44,619 bases of DNA from Candidatus Gastranaerophilales bacterium (lineage in GTDB: Bacteria > Cyanobacteriota > Vampirovibrionia > Gastranaerophilales > Gastranaerophilaceae): assembly GCA_947630535.1 (NCBI GenBank), contig CANRHZ010000011.1, positions 1 through 44,619 on the forward strand, read 5' to 3'. Of the stretch, positions 1-44,619 are shown piece by piece. The notes below the pieces were generated by a model. That model made no database searches, was not told where the DNA came from, and saw only the letters and a list, made by a program, of their open reading frames with translations. Positions within the stretch are counted from its first letter, which is position 1, and each line of letters begins with the position of its first letter. The translations under genes and the position numbers were made by a program.

Positions 1-1
1 T

Positions 2-85
2 GTTGCAAATATGAAAAAACTCCAAGAAAACGGGTTAATAAAACGTATCGGTGCCGACAAAAACGGATATTGGCAAGCGGAATAA
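2..85 (+). CDS. C-terminal tail of a winged-helix protein (5' end outside window)
   Basis: An open frame enters from the left edge and stops with TAA at 83-85. The 27 visible residues include KKLQENGLIKRIG followed by KNGYWQ. This resembles the last helix and wing of the winged-helix domain that ends many AlbA/RecG-like ATP-binding regulators and some Fic proteins, where a recognition helix is followed by an RIG..GG-W turn. The function of the full protein cannot be told from this fragment. Other frames here lack a comparable motif. Confidence 0.4.
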   Translation, partial: VANMKKLQENGLIKRIGADKNGYWQAE

Positions 86-150
86 TAGTTCTTTTTTAAA
101 ATGCTATTTATCTAAATAGTGCCTTTACTCTTTTTTGGTTAATTTGTTTT

Positions 151-220
151 CAACTAGTTCAGCATGACATTTATTATCTTAAATACAAAAAACCCTGCCA
201 TGTATAATGTCACCCTGAAC
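151..220 (+). repeat. Intergenic repeat A, copy 1
   Basis: This 70-bp unit starts CAACTAGTTCAGCATGAC and ends ATAATGTCACCCTGAAC. It recurs at 618-687 in the same orientation with about three mismatches. A more diverged copy lies on the opposite strand around 41004-41060. It is non-coding and ends in the CCCTGAAC half of the palindromes found throughout both repeat blocks. Confidence 0.85.
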
Positions 221-388
221 TGACTGAAAAATGGCACATAAGGCAAAATTCCCTTTGTATAAAGCATTTTAGAATCAGAACATGTAAAGCAACACACATT
301 AAACTTCCTTGTCACCCTGAACTTTGCAAAGCAAACAGGCGAGGTACGAGCCTTGTGCGCCTGTATCCGTAGGCGAAGCCGAAGGTGT

Positions 389-602
389 TTCAGGGTCTTA
401 AGATGTGAAGAATAGCAGAAATAAGGTTGCAAAGATTTATTGATATACCTGCAACATGATAAGATGCTGAAACTGTCTTGGATTTCCTCCACGCTCGAAC
501 AGTTCCGCAGTTGAACCTATGGTTCAAGCCCGCTCCATGTTCTCGCTATCCAAACTAGGCTTCGCCCTAGTCCGTACGGAAATCCGCAGTTCAGCATGAC
601 AT
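389..602 (+). repeat. Intergenic repeat B, left copy, MITE-like
   Basis: About 210 bp that match 40784-40990 on the opposite strand with only scattered mismatches. Inside are perfect palindromes: TTGAACC/GGTTCAA around a three-base loop, and ACTAGG/CCTAGT around a six-base loop. The core is bounded by imperfect inverted ends containing ATGCTGAA and GGATTTCC. There is no open frame or transposase, so it resembles a non-autonomous miniature element. Confidence 0.8.
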
Positions 603-617
603 GTTGGGAAATTGTTT

Positions 618-687
618 CAACTAGTTCAGTACGACATTTATTATCTTAAATATAAAAAACCCTGCCATGTATAATGTCACCCTGAAC
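618..687 (+). repeat. Intergenic repeat A, copy 2
   Basis: Direct repeat of 151-220. The next ~100 bases (676-776) have an inverted counterpart at about 41130-41230, so the repeat family is a mosaic of reused modules and not a single unit. Confidence 0.85.
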
Positions 688-766
688 TTTGCAAAGCAAA
701 CAGGCGAAAAACGAGCCTTGTAAAGCCTTGAAGTATGTACTAACAACTTTACACTTTCCCTTGTCA

Positions 767-785
767 CCCTGAATTTATTTCAGGG
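767..785. repeat. CCCTGAA/TTCAGGG palindrome
   Basis: Perfect 7-bp inverted arms CCCTGAA and TTCAGGG around a 5-base loop. The same palindrome occurs at 40989-41007 and 41118-41136. A related ATGCTGAA/TTCAGCAT palindrome lies at 41052-41072. Confidence 0.8.
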
Positions 786-858
786 TCTGAGGGGTTAAGA
801 ATTCTACATCCCTTCTATTTGTTTATGTGCCTGTTACTTTACTTGGTAATATTTTTAT

Positions 859-894
859 GCAAAAAAAAACAATCGATTAAAAATTCGATTGTTT
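859..894 (-). terminator. Rho-independent terminator, minus strand
   Basis: Arms AACAATCGA (868-876) and TCGATTGTT (885-893) pair around an 8-base loop. Read on the minus strand the hairpin is followed by an unbroken run of about ten T. It would end transcription coming from the two minus-strand genes at 1108-2452. A degenerate plus-strand version of the same module lies at about 41283-41312 in the other repeat block. Confidence 0.7.
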
Positions 895-1107
895 GGAATT
901 CTTGTAGTAATTCCCCGTGTGAAGTGAAGGTTAGTGTGTTGTATTGGTTTTGTATAATTCTTTTTTCTTGAAGGAGCTTTTTTATTTCATCGCCCTTACA
1001 TATATATAAAGTATATATTAAATAAATAATTGCGCAAAAAACAGTTTTTGTTACAAAACTTAATATTTATAACAAAAACTCTTGTATTCTAATAAAATAG
1101 CTCTTTT

Positions 1108-1521
1108 TTATACTTCTTGTTTTGCTTCCTTTAAGATTTTATCCAGTATAATGCAAGAAGATTCCACCATATTAAAACAATGTGCCCTTCTTTCGTTTGA
1201 ATGAAAATCTTTAAATCCCGAAGTTAAAGCCCTGCAACAGGTTGCTTTATGGATATTTTTAAATTCTTCAATAAACCTTTTTGATAAAACTCTTGCTTTA
1301 TTTGTTTTATTTTTTCCGTGCAAATACCCTATAACAATAACCGCTCCCGAAATAGCTCCGCATAAACAACCGCTTGAAATGCCGCCCGAAAACCCCGTTG
1401 CAACATTTACAAGGTTGTCATCAATAAGCCCGACTTTATGTGCCGCCAAAACTACTGACTCAGAACATGAATACCCTTCGCTATAATATGAAAGGGCGCA
1501 ATCTTTTAAATTTGTTTCCAT
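1108..1521 (-). CDS. C_GCAxxG_C_C family protein
   Basis: The 137-residue protein matches the C_GCAxxG_C_C family, small proteins with conserved cysteines thought to be redox-active or metal-binding, often beside oxidoreductases. Cysteines are at about 8, 19, 52, 54, 95, 96, 115 and 123. The central signature is SGCLCGAISGAV, followed by a hydrophobic segment, and CC at 95-96. Length is normal for the family. It starts 4 bases beyond the stop of the upstream glycosyltransferase gene, so the two are probably co-transcribed and end at the hairpin near 868-893. No substrate is known for the family. Confidence 0.8.
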   Translation of the reverse strand: METNLKDCALSYYSEGYSCSESVVLAAHKVGLIDDNLVNVATGFSGGISSGCLCGAISGAVIVIGYLHGKNKTNKARVLSKRFIEEFKNIHKATCCRALTSGFKDFHSNERRAHCFNMVESSCIILDKILKEAKQEV

Positions 1522-1525
1522 ATTT

Positions 1526-2452
1526 TTATCCCTGAACTTTTATCTGTACATCTTCAATAAGTTTTCTGTTTATTTGGAGCAAATCCGCAACAACCGCAAA
1601 AAAGAAGGATTGGATTGAGATAAGAATTAAAATTGCGCATAAAATTAAAGATTGTATATGCCCGCTTCCGCCGGTTGTAAAATAGAAATATAAAAACCTT
1701 ATTCCGATAATAAGCCCTATTAAAAATATTAAAATTCCAAGCTTCATAAAAAACCTGAATGGTCTATATATCACAACAAACCTTAAGATTGTAAAAATAG
1801 AGCGCTTTATATAGTCAAAATTGTTTTTTACAAGACGGGAAGGCCTTAAATCTTCATTTACTCCGATTTTTACCGATTTAATCTTTAAGCCTTTATTTTG
1901 CGCTTGAATTATCGTTTCCATTGTATAAGTGTAATTATCAAAAACGTTAATCTTTTGTGCAGCCTCTCTTGAAAAAGCCCTAAATCCGCTCGGGGCATCT
2001 TCAATATCTTCTCCCGATATTTTCCTTACGACAAAAGAACCGATTTTTTGTAAGATTTTTTTTACCAAAGAAAACGATTTAATTGCATTAATGGGACGTG
2101 CCCCAATAACAATGTCCGCTTCTTTATTTATAATGGGTTCAATGAGTCTTGGGATATCGGATGCTCTGTATTGATTGTCCGCATCAAGATTTACTACAAT
2201 ATCCGCCCCTAATTTATAAGCGGTTTTTATACCGTTAAAAAATGCCCTTGCAAGCCCAAGGTTTCTGTTATGCGAAATAATATGCTCTACCTTAAACTCT
2301 TTTGCAACACGAACGGTATTATCATAAGAACCGTCATCTATGATTAAAATTTCAACTTCATCAACCCCTTTTATTTTCCTTGGAATATCCCTAAGTGTGG
2401 TTAAAAGGGTTTGTTCTTCATTAAAACAAGGTATTTGAATAATTAATTTCAT
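1526..2452 (-). CDS. Membrane-associated family 2 glycosyltransferase (DPM1-like)
   Basis: The 308-residue GT-A fold enzyme probably transfers a sugar from a nucleotide sugar to polyprenyl phosphate, or uses such a donor in envelope glycan synthesis. The N-terminal IPCFNEE motif, DDGS at about 39-42, the LDADNQ metal-binding DxD at 89-94 and DAPSGFRAF near 157-165 are those of the dolichol-phosphate mannosyltransferase-like GT2 group. Two predicted membrane helices follow at about 234-260 and 266-292. The acceptor cannot be told from sequence. It is first of a two-gene unit with the C_GCAxxG protein. Confidence 0.85.
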   Translation of the reverse strand: MKLIIQIPCFNEEQTLLTTLRDIPRKIKGVDEVEILIIDDGSYDNTVRVAKEFKVEHIISHNRNLGLARAFFNGIKTAYKLGADIVVNLDADNQYRASDIPRLIEPIINKEADIVIGARPINAIKSFSLVKKILQKIGSFVVRKISGEDIEDAPSGFRAFSREAAQKINVFDNYTYTMETIIQAQNKGLKIKSVKIGVNEDLRPSRLVKNNFDYIKRSIFTILRFVVIYRPFRFFMKLGILIFLIGLIIGIRFLYFYFTTGGSGHIQSLILCAILILISIQSFFFAVVADLLQINRKLIEDVQIKVQG

Positions 2453-2857
2453 AACCCATAATATACACCAAACAACCGAATTTTACTAAAAAATAACACA
2501 AAATTTAATTTATGTGAGAAACTAAAACTATAAATTTACATATTTTTATTGTCATCCTTGTTAGTGCCAAACCTTTTTTGTTTGGCCTTTATTTTTATAT
2601 AGGGATTAATATTTTTTATTAAGAATTGTAAAGATAAATTTTTGCCCCGTTTATCAGCTATATATAGGGTTTTGGGAATTTATGGTTTACTTTTTTAAAA
2701 AATGGTATATATTTTATACATAAACCCGCAAAAAAAATTTTTTTCATGTTTTATACAATAGAACCCTTAAAAAACATAGGATTATTTAATTTTTTTTGGC
2801 TATTTTTTTTTGGGGTGATAAAAATAAACAGGGCTTATATATTTTTGGGAGAAAAAA
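2453..2857. other. AT-rich intergenic region between divergent genes
   Basis: This 405-bp stretch separates the minus-strand glycosyltransferase from the plus-strand gene at 2858. It is extremely AT-rich with several T- and A-runs. I see no open frame, tRNA or clear inverted repeat. It should hold the two divergent promoters. TATACAAT at 2752-2759 is a possible -10 box for the plus-strand gene, but no matching -35 is evident. A long untranslated leader is possible. Confidence 0.45.
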
Positions 2858-3232
2858 ATGACCGACATTCAAGGAAATTACGGAGTAAATACACACAAAT
2901 ACGATAATATGGAACACAAAGGAAAAAAAGCCCCCGAGTGCCCAAATAAAGAATTATCAGCCAAAGATGTCGATAAAACAAATTTAAATGACGACCCTAA
3001 CGCTGTTAGCGGAAGGGCTATGGTTAATAGCATTAAAAAAACGGAAGATAACTACAAATTTGACCCTAAAAATGTAGAAGATGATACTGAAAGCTTTGCC
3101 ATAGCTTCAGGGTCATTTGCAATGAAACTTGCAAAAAATTATGAAGAAATGGGTTATTCACCCGAAGTTGCGGCAAGAAAAGCTGCCCATGTAGCAACTA
3201 GCTTGTTGATGCCTATTAAACAAAAAAGTTGA
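2858..3232 (+). CDS. Small hydrophilic protein of unknown function
   Basis: A 124-residue protein with a good Shine-Dalgarno (GGGAG, 7 bases before ATG). The first ~75 residues are polar, charged and probably disordered. The last ~45, containing SFAMKLAKNYEEMGYSPEVA, look like two amphipathic helices. There is no signal peptide or membrane segment. I do not recognise a family. Codon use and the ribosome site support a real gene. It lies upstream of, and in line with, the radical SAM gene, with a 66-base gap. Confidence 0.65.
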   Translation: MTDIQGNYGVNTHKYDNMEHKGKKAPECPNKELSAKDVDKTNLNDDPNAVSGRAMVNSIKKTEDNYKFDPKNVEDDTESFAIASGSFAMKLAKNYEEMGYSPEVAARKAAHVATSLLMPIKQKS

Positions 3233-3298
3233 ATAAAAACATTGTTTGTGTGAAAATTTTGCCTGTAAGTTATATATAACAAGGGCAGAATATAAAAA

Positions 3299-3928
3299 GT
3301 GCAAAATCTGGTTTATTTTTTATATGACAAAGCTTATATTAACCTTACAAACGCTTGCACAAACGCTTGCAGGTTTTGCGTTCGTGACATTAAAGAAGAT
3401 GTTGTAGGCTCCAAATTGTGGCTTGATGATAAAGAGGTTAGAGCCCTTGATGTTATAGAGCAAATTGAAAATAATAAAGAAAAAATCTTAAAATCGGGTG
3501 AAATTGTTTTTTGCGGATACGGAGAACCGCTTACAAAGTTTGAAGATGTTATTGAAATATCAAAATATATAAAAAAATCCATGCCAAAAGTTAAAATAAG
3601 AATTAACACAAACGGGCATGGAAATTTTATAGCAAAGAAAAACATAGTGCCGATTTTAGCCCCGCTTATTGATTCAATATCCATAAGCTTAAATGCACAA
3701 AATGAAGAAATTTATAATGCAATCTCAAAACCAAAATTTGAAGGCGCATACAATGAAATGCTTAAATTTGCGAAGCTTTGCACGGAAGAAAAAATTGACA
3801 CAACATTAAGCATAGTTACCAACTATAAGCCTGAGCTTTATAAGATAGATGTTTTTGAATGCGAGAATATTGCTAAAAATATCGGTGCAAAATTCAAAAA
3901 CAGAGAATGGATTGAAAACGGATACTAA
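3299..3928 (+). CDS. TatD-associated radical SAM protein
   Basis: A 209-residue radical SAM enzyme. CTNACRFC near residues 20-27 is the CxxxCxxC site for the [4Fe-4S] cluster and SAM. CGYGEPL near 72-78 is the GxGE motif, and INTNGHG near 101-107 is typical of the fold. The short length, early YINLTNACTNAC and C-terminal REWIENGY match the family named for linkage to TatD-type hydrolases. No tatD gene is visible here. The start is GTG at 3299, needed to keep the N-terminal strand; the ribosome site (AGGGCAG) is weak. The substrate is unknown. It precedes the acyl-CoA synthetase gene by 20 bases. Confidence 0.85.
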   Translation: MQNLVYFLYDKAYINLTNACTNACRFCVRDIKEDVVGSKLWLDDKEVRALDVIEQIENNKEKILKSGEIVFCGYGEPLTKFEDVIEISKYIKKSMPKVKIRINTNGHGNFIAKKNIVPILAPLIDSISISLNAQNEEIYNAISKPKFEGAYNEMLKFAKLCTEEKIDTTLSIVTNYKPELYKIDVFECENIAKNIGAKFKNREWIENGY

Positions 3929-3948
3929 CCAAAAGAAAGGACAACAAA

Positions 3949-6108
3949 ATGCAAGATGAAATCTTAAACAAGATTATGAAACCAAAATCAATTGCCGTTA
4001 TCGGTGCAAGCACAAAACCTAAAACTATAGGCTCTGAAATTATGCAAAGATTAAGAGATTATAAATTCAACGGAAAAATCTATCCCGTTAATCCTAAAGG
4101 CGGAATTATCGAAGGATTTCAAGCTTATACAAATGTTGAAGAAATCCCCGGAGAAGTTGATTTAGCCGTTATTGTCGTTAACGCTAAATTTGTTTTGGAT
4201 ACAATTGACCAATGCCACAATAAAGGAATTAAGGGGCTTGTAATCATTACGGCAGGCTTTAAAGAAACAGGTAAAGAAGGCGCAGAAGTTGAAAAACAAC
4301 TTCTTGCAAAAGTCAGAGAATACAACATGAGATGCGTCGGCCCCAACTGCTTGGGTGTTTTAAACACACACCCCGATATTACAATGGATGCAACATTTGC
4401 CGAATCGCTTCCAATCAGAGGGGATATAGGTTTTGTTTCTCAATCGGGAGCACTTGGCGGCGGTATTTTAAACATATTAAAAGATTTAAATCTCGGATTT
4501 GCACAGTTTGTTTCAATCGGTAATCAAGCCGATATAAATGCCGAAACAATGCTTGAATACTGGGAAAATGATGATGATGTTAAACAAATTCTTTTATATA
4601 TGGAATCAATTCAAAACCCTCAAAACTTCAGAAAATTAGCTTCAAGAATTACAAAGAAAAAACCCATTTTGGCTCTTAAAGCGGGAAGAAGTGCAGCGGG
4701 CGCATCTGCCGCAAGCTCTCATACCGGTTCACTTGCAGGTGCTGATAAGGCAGCAGCGGCACTTTTAAATCAATCGGGTGTTATTAGAGAATTTTCATTA
4801 AAGAACCTTTTTGCAAACGCAAAAGCATTTTCTAATTGCCCCATACCGAAAGGCAACAGGGTTGCTATTATTACAAATTCAGGCGGCCCGGGAATTATGG
4901 CAACTGATGCTATTTGCGAATCAGGCATGCAGATGGCAAAAATAACCGACGAAACAAAAGAAAAATTGAGAAGCTTCCTTCCTTCCGCAGCATCAGTTAA
5001 AAACCCCATAGATATGATAGCTTCGGCTCCTATTGAACACTATCAACAAACGCTTGAAACCGTTATAAAAGACGAAAATGTTGATATGATTATGGTAATA
5101 TATTTGCCGTTCTTGGGCTTAAAAGACATTGACGTTGCACAGGCAGTTATGAAAATAAAAGCTGAAAACCCTGAAAAACCGATAGTAGGTGTATTTATGA
5201 CAACGAGCGATTTCTTCACAAAAATTTCAAATATGGAAGTAAACATGCCGTTTTATATGTATGCCGAAGAAGCCGCAGAAGCACTATGCAGGCTTGATCA
5301 ACAAAGACAATGGATGGAAAAACCGATGGGTAAAGTTCCCGTTTATGATGTTGACAGAAACAAAGTTAAAGAAATCATTTCAAAGTCTGTTAAAGAAGGC
5401 AGAGATCAACTTACAACCTTGGAAAGCATTGATGTTCTTCAAGCATACGGCATAAGAGCTTGCAAATACGGACTTGCAACAAATATGGACGAAGTTGTAA
5501 CTTTGGGTAATTCAATCGGATACCCTGTTGTTATGAAAATGACCTCAAAAACAACCTCTCATAAAACTGATGTTGGCGGTGTTGTTGTCAACATAAGAAG
5601 CGAAGAACAGTTAAGAAACGAATATAATGCACTTCTTAAAAGACTTGATGAGAAAGGATTACTTGAAGGCTTAGAAGGTGTTATCATACAAGAAATGGTT
5701 AAAGGAAACCGTGAAATGGTTTGCGGTATTGCAACAGACCCTCAATACGGCCCTATGATGATGTTCGGCTTGGGCGGTGTGTTTGTTGAAACCTTAAAAG
5801 ATGTAACCTTCAGAATTGCCCCCTTAACTGATTTAGATGCATCCGAGATGGTTAAATCCGTTAAAGCGTATAAGCTTTTGCTTGGTGCAAGAGGCACAAC
5901 ACCTGCTCAAATCAACCAAATTGAAGAAACGCTTTTAAGATTATCCCAGCTGGTTAACGATTTCAAATTCATTGATGAACTTGATATTAACCCCCTGTTA
6001 ATTTCGGAAAAAACAGGCGAAGGCATTGCGGTTGACGGACGTATCAAAGTCAGAATGAAAGAAGCTCAAGAATTTTTAGGTTGTATGGCAGGCGCTTGCA
6101 TGGCATAA
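3949..6108 (+). CDS. Acetate/acyl-CoA ligase (ADP-forming), fused alpha-beta
   Basis: The 719-residue protein couples acyl-CoA breakdown (typically acetyl-CoA plus ADP and phosphate to acetate plus ATP), an energy-conserving step in fermenters. The domain order is alpha then beta: a Rossmann CoA-binding domain (about 10-140, with SIAVIGAS), two flavodoxin-like succinyl-CoA-ligase domains (about 150-450) and an ATP-grasp domain (about 490-705). SSHTGSLAG at 257-265 contains His258, the expected phosphohistidine, and GFVSQSGALGGG at 161-172 is the ligase loop. The length is normal for the fused NDP-forming type. A Shine-Dalgarno AAAGGA precedes ATG. A strong terminator follows at 6131. Acetate is the likeliest acid, but substrate range cannot be read from sequence. 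Confidence 0.92.
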   Translation: MQDEILNKIMKPKSIAVIGASTKPKTIGSEIMQRLRDYKFNGKIYPVNPKGGIIEGFQAYTNVEEIPGEVDLAVIVVNAKFVLDTIDQCHNKGIKGLVIITAGFKETGKEGAEVEKQLLAKVREYNMRCVGPNCLGVLNTHPDITMDATFAESLPIRGDIGFVSQSGALGGGILNILKDLNLGFAQFVSIGNQADINAETMLEYWENDDDVKQILLYMESIQNPQNFRKLASRITKKKPILALKAGRSAAGASAASSHTGSLAGADKAAAALLNQSGVIREFSLKNLFANAKAFSNCPIPKGNRVAIITNSGGPGIMATDAICESGMQMAKITDETKEKLRSFLPSAASVKNPIDMIASAPIEHYQQTLETVIKDENVDMIMVIYLPFLGLKDIDVAQAVMKIKAENPEKPIVGVFMTTSDFFTKISNMEVNMPFYMYAEEAAEALCRLDQQRQWMEKPMGKVPVYDVDRNKVKEIISKSVKEGRDQLTTLESIDVLQAYGIRACKYGLATNMDEVVTLGNSIGYPVVMKMTSKTTSHKTDVGGVVVNIRSEEQLRNEYNALLKRLDEKGLLEGLEGVIIQEMVKGNREMVCGIATDPQYGPMMMFGLGGVFVETLKDVTFRIAPLTDLDASEMVKSVKAYKLLLGARGTTPAQINQIEETLLRLSQLVNDFKFIDELDINPLLISEKTGEGIAVDGRIKVRMKEAQEFLGCMAGACMA

Positions 6109-6130
6109 AACTCAAAAATGAATAGATAAA

Positions 6131-6157
6131 ATGCCCGTTAATACGGGCATTTTTTTG
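6131..6157. terminator. Bidirectional Rho-independent terminator
   Basis: ATGCCCGT and ACGGGCAT pair around a four-base TAAT loop and are followed by seven T on the plus strand. On the minus strand the tail is TTTTATC. It sits between the convergent acyl-CoA ligase and activator-like genes and probably serves both. Confidence 0.9.
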
Positions 6158-6192
6158 CTTTCTTTACGATTTATATATTGTTAAAAAGCGGG

Positions 6193-6903
6193 CTATTTTC
6201 CGCTTGAATAGATATTATAAAGCCCGTCTGCAAGAACATATCTTCCGATAGGAATAACTTCACAATACAAACGAAGCGCTTCAACAAAACATTTGTTTTC
6301 GCAAAAACCTCCCGACAAATAGATTTTATCGGGGTTTTTTGTAAAATTATAAGCGTTATATGCAACCCCCGTTATAAATTTTGATATAGCAACGGCAGGC
6401 TTTATTCCCTTTGAAACATCTTCCATAATTTTTTCCAATCCGAAAATTCCGCATGTTACGGGGTATTTTTCTTTTGTTAAAATTAAATCGGAAGGGTTGA
6501 TTTCATAAAATTTTAAGAGCATCTCAATTGTTGCGCCTGTTGCGCTTGCGCAATTTGTATTCCAATCCATATCTAAAAACTTACCCGATTTGAATTTAAC
6601 CCATTTGGCATCCCTTGAGCCTAAATCCAAAAGGGTAACTGTTCCTTTGTCCTTAATATCTGCACCAAAAGAAAGCGCTACCGCCTCATTTTCAAATCGG
6701 GCACCTTTTGTATTGGCACTATGGCCCGTTGTTATTTCAAAATCCATATTGAGGGTTTTTAAGTCTTTTGTTCTTATAATTTTATATTCTTTTTTTATCC
6801 CCGATAAATTTTTTGACGGGTTTTGGGTGCAATCTTTTTCCACGCACTTTTTAACGGTTAAAATTTTACTCCATGTTGTTCCCGCATCTAAAAAATTTAA
6901 CAT
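6193..6903 (-). CDS. BadF/BadG/HgdC-type ATPase activator-like protein
   Basis: A 236-residue ASKHA-fold protein resembling activators of 2-hydroxyacyl-CoA dehydratases and benzoyl-CoA reductases, which use ATP to push an electron into the partner. It shows DAGTTWSKI at the N-terminus (phosphate 1 loop), LLDLGSRDAKW near 91-101 (phosphate 2 loop), NCASATGA at 117-124 and GGFCENKCFVEAL near 198-210 (adenosine loop). Cys118 and Cys151 (VTCGIFG) sit where HgdC has its two ligands for the bridging [4Fe-4S] cluster. The protein is slightly shorter than the usual ~255-270. It follows the dehydratase-like gene by 3 bases. The substrate is unknown. Confidence 0.75.
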   Translation of the reverse strand: MLNFLDAGTTWSKILTVKKCVEKDCTQNPSKNLSGIKKEYKIIRTKDLKTLNMDFEITTGHSANTKGARFENEAVALSFGADIKDKGTVTLLDLGSRDAKWVKFKSGKFLDMDWNTNCASATGATIEMLLKFYEINPSDLILTKEKYPVTCGIFGLEKIMEDVSKGIKPAVAISKFITGVAYNAYNFTKNPDKIYLSGGFCENKCFVEALRLYCEVIPIGRYVLADGLYNIYSSGK

Positions 6904-6906
6904 AAA

Positions 6907-7632
6907 TTAACTTAACCTCAAGAATGCTTCAATTTTAGCACGTATAGAGCTATTTGAATATCCGTCTATATCAACATAAAGGCCGTTATATTTATTTGCA
7001 AGATATTTTGCAAGCTGATTTTTAGCGCAAAAGGTCTGAGCGAAAAATACGGTTTTTACACCCTCATCAACAAATTTTTCAACCTCAAGGTCAAATGGCG
7101 CCATATATTCAATACATCTCATCCATCCGTATATATGGGTAGAATTCGGAAACAATTCAAGAATGCTTAAATCGTTTGGGGGGACTCCCCAAAAACCCGC
7201 AAGAGGCTTAGTTTCTATCAAATTTGAAAAGTCTTTATTTTCTATTATGTTTGATGTGATTAATTCAACCTTTTTTCTTAGGGGCAGGGAACTTGTTGAA
7301 ATATGGATTTTATCCTTTTTATAGCTTGTTTCTTCAAAAACGGATGTTTCAATACTAAATCCCATATCCGATAAAATTTCAACCGCAAAAAGCGCCCCGT
7401 CGCACTTATCTTTTCCGATAGGGGCCAATATTTTTATAATTCTGTCTTTATAAAAAAGGGCATTATTGTATATATTTTTAATTATGGAACAGTAATTTTC
7501 AGGAAGTATAGAACTTTCTTTTGCGCCAAAATCAATATCTAAATCAAGCCACTTTGCCGATTTATACTCTCTTTTTGTTTTTTCTATTAATTTTGGATGG
7601 GGATAGCCCCAAAATGCTATTATGTCTTTCAT
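6907..7632 (-). CDS. Possible 2-hydroxyacyl-CoA dehydratase (HgdB-like) compact subunit
   Basis: A 241-residue soluble protein directly upstream of the activator-like gene. The C-terminal part, with FFAQTFCAKNQLAKYL near 196-211 and SIRAKIEAFLRL at the end, resembles the end of the HgdB/BcrB fold, where a cysteine before a helix binds the [4Fe-4S] cluster and R-T-R-EAF closes the domain. Cysteines are at 48, 77, 173 and 202. HgdB proteins are usually 370-430 residues, so this would be a reduced form, and the cluster ligands cannot be assigned with confidence. The pairing with an activator is the main support. It may be a distinct family member acting on a different substrate. Confidence 0.45.
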   Translation of the reverse strand: MKDIIAFWGYPHPKLIEKTKREYKSAKWLDLDIDFGAKESSILPENYCSIIKNIYNNALFYKDRIIKILAPIGKDKCDGALFAVEILSDMGFSIETSVFEETSYKKDKIHISTSSLPLRKKVELITSNIIENKDFSNLIETKPLAGFWGVPPNDLSILELFPNSTHIYGWMRCIEYMAPFDLEVEKFVDEGVKTVFFAQTFCAKNQLAKYLANKYNGLYVDIDGYSNSSIRAKIEAFLRLS

Positions 7633-7659
7633 AAAAAAGAGTTTAACATAAACAAAAAG

Positions 7660-8703
7660 CTAAATATTGGTTGTGTATTTATCGGGATTTTTCTTATTTT
7701 CCATAAGGGATGAAATAAAAGAAGAACCCACAAACATAAGTCCGATTGAGCCTGTTATTATTTCGTTCACCTCAACAAAAATTGAAATAAACATAATAAC
7801 GGCAAGTGAAATTATGGCAAAGTGTGCTCCCGAAACAAGATATATATACTGTTTTAGGGTTTTCTTTTCAACAAATAAAAGAGTTAAACTCCTTACAAAC
7901 ATTGCCCCGATTGCAAGCCCGATTGCAATTATTACAATGTCGCTGCTTATTGCAAAAGACCCTAAAACTCCATCCAAACTAAAAGACGCATCAATAACTT
8001 CAAGATAAATAAACATCATAAACCCACCTTGTATTGCGGTTTTAGCGATATTTTTTGATTGATTTTTTTCCATTAAATTTAATATAAAATGAATTAAAAG
8101 ATAAGATAAAACCCCCATTATTCCTGAAATTATGACAGGTTTTTTTATTTCATCTTCAAGGAAAAATTGAAGTATAAATATGCTAAAAAGACAAAAAATT
8201 GAAGGTGCAAACTTAAATTTTATTTTGGATAAAAAATCTTCAATTTTATAGAGCCACTTATATTCATTTTCCGCACCCAAATAGTATGAAAGCCCCACCA
8301 TCAAAAGAAAACTGCCCCCGAATGCAACAAGAGGAGAGTGCGCAAGTTGAAGATATTGGCTATATTTTGTAACATCATTAAGGGCAAGATGAATTGTTTC
8401 CAATATATTTAAATGAGAAAATATTGAAACTATAACAACGGGAAGCATAAACCTGACCCCAAAAACGGCAACTATAATGCCCCATGTTAAAAACCTGTGC
8501 TGCCATTTTTTTGACATTTTTTCAAGAACAACCGCATTTACAACGGCATTATCAAAGGAGAGCGTGACTTCTAAAATACTTAAAAATAAAACAATAAATA
8601 ATGTTTTAAATTCGCTTCCCGCTTGAATATGGCCTGCCCAAAAGTAAGCAAAAATAAGTCCCAGTATGGTTATTAATATGGATTCTCTAAAATGTTTAAA
8701 CAT
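7660..8703 (-). CDS. DUF475 / TerC-like integral membrane protein
   Basis: A 347-residue protein with about nine hydrophobic helices. It carries the two repeated acidic motifs of this family, SILEVTLSFDNAVVNA near 42-57 and YLEVIDASFSLDGVLGSFA near 233-251, which resemble the metal-coordinating motifs of TerC/Alx-like proteins. These are associated with manganese or other metal export and tellurite resistance; DUF475 itself is uncharacterised. The length is typical. The start overlaps the end of the MFS gene by 8 bases, so the two are translationally coupled, and the dehydratase-like gene begins 27 bases downstream. Confidence 0.85.
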   Translation of the reverse strand: MFKHFRESILITILGLIFAYFWAGHIQAGSEFKTLFIVLFLSILEVTLSFDNAVVNAVVLEKMSKKWQHRFLTWGIIVAVFGVRFMLPVVIVSIFSHLNILETIHLALNDVTKYSQYLQLAHSPLVAFGGSFLLMVGLSYYLGAENEYKWLYKIEDFLSKIKFKFAPSIFCLFSIFILQFFLEDEIKKPVIISGIMGVLSYLLIHFILNLMEKNQSKNIAKTAIQGGFMMFIYLEVIDASFSLDGVLGSFAISSDIVIIAIGLAIGAMFVRSLTLLFVEKKTLKQYIYLVSGAHFAIISLAVIMFISIFVEVNEIITGSIGLMFVGSSFISSLMENKKNPDKYTTNI

Positions 8704-10021
8704 TTTTTTGCCAGTTTCTTTCTATATCTTCCAATGTTATTCCTTTGGTTTCGGGGATAACATATTTTACAAAAATTATACTTAAAAATGATAAAACGCT
8801 AAAGATTAAAAATGTTTTAAATTCGCCTATTTTATTTAAAAGAGGCAAAAAGGAAATTGAAACGCTGAAATTAAAAATAAAGTTTGCCATCATAGAAAGG
8901 CTCATCATAACCCCCCTTATTTTTAAAGGGAACACCTCAGATACAAGTAAAATCATAATAGGCCCGAGGGAACATGCAAAGAACATAATATATAACATTG
9001 AAGATATGAGTGCAATATATTTTGAATACAAACCGCACTTAAAGCTAAATGCAAGCATCATAAGGCAAAGGCCCATTCCGCACAAGCCTATATATAAAAG
9101 AGGTTTTCTTCCCAGTTTATCGGATGTAAATATTGCAATAAAAGTCATTAAAAAGTTTACAACTCCTATTCCTATCGTTGCATATATTGCGCCCGTATTA
9201 TCGTTAAACCCGGCATTTTTTAAGATGTAGGGTGCATAATAAATAATTGTGTTAATTCCTGTCCACTGCTGAATAAACATACCCCCAACCCCAATTAAAA
9301 GCGGAAAGAGCATCCATTTTCTAAATTCAAATCGAGATTTTTCTTTTTTATCTTTTAATAAAGACTTTATATTTTCAATTTCAAGTTCAACATCTATATC
9401 GTTTCTTAACCAAGCAAGGACTTTTTTTGCCTTATTTTCCCGATTGGATAAAATGTACCATCTCGGGGTATCGGGCATAAAAATTGAACCCGATATTAAA
9501 ATTAATGCGGGCACAACACCGACAAAAAGCATCATTCTCCAGTTACCGTATTTTGCAAAACAGGCATTTGTTAAATATGAAAATAAAATTCCTAAGGTTA
9601 TTGAAAGCTGAAAAAGGGAAACAAGCGCCCCCCTTATTTTTTCGGGTGCAATTTCCGAAAGATACAAAGGTGCTAAAAAAGTTATAATTCCAATCGCAAA
9701 CCCGACAATAAACCTTGATGCCATCAAAAATAAAACGTTAGGAGAAATAAAACAAAGTATTGAGCCTATAAAAAATATTATTGCCGTATATAAAAATATT
9801 TTTTTTCTTCCCAAAATATCTGCCAGACGTCCGTTTAAAAGTGCGCCTATGGAAGCTGATATTAAAACCGTTGAAACAAGAGCGCCTTGCATAAAATCAG
9901 ACATGTGCCATTCGTTATTAATAAATAAAAGGGCTCCTGAAATAACACCCGTATCAAATCCGGATAAAAGCCCGCCAAGTCCCACAAAGAATGATAGCAA
10001 ATATAAGGTAGTATTTTTCAA
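8696..10021 (-). CDS. MFS sugar porter family transporter
   Basis: A 441-residue, 12-helix major facilitator of the sugar porter family (XylE/AraE/GLUT type), probably a proton-coupled importer of a monosaccharide or inositol. Diagnostic motifs are GFDTGVISGAL at about 21-31, GRLADILGRKK in loop 2-3, PDTPRWY after helix 6, QQWTGINTIIYYAP in helix 7, SDKLGRKPLL in loop 8-9 and VPETKGITLEDIE at the C-terminus. Length and topology are normal for bacterial members. The substrate is not predictable. It follows the small HTH gene by 13 bases. Confidence 0.92.
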   Translation of the reverse strand: MKNTTLYLLSFFVGLGGLLSGFDTGVISGALLFINNEWHMSDFMQGALVSTVLISASIGALLNGRLADILGRKKIFLYTAIIFFIGSILCFISPNVLFLMASRFIVGFAIGIITFLAPLYLSEIAPEKIRGALVSLFQLSITLGILFSYLTNACFAKYGNWRMMLFVGVVPALILISGSIFMPDTPRWYILSNRENKAKKVLAWLRNDIDVELEIENIKSLLKDKKEKSRFEFRKWMLFPLLIGVGGMFIQQWTGINTIIYYAPYILKNAGFNDNTGAIYATIGIGVVNFLMTFIAIFTSDKLGRKPLLYIGLCGMGLCLMMLAFSFKCGLYSKYIALISSMLYIMFFACSLGPIMILLVSEVFPLKIRGVMMSLSMMANFIFNFSVSISFLPLLNKIGEFKTFLIFSVLSFLSIIFVKYVIPETKGITLEDIERNWQKNV

Positions 10022-10034
10022 AATTTAATCCTTA

Positions 10035-10253
10035 CTATAATTTGAGTTTTCCTTGAACGGGTTCTTCTTCTAATAAATCCGATATTGAACAATCCAACAC
10101 ATCACAAAGCTTATCCAAACTTTCATAAGAGGGTTGTGTTCTGCCGTTTGCCCAAGAATAGACAGTTTGTTGGGGTATATTAAGGACAATTGCAAGTCTG
10201 TATAAAGAGTAACACTTGAATTTTTTTGCAGCTTCTTTGATTTTTACTTTCAT
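10035..10253 (-). CDS. Xre/Cro-CI family HTH regulator
   Basis: A 72-residue stand-alone helix-turn-helix protein. Residues ~8-62 form the five-helix Xre fold: RLAIVLNIPQQTVYSWANG is the HTH, with a recognition helix near QQTVYSWANGR, and LDKLCDVLDCSISDLL the closing helix. It is the first gene of the minus-strand set running towards the sugar porter, so it may regulate that operon or the divergent TPR gene at 10444. The phrase TVYSWANGRTQPS is typical of small housekeeping Xre regulators, so it need not be phage-derived. Confidence 0.85.
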   Translation of the reverse strand: MKVKIKEAAKKFKCYSLYRLAIVLNIPQQTVYSWANGRTQPSYESLDKLCDVLDCSISDLLEEEPVQGKLKL

Positions 10254-10443
10254 AATTGTTGTCCAACAAAATAATTACTAAACATATCTTATTATTATAT
10301 AAATCCAAAATAAAGACAAATACTTCATATAGACTAGAGATAAATAAAGAATAGATAGTATAATTCTATTATTAAGCCCTTGCATTTTATTGAAAAATTA
10401 TTATAAAATGTTATATATACCTTAAAAATAAAGGATAAATTAT

Positions 10444-11259
10444 ATGAAATTAAAAGCAATTACATCTTGTTTAATTATAATGGGATTAATTTTTACAACG
10501 GGAATCACTTTTGCTTCTTCCAAAAAAGAACCCCTCCCATCAAGTTTTTTGTTTCAGGCAATGAATAAATACAAGCAAAAAAATTATACCGGTTGTATTC
10601 AGGATATGGATTACATGATACAAAAAGGCCACCCGACCGACCTTGCTTTTTATTATAAAGCCATTTCTTATTCAAAACTCGGCATGAGCGATATGGCAAA
10701 AGAAAATTATCAACAGGCAATTAATGTTACATCAAACACAACTCTTAAAGATTACGCATCACAAGCTCTTATATGTATTGATGACCCTTCCGCATGTGAT
10801 ATGAACCTTGATGATGGGGATATAACAAAGTTTATTAAATCCGAAAAATTTATGCACAATGACGTTAAAAACAATCTTCAAGAAAATGCCATTAACCGTG
10901 CCAAAGAAGAAATAAACAATCAGAAAAAACCGAGTGATGCAAATCTGAAATATATTAACCAAAATAACAATCAACCTACCGATAAAGAAATAGCAGACGC
11001 TATAAGAACACTGTCAAAGCTTGGAATTAACCCTTTTAATTCAATGAGCGCAATTAATCCTTATATGCAAGAACAAAATGCCGAATTAATGCAAATAAAT
11101 GCACTTCTTGGCAACAATAACAATTCAAACAATATGATGAATTTAATTCCGATTTTAACTATGCAGGGCGGAAACACTCAGGCAAGCAAAGACTTAATGC
11201 AGGCTTATATGATGAATCAAATGCTTCCTAACTTTAACTTCGGAAATAACGATAAGTAG
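10444..11259 (+). CDS. Exported TPR-like protein with Asn-rich tail
   Basis: A 271-residue protein. A signal peptide with KLKA, a hydrophobic core and a likely cleavage after TFASS covers about residues 1-26. Residues ~35-105 form two TPR-like helical hairpins (YKQKNYTGCIQDMDYMI and AFYYKAISYSKLGMSDMAKE). Two cysteines near 110-120 may pair. The C-terminal third is low-complexity, rich in Asn, Gln and Met. It probably acts in the periplasm or envelope as a scaffold. A second TPR-like gene follows six bases later, so they form an operon. Confidence 0.75.
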   Translation: MKLKAITSCLIIMGLIFTTGITFASSKKEPLPSSFLFQAMNKYKQKNYTGCIQDMDYMIQKGHPTDLAFYYKAISYSKLGMSDMAKENYQQAINVTSNTTLKDYASQALICIDDPSACDMNLDDGDITKFIKSEKFMHNDVKNNLQENAINRAKEEINNQKKPSDANLKYINQNNNQPTDKEIADAIRTLSKLGINPFNSMSAINPYMQEQNAELMQINALLGNNNNSNNMMNLIPILTMQGGNTQASKDLMQAYMMNQMLPNFNFGNNDK

Positions 11260-11265
11260 TTTATT

Positions 11266-11874
11266 GTGAACCAAAATATAGAAAATGCCAAAAAGTTGTT
11301 CTATGAGGGCAATTATAAAGAGGCTAAAAAAATATTTCTTGAAAATAACCTCACTTATGAAGCGGGGTTATCTTCTCTTTTGGAAGGGAATTTAACAAGT
11401 TCAAGAAAACTTTTTGAAACCAAAAAAGATATCTGCTCTGCATCTTCATTTGGGCTCACTATCCTTGATATGATTGAAGATAAGCTAAAAACAAAACCCA
11501 CATATTTTCAAATTCGTGCATTTTTAGAAATTTACCTTAATCTTTTTATTGAAAATAAACTTTTTAATTGGGCACAAAAAGTTATTAATAATTATGAAAT
11601 AATGACATCATCAAATATAGAAACTCCAAAATTTATAGCAAGGGTGCTTGAAGCGAATAATTACAACAATGCGGTGCACACTTTTGCAAAAATCGGAAGG
11701 GAAATTTGCTTTTTTGATGCCGAAATTCATTATATAGAAGCCCTTACATACATAAAAGAAAAAGATTACCTAAAGGCAAAAGAAAGAATTAAAGATTGCA
11801 AAAGTTTTGCATCTGATTATTACCCCATCTTAAGGCTTGAGGGGGAATTAAACAAAATCGAATCAGCCTCTTAA
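11266..11874 (+). CDS. TPR-like helical protein, unknown function
   Basis: A 202-residue protein starting with GTG at 11266, six bases after the stop of the preceding TPR gene. The sequence is made of short helical pairs such as AKKLFYEGNYKEAKKIFLE (4-22) and IEALTYIKEKDYLKAKERI (157-175), a solenoid pattern. There is no signal peptide, so it is probably cytoplasmic. The last 12 bases overlap the convergent aminotransferase gene. I do not recognise a specific family. Confidence 0.65.
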   Translation: MNQNIENAKKLFYEGNYKEAKKIFLENNLTYEAGLSSLLEGNLTSSRKLFETKKDICSASSFGLTILDMIEDKLKTKPTYFQIRAFLEIYLNLFIENKLFNWAQKVINNYEIMTSSNIETPKFIARVLEANNYNNAVHTFAKIGREICFFDAEIHYIEALTYIKEKDYLKAKERIKDCKSFASDYYPILRLEGELNKIESAS

Positions 11875-13026
11875 TTTCTTTATAAACCTGTCCAGTCTTT
11901 TCATTGCCTCTTTTAAGTTGTCCAGAGAATAAGCGTAAGATATTCTTAAATACCCTTCGCCTGATTCCCCGAAGGCATTACCGGGGATTGCGGCAACATG
12001 TTCTTCCTCTAAAAATCTGTTTGCAAATTCTTCGCTTGTCATATTAAATTCTTTTATACAGGGAAAAACATAAAAAGCGCCATAAGGTTCAAAACATTCT
12101 AAATTCATTTTTTTAAACGCATCTAAAAGGTATCTTCTTCTTTGATTGTACGAATTTCTCATAATCTCAATGTCTTTATCCCCGTTTTTTAAGGCTTCAA
12201 CACCTGCATATTGGCTTGTTGTAGGAGCGCACATTATTGCAAACTGGTGTATTTTTGTCATCTGTTTAATTATTTCTTTGTTTGCACAAGCATACCCCAA
12301 TCTCCAGCCTGTCATGGCATACGCCTTTGAAAAGCCGTCTATAAGGATGGTTCTTTCTTTCATATCGGGAAGGCTTACGATTGAAAAGTGTTTTTCTTTG
12401 TAAGTTAATTCGGAATATATCTCATCAGACATAATATAAAGGTCATTATCTTTTATGATTTTACTGATTTTTTCCAAATCCGACTTTTCCATAATGGCTC
12501 CCGTTGGGTTATTCGGATAAGGAAGGATGAGAGCTTTTGTGTTTTTACCTATTGCATTAATCAATTCCTCGGGTTTAAGCCTGAATTCGTTTTCGCCCCT
12601 TAAGTTTATTATTACGGGCTTTGCACCGCTTAAAACAGTACAGGGAACGTATGAAACATAAGAAGGTTCGGGAATAATGACTTCATCACCTTTGTTTACT
12701 ATTGCCCTTAGTCCTATATCTATGGCCTCAGAACCGCCGACGGTCACAATTATTTCGTTTTTGGGGTTATAATCAACTCCCCTTGTTTTGTATACTTTAT
12801 TTTGTATTTGCGCTTTTAACTCTTTTAAACCCGTATTAGAGGTATAAAAAGTTTTTCCCTTTTCAAGCGCATAAATACCTTCATCTCTAATATGCCATGG
12901 AGTATCAAAATCAGGTTCGCCAACCCCTAAAGATATAACATCTTCCATTTCAGACACTATATCAAAAAATTTTCTTATCCCCGAAGGTTTTATATTTATT
13001 ACACTTTCAGATAACGGCTTTGTCAT
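11863..13026 (-). CDS. PLP-dependent class I/II aminotransferase
   Basis: A 387-residue fold-type I aminotransferase of the aspartate/aromatic/alanine group. YPNNPTGAIM near 170-179 is the PLP/carboxylate motif, SDEIYSELTY near 200-209 carries the Asp that binds the pyridine nitrogen, and FSKAYAMTGWRLGY near 232-245 contains the Schiff-base Lys234 and the phosphate-binding arginine. The conserved substrate-carboxylate arginine lies near YLRISYA at the end. Length is full. It overlaps the upstream Lrp/AsnC regulator by four bases. That pairing resembles AlaR-AlaT of Bacillus, so alanine or a related amino acid is plausible; specificity is otherwise open. Confidence 0.9.
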   Translation of the reverse strand: MTKPLSESVINIKPSGIRKFFDIVSEMEDVISLGVGEPDFDTPWHIRDEGIYALEKGKTFYTSNTGLKELKAQIQNKVYKTRGVDYNPKNEIIVTVGGSEAIDIGLRAIVNKGDEVIIPEPSYVSYVPCTVLSGAKPVIINLRGENEFRLKPEELINAIGKNTKALILPYPNNPTGAIMEKSDLEKISKIIKDNDLYIMSDEIYSELTYKEKHFSIVSLPDMKERTILIDGFSKAYAMTGWRLGYACANKEIIKQMTKIHQFAIMCAPTTSQYAGVEALKNGDKDIEIMRNSYNQRRRYLLDAFKKMNLECFEPYGAFYVFPCIKEFNMTSEEFANRFLEEEHVAAIPGNAFGESGEGYLRISYAYSLDNLKEAMKRLDRFIKKLRG

Positions 13027-13505
13027 GGGGAAACAATCTCCCTTTCGTCTTTTTGTTTTTTGTCGAGAATTGTTCCATGGTCTTTATATTTTTTCAAAAT
13101 AAAGTGCGTAGCAGTGCTCAAAACACTTTCAAGCGTGGATAATTTATCCGTCACAAACATTGAAATTTCTTTAAGAGATTTTTCTTCCAAAGTAACAAGC
13201 AAATCATACCCGCCTGAAATCAAATAAACAGACCTTACTTCGGGATAATTATAAATTCGCTCCGCTATCTTATCAAACCCCTGACCTCTTTGAGGAGTAA
13301 CTCTTACTTCAATAAGTGCGTTAACTTTTTCTACACTGGTTTTTTCCCAATCTATAAGGGTATGATAACCGCAAATTATTCCTTCTTTTTCAAGGTTTGT
13401 TAATTCATCCAGAACCTCTTGTTCGCTTTTATCAAGCATAACGGAAAGTTCATTTATTCCAATTCTGCTATTTACTTCGATAATTGAAAGCAATTCTTCT
13501 CTCAT
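13023..13505 (-). CDS. Lrp/AsnC family transcriptional regulator
   Basis: A 160-residue feast/famine regulator. The N-terminal winged HTH (about 1-55, with SRIGINELSVMLDKSEQEV) is followed by the RAM/ligand domain (about 60-145). That domain contains LIEVRVTPQRGQGFDKIAE and VYLISGGYDLLVTLE, the typical effector-binding GGYDLL loop. A ~10-residue charged tail follows. The stop overlaps the aminotransferase start (ATGA), so it probably controls this two-gene unit in response to an amino acid. Confidence 0.9.
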   Translation of the reverse strand: MREELLSIIEVNSRIGINELSVMLDKSEQEVLDELTNLEKEGIICGYHTLIDWEKTSVEKVNALIEVRVTPQRGQGFDKIAERIYNYPEVRSVYLISGGYDLLVTLEEKSLKEISMFVTDKLSTLESVLSTATHFILKKYKDHGTILDKKQKDEREIVSP

Positions 13506-13585
13506 AATTTTTCCTATATCAGATAACTAAATTCAAGCTGATTATAGCATATAAAGAATTATAAAGAAAAGAAATTAAAATAAGG

Positions 13586-13604
13586 GAGGGGAAATTAACC
13601 CCTC
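13586..13604 (-). terminator. Terminator after radical SAM gene
   Basis: GAGGGG and CCCCTC pair around a 7-base loop, 7 bases past the stop of the gene at 13611-14489. The minus-strand continuation is T-rich (TTATTTT). Confidence 0.7.
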
Positions 13605-13610
13605 ACATAT

Positions 13611-14489
13611 TTACATCCAATCGTTTGCAAATGCTTTGTTCGGATGCATTGCGCACAAGAAACATTTTTCCGTATCAAGACATATTTTTTTAGAGCAGTT
13701 TTCTATATCATAACCGCTTCTTGCCCTAAAATCGTTACAGAGAATAGGGCAAGAAAAAACTCCTTTTGAACTTACAATTCTTGAATTTACACAATCAAGT
13801 TTGTTGTTATCAAAATCAGCCGTTTCCAGCTGCTTAAAACTCTGGGGATTTGAATCAAAATAGGGGGTAACTTTTAAATTAATTTGTCCAATCTCAAAAC
13901 CAAACTTTTTACATAATTCATAAAACCCTTCAAACATTGTTTCTCGCTTTTCTTTATAGTAATCGGTCACGGTTATAATGGGGTTGAAATCGTATTTATA
14001 AAGGTTTTGAACCGCAAAAAGAGCTTTTCTGAAACTTCCTCTGCCTCTTATTGCATCATTTTTTTGTTCATTGAAGTGCTCAAAACTTATCCTGTATATT
14101 GTTTCATATTCCGATTCATCGTCAATTTTTCTTAAAAACCTTGCCTTTTTATCGTTTATAAATGTTCCGTTTGTTAAAATTGTTGTATTGGAAATTTTAA
14201 GGCACATTCTTAAAATCATATTGAAATCAGGATGCATCATTGGCTCTCCGCCCGTTAAATATATTGATTTTAAGTTTTCTTTTCTTGAAGATAAAAGGCT
14301 CTGTTTAATTTTTTCTACCGGCAAAAAATCCTTTTCTTTTTTAAAAGGGTTTCTTTTGATGAAACAGTGGGAGCATTTTAAATTGCAACACTTGTTTGTA
14401 AGCTCAAAAAATAAATTGTTCAATTCTTTCATTTCAATAATGGGGGCATGCATAAAGCAGGGCTTTATGTCTGTTTTTACATTCTGCAC
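13611..14489 (-). CDS. Radical SAM protein with C-terminal cysteine cluster
   Basis: A 292-residue radical SAM protein. CCNLKCSHC near 33-41 gives the CxxxCxxC cluster site, LTGGEPMMHPDF near 79-90 is the GGE motif, and TILTNGTF is the fold's fourth strand. The C-terminal ~60 residues carry eight cysteines (CVNSR, SCPILC, CSKKIC, CFLC), suggesting a SPASM/twitch-like auxiliary Fe-S domain as in peptide- or protein-modifying enzymes. No precursor peptide gene is evident. The start at 14489 lacks a good ribosome site; internal ATGs at residues 13 and 20 are alternatives. The substrate is unknown. Confidence 0.8.
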   Translation of the reverse strand: MQNVKTDIKPCFMHAPIIEMKELNNLFFELTNKCCNLKCSHCFIKRNPFKKEKDFLPVEKIKQSLLSSRKENLKSIYLTGGEPMMHPDFNMILRMCLKISNTTILTNGTFINDKKARFLRKIDDESEYETIYRISFEHFNEQKNDAIRGRGSFRKALFAVQNLYKYDFNPIITVTDYYKEKRETMFEGFYELCKKFGFEIGQINLKVTPYFDSNPQSFKQLETADFDNNKLDCVNSRIVSSKGVFSCPILCNDFRARSGYDIENCSKKICLDTEKCFLCAMHPNKAFANDWM

Positions 14490-14605
14490 TTTTGATTTTC
14501 TCCATATCCTTTATACTTGACAATTGTTATAATAAAAACTCAATTATCAAATTAAAATTACTCAATCGGGTAAATAATCAAAAATAGAAGGTTTAGGCTT
14601 AATTT

Positions 14606-14935
14606 TTAATGACCGCATACTTTACAAGGTATGCCACCCTGTTGAATTGCACTTTGTTTTGGAATTCTTATACACCTTTTACACTTTTTTGCCCATTCGC
14701 AATATGCCCTGTGGTATTTACGGGAATTGGGGTTGAATACAACAATCTCATCGTTATTTATATTATAGTTAACAGGCAAAATGTGTTTGTCCTCGTTTTT
14801 TGATTGGGTTTTTTCATATACAACCTGTATCGGAACAACCTGATTTTCCTGTTTATGGTCGTTCAATTTTAACAGAGCACAAAATGCAAAAAGTAAAACA
14901 ATGAATAGAAATAAATTTGTGTTAACCGTTCTCAT
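14606..14935 (-). CDS. Membrane-anchored Ada-like zinc-binding protein
   Basis: A 109-residue protein with an N-terminal hydrophobic segment (about 5-23) that is an anchor or signal, a polar linker, and a C-terminal domain. That domain (NSRKYHRAYCEWAKKC then GGIPCKVCGH) matches the small metal-binding Ada-like module found at the end of secreted nucleases and other exported proteins, with Cys and His ligands spaced about 30 apart. The alkyl-acceptor function of true Ada is not implied. The gene starts five bases after the VWA gene and is surely co-transcribed with it. Confidence 0.65.
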   Translation of the reverse strand: MRTVNTNLFLFIVLLFAFCALLKLNDHKQENQVVPIQVVYEKTQSKNEDKHILPVNYNINNDEIVVFNPNSRKYHRAYCEWAKKCKRCIRIPKQSAIQQGGIPCKVCGH

Positions 14936-14940
14936 CTGTT

Positions 14941-15699
14941 TTAGTCATTCGTTTTAATTATGCCATGGACATTTTTATCTATACCAAGACTGTCAAATAA
15001 ACTGTTTGTAAGCGAATTTGCATCAGGTGCCGAATAAAATTTCCCTCTTGTTGCAAGGGCAGTGCATTTAAGTTGATTATTCGCTTCGGCATCAAAAAGG
15101 TCAAATGCTATAACATCAATTGAAATATCATCCCTCTGCTTCATAAGTTCAATTGCATAAGTACAGGGGCTTTCATCACAATTTTCTCCGCCGTCGGTTA
15201 AAAGTATTATGTGTTTTTTGCCCTGAACCCCCGCAAAGTCACTGTTAACGGCTTGTTTAAGAGAGTATGTTATAGGAGTCCAGCCTGTAGCATGGGTTGA
15301 ATAAATTGAATTAAGTATTTGTTGAGCGTTATTTGTGCCAAGCGGAACCGAAAGTTTACTTGCCATACATCCTTGAAGGTATGTAAACCCTGCTTTATGG
15401 CCGTAAACTCTTAATCCCGTTTGAACGGACGGGTTTAATTTCGGCAAGATGGAAGATAGAGTATCCATTGCAATTTGGATTTTTGTTTTCCCGTTTAACT
15501 CCTCATTCATTGAATTTGAAAAATCCACAATAAAAAGAATTTTTGCACCGTCGGAGAATTTTTCGTTTTTATTTATTGGAGAGTAATTTTCGGGTGTATA
15601 AACATTATACTTATAATTAGCATCCGCAGACACTTTTGTGCAATTTACAAAAATTGCAAAAATCAATATAATTGATAAATAAAAATAATTTGTTTTCAT
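14941..15699 (-). CDS. Exported von Willebrand factor A domain protein
   Basis: A 252-residue protein from the chosen ATG at 15699. A longer frame starts at 15756 but would run into the divergent nitroreductase gene and delay the signal peptide, which begins exactly at MKTNYFYLSI. Cleavage is probable after VSADA. The VWA domain spans about 50-235. The MIDAS motif is complete: DFSNS (59-63), the threonine in TGWTPIT and the aspartate in LLTDGGEN. It therefore probably binds a divalent metal and a protein ligand in the periplasm. Several cysteine pairs suggest disulfides. It is paired with the Ada-like zinc protein downstream. Confidence 0.85.
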   Translation of the reverse strand: MKTNYFYLSIILIFAIFVNCTKVSADANYKYNVYTPENYSPINKNEKFSDGAKILFIVDFSNSMNEELNGKTKIQIAMDTLSSILPKLNPSVQTGLRVYGHKAGFTYLQGCMASKLSVPLGTNNAQQILNSIYSTHATGWTPITYSLKQAVNSDFAGVQGKKHIILLTDGGENCDESPCTYAIELMKQRDDISIDVIAFDLFDAEANNQLKCTALATRGKFYSAPDANSLTNSLFDSLGIDKNVHGIIKTND

Positions 15700-15736
15700 A
15701 AGATTTATTTTACTACAACTTAAGGAGTTTTCATAC

Positions 15737-16369
15737 ATGGATATTTTAGAAGCCATTGATAACAGAAAAACTATCAGAAAATTTGATAATTATAAACCGA
15801 CAACAGACGAGGTCAAAAGAATAATAAACTCTGCAAGAGTTGCGCCCAGTGCCATGAACACTCAAAACTGGAAATTCATTGCCGTTTTAAATGATGAAGT
15901 TAAAGAAAAAATGGCAGATTGCGTATTAAGTGCATACGATAGAATTGTTGCAGATTTGGAAGATGAAATTAAAGACAGGGTTGAAAGATTTAAGGGACAT
16001 TCCGTTTTCTTTAAACATGCCCCGCTTGTAATAGTTTGTATAGAAGAAAAAGCCCCCTCTTTTATGAACGGAGTTTTAGAGCTTGCAGGTTTCAGCGACA
16101 GAGAAATTTCTTTAATGCGTCCCGACTCTTTTCTTTTAAGTATGGGCGGAGCAATAGAAAATATGCTTCTTTGCGCTTATTCAATGGGGTTTGGTTCTTG
16201 TTGGATGGTAGCTCCCGTGCTGGGCGAAGGCGGAATGCGAGAGGTGCTCGATATAAAAGACAATCAAAAAATTGTATCTATTCTATCAATAGGAAAACCG
16301 GCACAAGATTATACCGATAAGCGTTCGCCTAAAAAACCTCTGGATGAAATCATAAAAATTATCGAATAA
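15737..16369 (+). CDS. Nitroreductase family FMN oxidoreductase
   Basis: A 210-residue protein of the nitroreductase/BluB-like superfamily, using FMN and NAD(P)H to reduce nitro compounds, quinones or flavins. RKTIRKFDNYKP at the N-terminus supplies the FMN-phosphate arginines, APSAMNTQNWKF near 32-43 is the classic flavin contact, and SMGGAIENMLLCAYSMGFGSCWM near 137-159 is the dimer/FMN segment. SIGKPAQ near 184-190 closes the fold. A strong Shine-Dalgarno AAGGAG precedes ATG. The physiological substrate is unknown. It diverges from the VWA gene. Confidence 0.9.
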   Translation: MDILEAIDNRKTIRKFDNYKPTTDEVKRIINSARVAPSAMNTQNWKFIAVLNDEVKEKMADCVLSAYDRIVADLEDEIKDRVERFKGHSVFFKHAPLVIVCIEEKAPSFMNGVLELAGFSDREISLMRPDSFLLSMGGAIENMLLCAYSMGFGSCWMVAPVLGEGGMREVLDIKDNQKIVSILSIGKPAQDYTDKRSPKKPLDEIIKIIE

Positions 16370-16385
16370 AATTTTTATATCTGCC

Positions 16386-16414
16386 TTGAAAAACATAAAG
16401 CGATACGCTATAAT
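16386..16414 (+). promoter_or_regulatory. Sigma-70 type promoter of pseudopilin gene 1
   Basis: TTGAAA (16386-16391) and a perfect TATAAT (16409-16414) are separated by exactly 17 bases, 34 bases before the ATG at 16449. The Shine-Dalgarno TGGAG lies eight bases before the start. Confidence 0.8.
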
Positions 16415-16448
16415 TAAATAGTGATTAATGTAGACTGGAGTTCGTTTT

Positions 16449-17417
16449 ATGGATAATTTAAACGGTGTTTATTTGAAAAAATTAGCAGGGTTTACTTTAG
16501 CTGAAGTATTGATAACACTGACGATTATTGGTATCGTTGCTGCAATAACTCTGCCGAGTTTGCTTGTTAACATAAATGATAAGGCTTGGAATGCCCAAAG
16601 AAAAGCTTTCCATGCCAGAATGAGCCAGGCAATAGGAGAAATGGACAGTATATCGGGGTACGGAGAAGTTGAAGTGGGTGAGGATGACCAATTAGTAACC
16701 GATACTGTGGCAGAATCATTTATAATAGACGGGCTATCAAAAGTATATAGAATTCAAAATATTTGTAATAAAAATAATTTGACGGCATGCGGGATTCCAT
16801 CATCCATAATTACAATGTCGGGAGATACAATAAATGCCCCTAAATCAATTGTAGATTTAAATCCTGATTTCGTAGATGAAACATACAGAACGTCTGTTGC
16901 AGGGTTTGAAACCGTGAACGGAGAATCTGTTGCACTGTATTATAATACAAATTGCAAATCTTCATTGGATGGACAGAGCAAAAAAGCACAGGATGCGGTT
17001 TGTGTAAATATGGTTTTTGACCTTAACGGTTTAAAAGGACCAAATGAAGCGGGCAAAGACATAGGCTTTTTAACTGTTTTATATAGAACAAACAGTGTAG
17101 TTGTTGCTCCAATGCCTTTTGCTTCAAGCCCCGGTTCGGCTGCTTTGGTGCCGGGTGACGGAGAAGAAGGGGATGATGCCGCTACATTATGTCAAAAAAT
17201 GAACGAAGATGCAAAGGTGTCTGATATTGATAATCTTATATCATTATTTGCAAACTCTAGGTTAATAAACGGTGGGGATGATAATAACACATATATTTCC
17301 TCTACATCAATAAGTGCAGGTGCAGATGGCACAATCTATAGTTTGGATTTTACTAACGGCGATATTTCGGAAGAAGATAAGAGCGAAGAATTTGAAGTAA
17401 TTTGCATTAAAAGATAA
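16449..17417 (+). CDS. Pseudopilin-like exported protein 1
   Basis: A 322-residue type IV pilin-like protein. A 14-residue prepilin leader ends KKLAG; PilD-type peptidase would cut before FTLAEV, and Glu at mature position 5 is present. The hydrophobic N-helix follows, then a soluble domain with a cysteine pair (CNKNNLTAC), the DLNGLKGPNEAGKD motif (probable calcium loop), and a C-terminal lectin-like region ending in ICIKR. It is paralogous to the genes at 22832-23847 and 43650-44619 but has no homopolymer in the leader and is in frame. Its C-terminal region differs most from theirs. It has its own promoter and terminator, so it is monocistronic. It is probably a minor pilin or secretion pseudopilin. 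Confidence 0.9.
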   Translation: MDNLNGVYLKKLAGFTLAEVLITLTIIGIVAAITLPSLLVNINDKAWNAQRKAFHARMSQAIGEMDSISGYGEVEVGEDDQLVTDTVAESFIIDGLSKVYRIQNICNKNNLTACGIPSSIITMSGDTINAPKSIVDLNPDFVDETYRTSVAGFETVNGESVALYYNTNCKSSLDGQSKKAQDAVCVNMVFDLNGLKGPNEAGKDIGFLTVLYRTNSVVVAPMPFASSPGSAALVPGDGEEGDDAATLCQKMNEDAKVSDIDNLISLFANSRLINGGDDNNTYISSTSISAGADGTIYSLDFTNGDISEEDKSEEFEVICIKR

Positions 17418-17424
17418 AATTTTT

Positions 17425-17458
17425 AAAGCCTCTTAAATACTTAAGAGGCTTTATTTTT
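17425..17458 (+). terminator. Terminator of pseudopilin gene 1
   Basis: Twelve-base arms (AAAGCCTCTTAA and TTAAGAGGCTTT) pair around a four-base loop, followed by ATTTTTA, seven bases past the stop codon. Confidence 0.88.
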
Positions 17459-17513
17459 AATATACTTTATTTTTATGTTTTTTTGTGTCGTTAATAATTT
17501 TATAATTACTCCT

Positions 17514-18314
17514 ATGGTATCAAATTTTGATTTTTTAAAAAAGGATAAAAACCTTTTTAAATTAATAGATGAAGCAGAAAAACTCTATCGTGACGGGTAT
17601 TTTTCTCAATCTGTTTTGCAGGTAAGAAAATTTGGAGAAATTGTATGTAAAAGTGTCCTTGGGGTAAGAAGGACAACCGAAGAAACTTTTGATGATATAT
17701 TATCAACTCTGTCTGATATTTTAGAAAAAGAGGGGGAAGATAAAGAGTTTATAGATGATATGTATTATATAAAAAAGCTCGGAAATTCAGCTGCGCACAA
17801 TATTGGGGATGATATTAACGGAAACAGCGCCCTTGAATGTTTAAAAAGGGCATTTGAAATTTCAATTAATTATGCAATCAAAAATAATTTCGACAAAAAA
17901 GAAAAGCTCATAAACCTTCACTATAATATAGACATTTTAATGTCGGGAGAAAAATATAAATTTAGTGAAAAATATCAAAAAGTAAAAGAAGAAAACGACC
18001 AAATAAAAGAAGAAATAAAAGAAGAAATAAATGAAATTGCAAATGAAGAAATAAAAGAAAATAAAAAAGAGAAAAAAACAAAAAAAGAACCCCCCATAAA
18101 CGAAGAAAAGAAGGTTTTATCCGTCGATTTTAAAAATAAAAAAAGAAAAAAAGATAAACCTCAAAAAAAAGAAAAACAAAAGTCTGAGAAAAAAGAGATA
18201 AAAAAGACAAAAGAAACAACAGAAATAAACCCTGATACTTTTGAATTTGCTATTATTTTTTCAATACTGTTTGTATTTTTTATCTGTATTATGATTTTTA
18301 TTCTTCCATTTTAG
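17514..18314 (+). CDS. DUF4145-like domain protein with charged linker and C-terminal TM
   Basis: A 266-residue protein from the chosen ATG at 17514. An ATG at 17475 would add 13 hydrophobic residues; neither has a clear ribosome site, but family-like sequence begins at NFDFLKKD. Residues ~2-130 resemble the DUF4145 helical domain often found at the N-terminus of restriction or helicase proteins (VLQVRKFGEIVCKS, and IKKLGNSAAHN). Then follows a ~100-residue Lys/Glu-rich coiled coil or disordered stretch and one C-terminal helix (about 242-264) near the end, a tail-anchor layout. The domain is usually soluble, so this anchored form is unusual. The last 17 bases overlap the convergent MCE gene. 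Confidence 0.6.
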   Translation: MVSNFDFLKKDKNLFKLIDEAEKLYRDGYFSQSVLQVRKFGEIVCKSVLGVRRTTEETFDDILSTLSDILEKEGEDKEFIDDMYYIKKLGNSAAHNIGDDINGNSALECLKRAFEISINYAIKNNFDKKEKLINLHYNIDILMSGEKYKFSEKYQKVKEENDQIKEEIKEEINEIANEEIKENKKEKKTKKEPPINEEKKVLSVDFKNKKRKKDKPQKKEKQKSEKKEIKKTKETTEINPDTFEFAIIFSILFVFFICIMIFILPF

Positions 18315-19008
18315 GATTTAATGAATTTTCAATTATTATCGTGTTTTGAAAAAACGAGGGGAATATTTTTTGAACACTTTTATTTGTTTTTTCAAGTTTT
18401 CCTGAAATATTATCTTCCATATCCGTTAATTTGGTGCGCTTTTTAGAGAGGTTTTGTTGCTCTATTATAAATTTTTCCATATCGCTATCCAATTTATTTA
18501 TCATTTCAGGGTTTGTGTATTCTTTTATTCCCGTCATTAAAATATCGGGGTCCAGCTCCTGTACAAAGTTATTTATAACGATTGCAACATCTTTTAGGTC
18601 TCTTACAACTTTTGACAGGTCATTAAGCCTTAAAGATTCAGACGCCACAATACCCCTTATTTCGCTATCGTTTCTATCGGGCGGCAATAACTCTATTGAT
18701 TTAGAGCCCCCAAGGCCGTTAAATGCAACTTTTGCCCTTGTATAATCCGGAATTTTTACCCCCTTTTTTGTAATTCTTATAGCTACAATAATATATTTAT
18801 CTTTTCTTTTTAGTTTAATAACATGCCCTATATTAATTCCCATAAACCTGACGGGAGAACCTTTTACAATTGAATCTATATCTTTAAAAACTATTCTGTA
18901 TGTGTTTGGCTTTATATATTTATAATGCCTTATAAGTAAAATGCCTGTCATAAGGCAGGAAAAAACAAATAAAAGTATAAGTATTTCAATAACTTTAGCT
19001 TTTTTCAT
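18298..19008 (-). CDS. MCE/MlaD-domain protein
   Basis: A 236-residue protein with one N-terminal membrane helix (about 7-26) and an MCE domain (about 37-112). The domain has the typical GSPVRFMGINIGHV segment and SIELLPP at its end. MCE proteins form hexameric rings that carry lipids between inner and outer membranes, so this supports a diderm envelope. The C-terminal ~120 residues are helical. It follows the AI-2E transporter gene by three bases. The usual ABC partners (MlaE, MlaF) are not in this window. Confidence 0.85.
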   Translation of the reverse strand: MKKAKVIEILILLFVFSCLMTGILLIRHYKYIKPNTYRIVFKDIDSIVKGSPVRFMGINIGHVIKLKRKDKYIIVAIRITKKGVKIPDYTRAKVAFNGLGGSKSIELLPPDRNDSEIRGIVASESLRLNDLSKVVRDLKDVAIVINNFVQELDPDILMTGIKEYTNPEMINKLDSDMEKFIIEQQNLSKKRTKLTDMEDNISGKLEKTNKSVQKIFPSFFQNTIIIENSLNPKMEE

Positions 19009-19011
19009 CCG

Positions 19012-20049
19012 TTATTTTCCGTCACTATTAATCTGTCTTATATACAATTCATTTACAAGCACACAAACAAGGCTTGCAAAGGCAGGCCCAAGGATTACAC
19101 CGAATATACCTAAAAATTTTGCACCTATTAAAAGAGAAACAATTATTAAAAGCGGATGGATATCCATAAATTTGCCGAAAAGAAGGGGCCTTAATATCTG
19201 ATTTTGGAGCCACTGAGCAATTAACATTATTCCCAAAGTAAGAAGCATAAACCCTATACCGCCGTCATTAGCGGTAATCACACCCAAAATAACTGCAACG
19301 GTTGCACCGATAACCGGTATAATATCCAAAATAAAAGATAAAAAGCCAACAAAAAGCGCATGGGGGTGATGTATAATAACAAGCCCGATAAAAGTCATTA
19401 TGCCAACCCCTATCATTGATAAAATTTGAGCTAAGACATATCCGCCGACTTTTGTTGTTAATATATCAAGAATTTCGCCCGCTTTTTTCTTAAATTTTGG
19501 CGGAAAAAAGGACAAATATGCTTTTTTCATGTGGTATTCATCCTGACAAAGATAAAAAACCATAATCGTAATCATAAAAAATGAAGTTATGGAAGAAACA
19601 ATGGCTTTTGTGGCATTTACCCCGTGGTTTAAAACACTTGAAGCCAAATCGGAAGCATTTGAGGTCATGTTATCAAAGTTGTTAGTGTTTATATAATCGG
19701 CAAGGGAATGACCCATATATTTTATATGAATGAATGAATTTATTTTATCAAGGTGTTTCGGAAATTCCTGAACCAAAAGAGAAAGCTGGTTTATTGCAAT
19801 GGATGTAAGAGGGATAAATATAAGCAAAATACCGACAAGAATAAGAACTAAGACCAAGCTTACGGCTAAAGTCCTTGGCATATAATTTTTAAGCTTATTT
19901 ATGACGGGTAAAACAGATGCCGTTATAATAAAAGCGCCGAAAAACATAATCGCAACGTCTGCAATTTTTCCTAAGAAAAAGAGAACCAAAATTGCCATAA
20001 TAACAAAAATGACTGTTTTATAGTGGTTTGCAAATTTAGTTTCAAACAT
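19012..20049 (-). CDS. AI-2E family transporter
   Basis: A 345-residue polytopic protein with about eight helices. It shows the family's central periplasmic or amphipathic segment (about 75-135) and the conserved C-terminal part FLSFILDIIPVIGATVAVILG near 237-257, where D-PV-G is the signature. Members are called autoinducer-2 exporters (TqsA-like), but many act on other solutes or as Na+/H+ antiporters. A Shine-Dalgarno AAGGA precedes ATG. It forms a two-gene operon with the MCE protein. Confidence 0.9.
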   Translation of the reverse strand: MFETKFANHYKTVIFVIMAILVLFFLGKIADVAIMFFGAFIITASVLPVINKLKNYMPRTLAVSLVLVLILVGILLIFIPLTSIAINQLSLLVQEFPKHLDKINSFIHIKYMGHSLADYINTNNFDNMTSNASDLASSVLNHGVNATKAIVSSITSFFMITIMVFYLCQDEYHMKKAYLSFFPPKFKKKAGEILDILTTKVGGYVLAQILSMIGVGIMTFIGLVIIHHPHALFVGFLSFILDIIPVIGATVAVILGVITANDGGIGFMLLTLGIMLIAQWLQNQILRPLLFGKFMDIHPLLIIVSLLIGAKFLGIFGVILGPAFASLVCVLVNELYIRQINSDGK

Positions 20050-20121
20050 ATTATTTATTCCTTAAAAAACATATAGTTTATGTTACAATCATTATTGAAT
20101 TTTATCAAGGAGATTTAATTA

Positions 20122-21444
20122 ATGACAAAGACTATAAATCAAAACATAAAACCTATAACAACCAAAAGAAATTCTAAAGGAAACCTTGAAATTTCAGGAT
20201 GCGATTTGGTTGAACTCGCAAATAAATATAAAACCCCCCTTTATGTTATGGATAAAGTTTCACTGGAAGGAATTTTAAGGGAATATAAAAACGCTTTTTC
20301 TTCATATAAAAAAGTTAAAATGATGTATGCTTCAAAAGCCCTTATGACAAGCGCTATAGCTCAAATTATCCACAATGAAGGGTTCGGGTTTGATGTTGTA
20401 TCCGGCGGAGAAATTTACACCGTACATAAAGCGGGAGTTGATATGCAAAATGCAACTTTCAACGGAAACAACAAAACAAAAGATGAAATTGAACTTGCAC
20501 TTCAATTGAATATAGGAAGGGTTTCGGTTGATAATTTCCATGAAATAAAACTTTTGAATGAAATTGCATCCAAAATGGGAAGGGTGCAAAAAGTTCTTTT
20601 AAGAATTACCCCGGGGATTGAATGCCATACCCATAAATATATCCAAACAGGACATTTGGATTCAAAATTCGGGTTTGATTTAACTCAGGTAGACGGGGCG
20701 GTTTCATTAATTTTAAATGAGTGCAAAAATCTTGAAATTAAAGGGCTCCATGCGCACATTGGTTCTCAGATATTTGAAACAAAAGTTTATTATGATGAAA
20801 TCGAAGTTTTAATTAAAGAAATTAAACACTTGAACAATAAATTCAATTTAAACCTTGATGAAATGAATATAGGAGGCGGGCTTGGAATTACATATACAAG
20901 TGAAGATTGCCCCCCATCCGTTGATAAAATTGCCGAAGTTATAATTACATCCATAAAAGAAAATTCAAAAAAATATGAACTGGATGAGCCCGTTTTATAT
21001 ATAGAGCCGGGAAGGTCAATAGTCGGAACTTCGGGGGTCACTTTATATACGGTAGGTTCATCCAAACAGGTTCCAAACGGCGGAAGAAAATATATAGCGG
21101 TTGATGGCGGTATGGCAGACAACCCGAGGCCCTCTATGTATGATGCAAAATATTTTGCAGAAATTGCAAACGGCAAAAAGGATGATGTTGAAGAAAAAGT
21201 CACCGTTGCAGGCAGGTTTTGCGAATCAGGGGACATTTTAATTAAAGATATAAAATTGAATTCACCCGAAGCGGGAGATATTTTATGCGTTTACAACACG
21301 GGTGCTTACGGTTATTCAATGTCATCAAATTATAATTGTGTATTAAAACCTGCAATGGTACTTGTAAATAACTCACAATCCGATATAATTATAAAAAGAG
21401 AAACTTATGAACAACTAACCCAAAATGATGTTCTCTTAAAATAA
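20122..21444 (+). CDS. lysA: Diaminopimelate decarboxylase
   Basis: A 440-residue PLP enzyme of fold type III that converts meso-diaminopimelate to L-lysine, the last step of lysine synthesis. MYASKAL at 68-74 contains the Schiff-base Lys72. HAHIGSQI near 212-219 and GGGLG near 250-254 bind the cofactor phosphate. EPGRSIVG carries the substrate arginine. GRFCESGDIL near 365-374 supplies the catalytic cysteine of the neighbouring subunit, and YNTGAYG the final contact. Length is normal. AAGGAG lies eight bases before ATG. A possible extended -10 (TGTTACAAT) is at 20081-20089. cdaA follows 28 bases downstream. Confidence 0.95.
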   Translation: MTKTINQNIKPITTKRNSKGNLEISGCDLVELANKYKTPLYVMDKVSLEGILREYKNAFSSYKKVKMMYASKALMTSAIAQIIHNEGFGFDVVSGGEIYTVHKAGVDMQNATFNGNNKTKDEIELALQLNIGRVSVDNFHEIKLLNEIASKMGRVQKVLLRITPGIECHTHKYIQTGHLDSKFGFDLTQVDGAVSLILNECKNLEIKGLHAHIGSQIFETKVYYDEIEVLIKEIKHLNNKFNLNLDEMNIGGGLGITYTSEDCPPSVDKIAEVIITSIKENSKKYELDEPVLYIEPGRSIVGTSGVTLYTVGSSKQVPNGGRKYIAVDGGMADNPRPSMYDAKYFAEIANGKKDDVEEKVTVAGRFCESGDILIKDIKLNSPEAGDILCVYNTGAYGYSMSSNYNCVLKPAMVLVNNSQSDIIIKRETYEQLTQNDVLLK

Positions 21445-21472
21445 ATTATTGACTGATTAAGTAAGGAAAAAA

Positions 21473-22399
21473 GTGGAATTTACGACATTTTTCAATCAAT
21501 ACATCTTAAGACCCATCCATGATTTTATGATGGCAAATGTTGGTGCTGATTATGGTGTACATACGGTTGTAAATGTTTTTGAAATACTTTTTCTTGTGGT
21601 TATACTTGCCTTTTGCCACAGAAAATATATAAAAGGAACACACTCTGAAAGTCTTGTCAGAGGGTTAATTGTTCTTCTTGTTGCATGGGGCGTTTCAGAG
21701 CTTTTAATAAAGCTCAATTTACAGATTATAGGAATGTTTTTAAAGGTTCTTGTAACTTTTATTACGGTAAGCCTTATTGTTATTTTTCAGCCTGAAATGC
21801 GTCGTTTTTTAGGGTATCTCGGGCAAAACGATTTTATCGTTAATATGTTTTTTAATAAAAATGCGGAAAATAAAAATGCGGATGAAATTAACGTTGTAAA
21901 AGAGTTAATTGAATCAATTAAATATTTGTCAAAAACAAAAACGGGAGCCCTTATTGTATTAAAAAGCAAGGGAGAGCCCTTAAACCATAATGACGTCGGA
22001 ACCAAACTCAATGCGCTTTTATCTCAGGAGCTTTTATTAACAATATTTCACCCTAACACTCCGCTTCATGACGGGGCCGTCATTGTTGATAAAGACAGAA
22101 TTCTTTATGCGGGAGCACTTTTACCCCTGACAGATGACCCAAAATTGAGTTGGAGATACGGAACAAGACATAGAGCGGCAATAGGTATAACCGAAATTTC
22201 AGACTGCGTTTGTCTTGTCGTTTCGGAAGAAACGGGGGACGTTTCTATCTCAAGCGGCGGGAACCTCAAAAAATATGAGGACCTTGGCGCCCTAAAGACC
22301 GATTTAGAAAGGATTTTAGGGTACGTTAAAACAGAAGAAGATAAAAAACAGTACACCTTTAAATTTGAAAATATTTTGCCTTCAAAATATAAAGAATAA
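21473..22399 (+). CDS. cdaA: Diadenylate cyclase CdaA
   Basis: A 308-residue membrane-bound DAC enzyme that makes cyclic di-AMP from two ATP. Three N-terminal membrane helices (about 35-105) precede the DisA_N catalytic domain (about 125-285). The hallmark DGA is at 200-202 in LHDGAVIV and RHR at 232-234 in GTRHRAAIG. The start is GTG at 21473 with TAAGGAAA upstream. The usual downstream regulator gene cdaR and glmM are absent; the gene follows lysA and is probably co-transcribed. c-di-AMP usually controls potassium and osmolyte balance and cell wall status. Confidence 0.94.
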   Translation: MEFTTFFNQYILRPIHDFMMANVGADYGVHTVVNVFEILFLVVILAFCHRKYIKGTHSESLVRGLIVLLVAWGVSELLIKLNLQIIGMFLKVLVTFITVSLIVIFQPEMRRFLGYLGQNDFIVNMFFNKNAENKNADEINVVKELIESIKYLSKTKTGALIVLKSKGEPLNHNDVGTKLNALLSQELLLTIFHPNTPLHDGAVIVDKDRILYAGALLPLTDDPKLSWRYGTRHRAAIGITEISDCVCLVVSEETGDVSISSGGNLKKYEDLGALKTDLERILGYVKTEEDKKQYTFKFENILPSKYKE

Positions 22400-22401
22400 A
22401 T

Positions 22402-22605
22402 TTATACTATGGTGTTCACGTTTTTCCCAAGGGAGTCGGAAGATTGGTTGTTTTGCATTTTATTTTGCATATCAACCACAGAGTTAACAGTGGTTTCATA
22501 GTCACCACGCACACTTTTAACTACGGGCATTGTTCCTTTAAAATTGTCGGGTCGTTTAAAGTTTTCACCCTTAAATACTACATTATTTTCTATCGGCTTT
22601 ATCAT
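22402..22605 (-). CDS. Small protein of unknown function
   Basis: A 67-residue hydrophilic protein, convergent with cdaA and ending two bases from it. A Shine-Dalgarno-like GAAAGGTG precedes ATG at the right distance, which supports a real gene. It begins MIKPIENNVVFKG and has no membrane segment or recognisable domain. The central part (KSVRGDYETTVNSVVDM) could be one helix. Confidence 0.55.
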   Translation of the reverse strand: MIKPIENNVVFKGENFKRPDNFKGTMPVVKSVRGDYETTVNSVVDMQNKMQNNQSSDSLGKNVNTIV

Positions 22606-22782
22606 AACAACACCTTTCCCCGATTATATAAAACACAAAAAAAGAAAAAATTGCCTTTTTGGTGCTTTACCTTATGAAGTTTATTTTATCATATATTTTA
22701 TTTTGTGAACACCCCAAACCTTAATAGTGTACTTTTAGAGGATATTTTAGGCAATTAAATTTTATTTTAAATTTGTTAATAA

Positions 22783-22816
22783 AATAGTTCCCTCTATTTT
22801 TTTAAAGGGAACTATT
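22783..22816 (-). terminator. Terminator of pseudopilin gene 2
   Basis: Eleven-base arms (AATAGTTCCCT and AGGGAACTATT) pair around a 12-base loop, 16 bases past the minus-strand stop at 22832, with TTATT following on that strand. Confidence 0.75.
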
Positions 22817-22831
22817 AATATTTTATTTGTA

Positions 22832-23847
22832 TTATTTTTTTACACAACGAACGTAGTCTGAGTCCGAGCGTTTGCTCTTGTGGCGATCTCCATAACCCAT
22901 GCTCTGCATCCATGCAAGACCGTTTTCTCCTGATGAAATGACTGAGCCTGACCAGTAATAACCAAATGTTATGCCAATTAAAGAACCGTTAATATACATT
23001 GAACCAAGTTCATCAATATCAGGCAATCTTGCATCATCTCCCAGTTTTGCACAAAGAGAGGCTGCATCATTTGCAGCATTACCTGATGCTCCGCTTTTTG
23101 GATAAGATGCAGCACCTCCCGCATCACTCGGGAATGGATTTGGGGCTACAACAACACTATTTGTTCTATAAAGAACCGTAATAAATCCTACATCTTTTCC
23201 TACTTCATTTGGTCCTTTTAGGCCGTTTAGGTCATATATCATATTAACGCAAGTTTTGGTTTGAGCGTAAGATACATTGTTTGTATCATTTGAGCCGCAG
23301 TTTGGATTGTAAAATAGCGCAACGGATTCACCGTTCACTGTTTCAAAAGCTGCCGCTTTAACATCAGACGTTATTTTATAGTCCTTATCAATATAATCAT
23401 CAGGGTCAGGATATTCAGTAAAATAAGGGTTTAATTCATTTAAGCTTTTTGGAAAAGCAATAGTAGCACCATTCAATGTAATAATAGATGACGGTATACC
23501 GCATGCAGATAAATTATTTGAATTACAGATGTTTTGTACTCTATAGACTTTTGATAGTCCATCAATTATAAAAGCTTCTGCCGCACCATCTTCTATTTCG
23601 GTTTCACTTTGCCCGTTTGATGAGCCATAACCTGAAATACTATCCATCTCACCAATTGCCTGGCTCATTCTTGCATATAAGGCTTTCTTTTGAGCATTCC
23701 AAGCTTTATCGTTGACGTTCACAAGTAAACTGGGTAAAGTAATAGCTGCTACGATACCAATAATTGTTAGTGTTATCAATACTTCAGCTAAAGTAAATCC
23801 GCCTAATCCCTTGGGGGGGGGGGGTAAGCTCCAAACAATTTAACCAT
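22832..23847 (-). CDS. Pseudopilin-like protein 2, C-tract phase-variable, OFF as assembled
   Basis: The body (315 residues from an internal TTG at 23779) is paralogous to pseudopilin 1. The true start is ATG at 23847: GGGAG lies eight bases before it and a TTGAAA-17-TAAAAT promoter just upstream. The leader reads MVKLFGAY, then a C-tract (12 G on the plus strand, 23813-23824), then KGLGG before FTLAEV. With 12 C the leader hits TAG three codons after the tract; 10 or 13 C would give an in-frame protein with a PPP or PPPP leader. The body has a cysteine pair, the DLNGLKGPNEVGKD loop, and a lectin-like C-terminus with YWSGSVISSGENG and VRCVKK. All other frames are intact, so it looks switched off and not decayed. 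A sequencing error in the homopolymer is the alternative. Confidence 0.8.
23813..23824 (-). repeat. Homopolymeric C12 tract in prepilin leader
   Basis: Twelve consecutive G on the plus strand (C on the coding strand) in a genome that is strongly AT-rich. The tract lies within the leader codons of pseudopilin 2. The same tract with identical flanking bases begins at 44613 in pseudopilin 3. Confidence 0.9.
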
Positions 23848-23882
23848 AAATTAAACTCCCATCTATATTTTAGTACAATTTC

Positions 23883-23911
23883 ATTTTATCAAATTGTTTT
23901 TAACTTTTCAA
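23883..23911 (-). promoter_or_regulatory. Promoter of pseudopilin gene 2
   Basis: On the minus strand TTGAAA (23906-23911) and TAAAAT (23883-23888) are 17 bases apart. The -35 box and spacing are those of the pseudopilin 1 promoter. It lies 35 bases before the ATG at 23847. Confidence 0.7.
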
Positions 23912-23970
23912 GAGATAAAAATTTTTTATTTTAAGGAGTATAAAAGAACTTTAATTTATCCATAAAATAA

Positions 23971-24001
23971 AATTAACCCCCAAAATATATTAGGGTTAAT
24001 T
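23971..24001 (-). terminator. Terminator after tRNA-Gly
   Basis: AATTAACCC and GGGTTAATT pair around a 13-base loop on the minus strand, about 20 bases past the tRNA 3' end, with TTATTTTAT following. Confidence 0.7.
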
Positions 24002-24022
24002 TTTAATTTAAACTTTTTTAAA

Positions 24023-24097
24023 TGGAGCGGGCGAAGGGACTCGAACCCTCGACGTCAACCTTGGGAAGGTTGCATTCTACCACTGAATTACGCCCGC
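24023..24097 (-). tRNA. tRNA-Gly (anticodon CCC)
   Basis: A complete cloverleaf on the minus strand. The acceptor stem GCGGGCG pairs with CGCCCGC. The D-arm contains TTCAGTGGTAGAA. The anticodon stem CAACC/GGUUG closes a UUCCCAA loop, giving anticodon CCC (reads GGG). The T-arm is GAGGG-TTCGAGT-CCCTT-like. The CCA end is encoded. Length is 75 bases. Confidence 0.95.
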
Positions 24098-24111
24098 ACA
24101 AATTCTATTAT

Positions 24112-24149
24112 ACAAGAAAAAAATAAAATGCGCATTTTAAAAAATGCGC
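24112..24149 (-). terminator. Terminator of the two-component operon
   Basis: GCGCATTTT and AAAATGCGC (24130-24149) pair around a two-base loop, followed on the minus strand by a long T-rich run. It lies about 35 bases past the histidine kinase stop. Confidence 0.75.
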
Positions 24150-24184
24150 CTGAGTTTTAAATGTGAAATTGGTTTTTGTTATTT

Positions 24185-25390
24185 TTATATAATGGGTAAT
24201 TTTATTCTAAATGTTGTATTTTCAAGGGTGGATTCAAAAAGCTCAAGAGTTCCCTTCATATTTTCTATAAAGTTTCTGGATGAATAAAGCCCAATGCCTG
24301 AGCCCTTTTGTTTTGTGGTAAAACCTTTTTCAAAAATTGTTTTTTGGTATTCAATCGGGATTATGTCCCCATGGTTTGTTATATCCAAAATTGCAAAGTT
24401 TTTATCAGTGCTAAGCTCAATAACAATGGCATCATTTTTGGTTGCTTCGTTTGAATTTTTTATTATGTTATTTATAACGGATAAAAGCTTATTCTCGTCC
24501 GCAAAAACATTGATATCATAGCTTGGAGAGTTAATAAATTCTATTTTGTTCCCGTTTTGTTTAACTATTTCACCAAAAATTTGGACTGATTCATTAATTA
24601 AATCTTGAAGATTAATTTCTTTAATTTCAACATCCGCATAGTTTTTAAGTTCATTTAATTGTATTTGAATATTGGATAGAGCTTTTTTTATTGTATTTAT
24701 GTTTTTATTTTCGCCGTTTTGTTTTTCTAATATACTCAAATAAACATCAATAACAGAAAGTTGATTTTTAATTTCGTGGCTTGTTTCTTTAATTTTTTCC
24801 TCGGAATCTTCTTCGTCGGATAAATCAATAAATAAATCTCCTCCCGATTTATAGGCATTTTCTTCAATGCTATTGTTCAGTTTTTTAAATACGTTAAACA
24901 TTGCCTCGTTTAAAAGCTCATTTTCACGTCTTTCAGGCTTATGAAGATAGAATTTTTCTCTGTAATCCGTATTCATATTTGCTTGAAGGACTTCATAAAC
25001 ATCATTTACACCCCTTGAATTTGCAAGGAAAAAGGCTTTGGTATAGTTTTTATCCGAATCCATGGAATAATCAAATAAAAGTGCAAAATTGTACCTTGCG
25101 GATGTAAAAATTATAAATTCAAGCTCGATGTAATCGTCCGTTATTAAAACATCAGGTTCCGATACATCTACCATCTCGACGTTATTGCAATATTCAAGTC
25201 TTTTTATTAAACCCGAAAGGCCTTCTTTGTTTTTTAGCCTCGTAAACATTAATGAAACGGCATTTTGATTTGCAACAGGCTCAAGCAGTGCTCTTATTAT
25301 TGTGTTCATTGAGCTTCTTGAAAACATTTCGTCATTATAAATGGCATTATTTAGAAAGGATTTAAGGTGTTTTTTATTTTTTTTGTACAT
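24185..25390 (-). CDS. Soluble sensor histidine kinase
   Basis: A 401-residue kinase with no membrane helix. Residues ~1-160 are a sensory region of unknown type, and an acidic linker lies near 186-199. The H-box is ETSHEIKNQLSV (His205). The HATPase domain has the N-box NNIIKNSNEA (about 307-316), G1 DITNHGD (336-342), F-box IFEKGFTTK (352-360) and G2 GSGIGLYSS (363-371). The N-terminal FxxR-like content suggests a cytoplasmic signal. It follows the response regulator gene by 25 bases, and the two surely form a pair. Confidence 0.88.
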   Translation of the reverse strand: MYKKNKKHLKSFLNNAIYNDEMFSRSSMNTIIRALLEPVANQNAVSLMFTRLKNKEGLSGLIKRLEYCNNVEMVDVSEPDVLITDDYIELEFIIFTSARYNFALLFDYSMDSDKNYTKAFFLANSRGVNDVYEVLQANMNTDYREKFYLHKPERRENELLNEAMFNVFKKLNNSIEENAYKSGGDLFIDLSDEEDSEEKIKETSHEIKNQLSVIDVYLSILEKQNGENKNINTIKKALSNIQIQLNELKNYADVEIKEINLQDLINESVQIFGEIVKQNGNKIEFINSPSYDINVFADENKLLSVINNIIKNSNEATKNDAIVIELSTDKNFAILDITNHGDIIPIEYQKTIFEKGFTTKQKGSGIGLYSSRNFIENMKGTLELFESTLENTTFRIKLPII

Positions 25391-25415
25391 CTTAATTAAT
25401 ACCCGATTTTAAATT

Positions 25416-26123
25416 TTATGCAATTTTCATCTTTTGTTTATTTAAAAAGCCTTTATTAATTGCATATAAAACCGCTTGGGTTCTGTCATTTACCTGCAAT
25501 TTCTGGAAAATGTTATTAACATGGGTTTTAACGGTTGTTTCGGATATAAAGAGTTTTTGTGCAACCCCTTTATATGTAATGCCTTGAGTTAAAAGGGATA
25601 AGACTTCTTCTTCTCTGTTTGTTAAATCGTTTAAGAGGTTATTTTCATCTTCTTCCATTTTGTTTTGTTGATTTTTCTCAAAGTTCTGGAAATAATCGAA
25701 AAATCTTGAACATAAAACATTTGGCAAATAAATTTTACCTTGGACAACTTCATCAAGAGCATGGATTAACTGATGGGATGCCATGGTTTTTAAGATGTAC
25801 CCTTTAGCGCCGAGTTTCATTGCTCTAAAGATTAAATCAGGGTCGTCATAAGCCGTTAAAACAATAATTTTTGTATCCAATTTCAATTCCATTATTCTCA
25901 TAATGGCGCTAACCCCGTCTACTTCCGGCATGTTCATATCCATTAATACTATATCGGGCTGGTATTTTTTAATTAAAGAAATTGCAACATTTGCGTTTCC
26001 TGCGTTTGCAATAACTTCATACTCATTTTCAAGATTAATTAATTCTCTGATACCTGATGCATGGTCGTAGTTATCATCAACCACAATAACTTTTGTCTTT
26101 CTTTGAAAATCAAGTCCTCTCAT
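25416..26123 (-). CDS. NarL/FixJ-type response regulator
   Basis: A 235-residue regulator. The ATG at 26123 is chosen because GGAGGT lies seven bases upstream; an in-frame TTG at 26138 would place the ribosome site inside the gene. The receiver domain (about 8-125) has DDN near the start, the phosphorylated aspartate in VLMDMNMPEVDG, the threonine in VLTAYDD and the lysine in LKTMASHQ. A LuxR-type HTH (about 163-228) has LTNREEEVLSLL and SETTVKTHVNNIFQKL. It is the first gene of the kinase operon. Targets are unknown. Confidence 0.93.
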   Translation of the reverse strand: MRGLDFQRKTKVIVVDDNYDHASGIRELINLENEYEVIANAGNANVAISLIKKYQPDIVLMDMNMPEVDGVSAIMRIMELKLDTKIIVLTAYDDPDLIFRAMKLGAKGYILKTMASHQLIHALDEVVQGKIYLPNVLCSRFFDYFQNFEKNQQNKMEEDENNLLNDLTNREEEVLSLLTQGITYKGVAQKLFISETTVKTHVNNIFQKLQVNDRTQAVLYAINKGFLNKQKMKIA

Positions 26124-26173
26124 TTTATAAACCTCCAAAACCTTTATATTAAATTTTCATCCCTTTAATGTAA

Positions 26174-26191
26174 TGTAATTAACCGATTACA
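26174..26191. promoter_or_regulatory. Candidate operator TGTAAT-N6-ATTACA
   Basis: A perfect six-base inverted repeat with a six-base spacer lies 51 bases before the response regulator start and also upstream of atpB. Size and symmetry fit a dimeric regulator, possibly the response regulator itself. There is no other support. Confidence 0.35.
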
Positions 26192-26269
26192 ATTGAATAA
26201 TAGCCTTTTTAGATGATGCTAACATCAACACAGGGGTTGAAATATTTAAAATTTAAGATAATAAATGTG

Positions 26270-26289
26270 TCTAAACCTAAAGGTTTAGA
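26270..26289. repeat. Inverted repeat TCTAAACC/GGTTTAGA
   Basis: Eight-base perfect arms around a TAAA loop in the divergent region between the response regulator and atpB. No T-run follows on either strand, so it is not a good terminator. It may be an operator or leader hairpin. Confidence 0.4.
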
Positions 26290-26388
26290 TTGAGCTTGAA
26301 ACATTGATGAAATGTAAAAGAAAGACTTGTCAATCGTATGTATATCAATATTTTATTTTTTCATTAAGAAATCAATTATTTTTTGTAG

Positions 26389-26413
26389 TATAATAAGGGG
26401 ACAAAAAGGGGAG
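26389..26413 (+). promoter_or_regulatory. atpB -10 box and ribosome site
   Basis: A perfect TATAAT lies at 26389-26394 without a good -35 at 16-18 bases. AGGGGAG at 26407-26413 lies eight bases before a TTG start, and fixes the atpB start where no ATG exists. Confidence 0.5.
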
Positions 26414-26420
26414 TTATCTT

Positions 26421-27203
26421 TTGGAATTACATATCGGAGAACACTACATAACAAAGCTATTTGGGCTTGATGTTCATATGGATACTCTAATTACTTTATG
26501 GACTGCAATGGGCATTATACTGTTTTTTTCGATACTTGCCGTTTACAAGATAAATATAGTCCCCAATAAAATTCAAGGGGTTTTTGAAAAAATTGTTACC
26601 CTTTTTGTGGGCTTGACCAAAGATTTAGGTAAAGAACAGGGGATGAGCGCACTTATATTAATGTGCATTTTTCTTTTGATTATAGTATCTAATCTTTTGG
26701 GGCAGCTTCCTTTGAAATTAATTCACCTGAATGGGGGGGAGCTTGCTTCTCCTACGAATGATTTGAATATGACCGCAGCGCTTGCCGTTTTTGTTTTAAT
26801 TTATTACATATATAAGGGTATAAAATCAAAAGGGCTTTCATATTTTAAACATTATATAGAACCTGTTTGGTTTATGACCCCCTTTAATATACTTGAAGAT
26901 TTCACAAGACCCCTGACGCTTGCATTGAGGCTTTTTGCGAACATACTTGCGGGGGAAATTTTGATAATGGTGTTAATGGTATTGATATCGGCACTATTAA
27001 CACCGCAGGCCGTTCATAATCTGGCATCCGATATTTTCTTTGGAATTTTGCCGGAGAGCTGGGTTCATAACATAGGGTTGTTTTTGGGTTCGCTTTTACC
27101 CTTGCCCCTTATGTTTTTTGAACTTTTCGTCGCATTCATTCAGGCACTTGTATTCACGCTTTTAACGTCTGCATACATACAAAGTGCGGTACAAAAACAT
27201 TAG
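26421..27203 (+). CDS. atpB: ATP synthase subunit a
   Basis: A 260-residue Fo subunit that forms the proton half-channels against the c-ring. It has about six membrane helices. The essential arginine is Arg170 in LALRLFANILAGE, the counterpart of Arg210 of E. coli. The C-terminal helix has FELFVAFIQALVFTLLTSAY, the usual Q/E channel residues. The start is TTG at 26421, supported by an AGGGGAG ribosome site. It is the first gene of the cluster; no atpI lies upstream. Confidence 0.95.
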   Translation: MELHIGEHYITKLFGLDVHMDTLITLWTAMGIILFFSILAVYKINIVPNKIQGVFEKIVTLFVGLTKDLGKEQGMSALILMCIFLLIIVSNLLGQLPLKLIHLNGGELASPTNDLNMTAALAVFVLIYYIYKGIKSKGLSYFKHYIEPVWFMTPFNILEDFTRPLTLALRLFANILAGEILIMVLMVLISALLTPQAVHNLASDIFFGILPESWVHNIGLFLGSLLPLPLMFFELFVAFIQALVFTLLTSAYIQSAVQKH

Positions 27204-27222
27204 TAAATAAGGAGATAAAAAA

Positions 27223-27468
27223 ATGGAACCTACAATTTTATTAAACTGCTTTAAATGTATAGGAATGGGGATTGCAATCGGTCTTGGTGTATTGGGACCT
27301 GCATTGGGTCTTGGACTTGCAACAAAAACAATTCTTGAATCAATTGCAAGACAACCCGAATCCGAAGGACAAATTTCAAAATACTTTTATATCGGGGCAG
27401 GCTTAATAGAAGCTTGTGCCATATATGCACTTTTGGTTGTTATATTAATAGCATTTGTTCTTAATTAA
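27223..27468 (+). CDS. atpE: ATP synthase subunit c
   Basis: An 81-residue hairpin of two membrane helices joined by the polar loop ARQPE (42-46). The ion-binding carboxylate is Glu63 in GAGLIEACAIYAL. The residues after it (Ala-Cys) and Leu30 in the first helix do not match the Gln and Ser ligands of sodium-type rings, which suggests proton coupling. GGAG lies eight bases before ATG. Confidence 0.95.
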   Translation: MEPTILLNCFKCIGMGIAIGLGVLGPALGLGLATKTILESIARQPESEGQISKYFYIGAGLIEACAIYALLVVILIAFVLN

Positions 27469-27478
27469 GGAATAAAAC

Positions 27479-27952
27479 ATGCTTCTTTCAATTGATGCAA
27501 CTTTTATATTTGTTTTCATAAGCTTTATTATCTTTCTTTGGCTTATGAATTTAATCTGCTATAAACCAATCACAAAGGTCATAGAAAAGAGAAATGAGTT
27601 TATTGAAAAGAATAAAAAAACGGCATTTGAAGCCAACCAAAAAAAAGAGGATATAATAAAAAATTCAAAAGAAGAAATTGAAAAAACCAAACAGGAAAGC
27701 AATAAAACTCTAAAAGATGCAAAAGAAAGAAACATAAAAAATAAAGAAGCAAAAATAAACTCTAAAAAAGCCGAAATAAAAGGCTTAATAAATGAGTATC
27801 AAAATTTCCTTTCGGAAAATTCAAATAATGTTAAAAAAGAACTAAAAGGCGAACTTGAATTCTATGTAAAGTCGCTTGTATCAAAAGTTCTTAATGTGGA
27901 TGAAAAGGAAGTAAATGTTGATATGTCCAAGGCGGATGAAATTTTAAAATGA
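27479..27952 (+). CDS. ATP synthase subunit b' (first b-type subunit)
   Basis: A 157-residue protein with one N-terminal membrane helix (about 5-26, ATFIFVFISFIIFLWLMNLI) and a long Lys/Glu-rich coiled coil, the peripheral stalk. It is one of two different b-type subunits in tandem, as in cyanobacteria and chloroplasts (b' before b). It overlaps the next gene by four bases (ATGA). Confidence 0.88.
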   Translation: MLLSIDATFIFVFISFIIFLWLMNLICYKPITKVIEKRNEFIEKNKKTAFEANQKKEDIIKNSKEEIEKTKQESNKTLKDAKERNIKNKEAKINSKKAEIKGLINEYQNFLSENSNNVKKELKGELEFYVKSLVSKVLNVDEKEVNVDMSKADEILK

Positions 27953-28464
27953 ACATTCAGGCAATATATGAATACATATTAAATTCTAACCTTATTAATT
28001 TTTTGATAATGGTATCAACCCTTGTGTGGATTTTTAAAAGATTTAATCTGGGAAAAATAATTGATTCTATAGAGGATGATATTAAAAATAACATTGATAT
28101 AAGCACATCCTCTCTATCATCTGCACTTTTAGAGTATAAAAAAGCAAGAAAAGATTATAAAAATATACAAACCAAAAAAGATGAAATTATCAATTCAACA
28201 GATAAGCTTATAGAAAAAATGAACCAAAAAACCACACAAGATATTCAAAGAAAAACGGATGAACTTGTTGTGGAATCGGATAAAATCAAAGAAGCACGGT
28301 ATGAAAAAAATAAAAGAAACACAATAAAAGATATAAATAATGCAATATATACTCTTTCTTTTGAAACAATAAAGAACATGATAAATGAGGACATTCAAAA
28401 AAAAGTTATCGAAAATTCATTAAACGAGCTTGATGAAATGGATTTAGGAGAGTATATCAAATGA
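27949..28464 (+). CDS. atpF: ATP synthase subunit b
   Basis: A 171-residue second b-type subunit. A short membrane helix (about 13-28) is followed by a charged coiled coil to the end. It would form a heterodimeric stalk with b'. It overlaps both neighbours by four bases, which indicates tight translational coupling. Confidence 0.88.
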   Translation: MNIQAIYEYILNSNLINFLIMVSTLVWIFKRFNLGKIIDSIEDDIKNNIDISTSSLSSALLEYKKARKDYKNIQTKKDEIINSTDKLIEKMNQKTTQDIQRKTDELVVESDKIKEARYEKNKRNTIKDINNAIYTLSFETIKNMINEDIQKKVIENSLNELDEMDLGEYIK

Positions 28465-28994
28465 CATTAAATATAAATCTTAAAGCTAAAAAACCCGCAA
28501 AAAGGTACGCACAAGCCTTGATTAATCCTAACCCCGACACCAATAAAGTTATATCGGATGAATTAGAATTTTTTGTTGACCTTCTATATAAAAATGAGGA
28601 ACTTAAAGCCTTTTTATTCCATCCCGTTATTAATATGGAAGATAAAAAAGAAGTTTTAGATAAGATTATGGGGGACAATTTTACCATAAAGAGGTTTTTG
28701 TTCCTTTTGCTTGAAGAAAACAGACTTGATATTTTGGATGAAATAAAAGAGAGTTTTATTGAAAAAATAAAGGATAAAGAAAAAATCTTGCCTTTAGATA
28801 TTATTCTTGCAATTGAGCCTGATGAAGAAGATAAAAAAAATATTATAGGAAGGCTTGAGAACAAATTTAAATCTAAAATAGAAGCCAATTTTATAACGGA
28901 TAAGTCCATATTAGCGGGCTTAAAGATAAAATTCAAAGATACATTTATTGATTTATCTCTTAAAAAAAGAATTGAAAATTTTAAAAACTTATAA
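28461..28994 (+). CDS. atpH: ATP synthase subunit delta
   Basis: A 177-residue delta (OSCP-like) subunit linking the b-stalk to the top of F1. KRYAQALI near 14-21 is the family's N-terminal motif, followed by the six-helix domain. [21 protein letters not shown] near the C-terminus is the classic closing segment. It overlaps atpF by four bases and ends 11 bases before atpA. Confidence 0.92.
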
Positions 28995-29005
28995 AGGAAA
29001 ACAAT

Positions 29006-30535
29006 ATGAATTCTACAATTAATTCAAGCGAAATTTCTTCAATAATTAAATCGAAAATAGAAAATTATTCAAATAAACCTGATATAGTTGATGTAGGCTC
29101 TGTAATAGAAATAGGAGATGGCATCTCAAGGGTATACGGGCTTAAAAATGTTATGGCAGATGAACTTGTAAGGTTTGAAGATGGCAAGGGAACCTTGGGA
29201 ATTGCTTTGAACCTTGAAGAGGACAACGTCGGAGTTGTAATTTTAGGGGATTACACCTCGATTAAAGAGGGTATGCAGGTTAAAACGACGGGCAAGATTG
29301 CATCAATTCCCGTTGGAGAAGAATTAATAGGAAGAATAATTGACCCGACGGGAATTCCGCTTGATGGCAAGGGGGATATACACTACACTAAAACTCGTCC
29401 CGTTGAACGTGTTGCACCCGGGATTATTTCAAGAAAATCGGTATCAGAACCCCTGCAAACGGGAATAACCGCAATTGACGCTCTAACCCCAATAGGCAGA
29501 GGGCAAAGGGAACTTATAATAGGTGACAGACAAACGGGTAAAACCGCAATTGCAATTGATACCATAATTAATCAAAAGGATGAAAACGTAATTTGCATTT
29601 ATGTTGCAATAGGGCAGAAAAAATCCACAATAGCTCAACTTGCTCATATTCTTGAAGAAAAAGGGGCAATGGGATATACAATTATTGTTGCCGCTTCTGC
29701 CGATACATCGGCGCCTTTGCAATATATAGCGCCTTATGCAGGATGCGCCATAGCGGAAGAATTTTTGGAACAGGGTAAACACTGTCTTATAATATATGAC
29801 GATTTAACAAAGCATGCTCAAAGTTACCGTTCCATGAGCCTTTTATTAAAGCGCCCCTCAGGGAGAGAAGCATACCCGGGGGATGTATTTTACCTTCATT
29901 CAAGACTTTTGGAAAGAGCCTGCAAACTCTCTGACGAGCTTGGCGGCGGTTCAATAACGGCACTTCCTATCATAGAAACTCAAGCGGGGGACGTTTCTGC
30001 ATACATTCCGACAAACGTAATTTCAATTACGGACGGACAGATATTCTTAGAAACAAACCTTTTTAATGCAGGCCAAAGACCTGCGATTAATGCGGGCATA
30101 TCGGTTTCCCGTGTGGGTGGTGCGGCTCAAACAAAAGGTATAAAACAGGTAGCGGGGCAATTAAGGCTTGATTTAGCACAATATAGAGAACTGGAAGCAT
30201 TTGCACAGTTTGCATCCGACCTTGATCCTGCTACAAAGGCACAATTATTAAAGGGTGAAAAACTAACCCAAATACTAATTCAGCCGCAATACTCGCCACT
30301 GAGCGTTGCCAATCAGGTCACCATTCTTTATGCGGGAAATATGGGATACCTTGATAAAATTGAAAACAAGGATATTATGCAATATAAAAAAGAATGGTTT
30401 GAATATTTTTCATCAAGAGCGCCCGAGCTTGAAGAAAAGCTCAATAAAGGCGGCAAACTTGAAGATGAGGATAAACAAAAACTGAATGAACTTTTAGAAA
30501 ACTTTAATGAAAACGTATTTAATAAAGGAAACTAA
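29006..30535 (+). CDS. atpA: ATP synthase subunit alpha
   Basis: A 509-residue F1 alpha subunit. The Walker A loop GDRQTGKT is at 173-180 and the Walker B region is [12 protein letters not shown] near 264-275. The arginine finger lies in the motif [11 protein letters not shown] near 367-377, and [14 protein letters not shown] near 400-413 is a family signature. AAAGGA precedes ATG. No beta gene is in this window. Confidence 0.97.
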
Positions 30536-31513
30536 ATGGCGGGCCTAAAAGAAACAAAAGACAGAATACAAAGCGTAAAAAATACTCAAAAAATAACACG
30601 TGCCATGAAAATGGTTGCTGCCGCAAAAGTTAAAAAAGCGGAAAATTCGGTTAAATTGAGCCGCCCTTTTGCGCTTGAATTGTTTAAAACTTTTGTTGAG
30701 ATTTATGATTCGATTGAAGATAAAAAGTTTGAAAATATCAAAACAAAAGAACCGCTTGATAACTACAAGGCGTTATTGGAAGAAAGACAGGTAAAAACAA
30801 TAGGACTTGTTATAATTTCTTCAAATAAAGGTCTTGCGGGGGCATACAATGCAAATTTAATAAGGCTTGCAGCTTCCAAAATTAAAGAGGCAAACTCTAA
30901 AAATATAAAGGTCGAACTTTTTCTTGTAGGGTCTAAAGTTGAAGCGGGTTTAAGGGCACTTGAAAAAGAGTACGACTTTAATATAAAAGAAGTTTACACA
31001 GGGATTTTAGATGATGTTAATACAAGTTCGGCAAGAATTGTGGCAAGCGACTTAGCAAAAGAGTATATAAATTTAAAAATAGATAAAATTGAACTTATAA
31101 CAACAAGATATATTAACATGTTAACCTATTCCCCGGAAAGCTGGACATTGCTTCCCGTTATACATCAGGGAAATAAAAATGTACAGGCATTTTTTAAAAA
31201 GCAATTTGATAAAGAACATAAAATTGAATATAAGACATTTTTTGAAGATAAAAAAAATACAATACAACTTTTTGAACCAAATCAAACAACCCTTCTGAAA
31301 CAAATCGTTCCAATGTATATTACAAACCTTATATATCAGGCAATTTTAGAGGCGCAAGCATCAGAACTTGCATCAAGAATGACTGCAATGTCTGCCGCAA
31401 CAAAAAATGCGGAAGATATGATAAATAACCTCACAATTCAATACAATAAAGCCCGTCAACAAAGTATTACTCAGGAAATAACAGAAGTTATATCGGGAAC
31501 TTTAAATAAATAA
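30536..31513 (+). CDS. atpG: ATP synthase subunit gamma
   Basis: A 325-residue gamma subunit, the central rotor shaft. The N-terminal helix has the signature RIQSVKNTQKITRAMKMVAA and the C-terminal helix ASELASRMTAMSAATKNAED. It is longer than the typical ~290 residues, with extra sequence in the middle (about 195-245), where cyanobacterial gamma subunits carry an insertion. The added segment has no cysteines, so redox control of the plant type is not expected. It starts directly after the atpA stop. Confidence 0.95.
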   Translation: MAGLKETKDRIQSVKNTQKITRAMKMVAAAKVKKAENSVKLSRPFALELFKTFVEIYDSIEDKKFENIKTKEPLDNYKALLEERQVKTIGLVIISSNKGLAGAYNANLIRLAASKIKEANSKNIKVELFLVGSKVEAGLRALEKEYDFNIKEVYTGILDDVNTSSARIVASDLAKEYINLKIDKIELITTRYINMLTYSPESWTLLPVIHQGNKNVQAFFKKQFDKEHKIEYKTFFEDKKNTIQLFEPNQTTLLKQIVPMYITNLIYQAILEAQASELASRMTAMSAATKNAEDMINNLTIQYNKARQQSITQEITEVISGTLNK

Positions 31514-31517
31514 AACA

Positions 31518-31543
31518 AAAAGGAAGGTTTTTGCCTTCCTTTT
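31518..31543 (+). terminator. Terminator of the ATP synthase operon
   Basis: AAAAGGAAGG and CCTTCCTTTT pair around a six-base loop immediately after the atpG stop. The arms' own T-run completes it. Confidence 0.85.
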
Positions 31544-31596
31544 TGCTGCTTGATTAGTTTTATCTTTTCCAAGCTTCTCCATTATTAAATATTTTT

Positions 31597-31800
31597 TTAT
31601 GCTATAAAGTTGTTACCGTATTTAAGTGAACCTATAAGGAAGCATTCTTGAAGCATTTTATTCATGCTTCTGTAAACTTTCTTTTTAGGTGGTTGGCTTG
31701 CCATCATAAGCGCAATTTTAGATTCTTTATACTCTTTTGCTATTGTATCTGTTATAAAAAAGTTTTCTGAATTTAAAATTCTATCTTCTGCACTTATCAT
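31597..31800 (-). CDS. Small protein of unknown function
   Basis: A 67-residue hydrophilic protein. AAGAGG lies seven bases before ATG, a good ribosome site. It has a helical central part (SKIALMMASQPPKKKVYRSM) and no membrane segment. No family is recognised. It lies convergent to the ATP synthase operon and downstream of mtaB in the opposite reading direction. Confidence 0.55.
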   Translation of the reverse strand: MISAEDRILNSENFFITDTIAKEYKESKIALMMASQPPKKKVYRSMNKMLQECFLIGSLKYGNNFIA

Positions 31801-31898
31801 TTTTTTGTCCTCTTAATATCTCTTGTACTTATATAAAGTATTTGATATCAAAAAAATTGATATTTTATATACTAAATATATATTTTTTGTTACAAAAC

Positions 31899-33155
31899 TT
31901 AAAATAATTCCTCAAATACGGACATGTTAACGGTTTCATAAGTATTTTGCAGATTTTTATCCGATTTTTTATAAACCTTTATATAATTCTCGCTAACACC
32001 TGAATAAAGGCCGTTTTTGCCCTTTTTTTCATATAAAACGGTTCTTTTTTTATTTTTGTTTTTTAAAAGAAAATCTTTATGTAACTTTTTAGTCAGTTCA
32101 ATCAGCTCTTTTGTTCTTTGTTTTTTAATGTGCTCCAATACCTGATTATTCATAGAATAAGCCCTTGTTCCCTTTCTTTTTGAATAAGGAAAAGAATGTA
32201 TATAGCTTATTTTTGAATTTAGAAGGGCTTCTTTTGTTTCAAGAAAATCTTCATCAGTTTCACCGGGGAACCCCGTAATAATATCCGCCCCGATAAAGGG
32301 AAGGTCAAAACTGTTTTGAATTTTTTCAATGGCTTCAAGGGCTTCTTTTTTGGTATAAAATCTGTTCATATTTTTTAGGGTTTTATCGCACAAACTCTGC
32401 AAAGAAAGGTGAAAATGCGGGCAGAATTTTTTTGATTGAACAAGAAAAGAAAAAAGCTCATCATCAATTTCATTTATATATAGCGACCCCAATCTATACC
32501 TTAATATATCCGTTTTTTCAATCTCTTTTAAAAGGTCAACAAGACTTTTTTTATATTCCGCCCCCCACTGACCTATATGAATTCCCGTTAGTACAATTTC
32601 TTTTCTGTTGTTTTTTACATGAATATTTATCTGCTCTATTATGTTATCAATTGTTTCAGACCTTGAATTCCCTCTTGCATAAGGAATAAGACAGTATGAA
32701 CATCTGTTATTGCACCCGTCTTGTATTTTTACATACGGCCTTGTTGAACTTGTTCGGTACAAAAATTTGGTTTGGAAAGCTTTTTGTTCAAAAATGTCTT
32801 TTGCAAAAACATGTTTTTCTTTTTGTTCTATAAAATCTATATATTTATCTATATTTAATTTTTCATCATTTCCGAGTATTAAATCAACGGATAGTTTTGT
32901 ATTATCCATAGTCTGAGCGCAGCATCCCGTTAAAATTGTTTTAATTTCGGGTTTAATTTTTTTTATTTGCTTAAACAAATATAAAACCTGATTATCACTG
33001 TGAGCGGTTACGGTACAGGAATTTAGTATATAAATATCGGCGTCTTTTTTATCTTTTACATTTATATACCCTTTTTCGGAAAGAATTTGGGCGATAATCT
33101 GTCCTTCCGTTTGGTTTGTTTTGCACCCTAAACTTTTTATATAAAACTTTTTCAT
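31899..33155 (-). CDS. mtaB: tRNA t6A methylthiotransferase MtaB
   Basis: A 418-residue methylthiotransferase that converts t6A37 to ms2t6A in tRNA. The ATG at 33155 is chosen: AGGGGAA lies seven bases upstream and the conserved MKKFYIKSLGCKTN begins there. The upstream in-frame start at 33191 lies inside rlmD. The MTTase domain has cysteines in GCKTNQTE, NSCTVT and GCCAQ. The radical SAM site is CNNRCSYC, followed by LIPYARGNSRS, and FPGETDEDF is typical. A TRAM-like C-terminus follows. It begins two bases after the rlmD stop. Confidence 0.93.
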   Translation of the reverse strand: MKKFYIKSLGCKTNQTEGQIIAQILSEKGYINVKDKKDADIYILNSCTVTAHSDNQVLYLFKQIKKIKPEIKTILTGCCAQTMDNTKLSVDLILGNDEKLNIDKYIDFIEQKEKHVFAKDIFEQKAFQTKFLYRTSSTRPYVKIQDGCNNRCSYCLIPYARGNSRSETIDNIIEQINIHVKNNRKEIVLTGIHIGQWGAEYKKSLVDLLKEIEKTDILRYRLGSLYINEIDDELFSFLVQSKKFCPHFHLSLQSLCDKTLKNMNRFYTKKEALEAIEKIQNSFDLPFIGADIITGFPGETDEDFLETKEALLNSKISYIHSFPYSKRKGTRAYSMNNQVLEHIKKQRTKELIELTKKLHKDFLLKNKNKKRTVLYEKKGKNGLYSGVSENYIKVYKKSDKNLQNTYETVNMSVFEELF

Positions 33156-33157
33156 TT

Positions 33158-34510
33158 TTAATTCCCCTTTTTTACAAACTTTGAAACGCACTCAATATGA
33201 TGCGTATTGGGGAACATATCTACAATTTGTATTTTTTTCAATTCAAAGCCGTTTTCAATTAATGTCATAGCGTCCCTTTTTAATGTCATGGGGTTACAAC
33301 TTATATAAATAACGGAATTTGTAATTTTTGAAACAACATTAAGGGTATTATTATCAGAACCCTTTCTCGGGGGGTCAATAATAACATTTTCAAAAGTTTT
33401 TTCTTCAAATTCTTTTATTTTATCTTGTGCAAATCCAAAAAGTATTTCATAGTTTTTAATATTATTTATTTGATAATTTTCTTTTGCAAATTTGATTGAA
33501 TTTATGTCACTTTCAATTAAAACTATCTTATCTGCCATATCGGATAAAAATATTCCAATAGCACCGCATCCCCCGTATAAATCAAGGATACACCCTTTTT
33601 TATCAATAAAATCATGCGCACACTTAAACAAAAGTTCCGCTGATAAAGGGTTCACTTGAAAAAAAGAATTAAAGCCTATTTTATATTTTTTATCGGATAG
33701 GCCTTCAATTATATAATCACAACCTTTTATTTTAAGGTTTTTTTCTCCCGTTATTTTATTTGTTTTTTTATCGTTAAAATTAACGTTTATCCCTTTTATT
33801 GATTTAAATTCTTCTGTTAAAAGGTTACAAAAATTGTTTATTTCTTCTTTGATTTTATTAAACTCAATTTCATTTATATTTAAAACAAGGGTTAATAAAA
33901 TTTCTGATGAAAGGTTTGAAATTCTTATATTTACATGTCTTAAAAGCCCTTTATGAGTTTTTTCATCATACGCTCCAAGTTTCCAGTTTTCTTTTATAAA
34001 ATCGGTAATTTTATCAATAATTTCAGGGTGAATAGGGCAATATTTTATATTTATAATTTCGTGGGTTTTTTCTTTATAATAGCCTATAAGAAGTCTTTTT
34101 GATTTTTTGGTTTGAGATACGGGGTATTGGGTTTTAAACCTGTAGTTATATTTAAGAGGGCTTTTTAAAATAGGCAAAAATTCAACCCCTTCAATGTTTC
34201 TAAAAATTTCTTTTACTATATTTTCTTTAATTTTTAGCTGATAATCGTAATCTATATGGCTAAAATCGCAACCCCCGCACGGTTTTGAAAGTGCACACAA
34301 CGGTTTAACCCTGTGGCAGGATGGCTCTAATATTCCATGCAGTTTGGCTTTTATATAACTTTTATTTTCAAAAACAACCTTAGCCCTTACTATATCACCA
34401 TCAACGGTATCTTTTACAAAAACAGTCCTGTTATCAAACCTTGCTAACCCAAACCCCTCGTATACAACTTTTTCAATTTTTAATGTGAGTATGTCGCCTG
34501 TTTTAATCAA
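33158..34510 (-). CDS. rlmD: 23S rRNA (uracil-C5)-methyltransferase, RlmD/RumA family
   Basis: A 450-residue SAM-dependent RNA methyltransferase. An N-terminal TRAM domain (about 1-60) is followed by an iron-sulfur site CALSKPCGGC near 72-81, with a fourth cysteine in YCPIHPE. DLYGGCGAIGIFL near 313-325 is the SAM loop, DPPRKG near 386-391 the motif before the active site, and YISCNPMTLKRD near 408-419 holds the catalytic cysteine. Length is normal. Whether it modifies U1939 or U747 cannot be fixed from sequence. It overlaps the upstream wHTH gene by four bases. Confidence 0.9.
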   Translation of the reverse strand: MIKTGDILTLKIEKVVYEGFGLARFDNRTVFVKDTVDGDIVRAKVVFENKSYIKAKLHGILEPSCHRVKPLCALSKPCGGCDFSHIDYDYQLKIKENIVKEIFRNIEGVEFLPILKSPLKYNYRFKTQYPVSQTKKSKRLLIGYYKEKTHEIINIKYCPIHPEIIDKITDFIKENWKLGAYDEKTHKGLLRHVNIRISNLSSEILLTLVLNINEIEFNKIKEEINNFCNLLTEEFKSIKGINVNFNDKKTNKITGEKNLKIKGCDYIIEGLSDKKYKIGFNSFFQVNPLSAELLFKCAHDFIDKKGCILDLYGGCGAIGIFLSDMADKIVLIESDINSIKFAKENYQINNIKNYEILFGFAQDKIKEFEEKTFENVIIDPPRKGSDNNTLNVVSKITNSVIYISCNPMTLKRDAMTLIENGFELKKIQIVDMFPNTHHIECVSKFVKKGN

Positions 34511-34830
34511 TATTCAAAATACCTGTCAAAATCCACATCATCAAACGAACAAAGGAGCATATATACTTCATCTTCCTCGTCCATTCTCTGGAAATTGTAT
34601 TCGTCAAACTTCCAAAGTTTAGGGTTAATTCCTATAACTCTTACTATATTATGTTCTTGCAAAATTCTCAACTTTTTTTTAACAATATCAACATCCATAT
34701 TGAGATGTTTTGAAAGTTCGACAGCACTGATACCTTCGGCACTTGAGCATTTTTCAGGTGTCATAAACATTAATTCAAGTCCGACTTTTTTTAGTTCGGT
34801 ATCTTCAGTTTCAATAGTCGACATAACCAT
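34507..34830 (-). CDS. Small winged-helix protein
   Basis: A 107-residue protein. Residues ~30-75 (ISAVELSKHLNMDVDIVKKKLRILQEHNIVRVIG) form a winged HTH with a clear recognition helix. The tail is acidic. It overlaps rlmD by four bases and so is the first gene of the rlmD-mtaB unit. It may regulate that unit, or act as a protein-binding winged helix. No ribosome site is clear for the start at 34830; the ATG two codons later is as likely. Confidence 0.65.
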   Translation of the reverse strand: MVMSTIETEDTELKKVGLELMFMTPEKCSSAEGISAVELSKHLNMDVDIVKKKLRILQEHNIVRVIGINPKLWKFDEYNFQRMDEEDEVYMLLCSFDDVDFDRYFEY

Positions 34831-34902
34831 ATTTTAACCAAAAAACAGGGGGGGTTTTATCATATTATTGCACTATTTATATCGGCAAAACAAAAGGTAT
34901 CT

Positions 34903-37194
34903 TTAATTTATAGAATTATATGCACATTTAGCAAATTCAATAATGCTATCGGGCAAATCTTCATTCTTTGCGGATTCTATCCCCCTACTTAAAGATGAAA
35001 CGCCTTGTATCACCTTTCTTTTATCCTCATGTTTTACTATTTCATAAAAGGAAAGCTTATTTTCATTGGCAAAAAGGTTTTTCAGTGCGGGAAAATGTGT
35101 TGTAAAAATAAATAGTGACTCTCTTTTTTCAATAATATATTTTATTATTCCGTAAAATAAGGCCGCCCCTTCTTTATAATTAGTATTCTTTCCTATTTCA
35201 TCGAGCAAAATAAGACTGTTTGAATCTGAATTGTCGATTATCCTTTTAACCTGTGCCATCTGGTTTTGGTGGGCAGATTTTTTGCTTATTATTTCATCTT
35301 TGGCATTTAGAGAACTGAAAAGCTTTTTAAAAGGCTTTAATTCAAATTTGTCGGCGCTCACATAAAACCCCGCCTGAGCAAGAACAACAAGCGTTCCTAT
35401 CTCTTTTAAGAGCATGGATTTTCCTATTCCGTTAGCTCCCGTTAGCATTATTCCCTGCGTATCAAATTTAATGCTTAAAGGTTCATAGTTTAGAAAAATT
35501 TTTTGAGCTCCTATATGCCTTCCGTTTACAATATTGAGATTCTCCTTAAAATCAGGCGAAATCATATCGTTTTCAATGGCGCTTTTTGCAATTGAGAGCA
35601 TAACATCAAGGTATGCAACCGTTTTTGAAAATTCCCTGATTTTAGGAGCAATTTCTTTAGAATATGCTCTAAGATTTTCCAGTATATTGGCTTTAATTTC
35701 TTCTATTTTATTTTTTGTTGAATTTATTCTTTTATCAAGCGAAATAAGGGTGTCGGTTGTATATTTTGTTATAAGTTTATTTTTCTGTATTATTTTAAAA
35801 TCAGGGCCCGTATAATTAACAGAAGTGTTTGGAACTTCAATTGTATAGGAGCCTGCTTTTTTCACAATTTTAAGAGCCTTAATTCCGGTTGTTTCTCTCA
35901 ATTTTGTTTCATACTCTTTTATTTTTTCTTTTTCCTTGTTGTATTCGCAAATAAAAATATCAAGGTCGCTATTTACCCCTTCTTTTATATATTTACCTTC
36001 TTTTACAAGCTCAATATCGTCCTGAATGGTTCTATCCAAAATATCATAAAAGTCTTGTAAGATTTCATCCTCGTTAATATTTTTTATTGAAAGCTTTTTA
36101 TTTATGTTTTCTAATTCAACTATGTTCTTTAATCCCATCCTTACGGTTAAAAATTCAAGCGGGGTAATTGTGCCGTTTGATACCCTGCAAGATAGCCTTA
36201 ATATATCGCCTATGTTTTGGAGTTTTGCATCAAGCACATTCATAATAGAAGGGTTATTTTTTATATTTGTTATAATCTTAAGACGGTTTTTTATTTTATT
36301 AATATCGCAAACGGGGCTTGATACCATGCTTTTTAAAAGCCTTTTTCCCATCGGAGTAAAACAATTATCAACCGCATAGCAAACAGAGCCTTTGTATTCG
36401 TTGTTATACGAATTTTTCAAAAGTTCCAAATTAGATCTTGTATGAAAATCTATTAAAAGGAGTTTATCAAGAGAGTACTCTTTTATTTTTTCAAAATCGG
36501 GAGAATAATACCCTAAAATAAATTCTATATATGAATTTAGGGCAGATAGCGCCATATTATTTTTGTCTTTATAAAACTTTTCATCCAGATGTTCAAATTT
36601 GTAAGGTAAAATTGTATCGTTTGATTCAAAATTGTTTGGAACAATAATTTCCACGGGATTTAATCTTGCAAGCTCTGCTTCTATTTCATACAAATTGCCC
36701 TTGGTTACAAAAATTTCTCCGACAGAAACATCGGTGTATGCAAGTTCATAATAGTTTTCGTTTTTATAAATTGAAACGAGATAATTGTTTTCATTGGGGT
36801 TTAAAAACCCGAGTTCAATCAAACAACCTTTGGTATAAATATTTGTTATTTTTCTAACTGTTTTACCGTTATCATCTTTTTCTTGTGTTTGAGATACAAC
36901 CGCAACATTATAATTTCTGTTTAAAAGTTTTTCTATATACACATTAACCGACTTTGAAGGAATACCGGACATTAAGATATCGCCCGTTTCTTTAAATTTT
37001 TTTCTTGTGAGAAGGGAACCTGTCACATCAGAAAAATTTATTGCATCCTCAAAGTATGTTTCATAAAAATCACCTATCTGAAACAAGAGAATAAAGTGTT
37101 TGTATTTAGCCTTAAAATCGTAATACTGTTTTAAAATAAAAGGTAAATTATCATAATTAAGGTTTTCAAATTTTAAATAGTTTTGAAATTTCAT
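34903..37194 (-). CDS. mutS: MutS-like DNA mismatch repair ATPase
   Basis: A 763-residue protein from ATG at 37194. A frame open to 37335 would add 47 hydrophobic residues, cross the divergent promoter and overlap the next gene, so it was rejected. QIGDFYETYFEDA near 39-51 is the mismatch-binding Phe-Tyr-Glu motif of MutS1. The core, lever and clamp domains follow, then the ATPase with Walker A TGANGIGKS near 585-593, Walker B LILLDEIG near 661-668 and FTTHFPAL near 697-704. It is shorter than the usual ~850 because it ends soon after the ATPase domain, without the C-terminal tetramer/clamp-binding tail. No mutL is nearby. Confidence 0.88.
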   Translation of the reverse strand: MKFQNYLKFENLNYDNLPFILKQYYDFKAKYKHFILLFQIGDFYETYFEDAINFSDVTGSLLTRKKFKETGDILMSGIPSKSVNVYIEKLLNRNYNVAVVSQTQEKDDNGKTVRKITNIYTKGCLIELGFLNPNENNYLVSIYKNENYYELAYTDVSVGEIFVTKGNLYEIEAELARLNPVEIIVPNNFESNDTILPYKFEHLDEKFYKDKNNMALSALNSYIEFILGYYSPDFEKIKEYSLDKLLLIDFHTRSNLELLKNSYNNEYKGSVCYAVDNCFTPMGKRLLKSMVSSPVCDINKIKNRLKIITNIKNNPSIMNVLDAKLQNIGDILRLSCRVSNGTITPLEFLTVRMGLKNIVELENINKKLSIKNINEDEILQDFYDILDRTIQDDIELVKEGKYIKEGVNSDLDIFICEYNKEKEKIKEYETKLRETTGIKALKIVKKAGSYTIEVPNTSVNYTGPDFKIIQKNKLITKYTTDTLISLDKRINSTKNKIEEIKANILENLRAYSKEIAPKIREFSKTVAYLDVMLSIAKSAIENDMISPDFKENLNIVNGRHIGAQKIFLNYEPLSIKFDTQGIMLTGANGIGKSMLLKEIGTLVVLAQAGFYVSADKFELKPFKKLFSSLNAKDEIISKKSAHQNQMAQVKRIIDNSDSNSLILLDEIGKNTNYKEGAALFYGIIKYIIEKRESLFIFTTHFPALKNLFANENKLSFYEIVKHEDKRKVIQGVSSLSRGIESAKNEDLPDSIIEFAKCAYNSIN

Positions 37195-37240
37195 AAGTTT
37201 AATAATAAAATATAATAGTATCAAATACAAGGAAAAAATA

Positions 37241-37912
37241 ATGGGGTGTTTAAAAAGAATATTTAATATGGTAATTTTTATTGTACTGTTGTTTGCGTTC
37301 TTTGCATACGGGGGGTATACCTTCGTCAAAAACAAGTATGATGCTTATACAAAACCTCAAAGGGAAGTTTTAATTAATGAAGAAAAAAACTTTGGAGATT
37401 TAAGCGGAGTTTCGGCAGATTATGCACTTTCAAGGTCGTTAAACTTTTTTGGGTATAAAAAATTAAATGCTCTATATATCCCAAAAAACCAAAAAATAAC
37501 AATAGCTGACCTTAATTCAAAAGAAATACTTTCGGAAAGTGATTTTAATGAAGGAAAAATTGAAGAAAAATTAGAGGAGTTATCTAAAAAAGTAATAAAT
37601 TCGCCCGTTATGCCAATAGAAAATATTGAAATTATAAAAAAGGGAAATCTTGTTATGGGAGCTAAAATTGTTCCTTATGCGGATTTTAAGGCAGATGTTA
37701 AATATATACCCTTTTTAACCCTAAAAGGAACAATTGCCGTATATGACACCCAAAATTCAAAAAACGGGGTTGTGGATAAAATTAAAGATAAAATAAGCAA
37801 GGATAATTCAAATATAACTTCAAAAGTTATAATATCGACAAAATTTTCAAACGATTACAGTGATGAAATAACTAAAGAATTTATAAGCCAAATTAAGCTT
37901 TTTTCTATATAA
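37241..37912 (+). CDS. Membrane-anchored protein of unknown function
   Basis: A 223-residue protein with one N-terminal membrane helix (about 8-27) and a soluble domain outside. It has a mixed alpha/beta pattern with a Lys-rich stretch near 175-190. I recognise no family. It diverges from mutS, with 46 bases between the chosen starts, where both promoters must sit. AAGGAAAA lies near the ATG. Confidence 0.6.
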   Translation: MGCLKRIFNMVIFIVLLFAFFAYGGYTFVKNKYDAYTKPQREVLINEEKNFGDLSGVSADYALSRSLNFFGYKKLNALYIPKNQKITIADLNSKEILSESDFNEGKIEEKLEELSKKVINSPVMPIENIEIIKKGNLVMGAKIVPYADFKADVKYIPFLTLKGTIAVYDTQNSKNGVVDKIKDKISKDNSNITSKVIISTKFSNDYSDEITKEFISQIKLFSI

Positions 37913-37988
37913 GGTTATTATTTTTTGGGTTTTAAATTGATTTATTAAAAAATTTTTGTCAACCTGTTAACAAAAATTTATAGTAGGA

Positions 37989-38040
37989 TTGACAAAATAA
38001 GAAAAATGATAAATAATATTGTTAACAAGTTAACAATATT
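37989..38040 (+). promoter_or_regulatory. Promoter and palindromic operator of the metal efflux cassette
   Basis: TTGACA at 37989-37994 is a perfect -35 box. An AT-rich -10 region near 38012-38019 runs into a 26-bp palindrome, AATATTGTTAAC and GTTAACAATATT around AA (38015-38040). The palindrome ends 11 bases before the MarR start, so a bound repressor would block the promoter. A second GTTAAC lies near 37969-37974. Confidence 0.75.
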
Positions 38041-38051
38041 AAAGGTGGTAT

Positions 38052-38522
38052 ATGCTGGACAGTATTTTAAATACGTTTCTTTCTCTTTTTGATACGACAA
38101 ATCAATTAAATATCCTTTATAAAAAAGAATTCGGGAATATTTTAAGCGACTATTCTTATGCCGAAATGCACACAATTGACGTTATAGGAAAAATAAAAGA
38201 CCCGAATGTCACAAAAATTGCCAAACACTTAAACATAACAAAGGCAGGAATATCTAAAATTATAAAAAAACTTTTATTAAAAAAGGCAATCTTAACCTAT
38301 AAAAATTCGGACAACAAAAAAGAAACTTATTATAAGTTAACTCAAAAAGGTAATGAAGTTTTTTTAGGGCACTTAAAAATGCATAAAGTCTGGCACAAAA
38401 AAGATAGGGCGTTTTTTAAACAGTTCAATGAAAAAGAACTGAAAATAATGTTTAAAATTATAAACAAATACAATCTGGAATTACAGGAACGATTAGAAAA
38501 TATAAAGGAAAATATAAAATGA
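38052..38522 (+). CDS. MarR family transcriptional regulator
   Basis: A 156-residue MarR-type winged HTH. The recognition region is VTKIAKHLNITKAGISKIIKKLL (about 56-78), followed by the wing with KKETYYKLTQKG near 95-106 and a C-terminal dimer helix. His, Cys and Glu content near the N-terminus would allow metal binding, as in ZitR/AdcR-type zinc sensors, but no ligands can be assigned. It overlaps the HMA gene by four bases. The palindrome just upstream suggests autoregulation, released by metal. Confidence 0.85.
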   Translation: MLDSILNTFLSLFDTTNQLNILYKKEFGNILSDYSYAEMHTIDVIGKIKDPNVTKIAKHLNITKAGISKIIKKLLLKKAILTYKNSDNKKETYYKLTQKGNEVFLGHLKMHKVWHKKDRAFFKQFNEKELKIMFKIINKYNLELQERLENIKENIK

Positions 38523-38737
38523 AAAAAACTTACGATATTGAAGTTGATTGTGCCAACTGTGCCAATTTAGCGGAAGATGCCGCAAAAAAGACAAAGGGTG
38601 TAAAGAATGTATGTATAAATTTTATGAGCCAAAAAATGGAGATAGAATTCTGCCCTGAATTTGACCCTTGTGTTGTTATAAAAGAAGTTTTAAAAAACTG
38701 TAAAAAAGTAGAAGAAGATTTTGAAATATGTTTTTAA
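38519..38737 (+). CDS. Stand-alone heavy-metal-associated (HMA) protein
   Basis: A 72-residue ferredoxin-like domain. The metal site CANC is at 11-14 in place of the usual GMTCxxC entry. Three further cysteines lie near the end (CPEFDPC, NCKK, ICF). In many P1B ATPases this domain is fused at the N-terminus. Here it is a separate gene overlapping the ATPase gene by ten bases. It probably delivers zinc or cadmium to the pump or senses metal. Confidence 0.85.
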   Translation: MKKTYDIEVDCANCANLAEDAAKKTKGVKNVCINFMSQKMEIEFCPEFDPCVVIKEVLKNCKKVEEDFEICF

Positions 38738-40629
38738 ATATGAACAAAAAACAAAAAAATCTGTTAAAAAGAATACTAATTTCATTTGTCCTTACAATTC
38801 TTGCCGCCTTTATTTCACAAAAGGGGTTAATTAAGCTTGTTTTGTATTTAATTCCCTATACAATAATCGGGTTTGATATTATAAAAAAAGCATTCAGAGG
38901 GGTTATAAATTTAAGACCTTTTGATGAATCGCTTCTTATGGTGATTGCAACATTGGGCGCAATTTTTCTTGGGATATATAAAGAATTAACGGGACAAGAA
39001 GGCGATTACCTTGAAGCAATTGCCGTTATGCTTTTTTATCAAATAGGAGAGCTTTTTCAAAGCCTTGCCGTTTCAAAAAGCAGGAAAAATATAAAAGAAC
39101 TTATGGACATAAGGCCCGATTATGCCAACATAGAAAAAGACGGAAAAATTATAAAAGTCAGCCCCGATACAATAAAAGAGGGCGATATCATTATAATTAA
39201 AGCGGGTGAAAAGGTTCCCACAGACGGTATAATTCTTGAAGGGAACACTTCAATAAATACAATAGCGCTAAACGGAGAAAGCATCCCAAAATATGTTAAA
39301 GTCAAAGATGAAATTATTTCAGGTTCAATAAATATTGACGGTCTGATTAAAGTTAAAGTTACTAAAAGTTTCAAGGAATCGACCGCATCCAAGATATTGG
39401 AGCTTGTTGAAAATGCAAGTTCCAAAAAATCAAGGTCTGAAAATTTTATTTCAAAATTTGCAAAAGTTTATACCCCTTTTGTGGTTATTCTGGCAGGTTT
39501 GCTTGCATTTTTGCCCCCTTTAATCAGAGTTTTTGTTTTGGGTGTGCCTCATATGTTTAATGTTTGGATATATAGAGCCCTTACTTTTCTTGTTATAAGC
39601 TGTCCTTGTGCCCTTGTTATAAGCATTCCCCTTTCCTTTTTTTCAGGAATAGGCGGCGCTTCAAGAAACGGGATTTTAATTAAAGGCTCAAATTACATTG
39701 AAACTTTATCCAAAGTTAAAACCGTTGTTTTTGATAAAACTGGAACGTTGACCCAAGGGGTTTTTGAAGTCAGCGCAATTCATCATAACAAAATAGAAGA
39801 AGAAAAATTAATTGAATATGCCGCACTATCCGAATATGCAAGTTCTCATCCGATAGCAAAAAGTCTTAAATCTGCCCATAAAAAAGAAATTGATTTAAAC
39901 AGAATTAAAGAAGTAAAAGAAATAACGGGAGAAGGGATTATTGCAAAAATTGATGACCTTGAAGTTATTTCGGGAAATGAAAAAATAATGAAAAGGTTTG
40001 GGATTGAACCTGTTTTATGCCATTCAACGGGGACAATTATTCATATTGCAATTAATAAAAAGTATATGGGTCATATTGTAATATCGGACATAATAAAACC
40101 CGAATCAAAAAATGCAATTTCAAAGCTCAAAAAATTGGGCATAAAAAGAATTGTTATGCTAACGGGCGACATTGAAAAAACCGCAAAAAAAGTTTCAGAT
40201 GAGCTAAACATAGAAGAATTTTATTCGGGACTGTTACCGAATCAAAAGCTTGAAAAGCTTGAAGAAATAATGAATGAAAAAGCTTTGATAGCATTTGTCG
40301 GGGATGGGATAAATGATGCGCCTGTTTTAAGCAGAGCAGATATAGGAATATCAATGGGTTTAATTGGGTCTGATGCCGCTATAGAAGCAAGTGACGTTGT
40401 TTTAATGGATGATAACCCAAAAAAAATACCTCAAGCGATAGAGATTTCAAAAGAGTGTTTAAAAATAGTAAAACAAAATATTTTCTTTGCGCTTTTTTGT
40501 AAATTTTTGTGCTTAATATTAGGAGGGTTTGGGGTATTAAACATGTGGTTTGCAGTGTTTGCTGATGTTGGTGTTATGGTTATTTGCGTGATTAATTCTT
40601 TTAGAATTTTATTTATAAAACAAAAATAA
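38728..40629 (+). CDS. P1B-type heavy-metal translocating ATPase (Zn/Cd type)
   Basis: A 633-residue metal efflux pump. The transmembrane metal site is CPC at 292-294, the phosphorylated aspartate is Asp336 in DKTGTLT, and SSHPIAKSL carries the HP motif. GDGINDAP near 530-537 is the hinge. The last pair of helices has FADVGVMVICVINSFRIL, where the Asp is typical of the Zn/Cd/Pb group (P1B-2). The N-terminal HMA domain is absent and is encoded separately just upstream. A start at 38740 is an alternative. Confidence 0.93.
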   Translation: MFLNMNKKQKNLLKRILISFVLTILAAFISQKGLIKLVLYLIPYTIIGFDIIKKAFRGVINLRPFDESLLMVIATLGAIFLGIYKELTGQEGDYLEAIAVMLFYQIGELFQSLAVSKSRKNIKELMDIRPDYANIEKDGKIIKVSPDTIKEGDIIIIKAGEKVPTDGIILEGNTSINTIALNGESIPKYVKVKDEIISGSINIDGLIKVKVTKSFKESTASKILELVENASSKKSRSENFISKFAKVYTPFVVILAGLLAFLPPLIRVFVLGVPHMFNVWIYRALTFLVISCPCALVISIPLSFFSGIGGASRNGILIKGSNYIETLSKVKTVVFDKTGTLTQGVFEVSAIHHNKIEEEKLIEYAALSEYASSHPIAKSLKSAHKKEIDLNRIKEVKEITGEGIIAKIDDLEVISGNEKIMKRFGIEPVLCHSTGTIIHIAINKKYMGHIVISDIIKPESKNAISKLKKLGIKRIVMLTGDIEKTAKKVSDELNIEEFYSGLLPNQKLEKLEEIMNEKALIAFVGDGINDAPVLSRADIGISMGLIGSDAAIEASDVVLMDDNPKKIPQAIEISKECLKIVKQNIFFALFCKFLCLILGGFGVLNMWFAVFADVGVMVICVINSFRILFIKQK

Positions 40630-40783
40630 AAATCCTATCGGAGCATTTTATATTTAGGATAAAGCCATAATGACCAATATATACCTCCCTCATTTTATAA
40701 ATATATTAATTTTTCCAATGCGCTTGAAAATCCTCAATTTGTTTAATCGTATTTTGATAATCCCCGCTAAATCTGTCAACACT

Positions 40784-40990
40784 GTCATGCTGAACTGCGG
40801 ATTTCCGTACGGACTAGGGCGAAGCCAAGTCTGGATAGCGAGAACATGGAGCGGGCTTGAACCATAGGTTCAACTGCGGAACTGTTCGAGCGTGGAGGAA
40901 ATCCAAGACAGTTTCAGCATCTTATCATGTTGCAGGTATATCAATAAATTTTTGCAGCTTCATTTTTGCTATTCTTTACATCTTAAGACC
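40784..40990 (-). repeat. Intergenic repeat B, right copy
   Basis: The reverse complement of 389-602 with about 95% identity by eye, including the TTGAACC/GGTTCAA palindrome. The second hairpin is broken here (CCAAGT in place of CCTAGT). Confidence 0.85.
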
Positions 40991-41007
40991 CTGAAACAAG
41001 TTCAGGG
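40989..41007. repeat. CCCTGAA/TTCAGGG palindrome
   Basis: Perfect 7-bp arms around a five-base loop, the same motif as at 767-785 and 41118-41136. Confidence 0.85.
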
Positions 41008-41051
41008 TGACATTATACAGGGTAGGGATTGTATTTAAGTTAATAAATGTC

Positions 41052-41072
41052 ATGCTGAACTCGTTTCAGCAT
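41052..41072. repeat. ATGCTGAA/TTCAGCAT palindrome
   Basis: Perfect 8-bp arms around a five-base loop, the second palindrome type of the repeat blocks. Confidence 0.85.
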
Positions 41073-41117
41073 CTGAGTAGCGCATAAATCCCATATTATA
41101 TTCTTGCGCCGGTAAGA

Positions 41118-41136
41118 CCCTGAAACAAGTTCAGGG
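41118..41136. repeat. CCCTGAA/TTCAGGG palindrome
   Basis: Perfect 7-bp arms around ACAAG. The following ~95 bases are the inverse of 676-776. Confidence 0.85.
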
Positions 41137-41606
41137 TGACAAGGGAAAGTGTAATGTTGTTAGTGCATACTTCAAGGCTTTACAAGGCTCGTACCTCGCC
41201 TGTTTTCTTTACAAAGTTCAGGGTGACAAGGGAAGTTAATGTGTGTTACTTTACAAGGGGAGAAATACCATAAGAATTATAAAACAATAGATTTAAAATT
41301 CGATTGTTTTTGCATAAAAATATTACTCTTTAAAAATTGCCCAGAAAGGTAGTATGTAGGTTTTTAATTTTGTATTTGAATAAACTTGTCAAGAAAGGTT
41401 ATAAATTTAATTTTAAAAGACTGTTAAATTTTAAAAACCCCATTTAAAATAAAAGGTTTTAGAAATAAACGGCTTTAAAATAAAAAAAAGGGAGTTTATC
41501 AAAAACCCCCATTTCCCCATTAAAAATCTTTTTCAATACTTATAAGTATATTCTTGCATATAAAATATTAAATGCAAGAAATTTACATTTTTTTCTTAAT
41601 AAAAAT

Positions 41607-43562
41607 TTATACATCAAGTATTCTTAAAACCTCATAAATGTTAATCTTTTTGGCTTTTCCTCTTATTTGAACTTCTCTTATTTTTATAACATCTACGTAT
41701 TTTTGCACCCTCAGGTAAGTTTCTTCGGATATTAAAAAGTTTGTTCTATAAACCTTGTTATAGTTTTCAATTCGGCTTGCAGTATTAACCGTATCCCCGA
41801 TTACGGTATATTCAAGCCTTTCTTCGGAACCAATGTTCCCGATAAAAACTTCTCCCGTTGAAATTCCGATTCCTATTTCAATTTTCGGTTTTCCTTCATT
41901 CAGCCATTTTTCTTGCAGATTTTTTACTTTTTTCAAGATTTTATCTGCGCATTTTACGGCATTAACGGGGTGATTTTCGTCTTTTATCGGTTCACCGAAT
42001 ATCGCAAGTATGGCATCTCCCATAAATTTATTCAAAATGCCGTTGTATTCTTCAATAACGGGAACAAGCTGCGAAAAATATTCGTTTAAAATTTTTGTAA
42101 CTTCAACGGCGCTCAATTGTTCTGAAATGCTGGTAAAGCCCCTTATATCGGCAAACAAAACCGAAACTTCCGCCCTTTTTCCGCCAAGCTTAATACTGTC
42201 TATATTTTCAACAACACCCTTCATAACATCTTTTGAAATGTATTTGCTCATGGCGGATTGTATTTTTTCTTTTTTCTTGCCTTCCATTGAATATTTGAGC
42301 GAATACCCGCATCCTATTGCAAAAAGCATAAATATTTCGGGCAAAATTAACCCGATTGCAATTCTGTTGCTATACATCATAAATGCGAACATAAAATACA
42401 GAAGCATTGTTGTGGTTGTGCACAAAAGTGCGGTTGAAATCGGCATAAGGCTGACAAATGCAAATACAACAAGAAACATGAAAAGGACCGTAAAAAAGTC
42501 ATAATAAGCATTTGCGGATACTATAAATTTGTTATCGAGCATGTTGTTTAGATTTGTCGCCTGAATGTCAACACCTGCAAAGTTATCTGAAATCGGGGTT
42601 CTTTTAATGTCGTATAAAGCTTGTGCATTTGCGTTTGCTCCGACAAATACGGCCTTGCCGTTAAAAATTTCGGGGTTTAGTTCCGGTTTTTTGCCGATTT
42701 TTATTGCCCTGTTTGCTTTTATGATATCTGAAGCGGATATAACCCTATGAGAATATTTGCCATCCTTTGTTTTATAATAGGAAATATAGCTATAGATAAA
42801 GCCTTTGTCGTTTTTAATCGGAATTTTAAGCTTGTATTCGTTGTTTTGACCCCTTATAAATTCATCATCCAGGGTGAAATCCTTTATGCCTGTATATTTC
42901 GAATAGGCATAAAGAGCCAAAGACGGGTACAGTTTACCGTTATAGTCAACAATTTGGTCAATCCTTCTTATGTAGCCGTCTTGATCCTGATATGTGTTAA
43001 CGGACCCTAAGTGTTTTACGTTTTTTAAGTATTCTTTAATAAAAGGGGTGAAACTTTTATAAAAGCTTTGATTTTTTAATTTAGCGCTTCTTTTATCAAC
43101 TATATTAACCTCTGATTTCTGGTTGAGAAGTTCGTTATATTCGTTTTTATCTATATAAGCTTCAAAATCTTTATCAACAAAGCCGACTCCTGCAATTAAT
43201 TTATTGCATTTATTCACTCCGCCGAAAAACTTTTTATCCCCCTCGGGATAGGCTTTATCGGGTGCCATAATAATGGCATCATAGGAATAGACTTTTGAAT
43301 TTGTTTGATTTTCAAGAAAATCAAATATGTCAAGCATACTATCCCTTCTCCATGGCCATCTGCCAAGTTCATGCAGGGATTTATCATCAATAACAACAAG
43401 AATAATGTCGTCGCTTGGGACATTGTTTGTTGATGTGTATTTAACCATAAAGTTATAAGATTTATTCTGAAAAATCGCATCCCCTATAAAATAGGAAAGA
43501 AAAAATAGCACAAAAGATGCAATTATAATTAAAATAAGCGATTTTTTAGCGGATACTTCCAT
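41607..43562 (-). CDS. CHASE2-domain class III adenylate cyclase
   Basis: A 651-residue membrane receptor that makes cAMP. An N-terminal helix (about 8-28) is followed by an extracytoplasmic CHASE2 domain (about 30-345) with the signature SLHELGRWPWRRD near 62-74. Three helices follow (about 355-425) and then the cyclase domain (about 465-640). Metal-binding aspartates are in LFADIRGF and FMGDAIL, the adenine-selecting Lys in LNKFMGD, the second purine contact in VIGDTVNTASRIE and the transition-state Asn and Arg in the same motif, so all catalytic residues are present. ATP is favoured over GTP. It lies alone between the repeat block and a pseudopilin gene. The signal it senses is unknown. 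Confidence 0.92.
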   Translation of the reverse strand: MEVSAKKSLILIIIASFVLFFLSYFIGDAIFQNKSYNFMVKYTSTNNVPSDDIILVVIDDKSLHELGRWPWRRDSMLDIFDFLENQTNSKVYSYDAIIMAPDKAYPEGDKKFFGGVNKCNKLIAGVGFVDKDFEAYIDKNEYNELLNQKSEVNIVDKRSAKLKNQSFYKSFTPFIKEYLKNVKHLGSVNTYQDQDGYIRRIDQIVDYNGKLYPSLALYAYSKYTGIKDFTLDDEFIRGQNNEYKLKIPIKNDKGFIYSYISYYKTKDGKYSHRVISASDIIKANRAIKIGKKPELNPEIFNGKAVFVGANANAQALYDIKRTPISDNFAGVDIQATNLNNMLDNKFIVSANAYYDFFTVLFMFLVVFAFVSLMPISTALLCTTTTMLLYFMFAFMMYSNRIAIGLILPEIFMLFAIGCGYSLKYSMEGKKKEKIQSAMSKYISKDVMKGVVENIDSIKLGGKRAEVSVLFADIRGFTSISEQLSAVEVTKILNEYFSQLVPVIEEYNGILNKFMGDAILAIFGEPIKDENHPVNAVKCADKILKKVKNLQEKWLNEGKPKIEIGIGISTGEVFIGNIGSEERLEYTVIGDTVNTASRIENYNKVYRTNFLISEETYLRVQKYVDVIKIREVQIRGKAKKINIYEVLRILDV

Positions 43563-43649
43563 AAACTTATTTTACTTTATAACTTATATTTTGCAAAATT
43601 TTTTAAAAAACCCTGCTATATTTAGTACGGGGGTCTGTTTATAATAAAA

Positions 43650-44619
43650 CTACCTTTTTATGCAGCGAACATTGGTTGTGTGCGAGCGGGTAAACCTGAT
43701 GCGATACCCATTACTCATATACTGTTCCCATGCAAGGCCTTTTTCCCCTGAAGAAATGACGGAGCCTGACCAGTAGTTACCGGAACCAATGCCAAGTAAA
43801 TAACTGTTGACAAACATTGAACCCAGTTCATCAATATCAGGTATCCTTGCATCATCACTCAGTTTGGTGCAGGCAGATGAAGCATCATTTCCGCTTTCAC
43901 TATAGGATGGAAGCATTGATGTTGAAGCATTACTTGGGAATGGATTAGGTGCTACAACAACACTATCTGTTCTATAAAGAACCGTAATAAACCCTACATC
44001 CTTTCCGACTTCATTTGGGCCTTTTAGGCCGTTTAGGTCATATATCATATTAACGCAAGTTTTAGTTTGAACATAATGATTGCTCTCTACTTTTGAACCG
44101 CAATTTGGATTATAGAATAGTGCAACGGATTCGCCGTTAACGGTTTCAAAGGCTGCCGCTTTAATATCGGTTGTAAGTTTATAATCATCTTCTGAATAAT
44201 CGTCATCAGGATATTGAGTAAAATAAGGGTTCAGTTCTTTTAAAGTTGTTGGAAATTTTAGAGTAGTTCCGTTCAATGTAATAACGGATGATGGTATCCC
44301 GCATGCAGATAAATTATTTGAATTACAGATATTTTGTACTCTATAGACTTTTGATAGTCCATCAATTATAAAGCTTTCTGCCGCACTATCTATAATTTCA
44401 TCTTCCGTTTCGTTATTTGATGAGCCATAACCTGAAATACTATCCATCTCTCCTATTGCTTGGCTCATTCTTGCATAAAGTGCTTTTCTTTGAGCGTTCC
44501 ATGCTTTATCGTTAACGTTCACAAGTAAACTTGGCAGAGTAATTGCTGCAACGATACCAATAATCGTTAATGTTATCAATACTTCAGCTAAAGTAAATCC
44601 GCCTAATCCCTTGGGGGGG
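43650..44619 (-). CDS. Pseudopilin-like protein 3, cut by the window edge in its C-tract
   Basis: The body is 309 residues from an internal TTG at 44579; the frame continues through GGFTLAEV and KGLGG to a run of seven C (plus-strand G, 44613-44619) where the window ends. Tract length, start and promoter are outside. It is nearly identical at the N-terminus to pseudopilin 2 and shares the DLNGLKGPNEVGKD loop and the lectin-like C-terminus (YWSGSVISSGEKG, VRCIKR), but the last ~20 residues differ strongly. Whether it is ON or OFF cannot be known here. Confidence 0.85.
   Translation of the reverse strand, partial: PPKGLGGFTLAEVLITLTIIGIVAAITLPSLLVNVNDKAWNAQRKALYARMSQAIGEMDSISGYGSSNNETEDEIIDSAAESFIIDGLSKVYRVQNICNSNNLSACGIPSSVITLNGTTLKFPTTLKELNPYFTQYPDDDYSEDDYKLTTDIKAAAFETVNGESVALFYNPNCGSKVESNHYVQTKTCVNMIYDLNGLKGPNEVGKDVGFITVLYRTDSVVVAPNPFPSNASTSMLPSYSESGNDASSACTKLSDDARIPDIDELGSMFVNSYLLGIGSGNYWSGSVISSGEKGLAWEQYMSNGYRIRFTRSHTTNVRCIKR
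44613..44619 (-). repeat. Start of a homopolymeric C tract at the window edge
   Basis: Seven consecutive G on the plus strand reach the last base. The flanking sequence (CCGCCTAATCCCTT) is identical to that beside the C12 tract at 23813. Confidence 0.85.

Follow-up and report, generated by a model that had tools for sequence, protein, structure and literature searches.

Most diversity-generating retroelements (DGRs) in the literature that we examined have one to a few targets, and the clearest case is Treponema denticola, in which each isolate has two to seven (PMC4891356). In the DGR of the Bordetella phage BPP-1 (mtd, avd, TR, brt), a hairpin that follows the variable segment of the target (VR) is important (PMC3240598). 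In cyanobacteria, 76 remote targets are spread across 21 genomes (PMC7517822). A survey reported many VRs per template (TR) in some genomes, with the 91 TR-VR pairs claimed for one Pseudomonas drawing on 6 TRs and, within a single ORF, 21 merged VRs, and also gave DUF1566 proteins as known DGR targets (PMC6642488). In the account relayed in PMC12632263, DGRs of Bacteroides diversify the tip pilins of type V pili (Macadangdang et al., 2025). Phase-variable genes, for their part, have been described in Neisseria (PMC5084427).

Here, we consider a DGR in a Candidatus Gastranaerophilales bacterium. The window, that is, the whole stretch of 44,619 nt that we analyzed, is the entire contig C11 of a 1.85-Mb genome assembled in 72 contigs and 98.5% complete (GCA_947630535.1). 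We posit, with considerable confidence, that the VRs of two pseudopilin genes in this window are targets in trans of a DGR in which one TR serves at least 45 pilin-like genes, and that, in most of these genes whose 5' end is assembled, translation is probably gated by poly-C tracts. Our literature search returned no report joining a DGR with Gastranaerophilales or Melainabacteria, and it found no poly-C leaders on DGR-targeted pilins.

Pseudopilin genes of the window

Pseudopilin copy 2 lies on the reverse strand at positions 22832 to 23847, counted from its likely ATG to its stop codon. As assembled, the gene is out of frame at a run of 12 C in its prepilin leader (23813 to 23824, reverse strand), where 10 or 13 C would be needed to keep the frame, and the listed open frame begins at 23779. 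On the same strand, and judged by sequence, the ATG is preceded by a Shine-Dalgarno-like GGGAG (23856 to 23860) and by a sigma-70-like promoter (23883 to 23911) in which TTGAAA (23906 to 23911) and TAAAAT (23883 to 23888) are separated by 17 nt. The VR of copy 2, stop codon included, spans 22832 to 22964 (reverse strand) and aligns with the TR without a gap (99/133 identical). Copy 3, also on the reverse strand, is truncated by the contig end (43650 to 44619); 7 C of its poly-C tract form that end (44613 to 44619), and its VR, again with the stop codon, occupies 43650 to 43782 and is identical to the TR at 101/133 positions. Copy 1 (16449 to 17417, forward strand) belongs to the same family and has a Pfam N_methyl match. 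It was considered as a DGR target and rejected given that its TR similarity is at background (46/133) and that it has no poly-C tract; as its sequence reads, it is not a target now. Near both contig ends, at 152 to 788 and 40783 to 41255, the window also carries inverted repeats of ~30 to 220 nt that are 91 to 95% alike and lie outside the pilin family.

The initial annotation of the window, made from its sequence alone, read the C termini of copies 2 and 3 as hypervariable in the pattern of a DGR target. That hypervariability is real, but its extent was drawn too short, since the VR is 133 bp long with the stop codon (22832 to 22964 in copy 2). In the 19 codons after the shared G-LAW segment, which read MQSMGYGDRHKSKRSDSDY and EQYMSNGYRIRFTRSHTTN in the two copies, our recount is identical to the original one, that is, 13 codons that differ in amino acid and 24 base differences, 18 of them with A in one copy. 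A further three differences had been proposed to stem from a template A, and the TR has A at exactly three of the other six. Template adenines, which make up 25 of the 57 positions, account in total for 16 of the 24 base differences (Fisher p = 0.0034). Because the TR was found only after the prediction had been made, it provides an independent test of that prediction.

Across the whole VR, the case from the two window copies alone is modest: each differs from the TR at 12 of 34 template adenines, with differences at 17/87 and 14/87 of the other positions (p = 0.059 and 0.022). It is the genome-wide evidence that is decisive. The window VRs rank among the more diverged copies, so an earlier template may have written them or their rewriting may have ceased.

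The retroelement and its targets

The initial annotation had concluded that the element would have to act in trans, and it had proposed searching the genome for a DGR reverse transcriptase (RT) and for a short repeat with AAY triplets. Both are in the same assembly, where a complete DGR on contig C30 (19757 to 21642) has the gene order avd, TR, RT, as in BPP-1. The RT (C30:20428-21642, 404 aa) carries the motifs IGNLTSQ and YVDD and matches the PHROG reverse transcriptase at 2.7e-99; among PDB sequences, it is most similar to 8ub7 (1e-35), which we take to be the Bordetella DGR RT. Avd, a protein of 113 aa encoded upstream of the RT, scores 59.3 bits against Pfam bAvd (cut-off 40) and matches the PHROG "Avd protein of DGR" at 6.4e-22, while its 52 bits against NCBIfam DivGenRetAVD are under the curated cut-off of 80. 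Between the two genes is the TR, 133 bp long (C30:20267-20399), which ends 28 nt ahead of the RT start. Its translation is GNYWSGSVISSGASGLAWKQNMNNGNRNRNTRSNSNYVRCLRR, followed by a stop, and AAC or AAT codons stand at most of the variable positions. No target gene adjoining the DGR was found on contig C30. The genome has two reverse transcriptases; the second (C50, 1378 to 2292) was considered as a DGR and rejected, as it is retron-like (PADLOC RT_VI, 1.7e-79), and a small helix-turn-helix-like ORF lies immediately upstream of it.

At the 3' end, VRs and TR largely have the GTTCGCTGC block in common, followed by CTCAGGAGATAA in the TR versus mostly RTDAAAAGATAA in the VRs; in a relative, G001, many VR copies are identical to their TR over this 3' (putative IMH/IMH*) segment. 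Unlike in BPP-1, no consistent hairpin was found directly 3' of the VR in this genome, in which some copies have terminator-like repeats. In G001, a palindrome, TTGTCATTTTGC.AAAATGTGACAA, stands just 3' of many VRs and may correspond to the hairpin of the BPP-1 target.

The TR matches 32 places in the genome at the DNA level, itself counted and hence 31 elsewhere, and pilin protein matches occur at 63 places. When VRs are taken as gene 3' ends that align gap-free to most of the TR with at least 77/133 positions identical, there are at least 45 distinct ones, both window copies included, all of them at the 3' ends of paralogous pseudopilin genes dispersed over the genome. All 45 are mutually different, and no stop codons were found within them (0/45). 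Like those of BPP-1, the TR-to-VR differences are adenine directed: in the 22 closest VRs, differences are found at 42% of the template adenines versus 13.5% of C, 8.5% of G, and 8.9% of T positions. As a control, the 45 gene copies took the place of the TR one by one as mock templates. The ratio of A to non-A differences over the 15 nearest sequences was 5.5 for the TR versus at most 2.5 for the best gene copy, and with none matching the TR bias, the gene copies were rejected as templates. By computation, ~3e16 protein variants would be reachable via the template adenines alone.

We searched 58 genomes for the expanded pilin family and an RT, and the family occurs with a close RT in 3 of them, namely, this one, G001, and G017. 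G001, a second species of the same genus, has its own TR, which matches 38 places besides itself, and in the 29 VRs measured there, differences amount to 0.498 at A versus 0.119 elsewhere (p = 1e-110). In G017, a member of the same family, the corresponding values for 8 VRs are 0.444 and 0.058. Another genome, G004, has 14 pilin paralogs; it was rejected as a case of DGR targets, given that the C termini inspected there are unlike the template pattern and that a close RT is absent. Three more genomes (G025, G029, and G042) have more distant DGR RTs with local repeats nearby, and no expanded pilin family was detected in these three.

Could the number of targets be inflated, with variants from several strains at a smaller set of loci placed in one bin? 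Many copies do sit at contig ends, 54 of the 144 ends being within 300 nt of a pilin-family gene, which makes loci hard to separate and also implies that short-read assemblies will undercount such families. Nonetheless, we consider inflation very unlikely: the contamination estimate is 0.62%, all 45 VRs are distinct, the contig extends far to one side or both of most of them, and G001, with its longer contigs, still has 38 TR matches. Could gene conversion among paralogs, akin to that between pilE and pilS in Neisseria, create the diversity without a retroelement? The many copies with near-identical leaders and flanks make added shuffling likely, but shuffling cannot yield a bias toward the adenines of a non-coding template located between Avd and RT. 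Given also that any gene copy explains the variable positions less well than the TR does, and that two other species show the bias again, each with a template of its own, gene conversion in place of a retroelement strikes us as extremely improbable.

A further question is whether the DGR is a relic, one that wrote the VRs in the past and has since given way to ordinary paralog divergence and recombination. Many non-adenine differences are indeed carried by 23 of the 45 VRs and by both window copies, and TR positions 40, 103, and 122 to 127 are unlike most or all VRs; where the TR is unlike nearly all VRs (e.g., positions 40 and 103), either the TR has drifted or older copies are frozen. Set against this reading are the intact RT and Avd genes, the existence of VRs that are of nearly pure adenine type (differences at A in C38, 14/16; in C7, 16/18; in C25, 18/21), and a VR in G001 that differs from its TR at just 8 of 132 positions. 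In our judgment, a relic is quite unlikely. The template, the adenine-directed pattern, and the number of copies are observed in the assembly, and we infer that retrohoming into these pilin genes continues at present.

Predicted fold and poly-C leaders of the target pilins

In the AlphaFold model of copy 2, which is confident (mean pLDDT, 86; pTM, 0.85), a long N-terminal pilin helix (3 to 44) is followed by two domains, one in the middle and one at the C terminus. The top PDB match of the C-terminal domain, and thus its best solved-structure match, is the C-type-lectin domain of Legionella Lcl, a DUF1566 (Lcl_C) protein (8q4e; E = 7e-4; TM, 0.61 by target length), with C-type lectins ranking next. 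Matches in a viral structure library are mainly phage DUF1566 proteins, in keeping with this fold, and the Pfam Lcl_C score is 21.4, under the cut-off of 34.9. The variable domain is therefore predicted to have a C-type-lectin fold, in agreement with the lectin-like C-terminal domain that had been suggested from the sequence, and as in BPP-1, the VR would then lie at the extreme 3' end of the gene for a C-type-lectin protein. Unlike in Lcl, the domain here is fused to a type IV pilin N terminus. The leaders are of the prepilin type, with a G^FTLAE site and a hydrophobic N-terminal helix, and the genome encodes a prepilin peptidase (Peptidase_A24, 1.6e-15) and type IV/type II assembly ATPases (T2SSE, 2.4e-122). 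The likeliest role of these proteins, we infer, is that of a pilus-borne adhesin.

Where the 5' flank is intact, nearly all of the paralogs are preceded by a TTGAAA-N17-TAAAAT-like promoter and by a GGGAG ribosome-binding site of their own. Most of them then have an uninterrupted C tract in the leader, placed after the ATG and before the G^FTLAE site of cleavage; in at least 24 genes, this tract is 10 to 13 C long. The 24 leaders that are complete on both sides have 10 C (1 leader), 11 C (6 leaders), 12 C (16 leaders), or 13 C (1 leader), with the qualification that the read type of the assembly is unspecified and that homopolymer calls of 11 to 13 may err by one. As assembled, 23/24 are out of frame, the 13-C copy being the sole exception; the chance that at most 1 of 24 tracts would be in frame is ~8e-4. 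In the window, 4 overlapping 9-C matches are observed versus 0.09 expected. Five further poly-C runs occur in a single region of another contig (G000:C16:1-15500; at 1223, 9374, 10429, 12667, and 14091), and as one of these is near the start of a long glycosyltransferase-like frame ("VSVIIPV"), surface-sugar genes may be phase variable as well.

Poly-C pilin leaders extend beyond this genome. A scan of the family for at least 9 C followed within 30 nt by the pilin motif found them in 21 of 288 genomes and in 6 genera, versus 0 matches in the same 288 genomes for the reversed pattern that served as a control. Poly-C prepilin leaders were seen in G149 (contigs C35 and C86) and in 18 other genomes, with up to ~22 C in G149. 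The same scan found no poly-C leader tracts in G001 and G017. In G001, many target genes have an upstream palindrome-like element resembling TTGCACCAA..TTGGTGCAA, which suggests a common regulator that would replace poly-C there. With two relatives devoid of such tracts and many genes of one of them carrying a palindrome instead, the evolution of writing seems to be separate from that of gating.

In the mechanism that we propose, the copying of TR RNA would be error prone at template adenines, and the resulting cDNA would substitute for ~120 bp at the 3' end of target genes, such that mutagenic retrohoming would alter lectin-tip residues in trans. For most targets with an assembled 5' end, slippage of the C tract in the leader would probably set which genes are translated. 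The tract precedes the peptidase cut that we predict, so a change in its length would turn production of the protein on or off and leave the mature pilin unaltered. Selection in the gut may then favor useful binders or escape. The promoters, the tracts, and their frames are read directly from the assembly; what they predict is phase variation stacked on retroelement hypermutation, with tract lengths that would vary within a population.

Is the poly-C tract indeed a switch? The leader could instead be a fixed-frame proline leader, the lengths could be off by one, or the frame could be bypassed by frameshifting or by an alternative start. Assemblies are error prone at homopolymers of 11 to 13, and a length of exactly 12 is read in 16 of the 24 tracts. 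One paralog has an interrupted version that is in frame, LLPPPTKGLIGFTL, and in the sequence of some leaders, an alternative TTG start is in frame at 11 C, so that 11 C need not be fully off. However, pure C runs are very improbable at the GC content of 33% found here, and mixed codons could keep a proline leader; poly-C leaders occur in unrelated sequence contexts in 6 genera; and 10, 11, 12, and 13 C are all found among near-identical leaders. We thus regard a tract that does not act as a switch as unlikely. Going beyond gating as such, we speculate that the repertoire may have two tiers, in which the retroelement rewrites the tips of ~45 or more pilins and poly-C keeps nearly all of them off, with one or a few displayed at a time, which would amount to serial, nearly single-variant expression that needs no silent cassettes. 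This extension is tentative and, to us, somewhat doubtful, although it fits the single in-frame tract among 24 (~8e-4), provided that the assembled lengths are right.

Relation to known systems

The size of the target family and the poly-C layer are additions to what was foreseen in the initial annotation, and both bear on why the system matters. One template appears to serve ~45 dispersed genes (~38 in the relative), which is a natural case of target choice. A recent laboratory study has proposed that location or orientation sets the rate of a DGR (PMC12875486); does the location or orientation of a target set the rate at which it is rewritten here? The system is suited to asking this question. 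The poly-C tracts, in turn, would make this a repertoire in which variants are written in one step and selected in another, in a gut lineage that is uncultured, and one cell line could show an enormous array of binding surfaces that can be switched.

Homopolymer switching and pilE/pilS recombination vary pilus-related proteins in Neisseria. The system described here is similar in that homopolymer switching (predicted in our case) and subunit diversity both act on pilus-related proteins. It differs in that the diversity is made by a retroelement, such that silent cassettes are unnecessary, and in that the tract belongs to the variable subunit's own leader, which is cleaved off. With the Bacteroides DGRs, as far as they are portrayed in the account cited at the outset, it shares the use of a DGR by gut bacteria to vary adhesive subunits of a pilus; in contrast to the type V lipoprotein pilins of that account, the subunits here are type IV prepilin-like, belong to a large paralog set, and have poly-C leaders. 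Compared with BPP-1, where one linked target encodes a tail fibre, at least 45 unlinked targets encode host pilin-like proteins, and none was found next to the DGR on contig C30. Like the DGRs of T. denticola and cyanobacteria, this one has a single TR that serves several dispersed lectin-fold genes in trans, but unlike in those cases, a single genome of 1.85 Mb holds 45 targets, and that of a relative holds 38. In total, this is a known kind of system that is unusual in its number of targets and in its coupling of a DGR to poly-C tracts.
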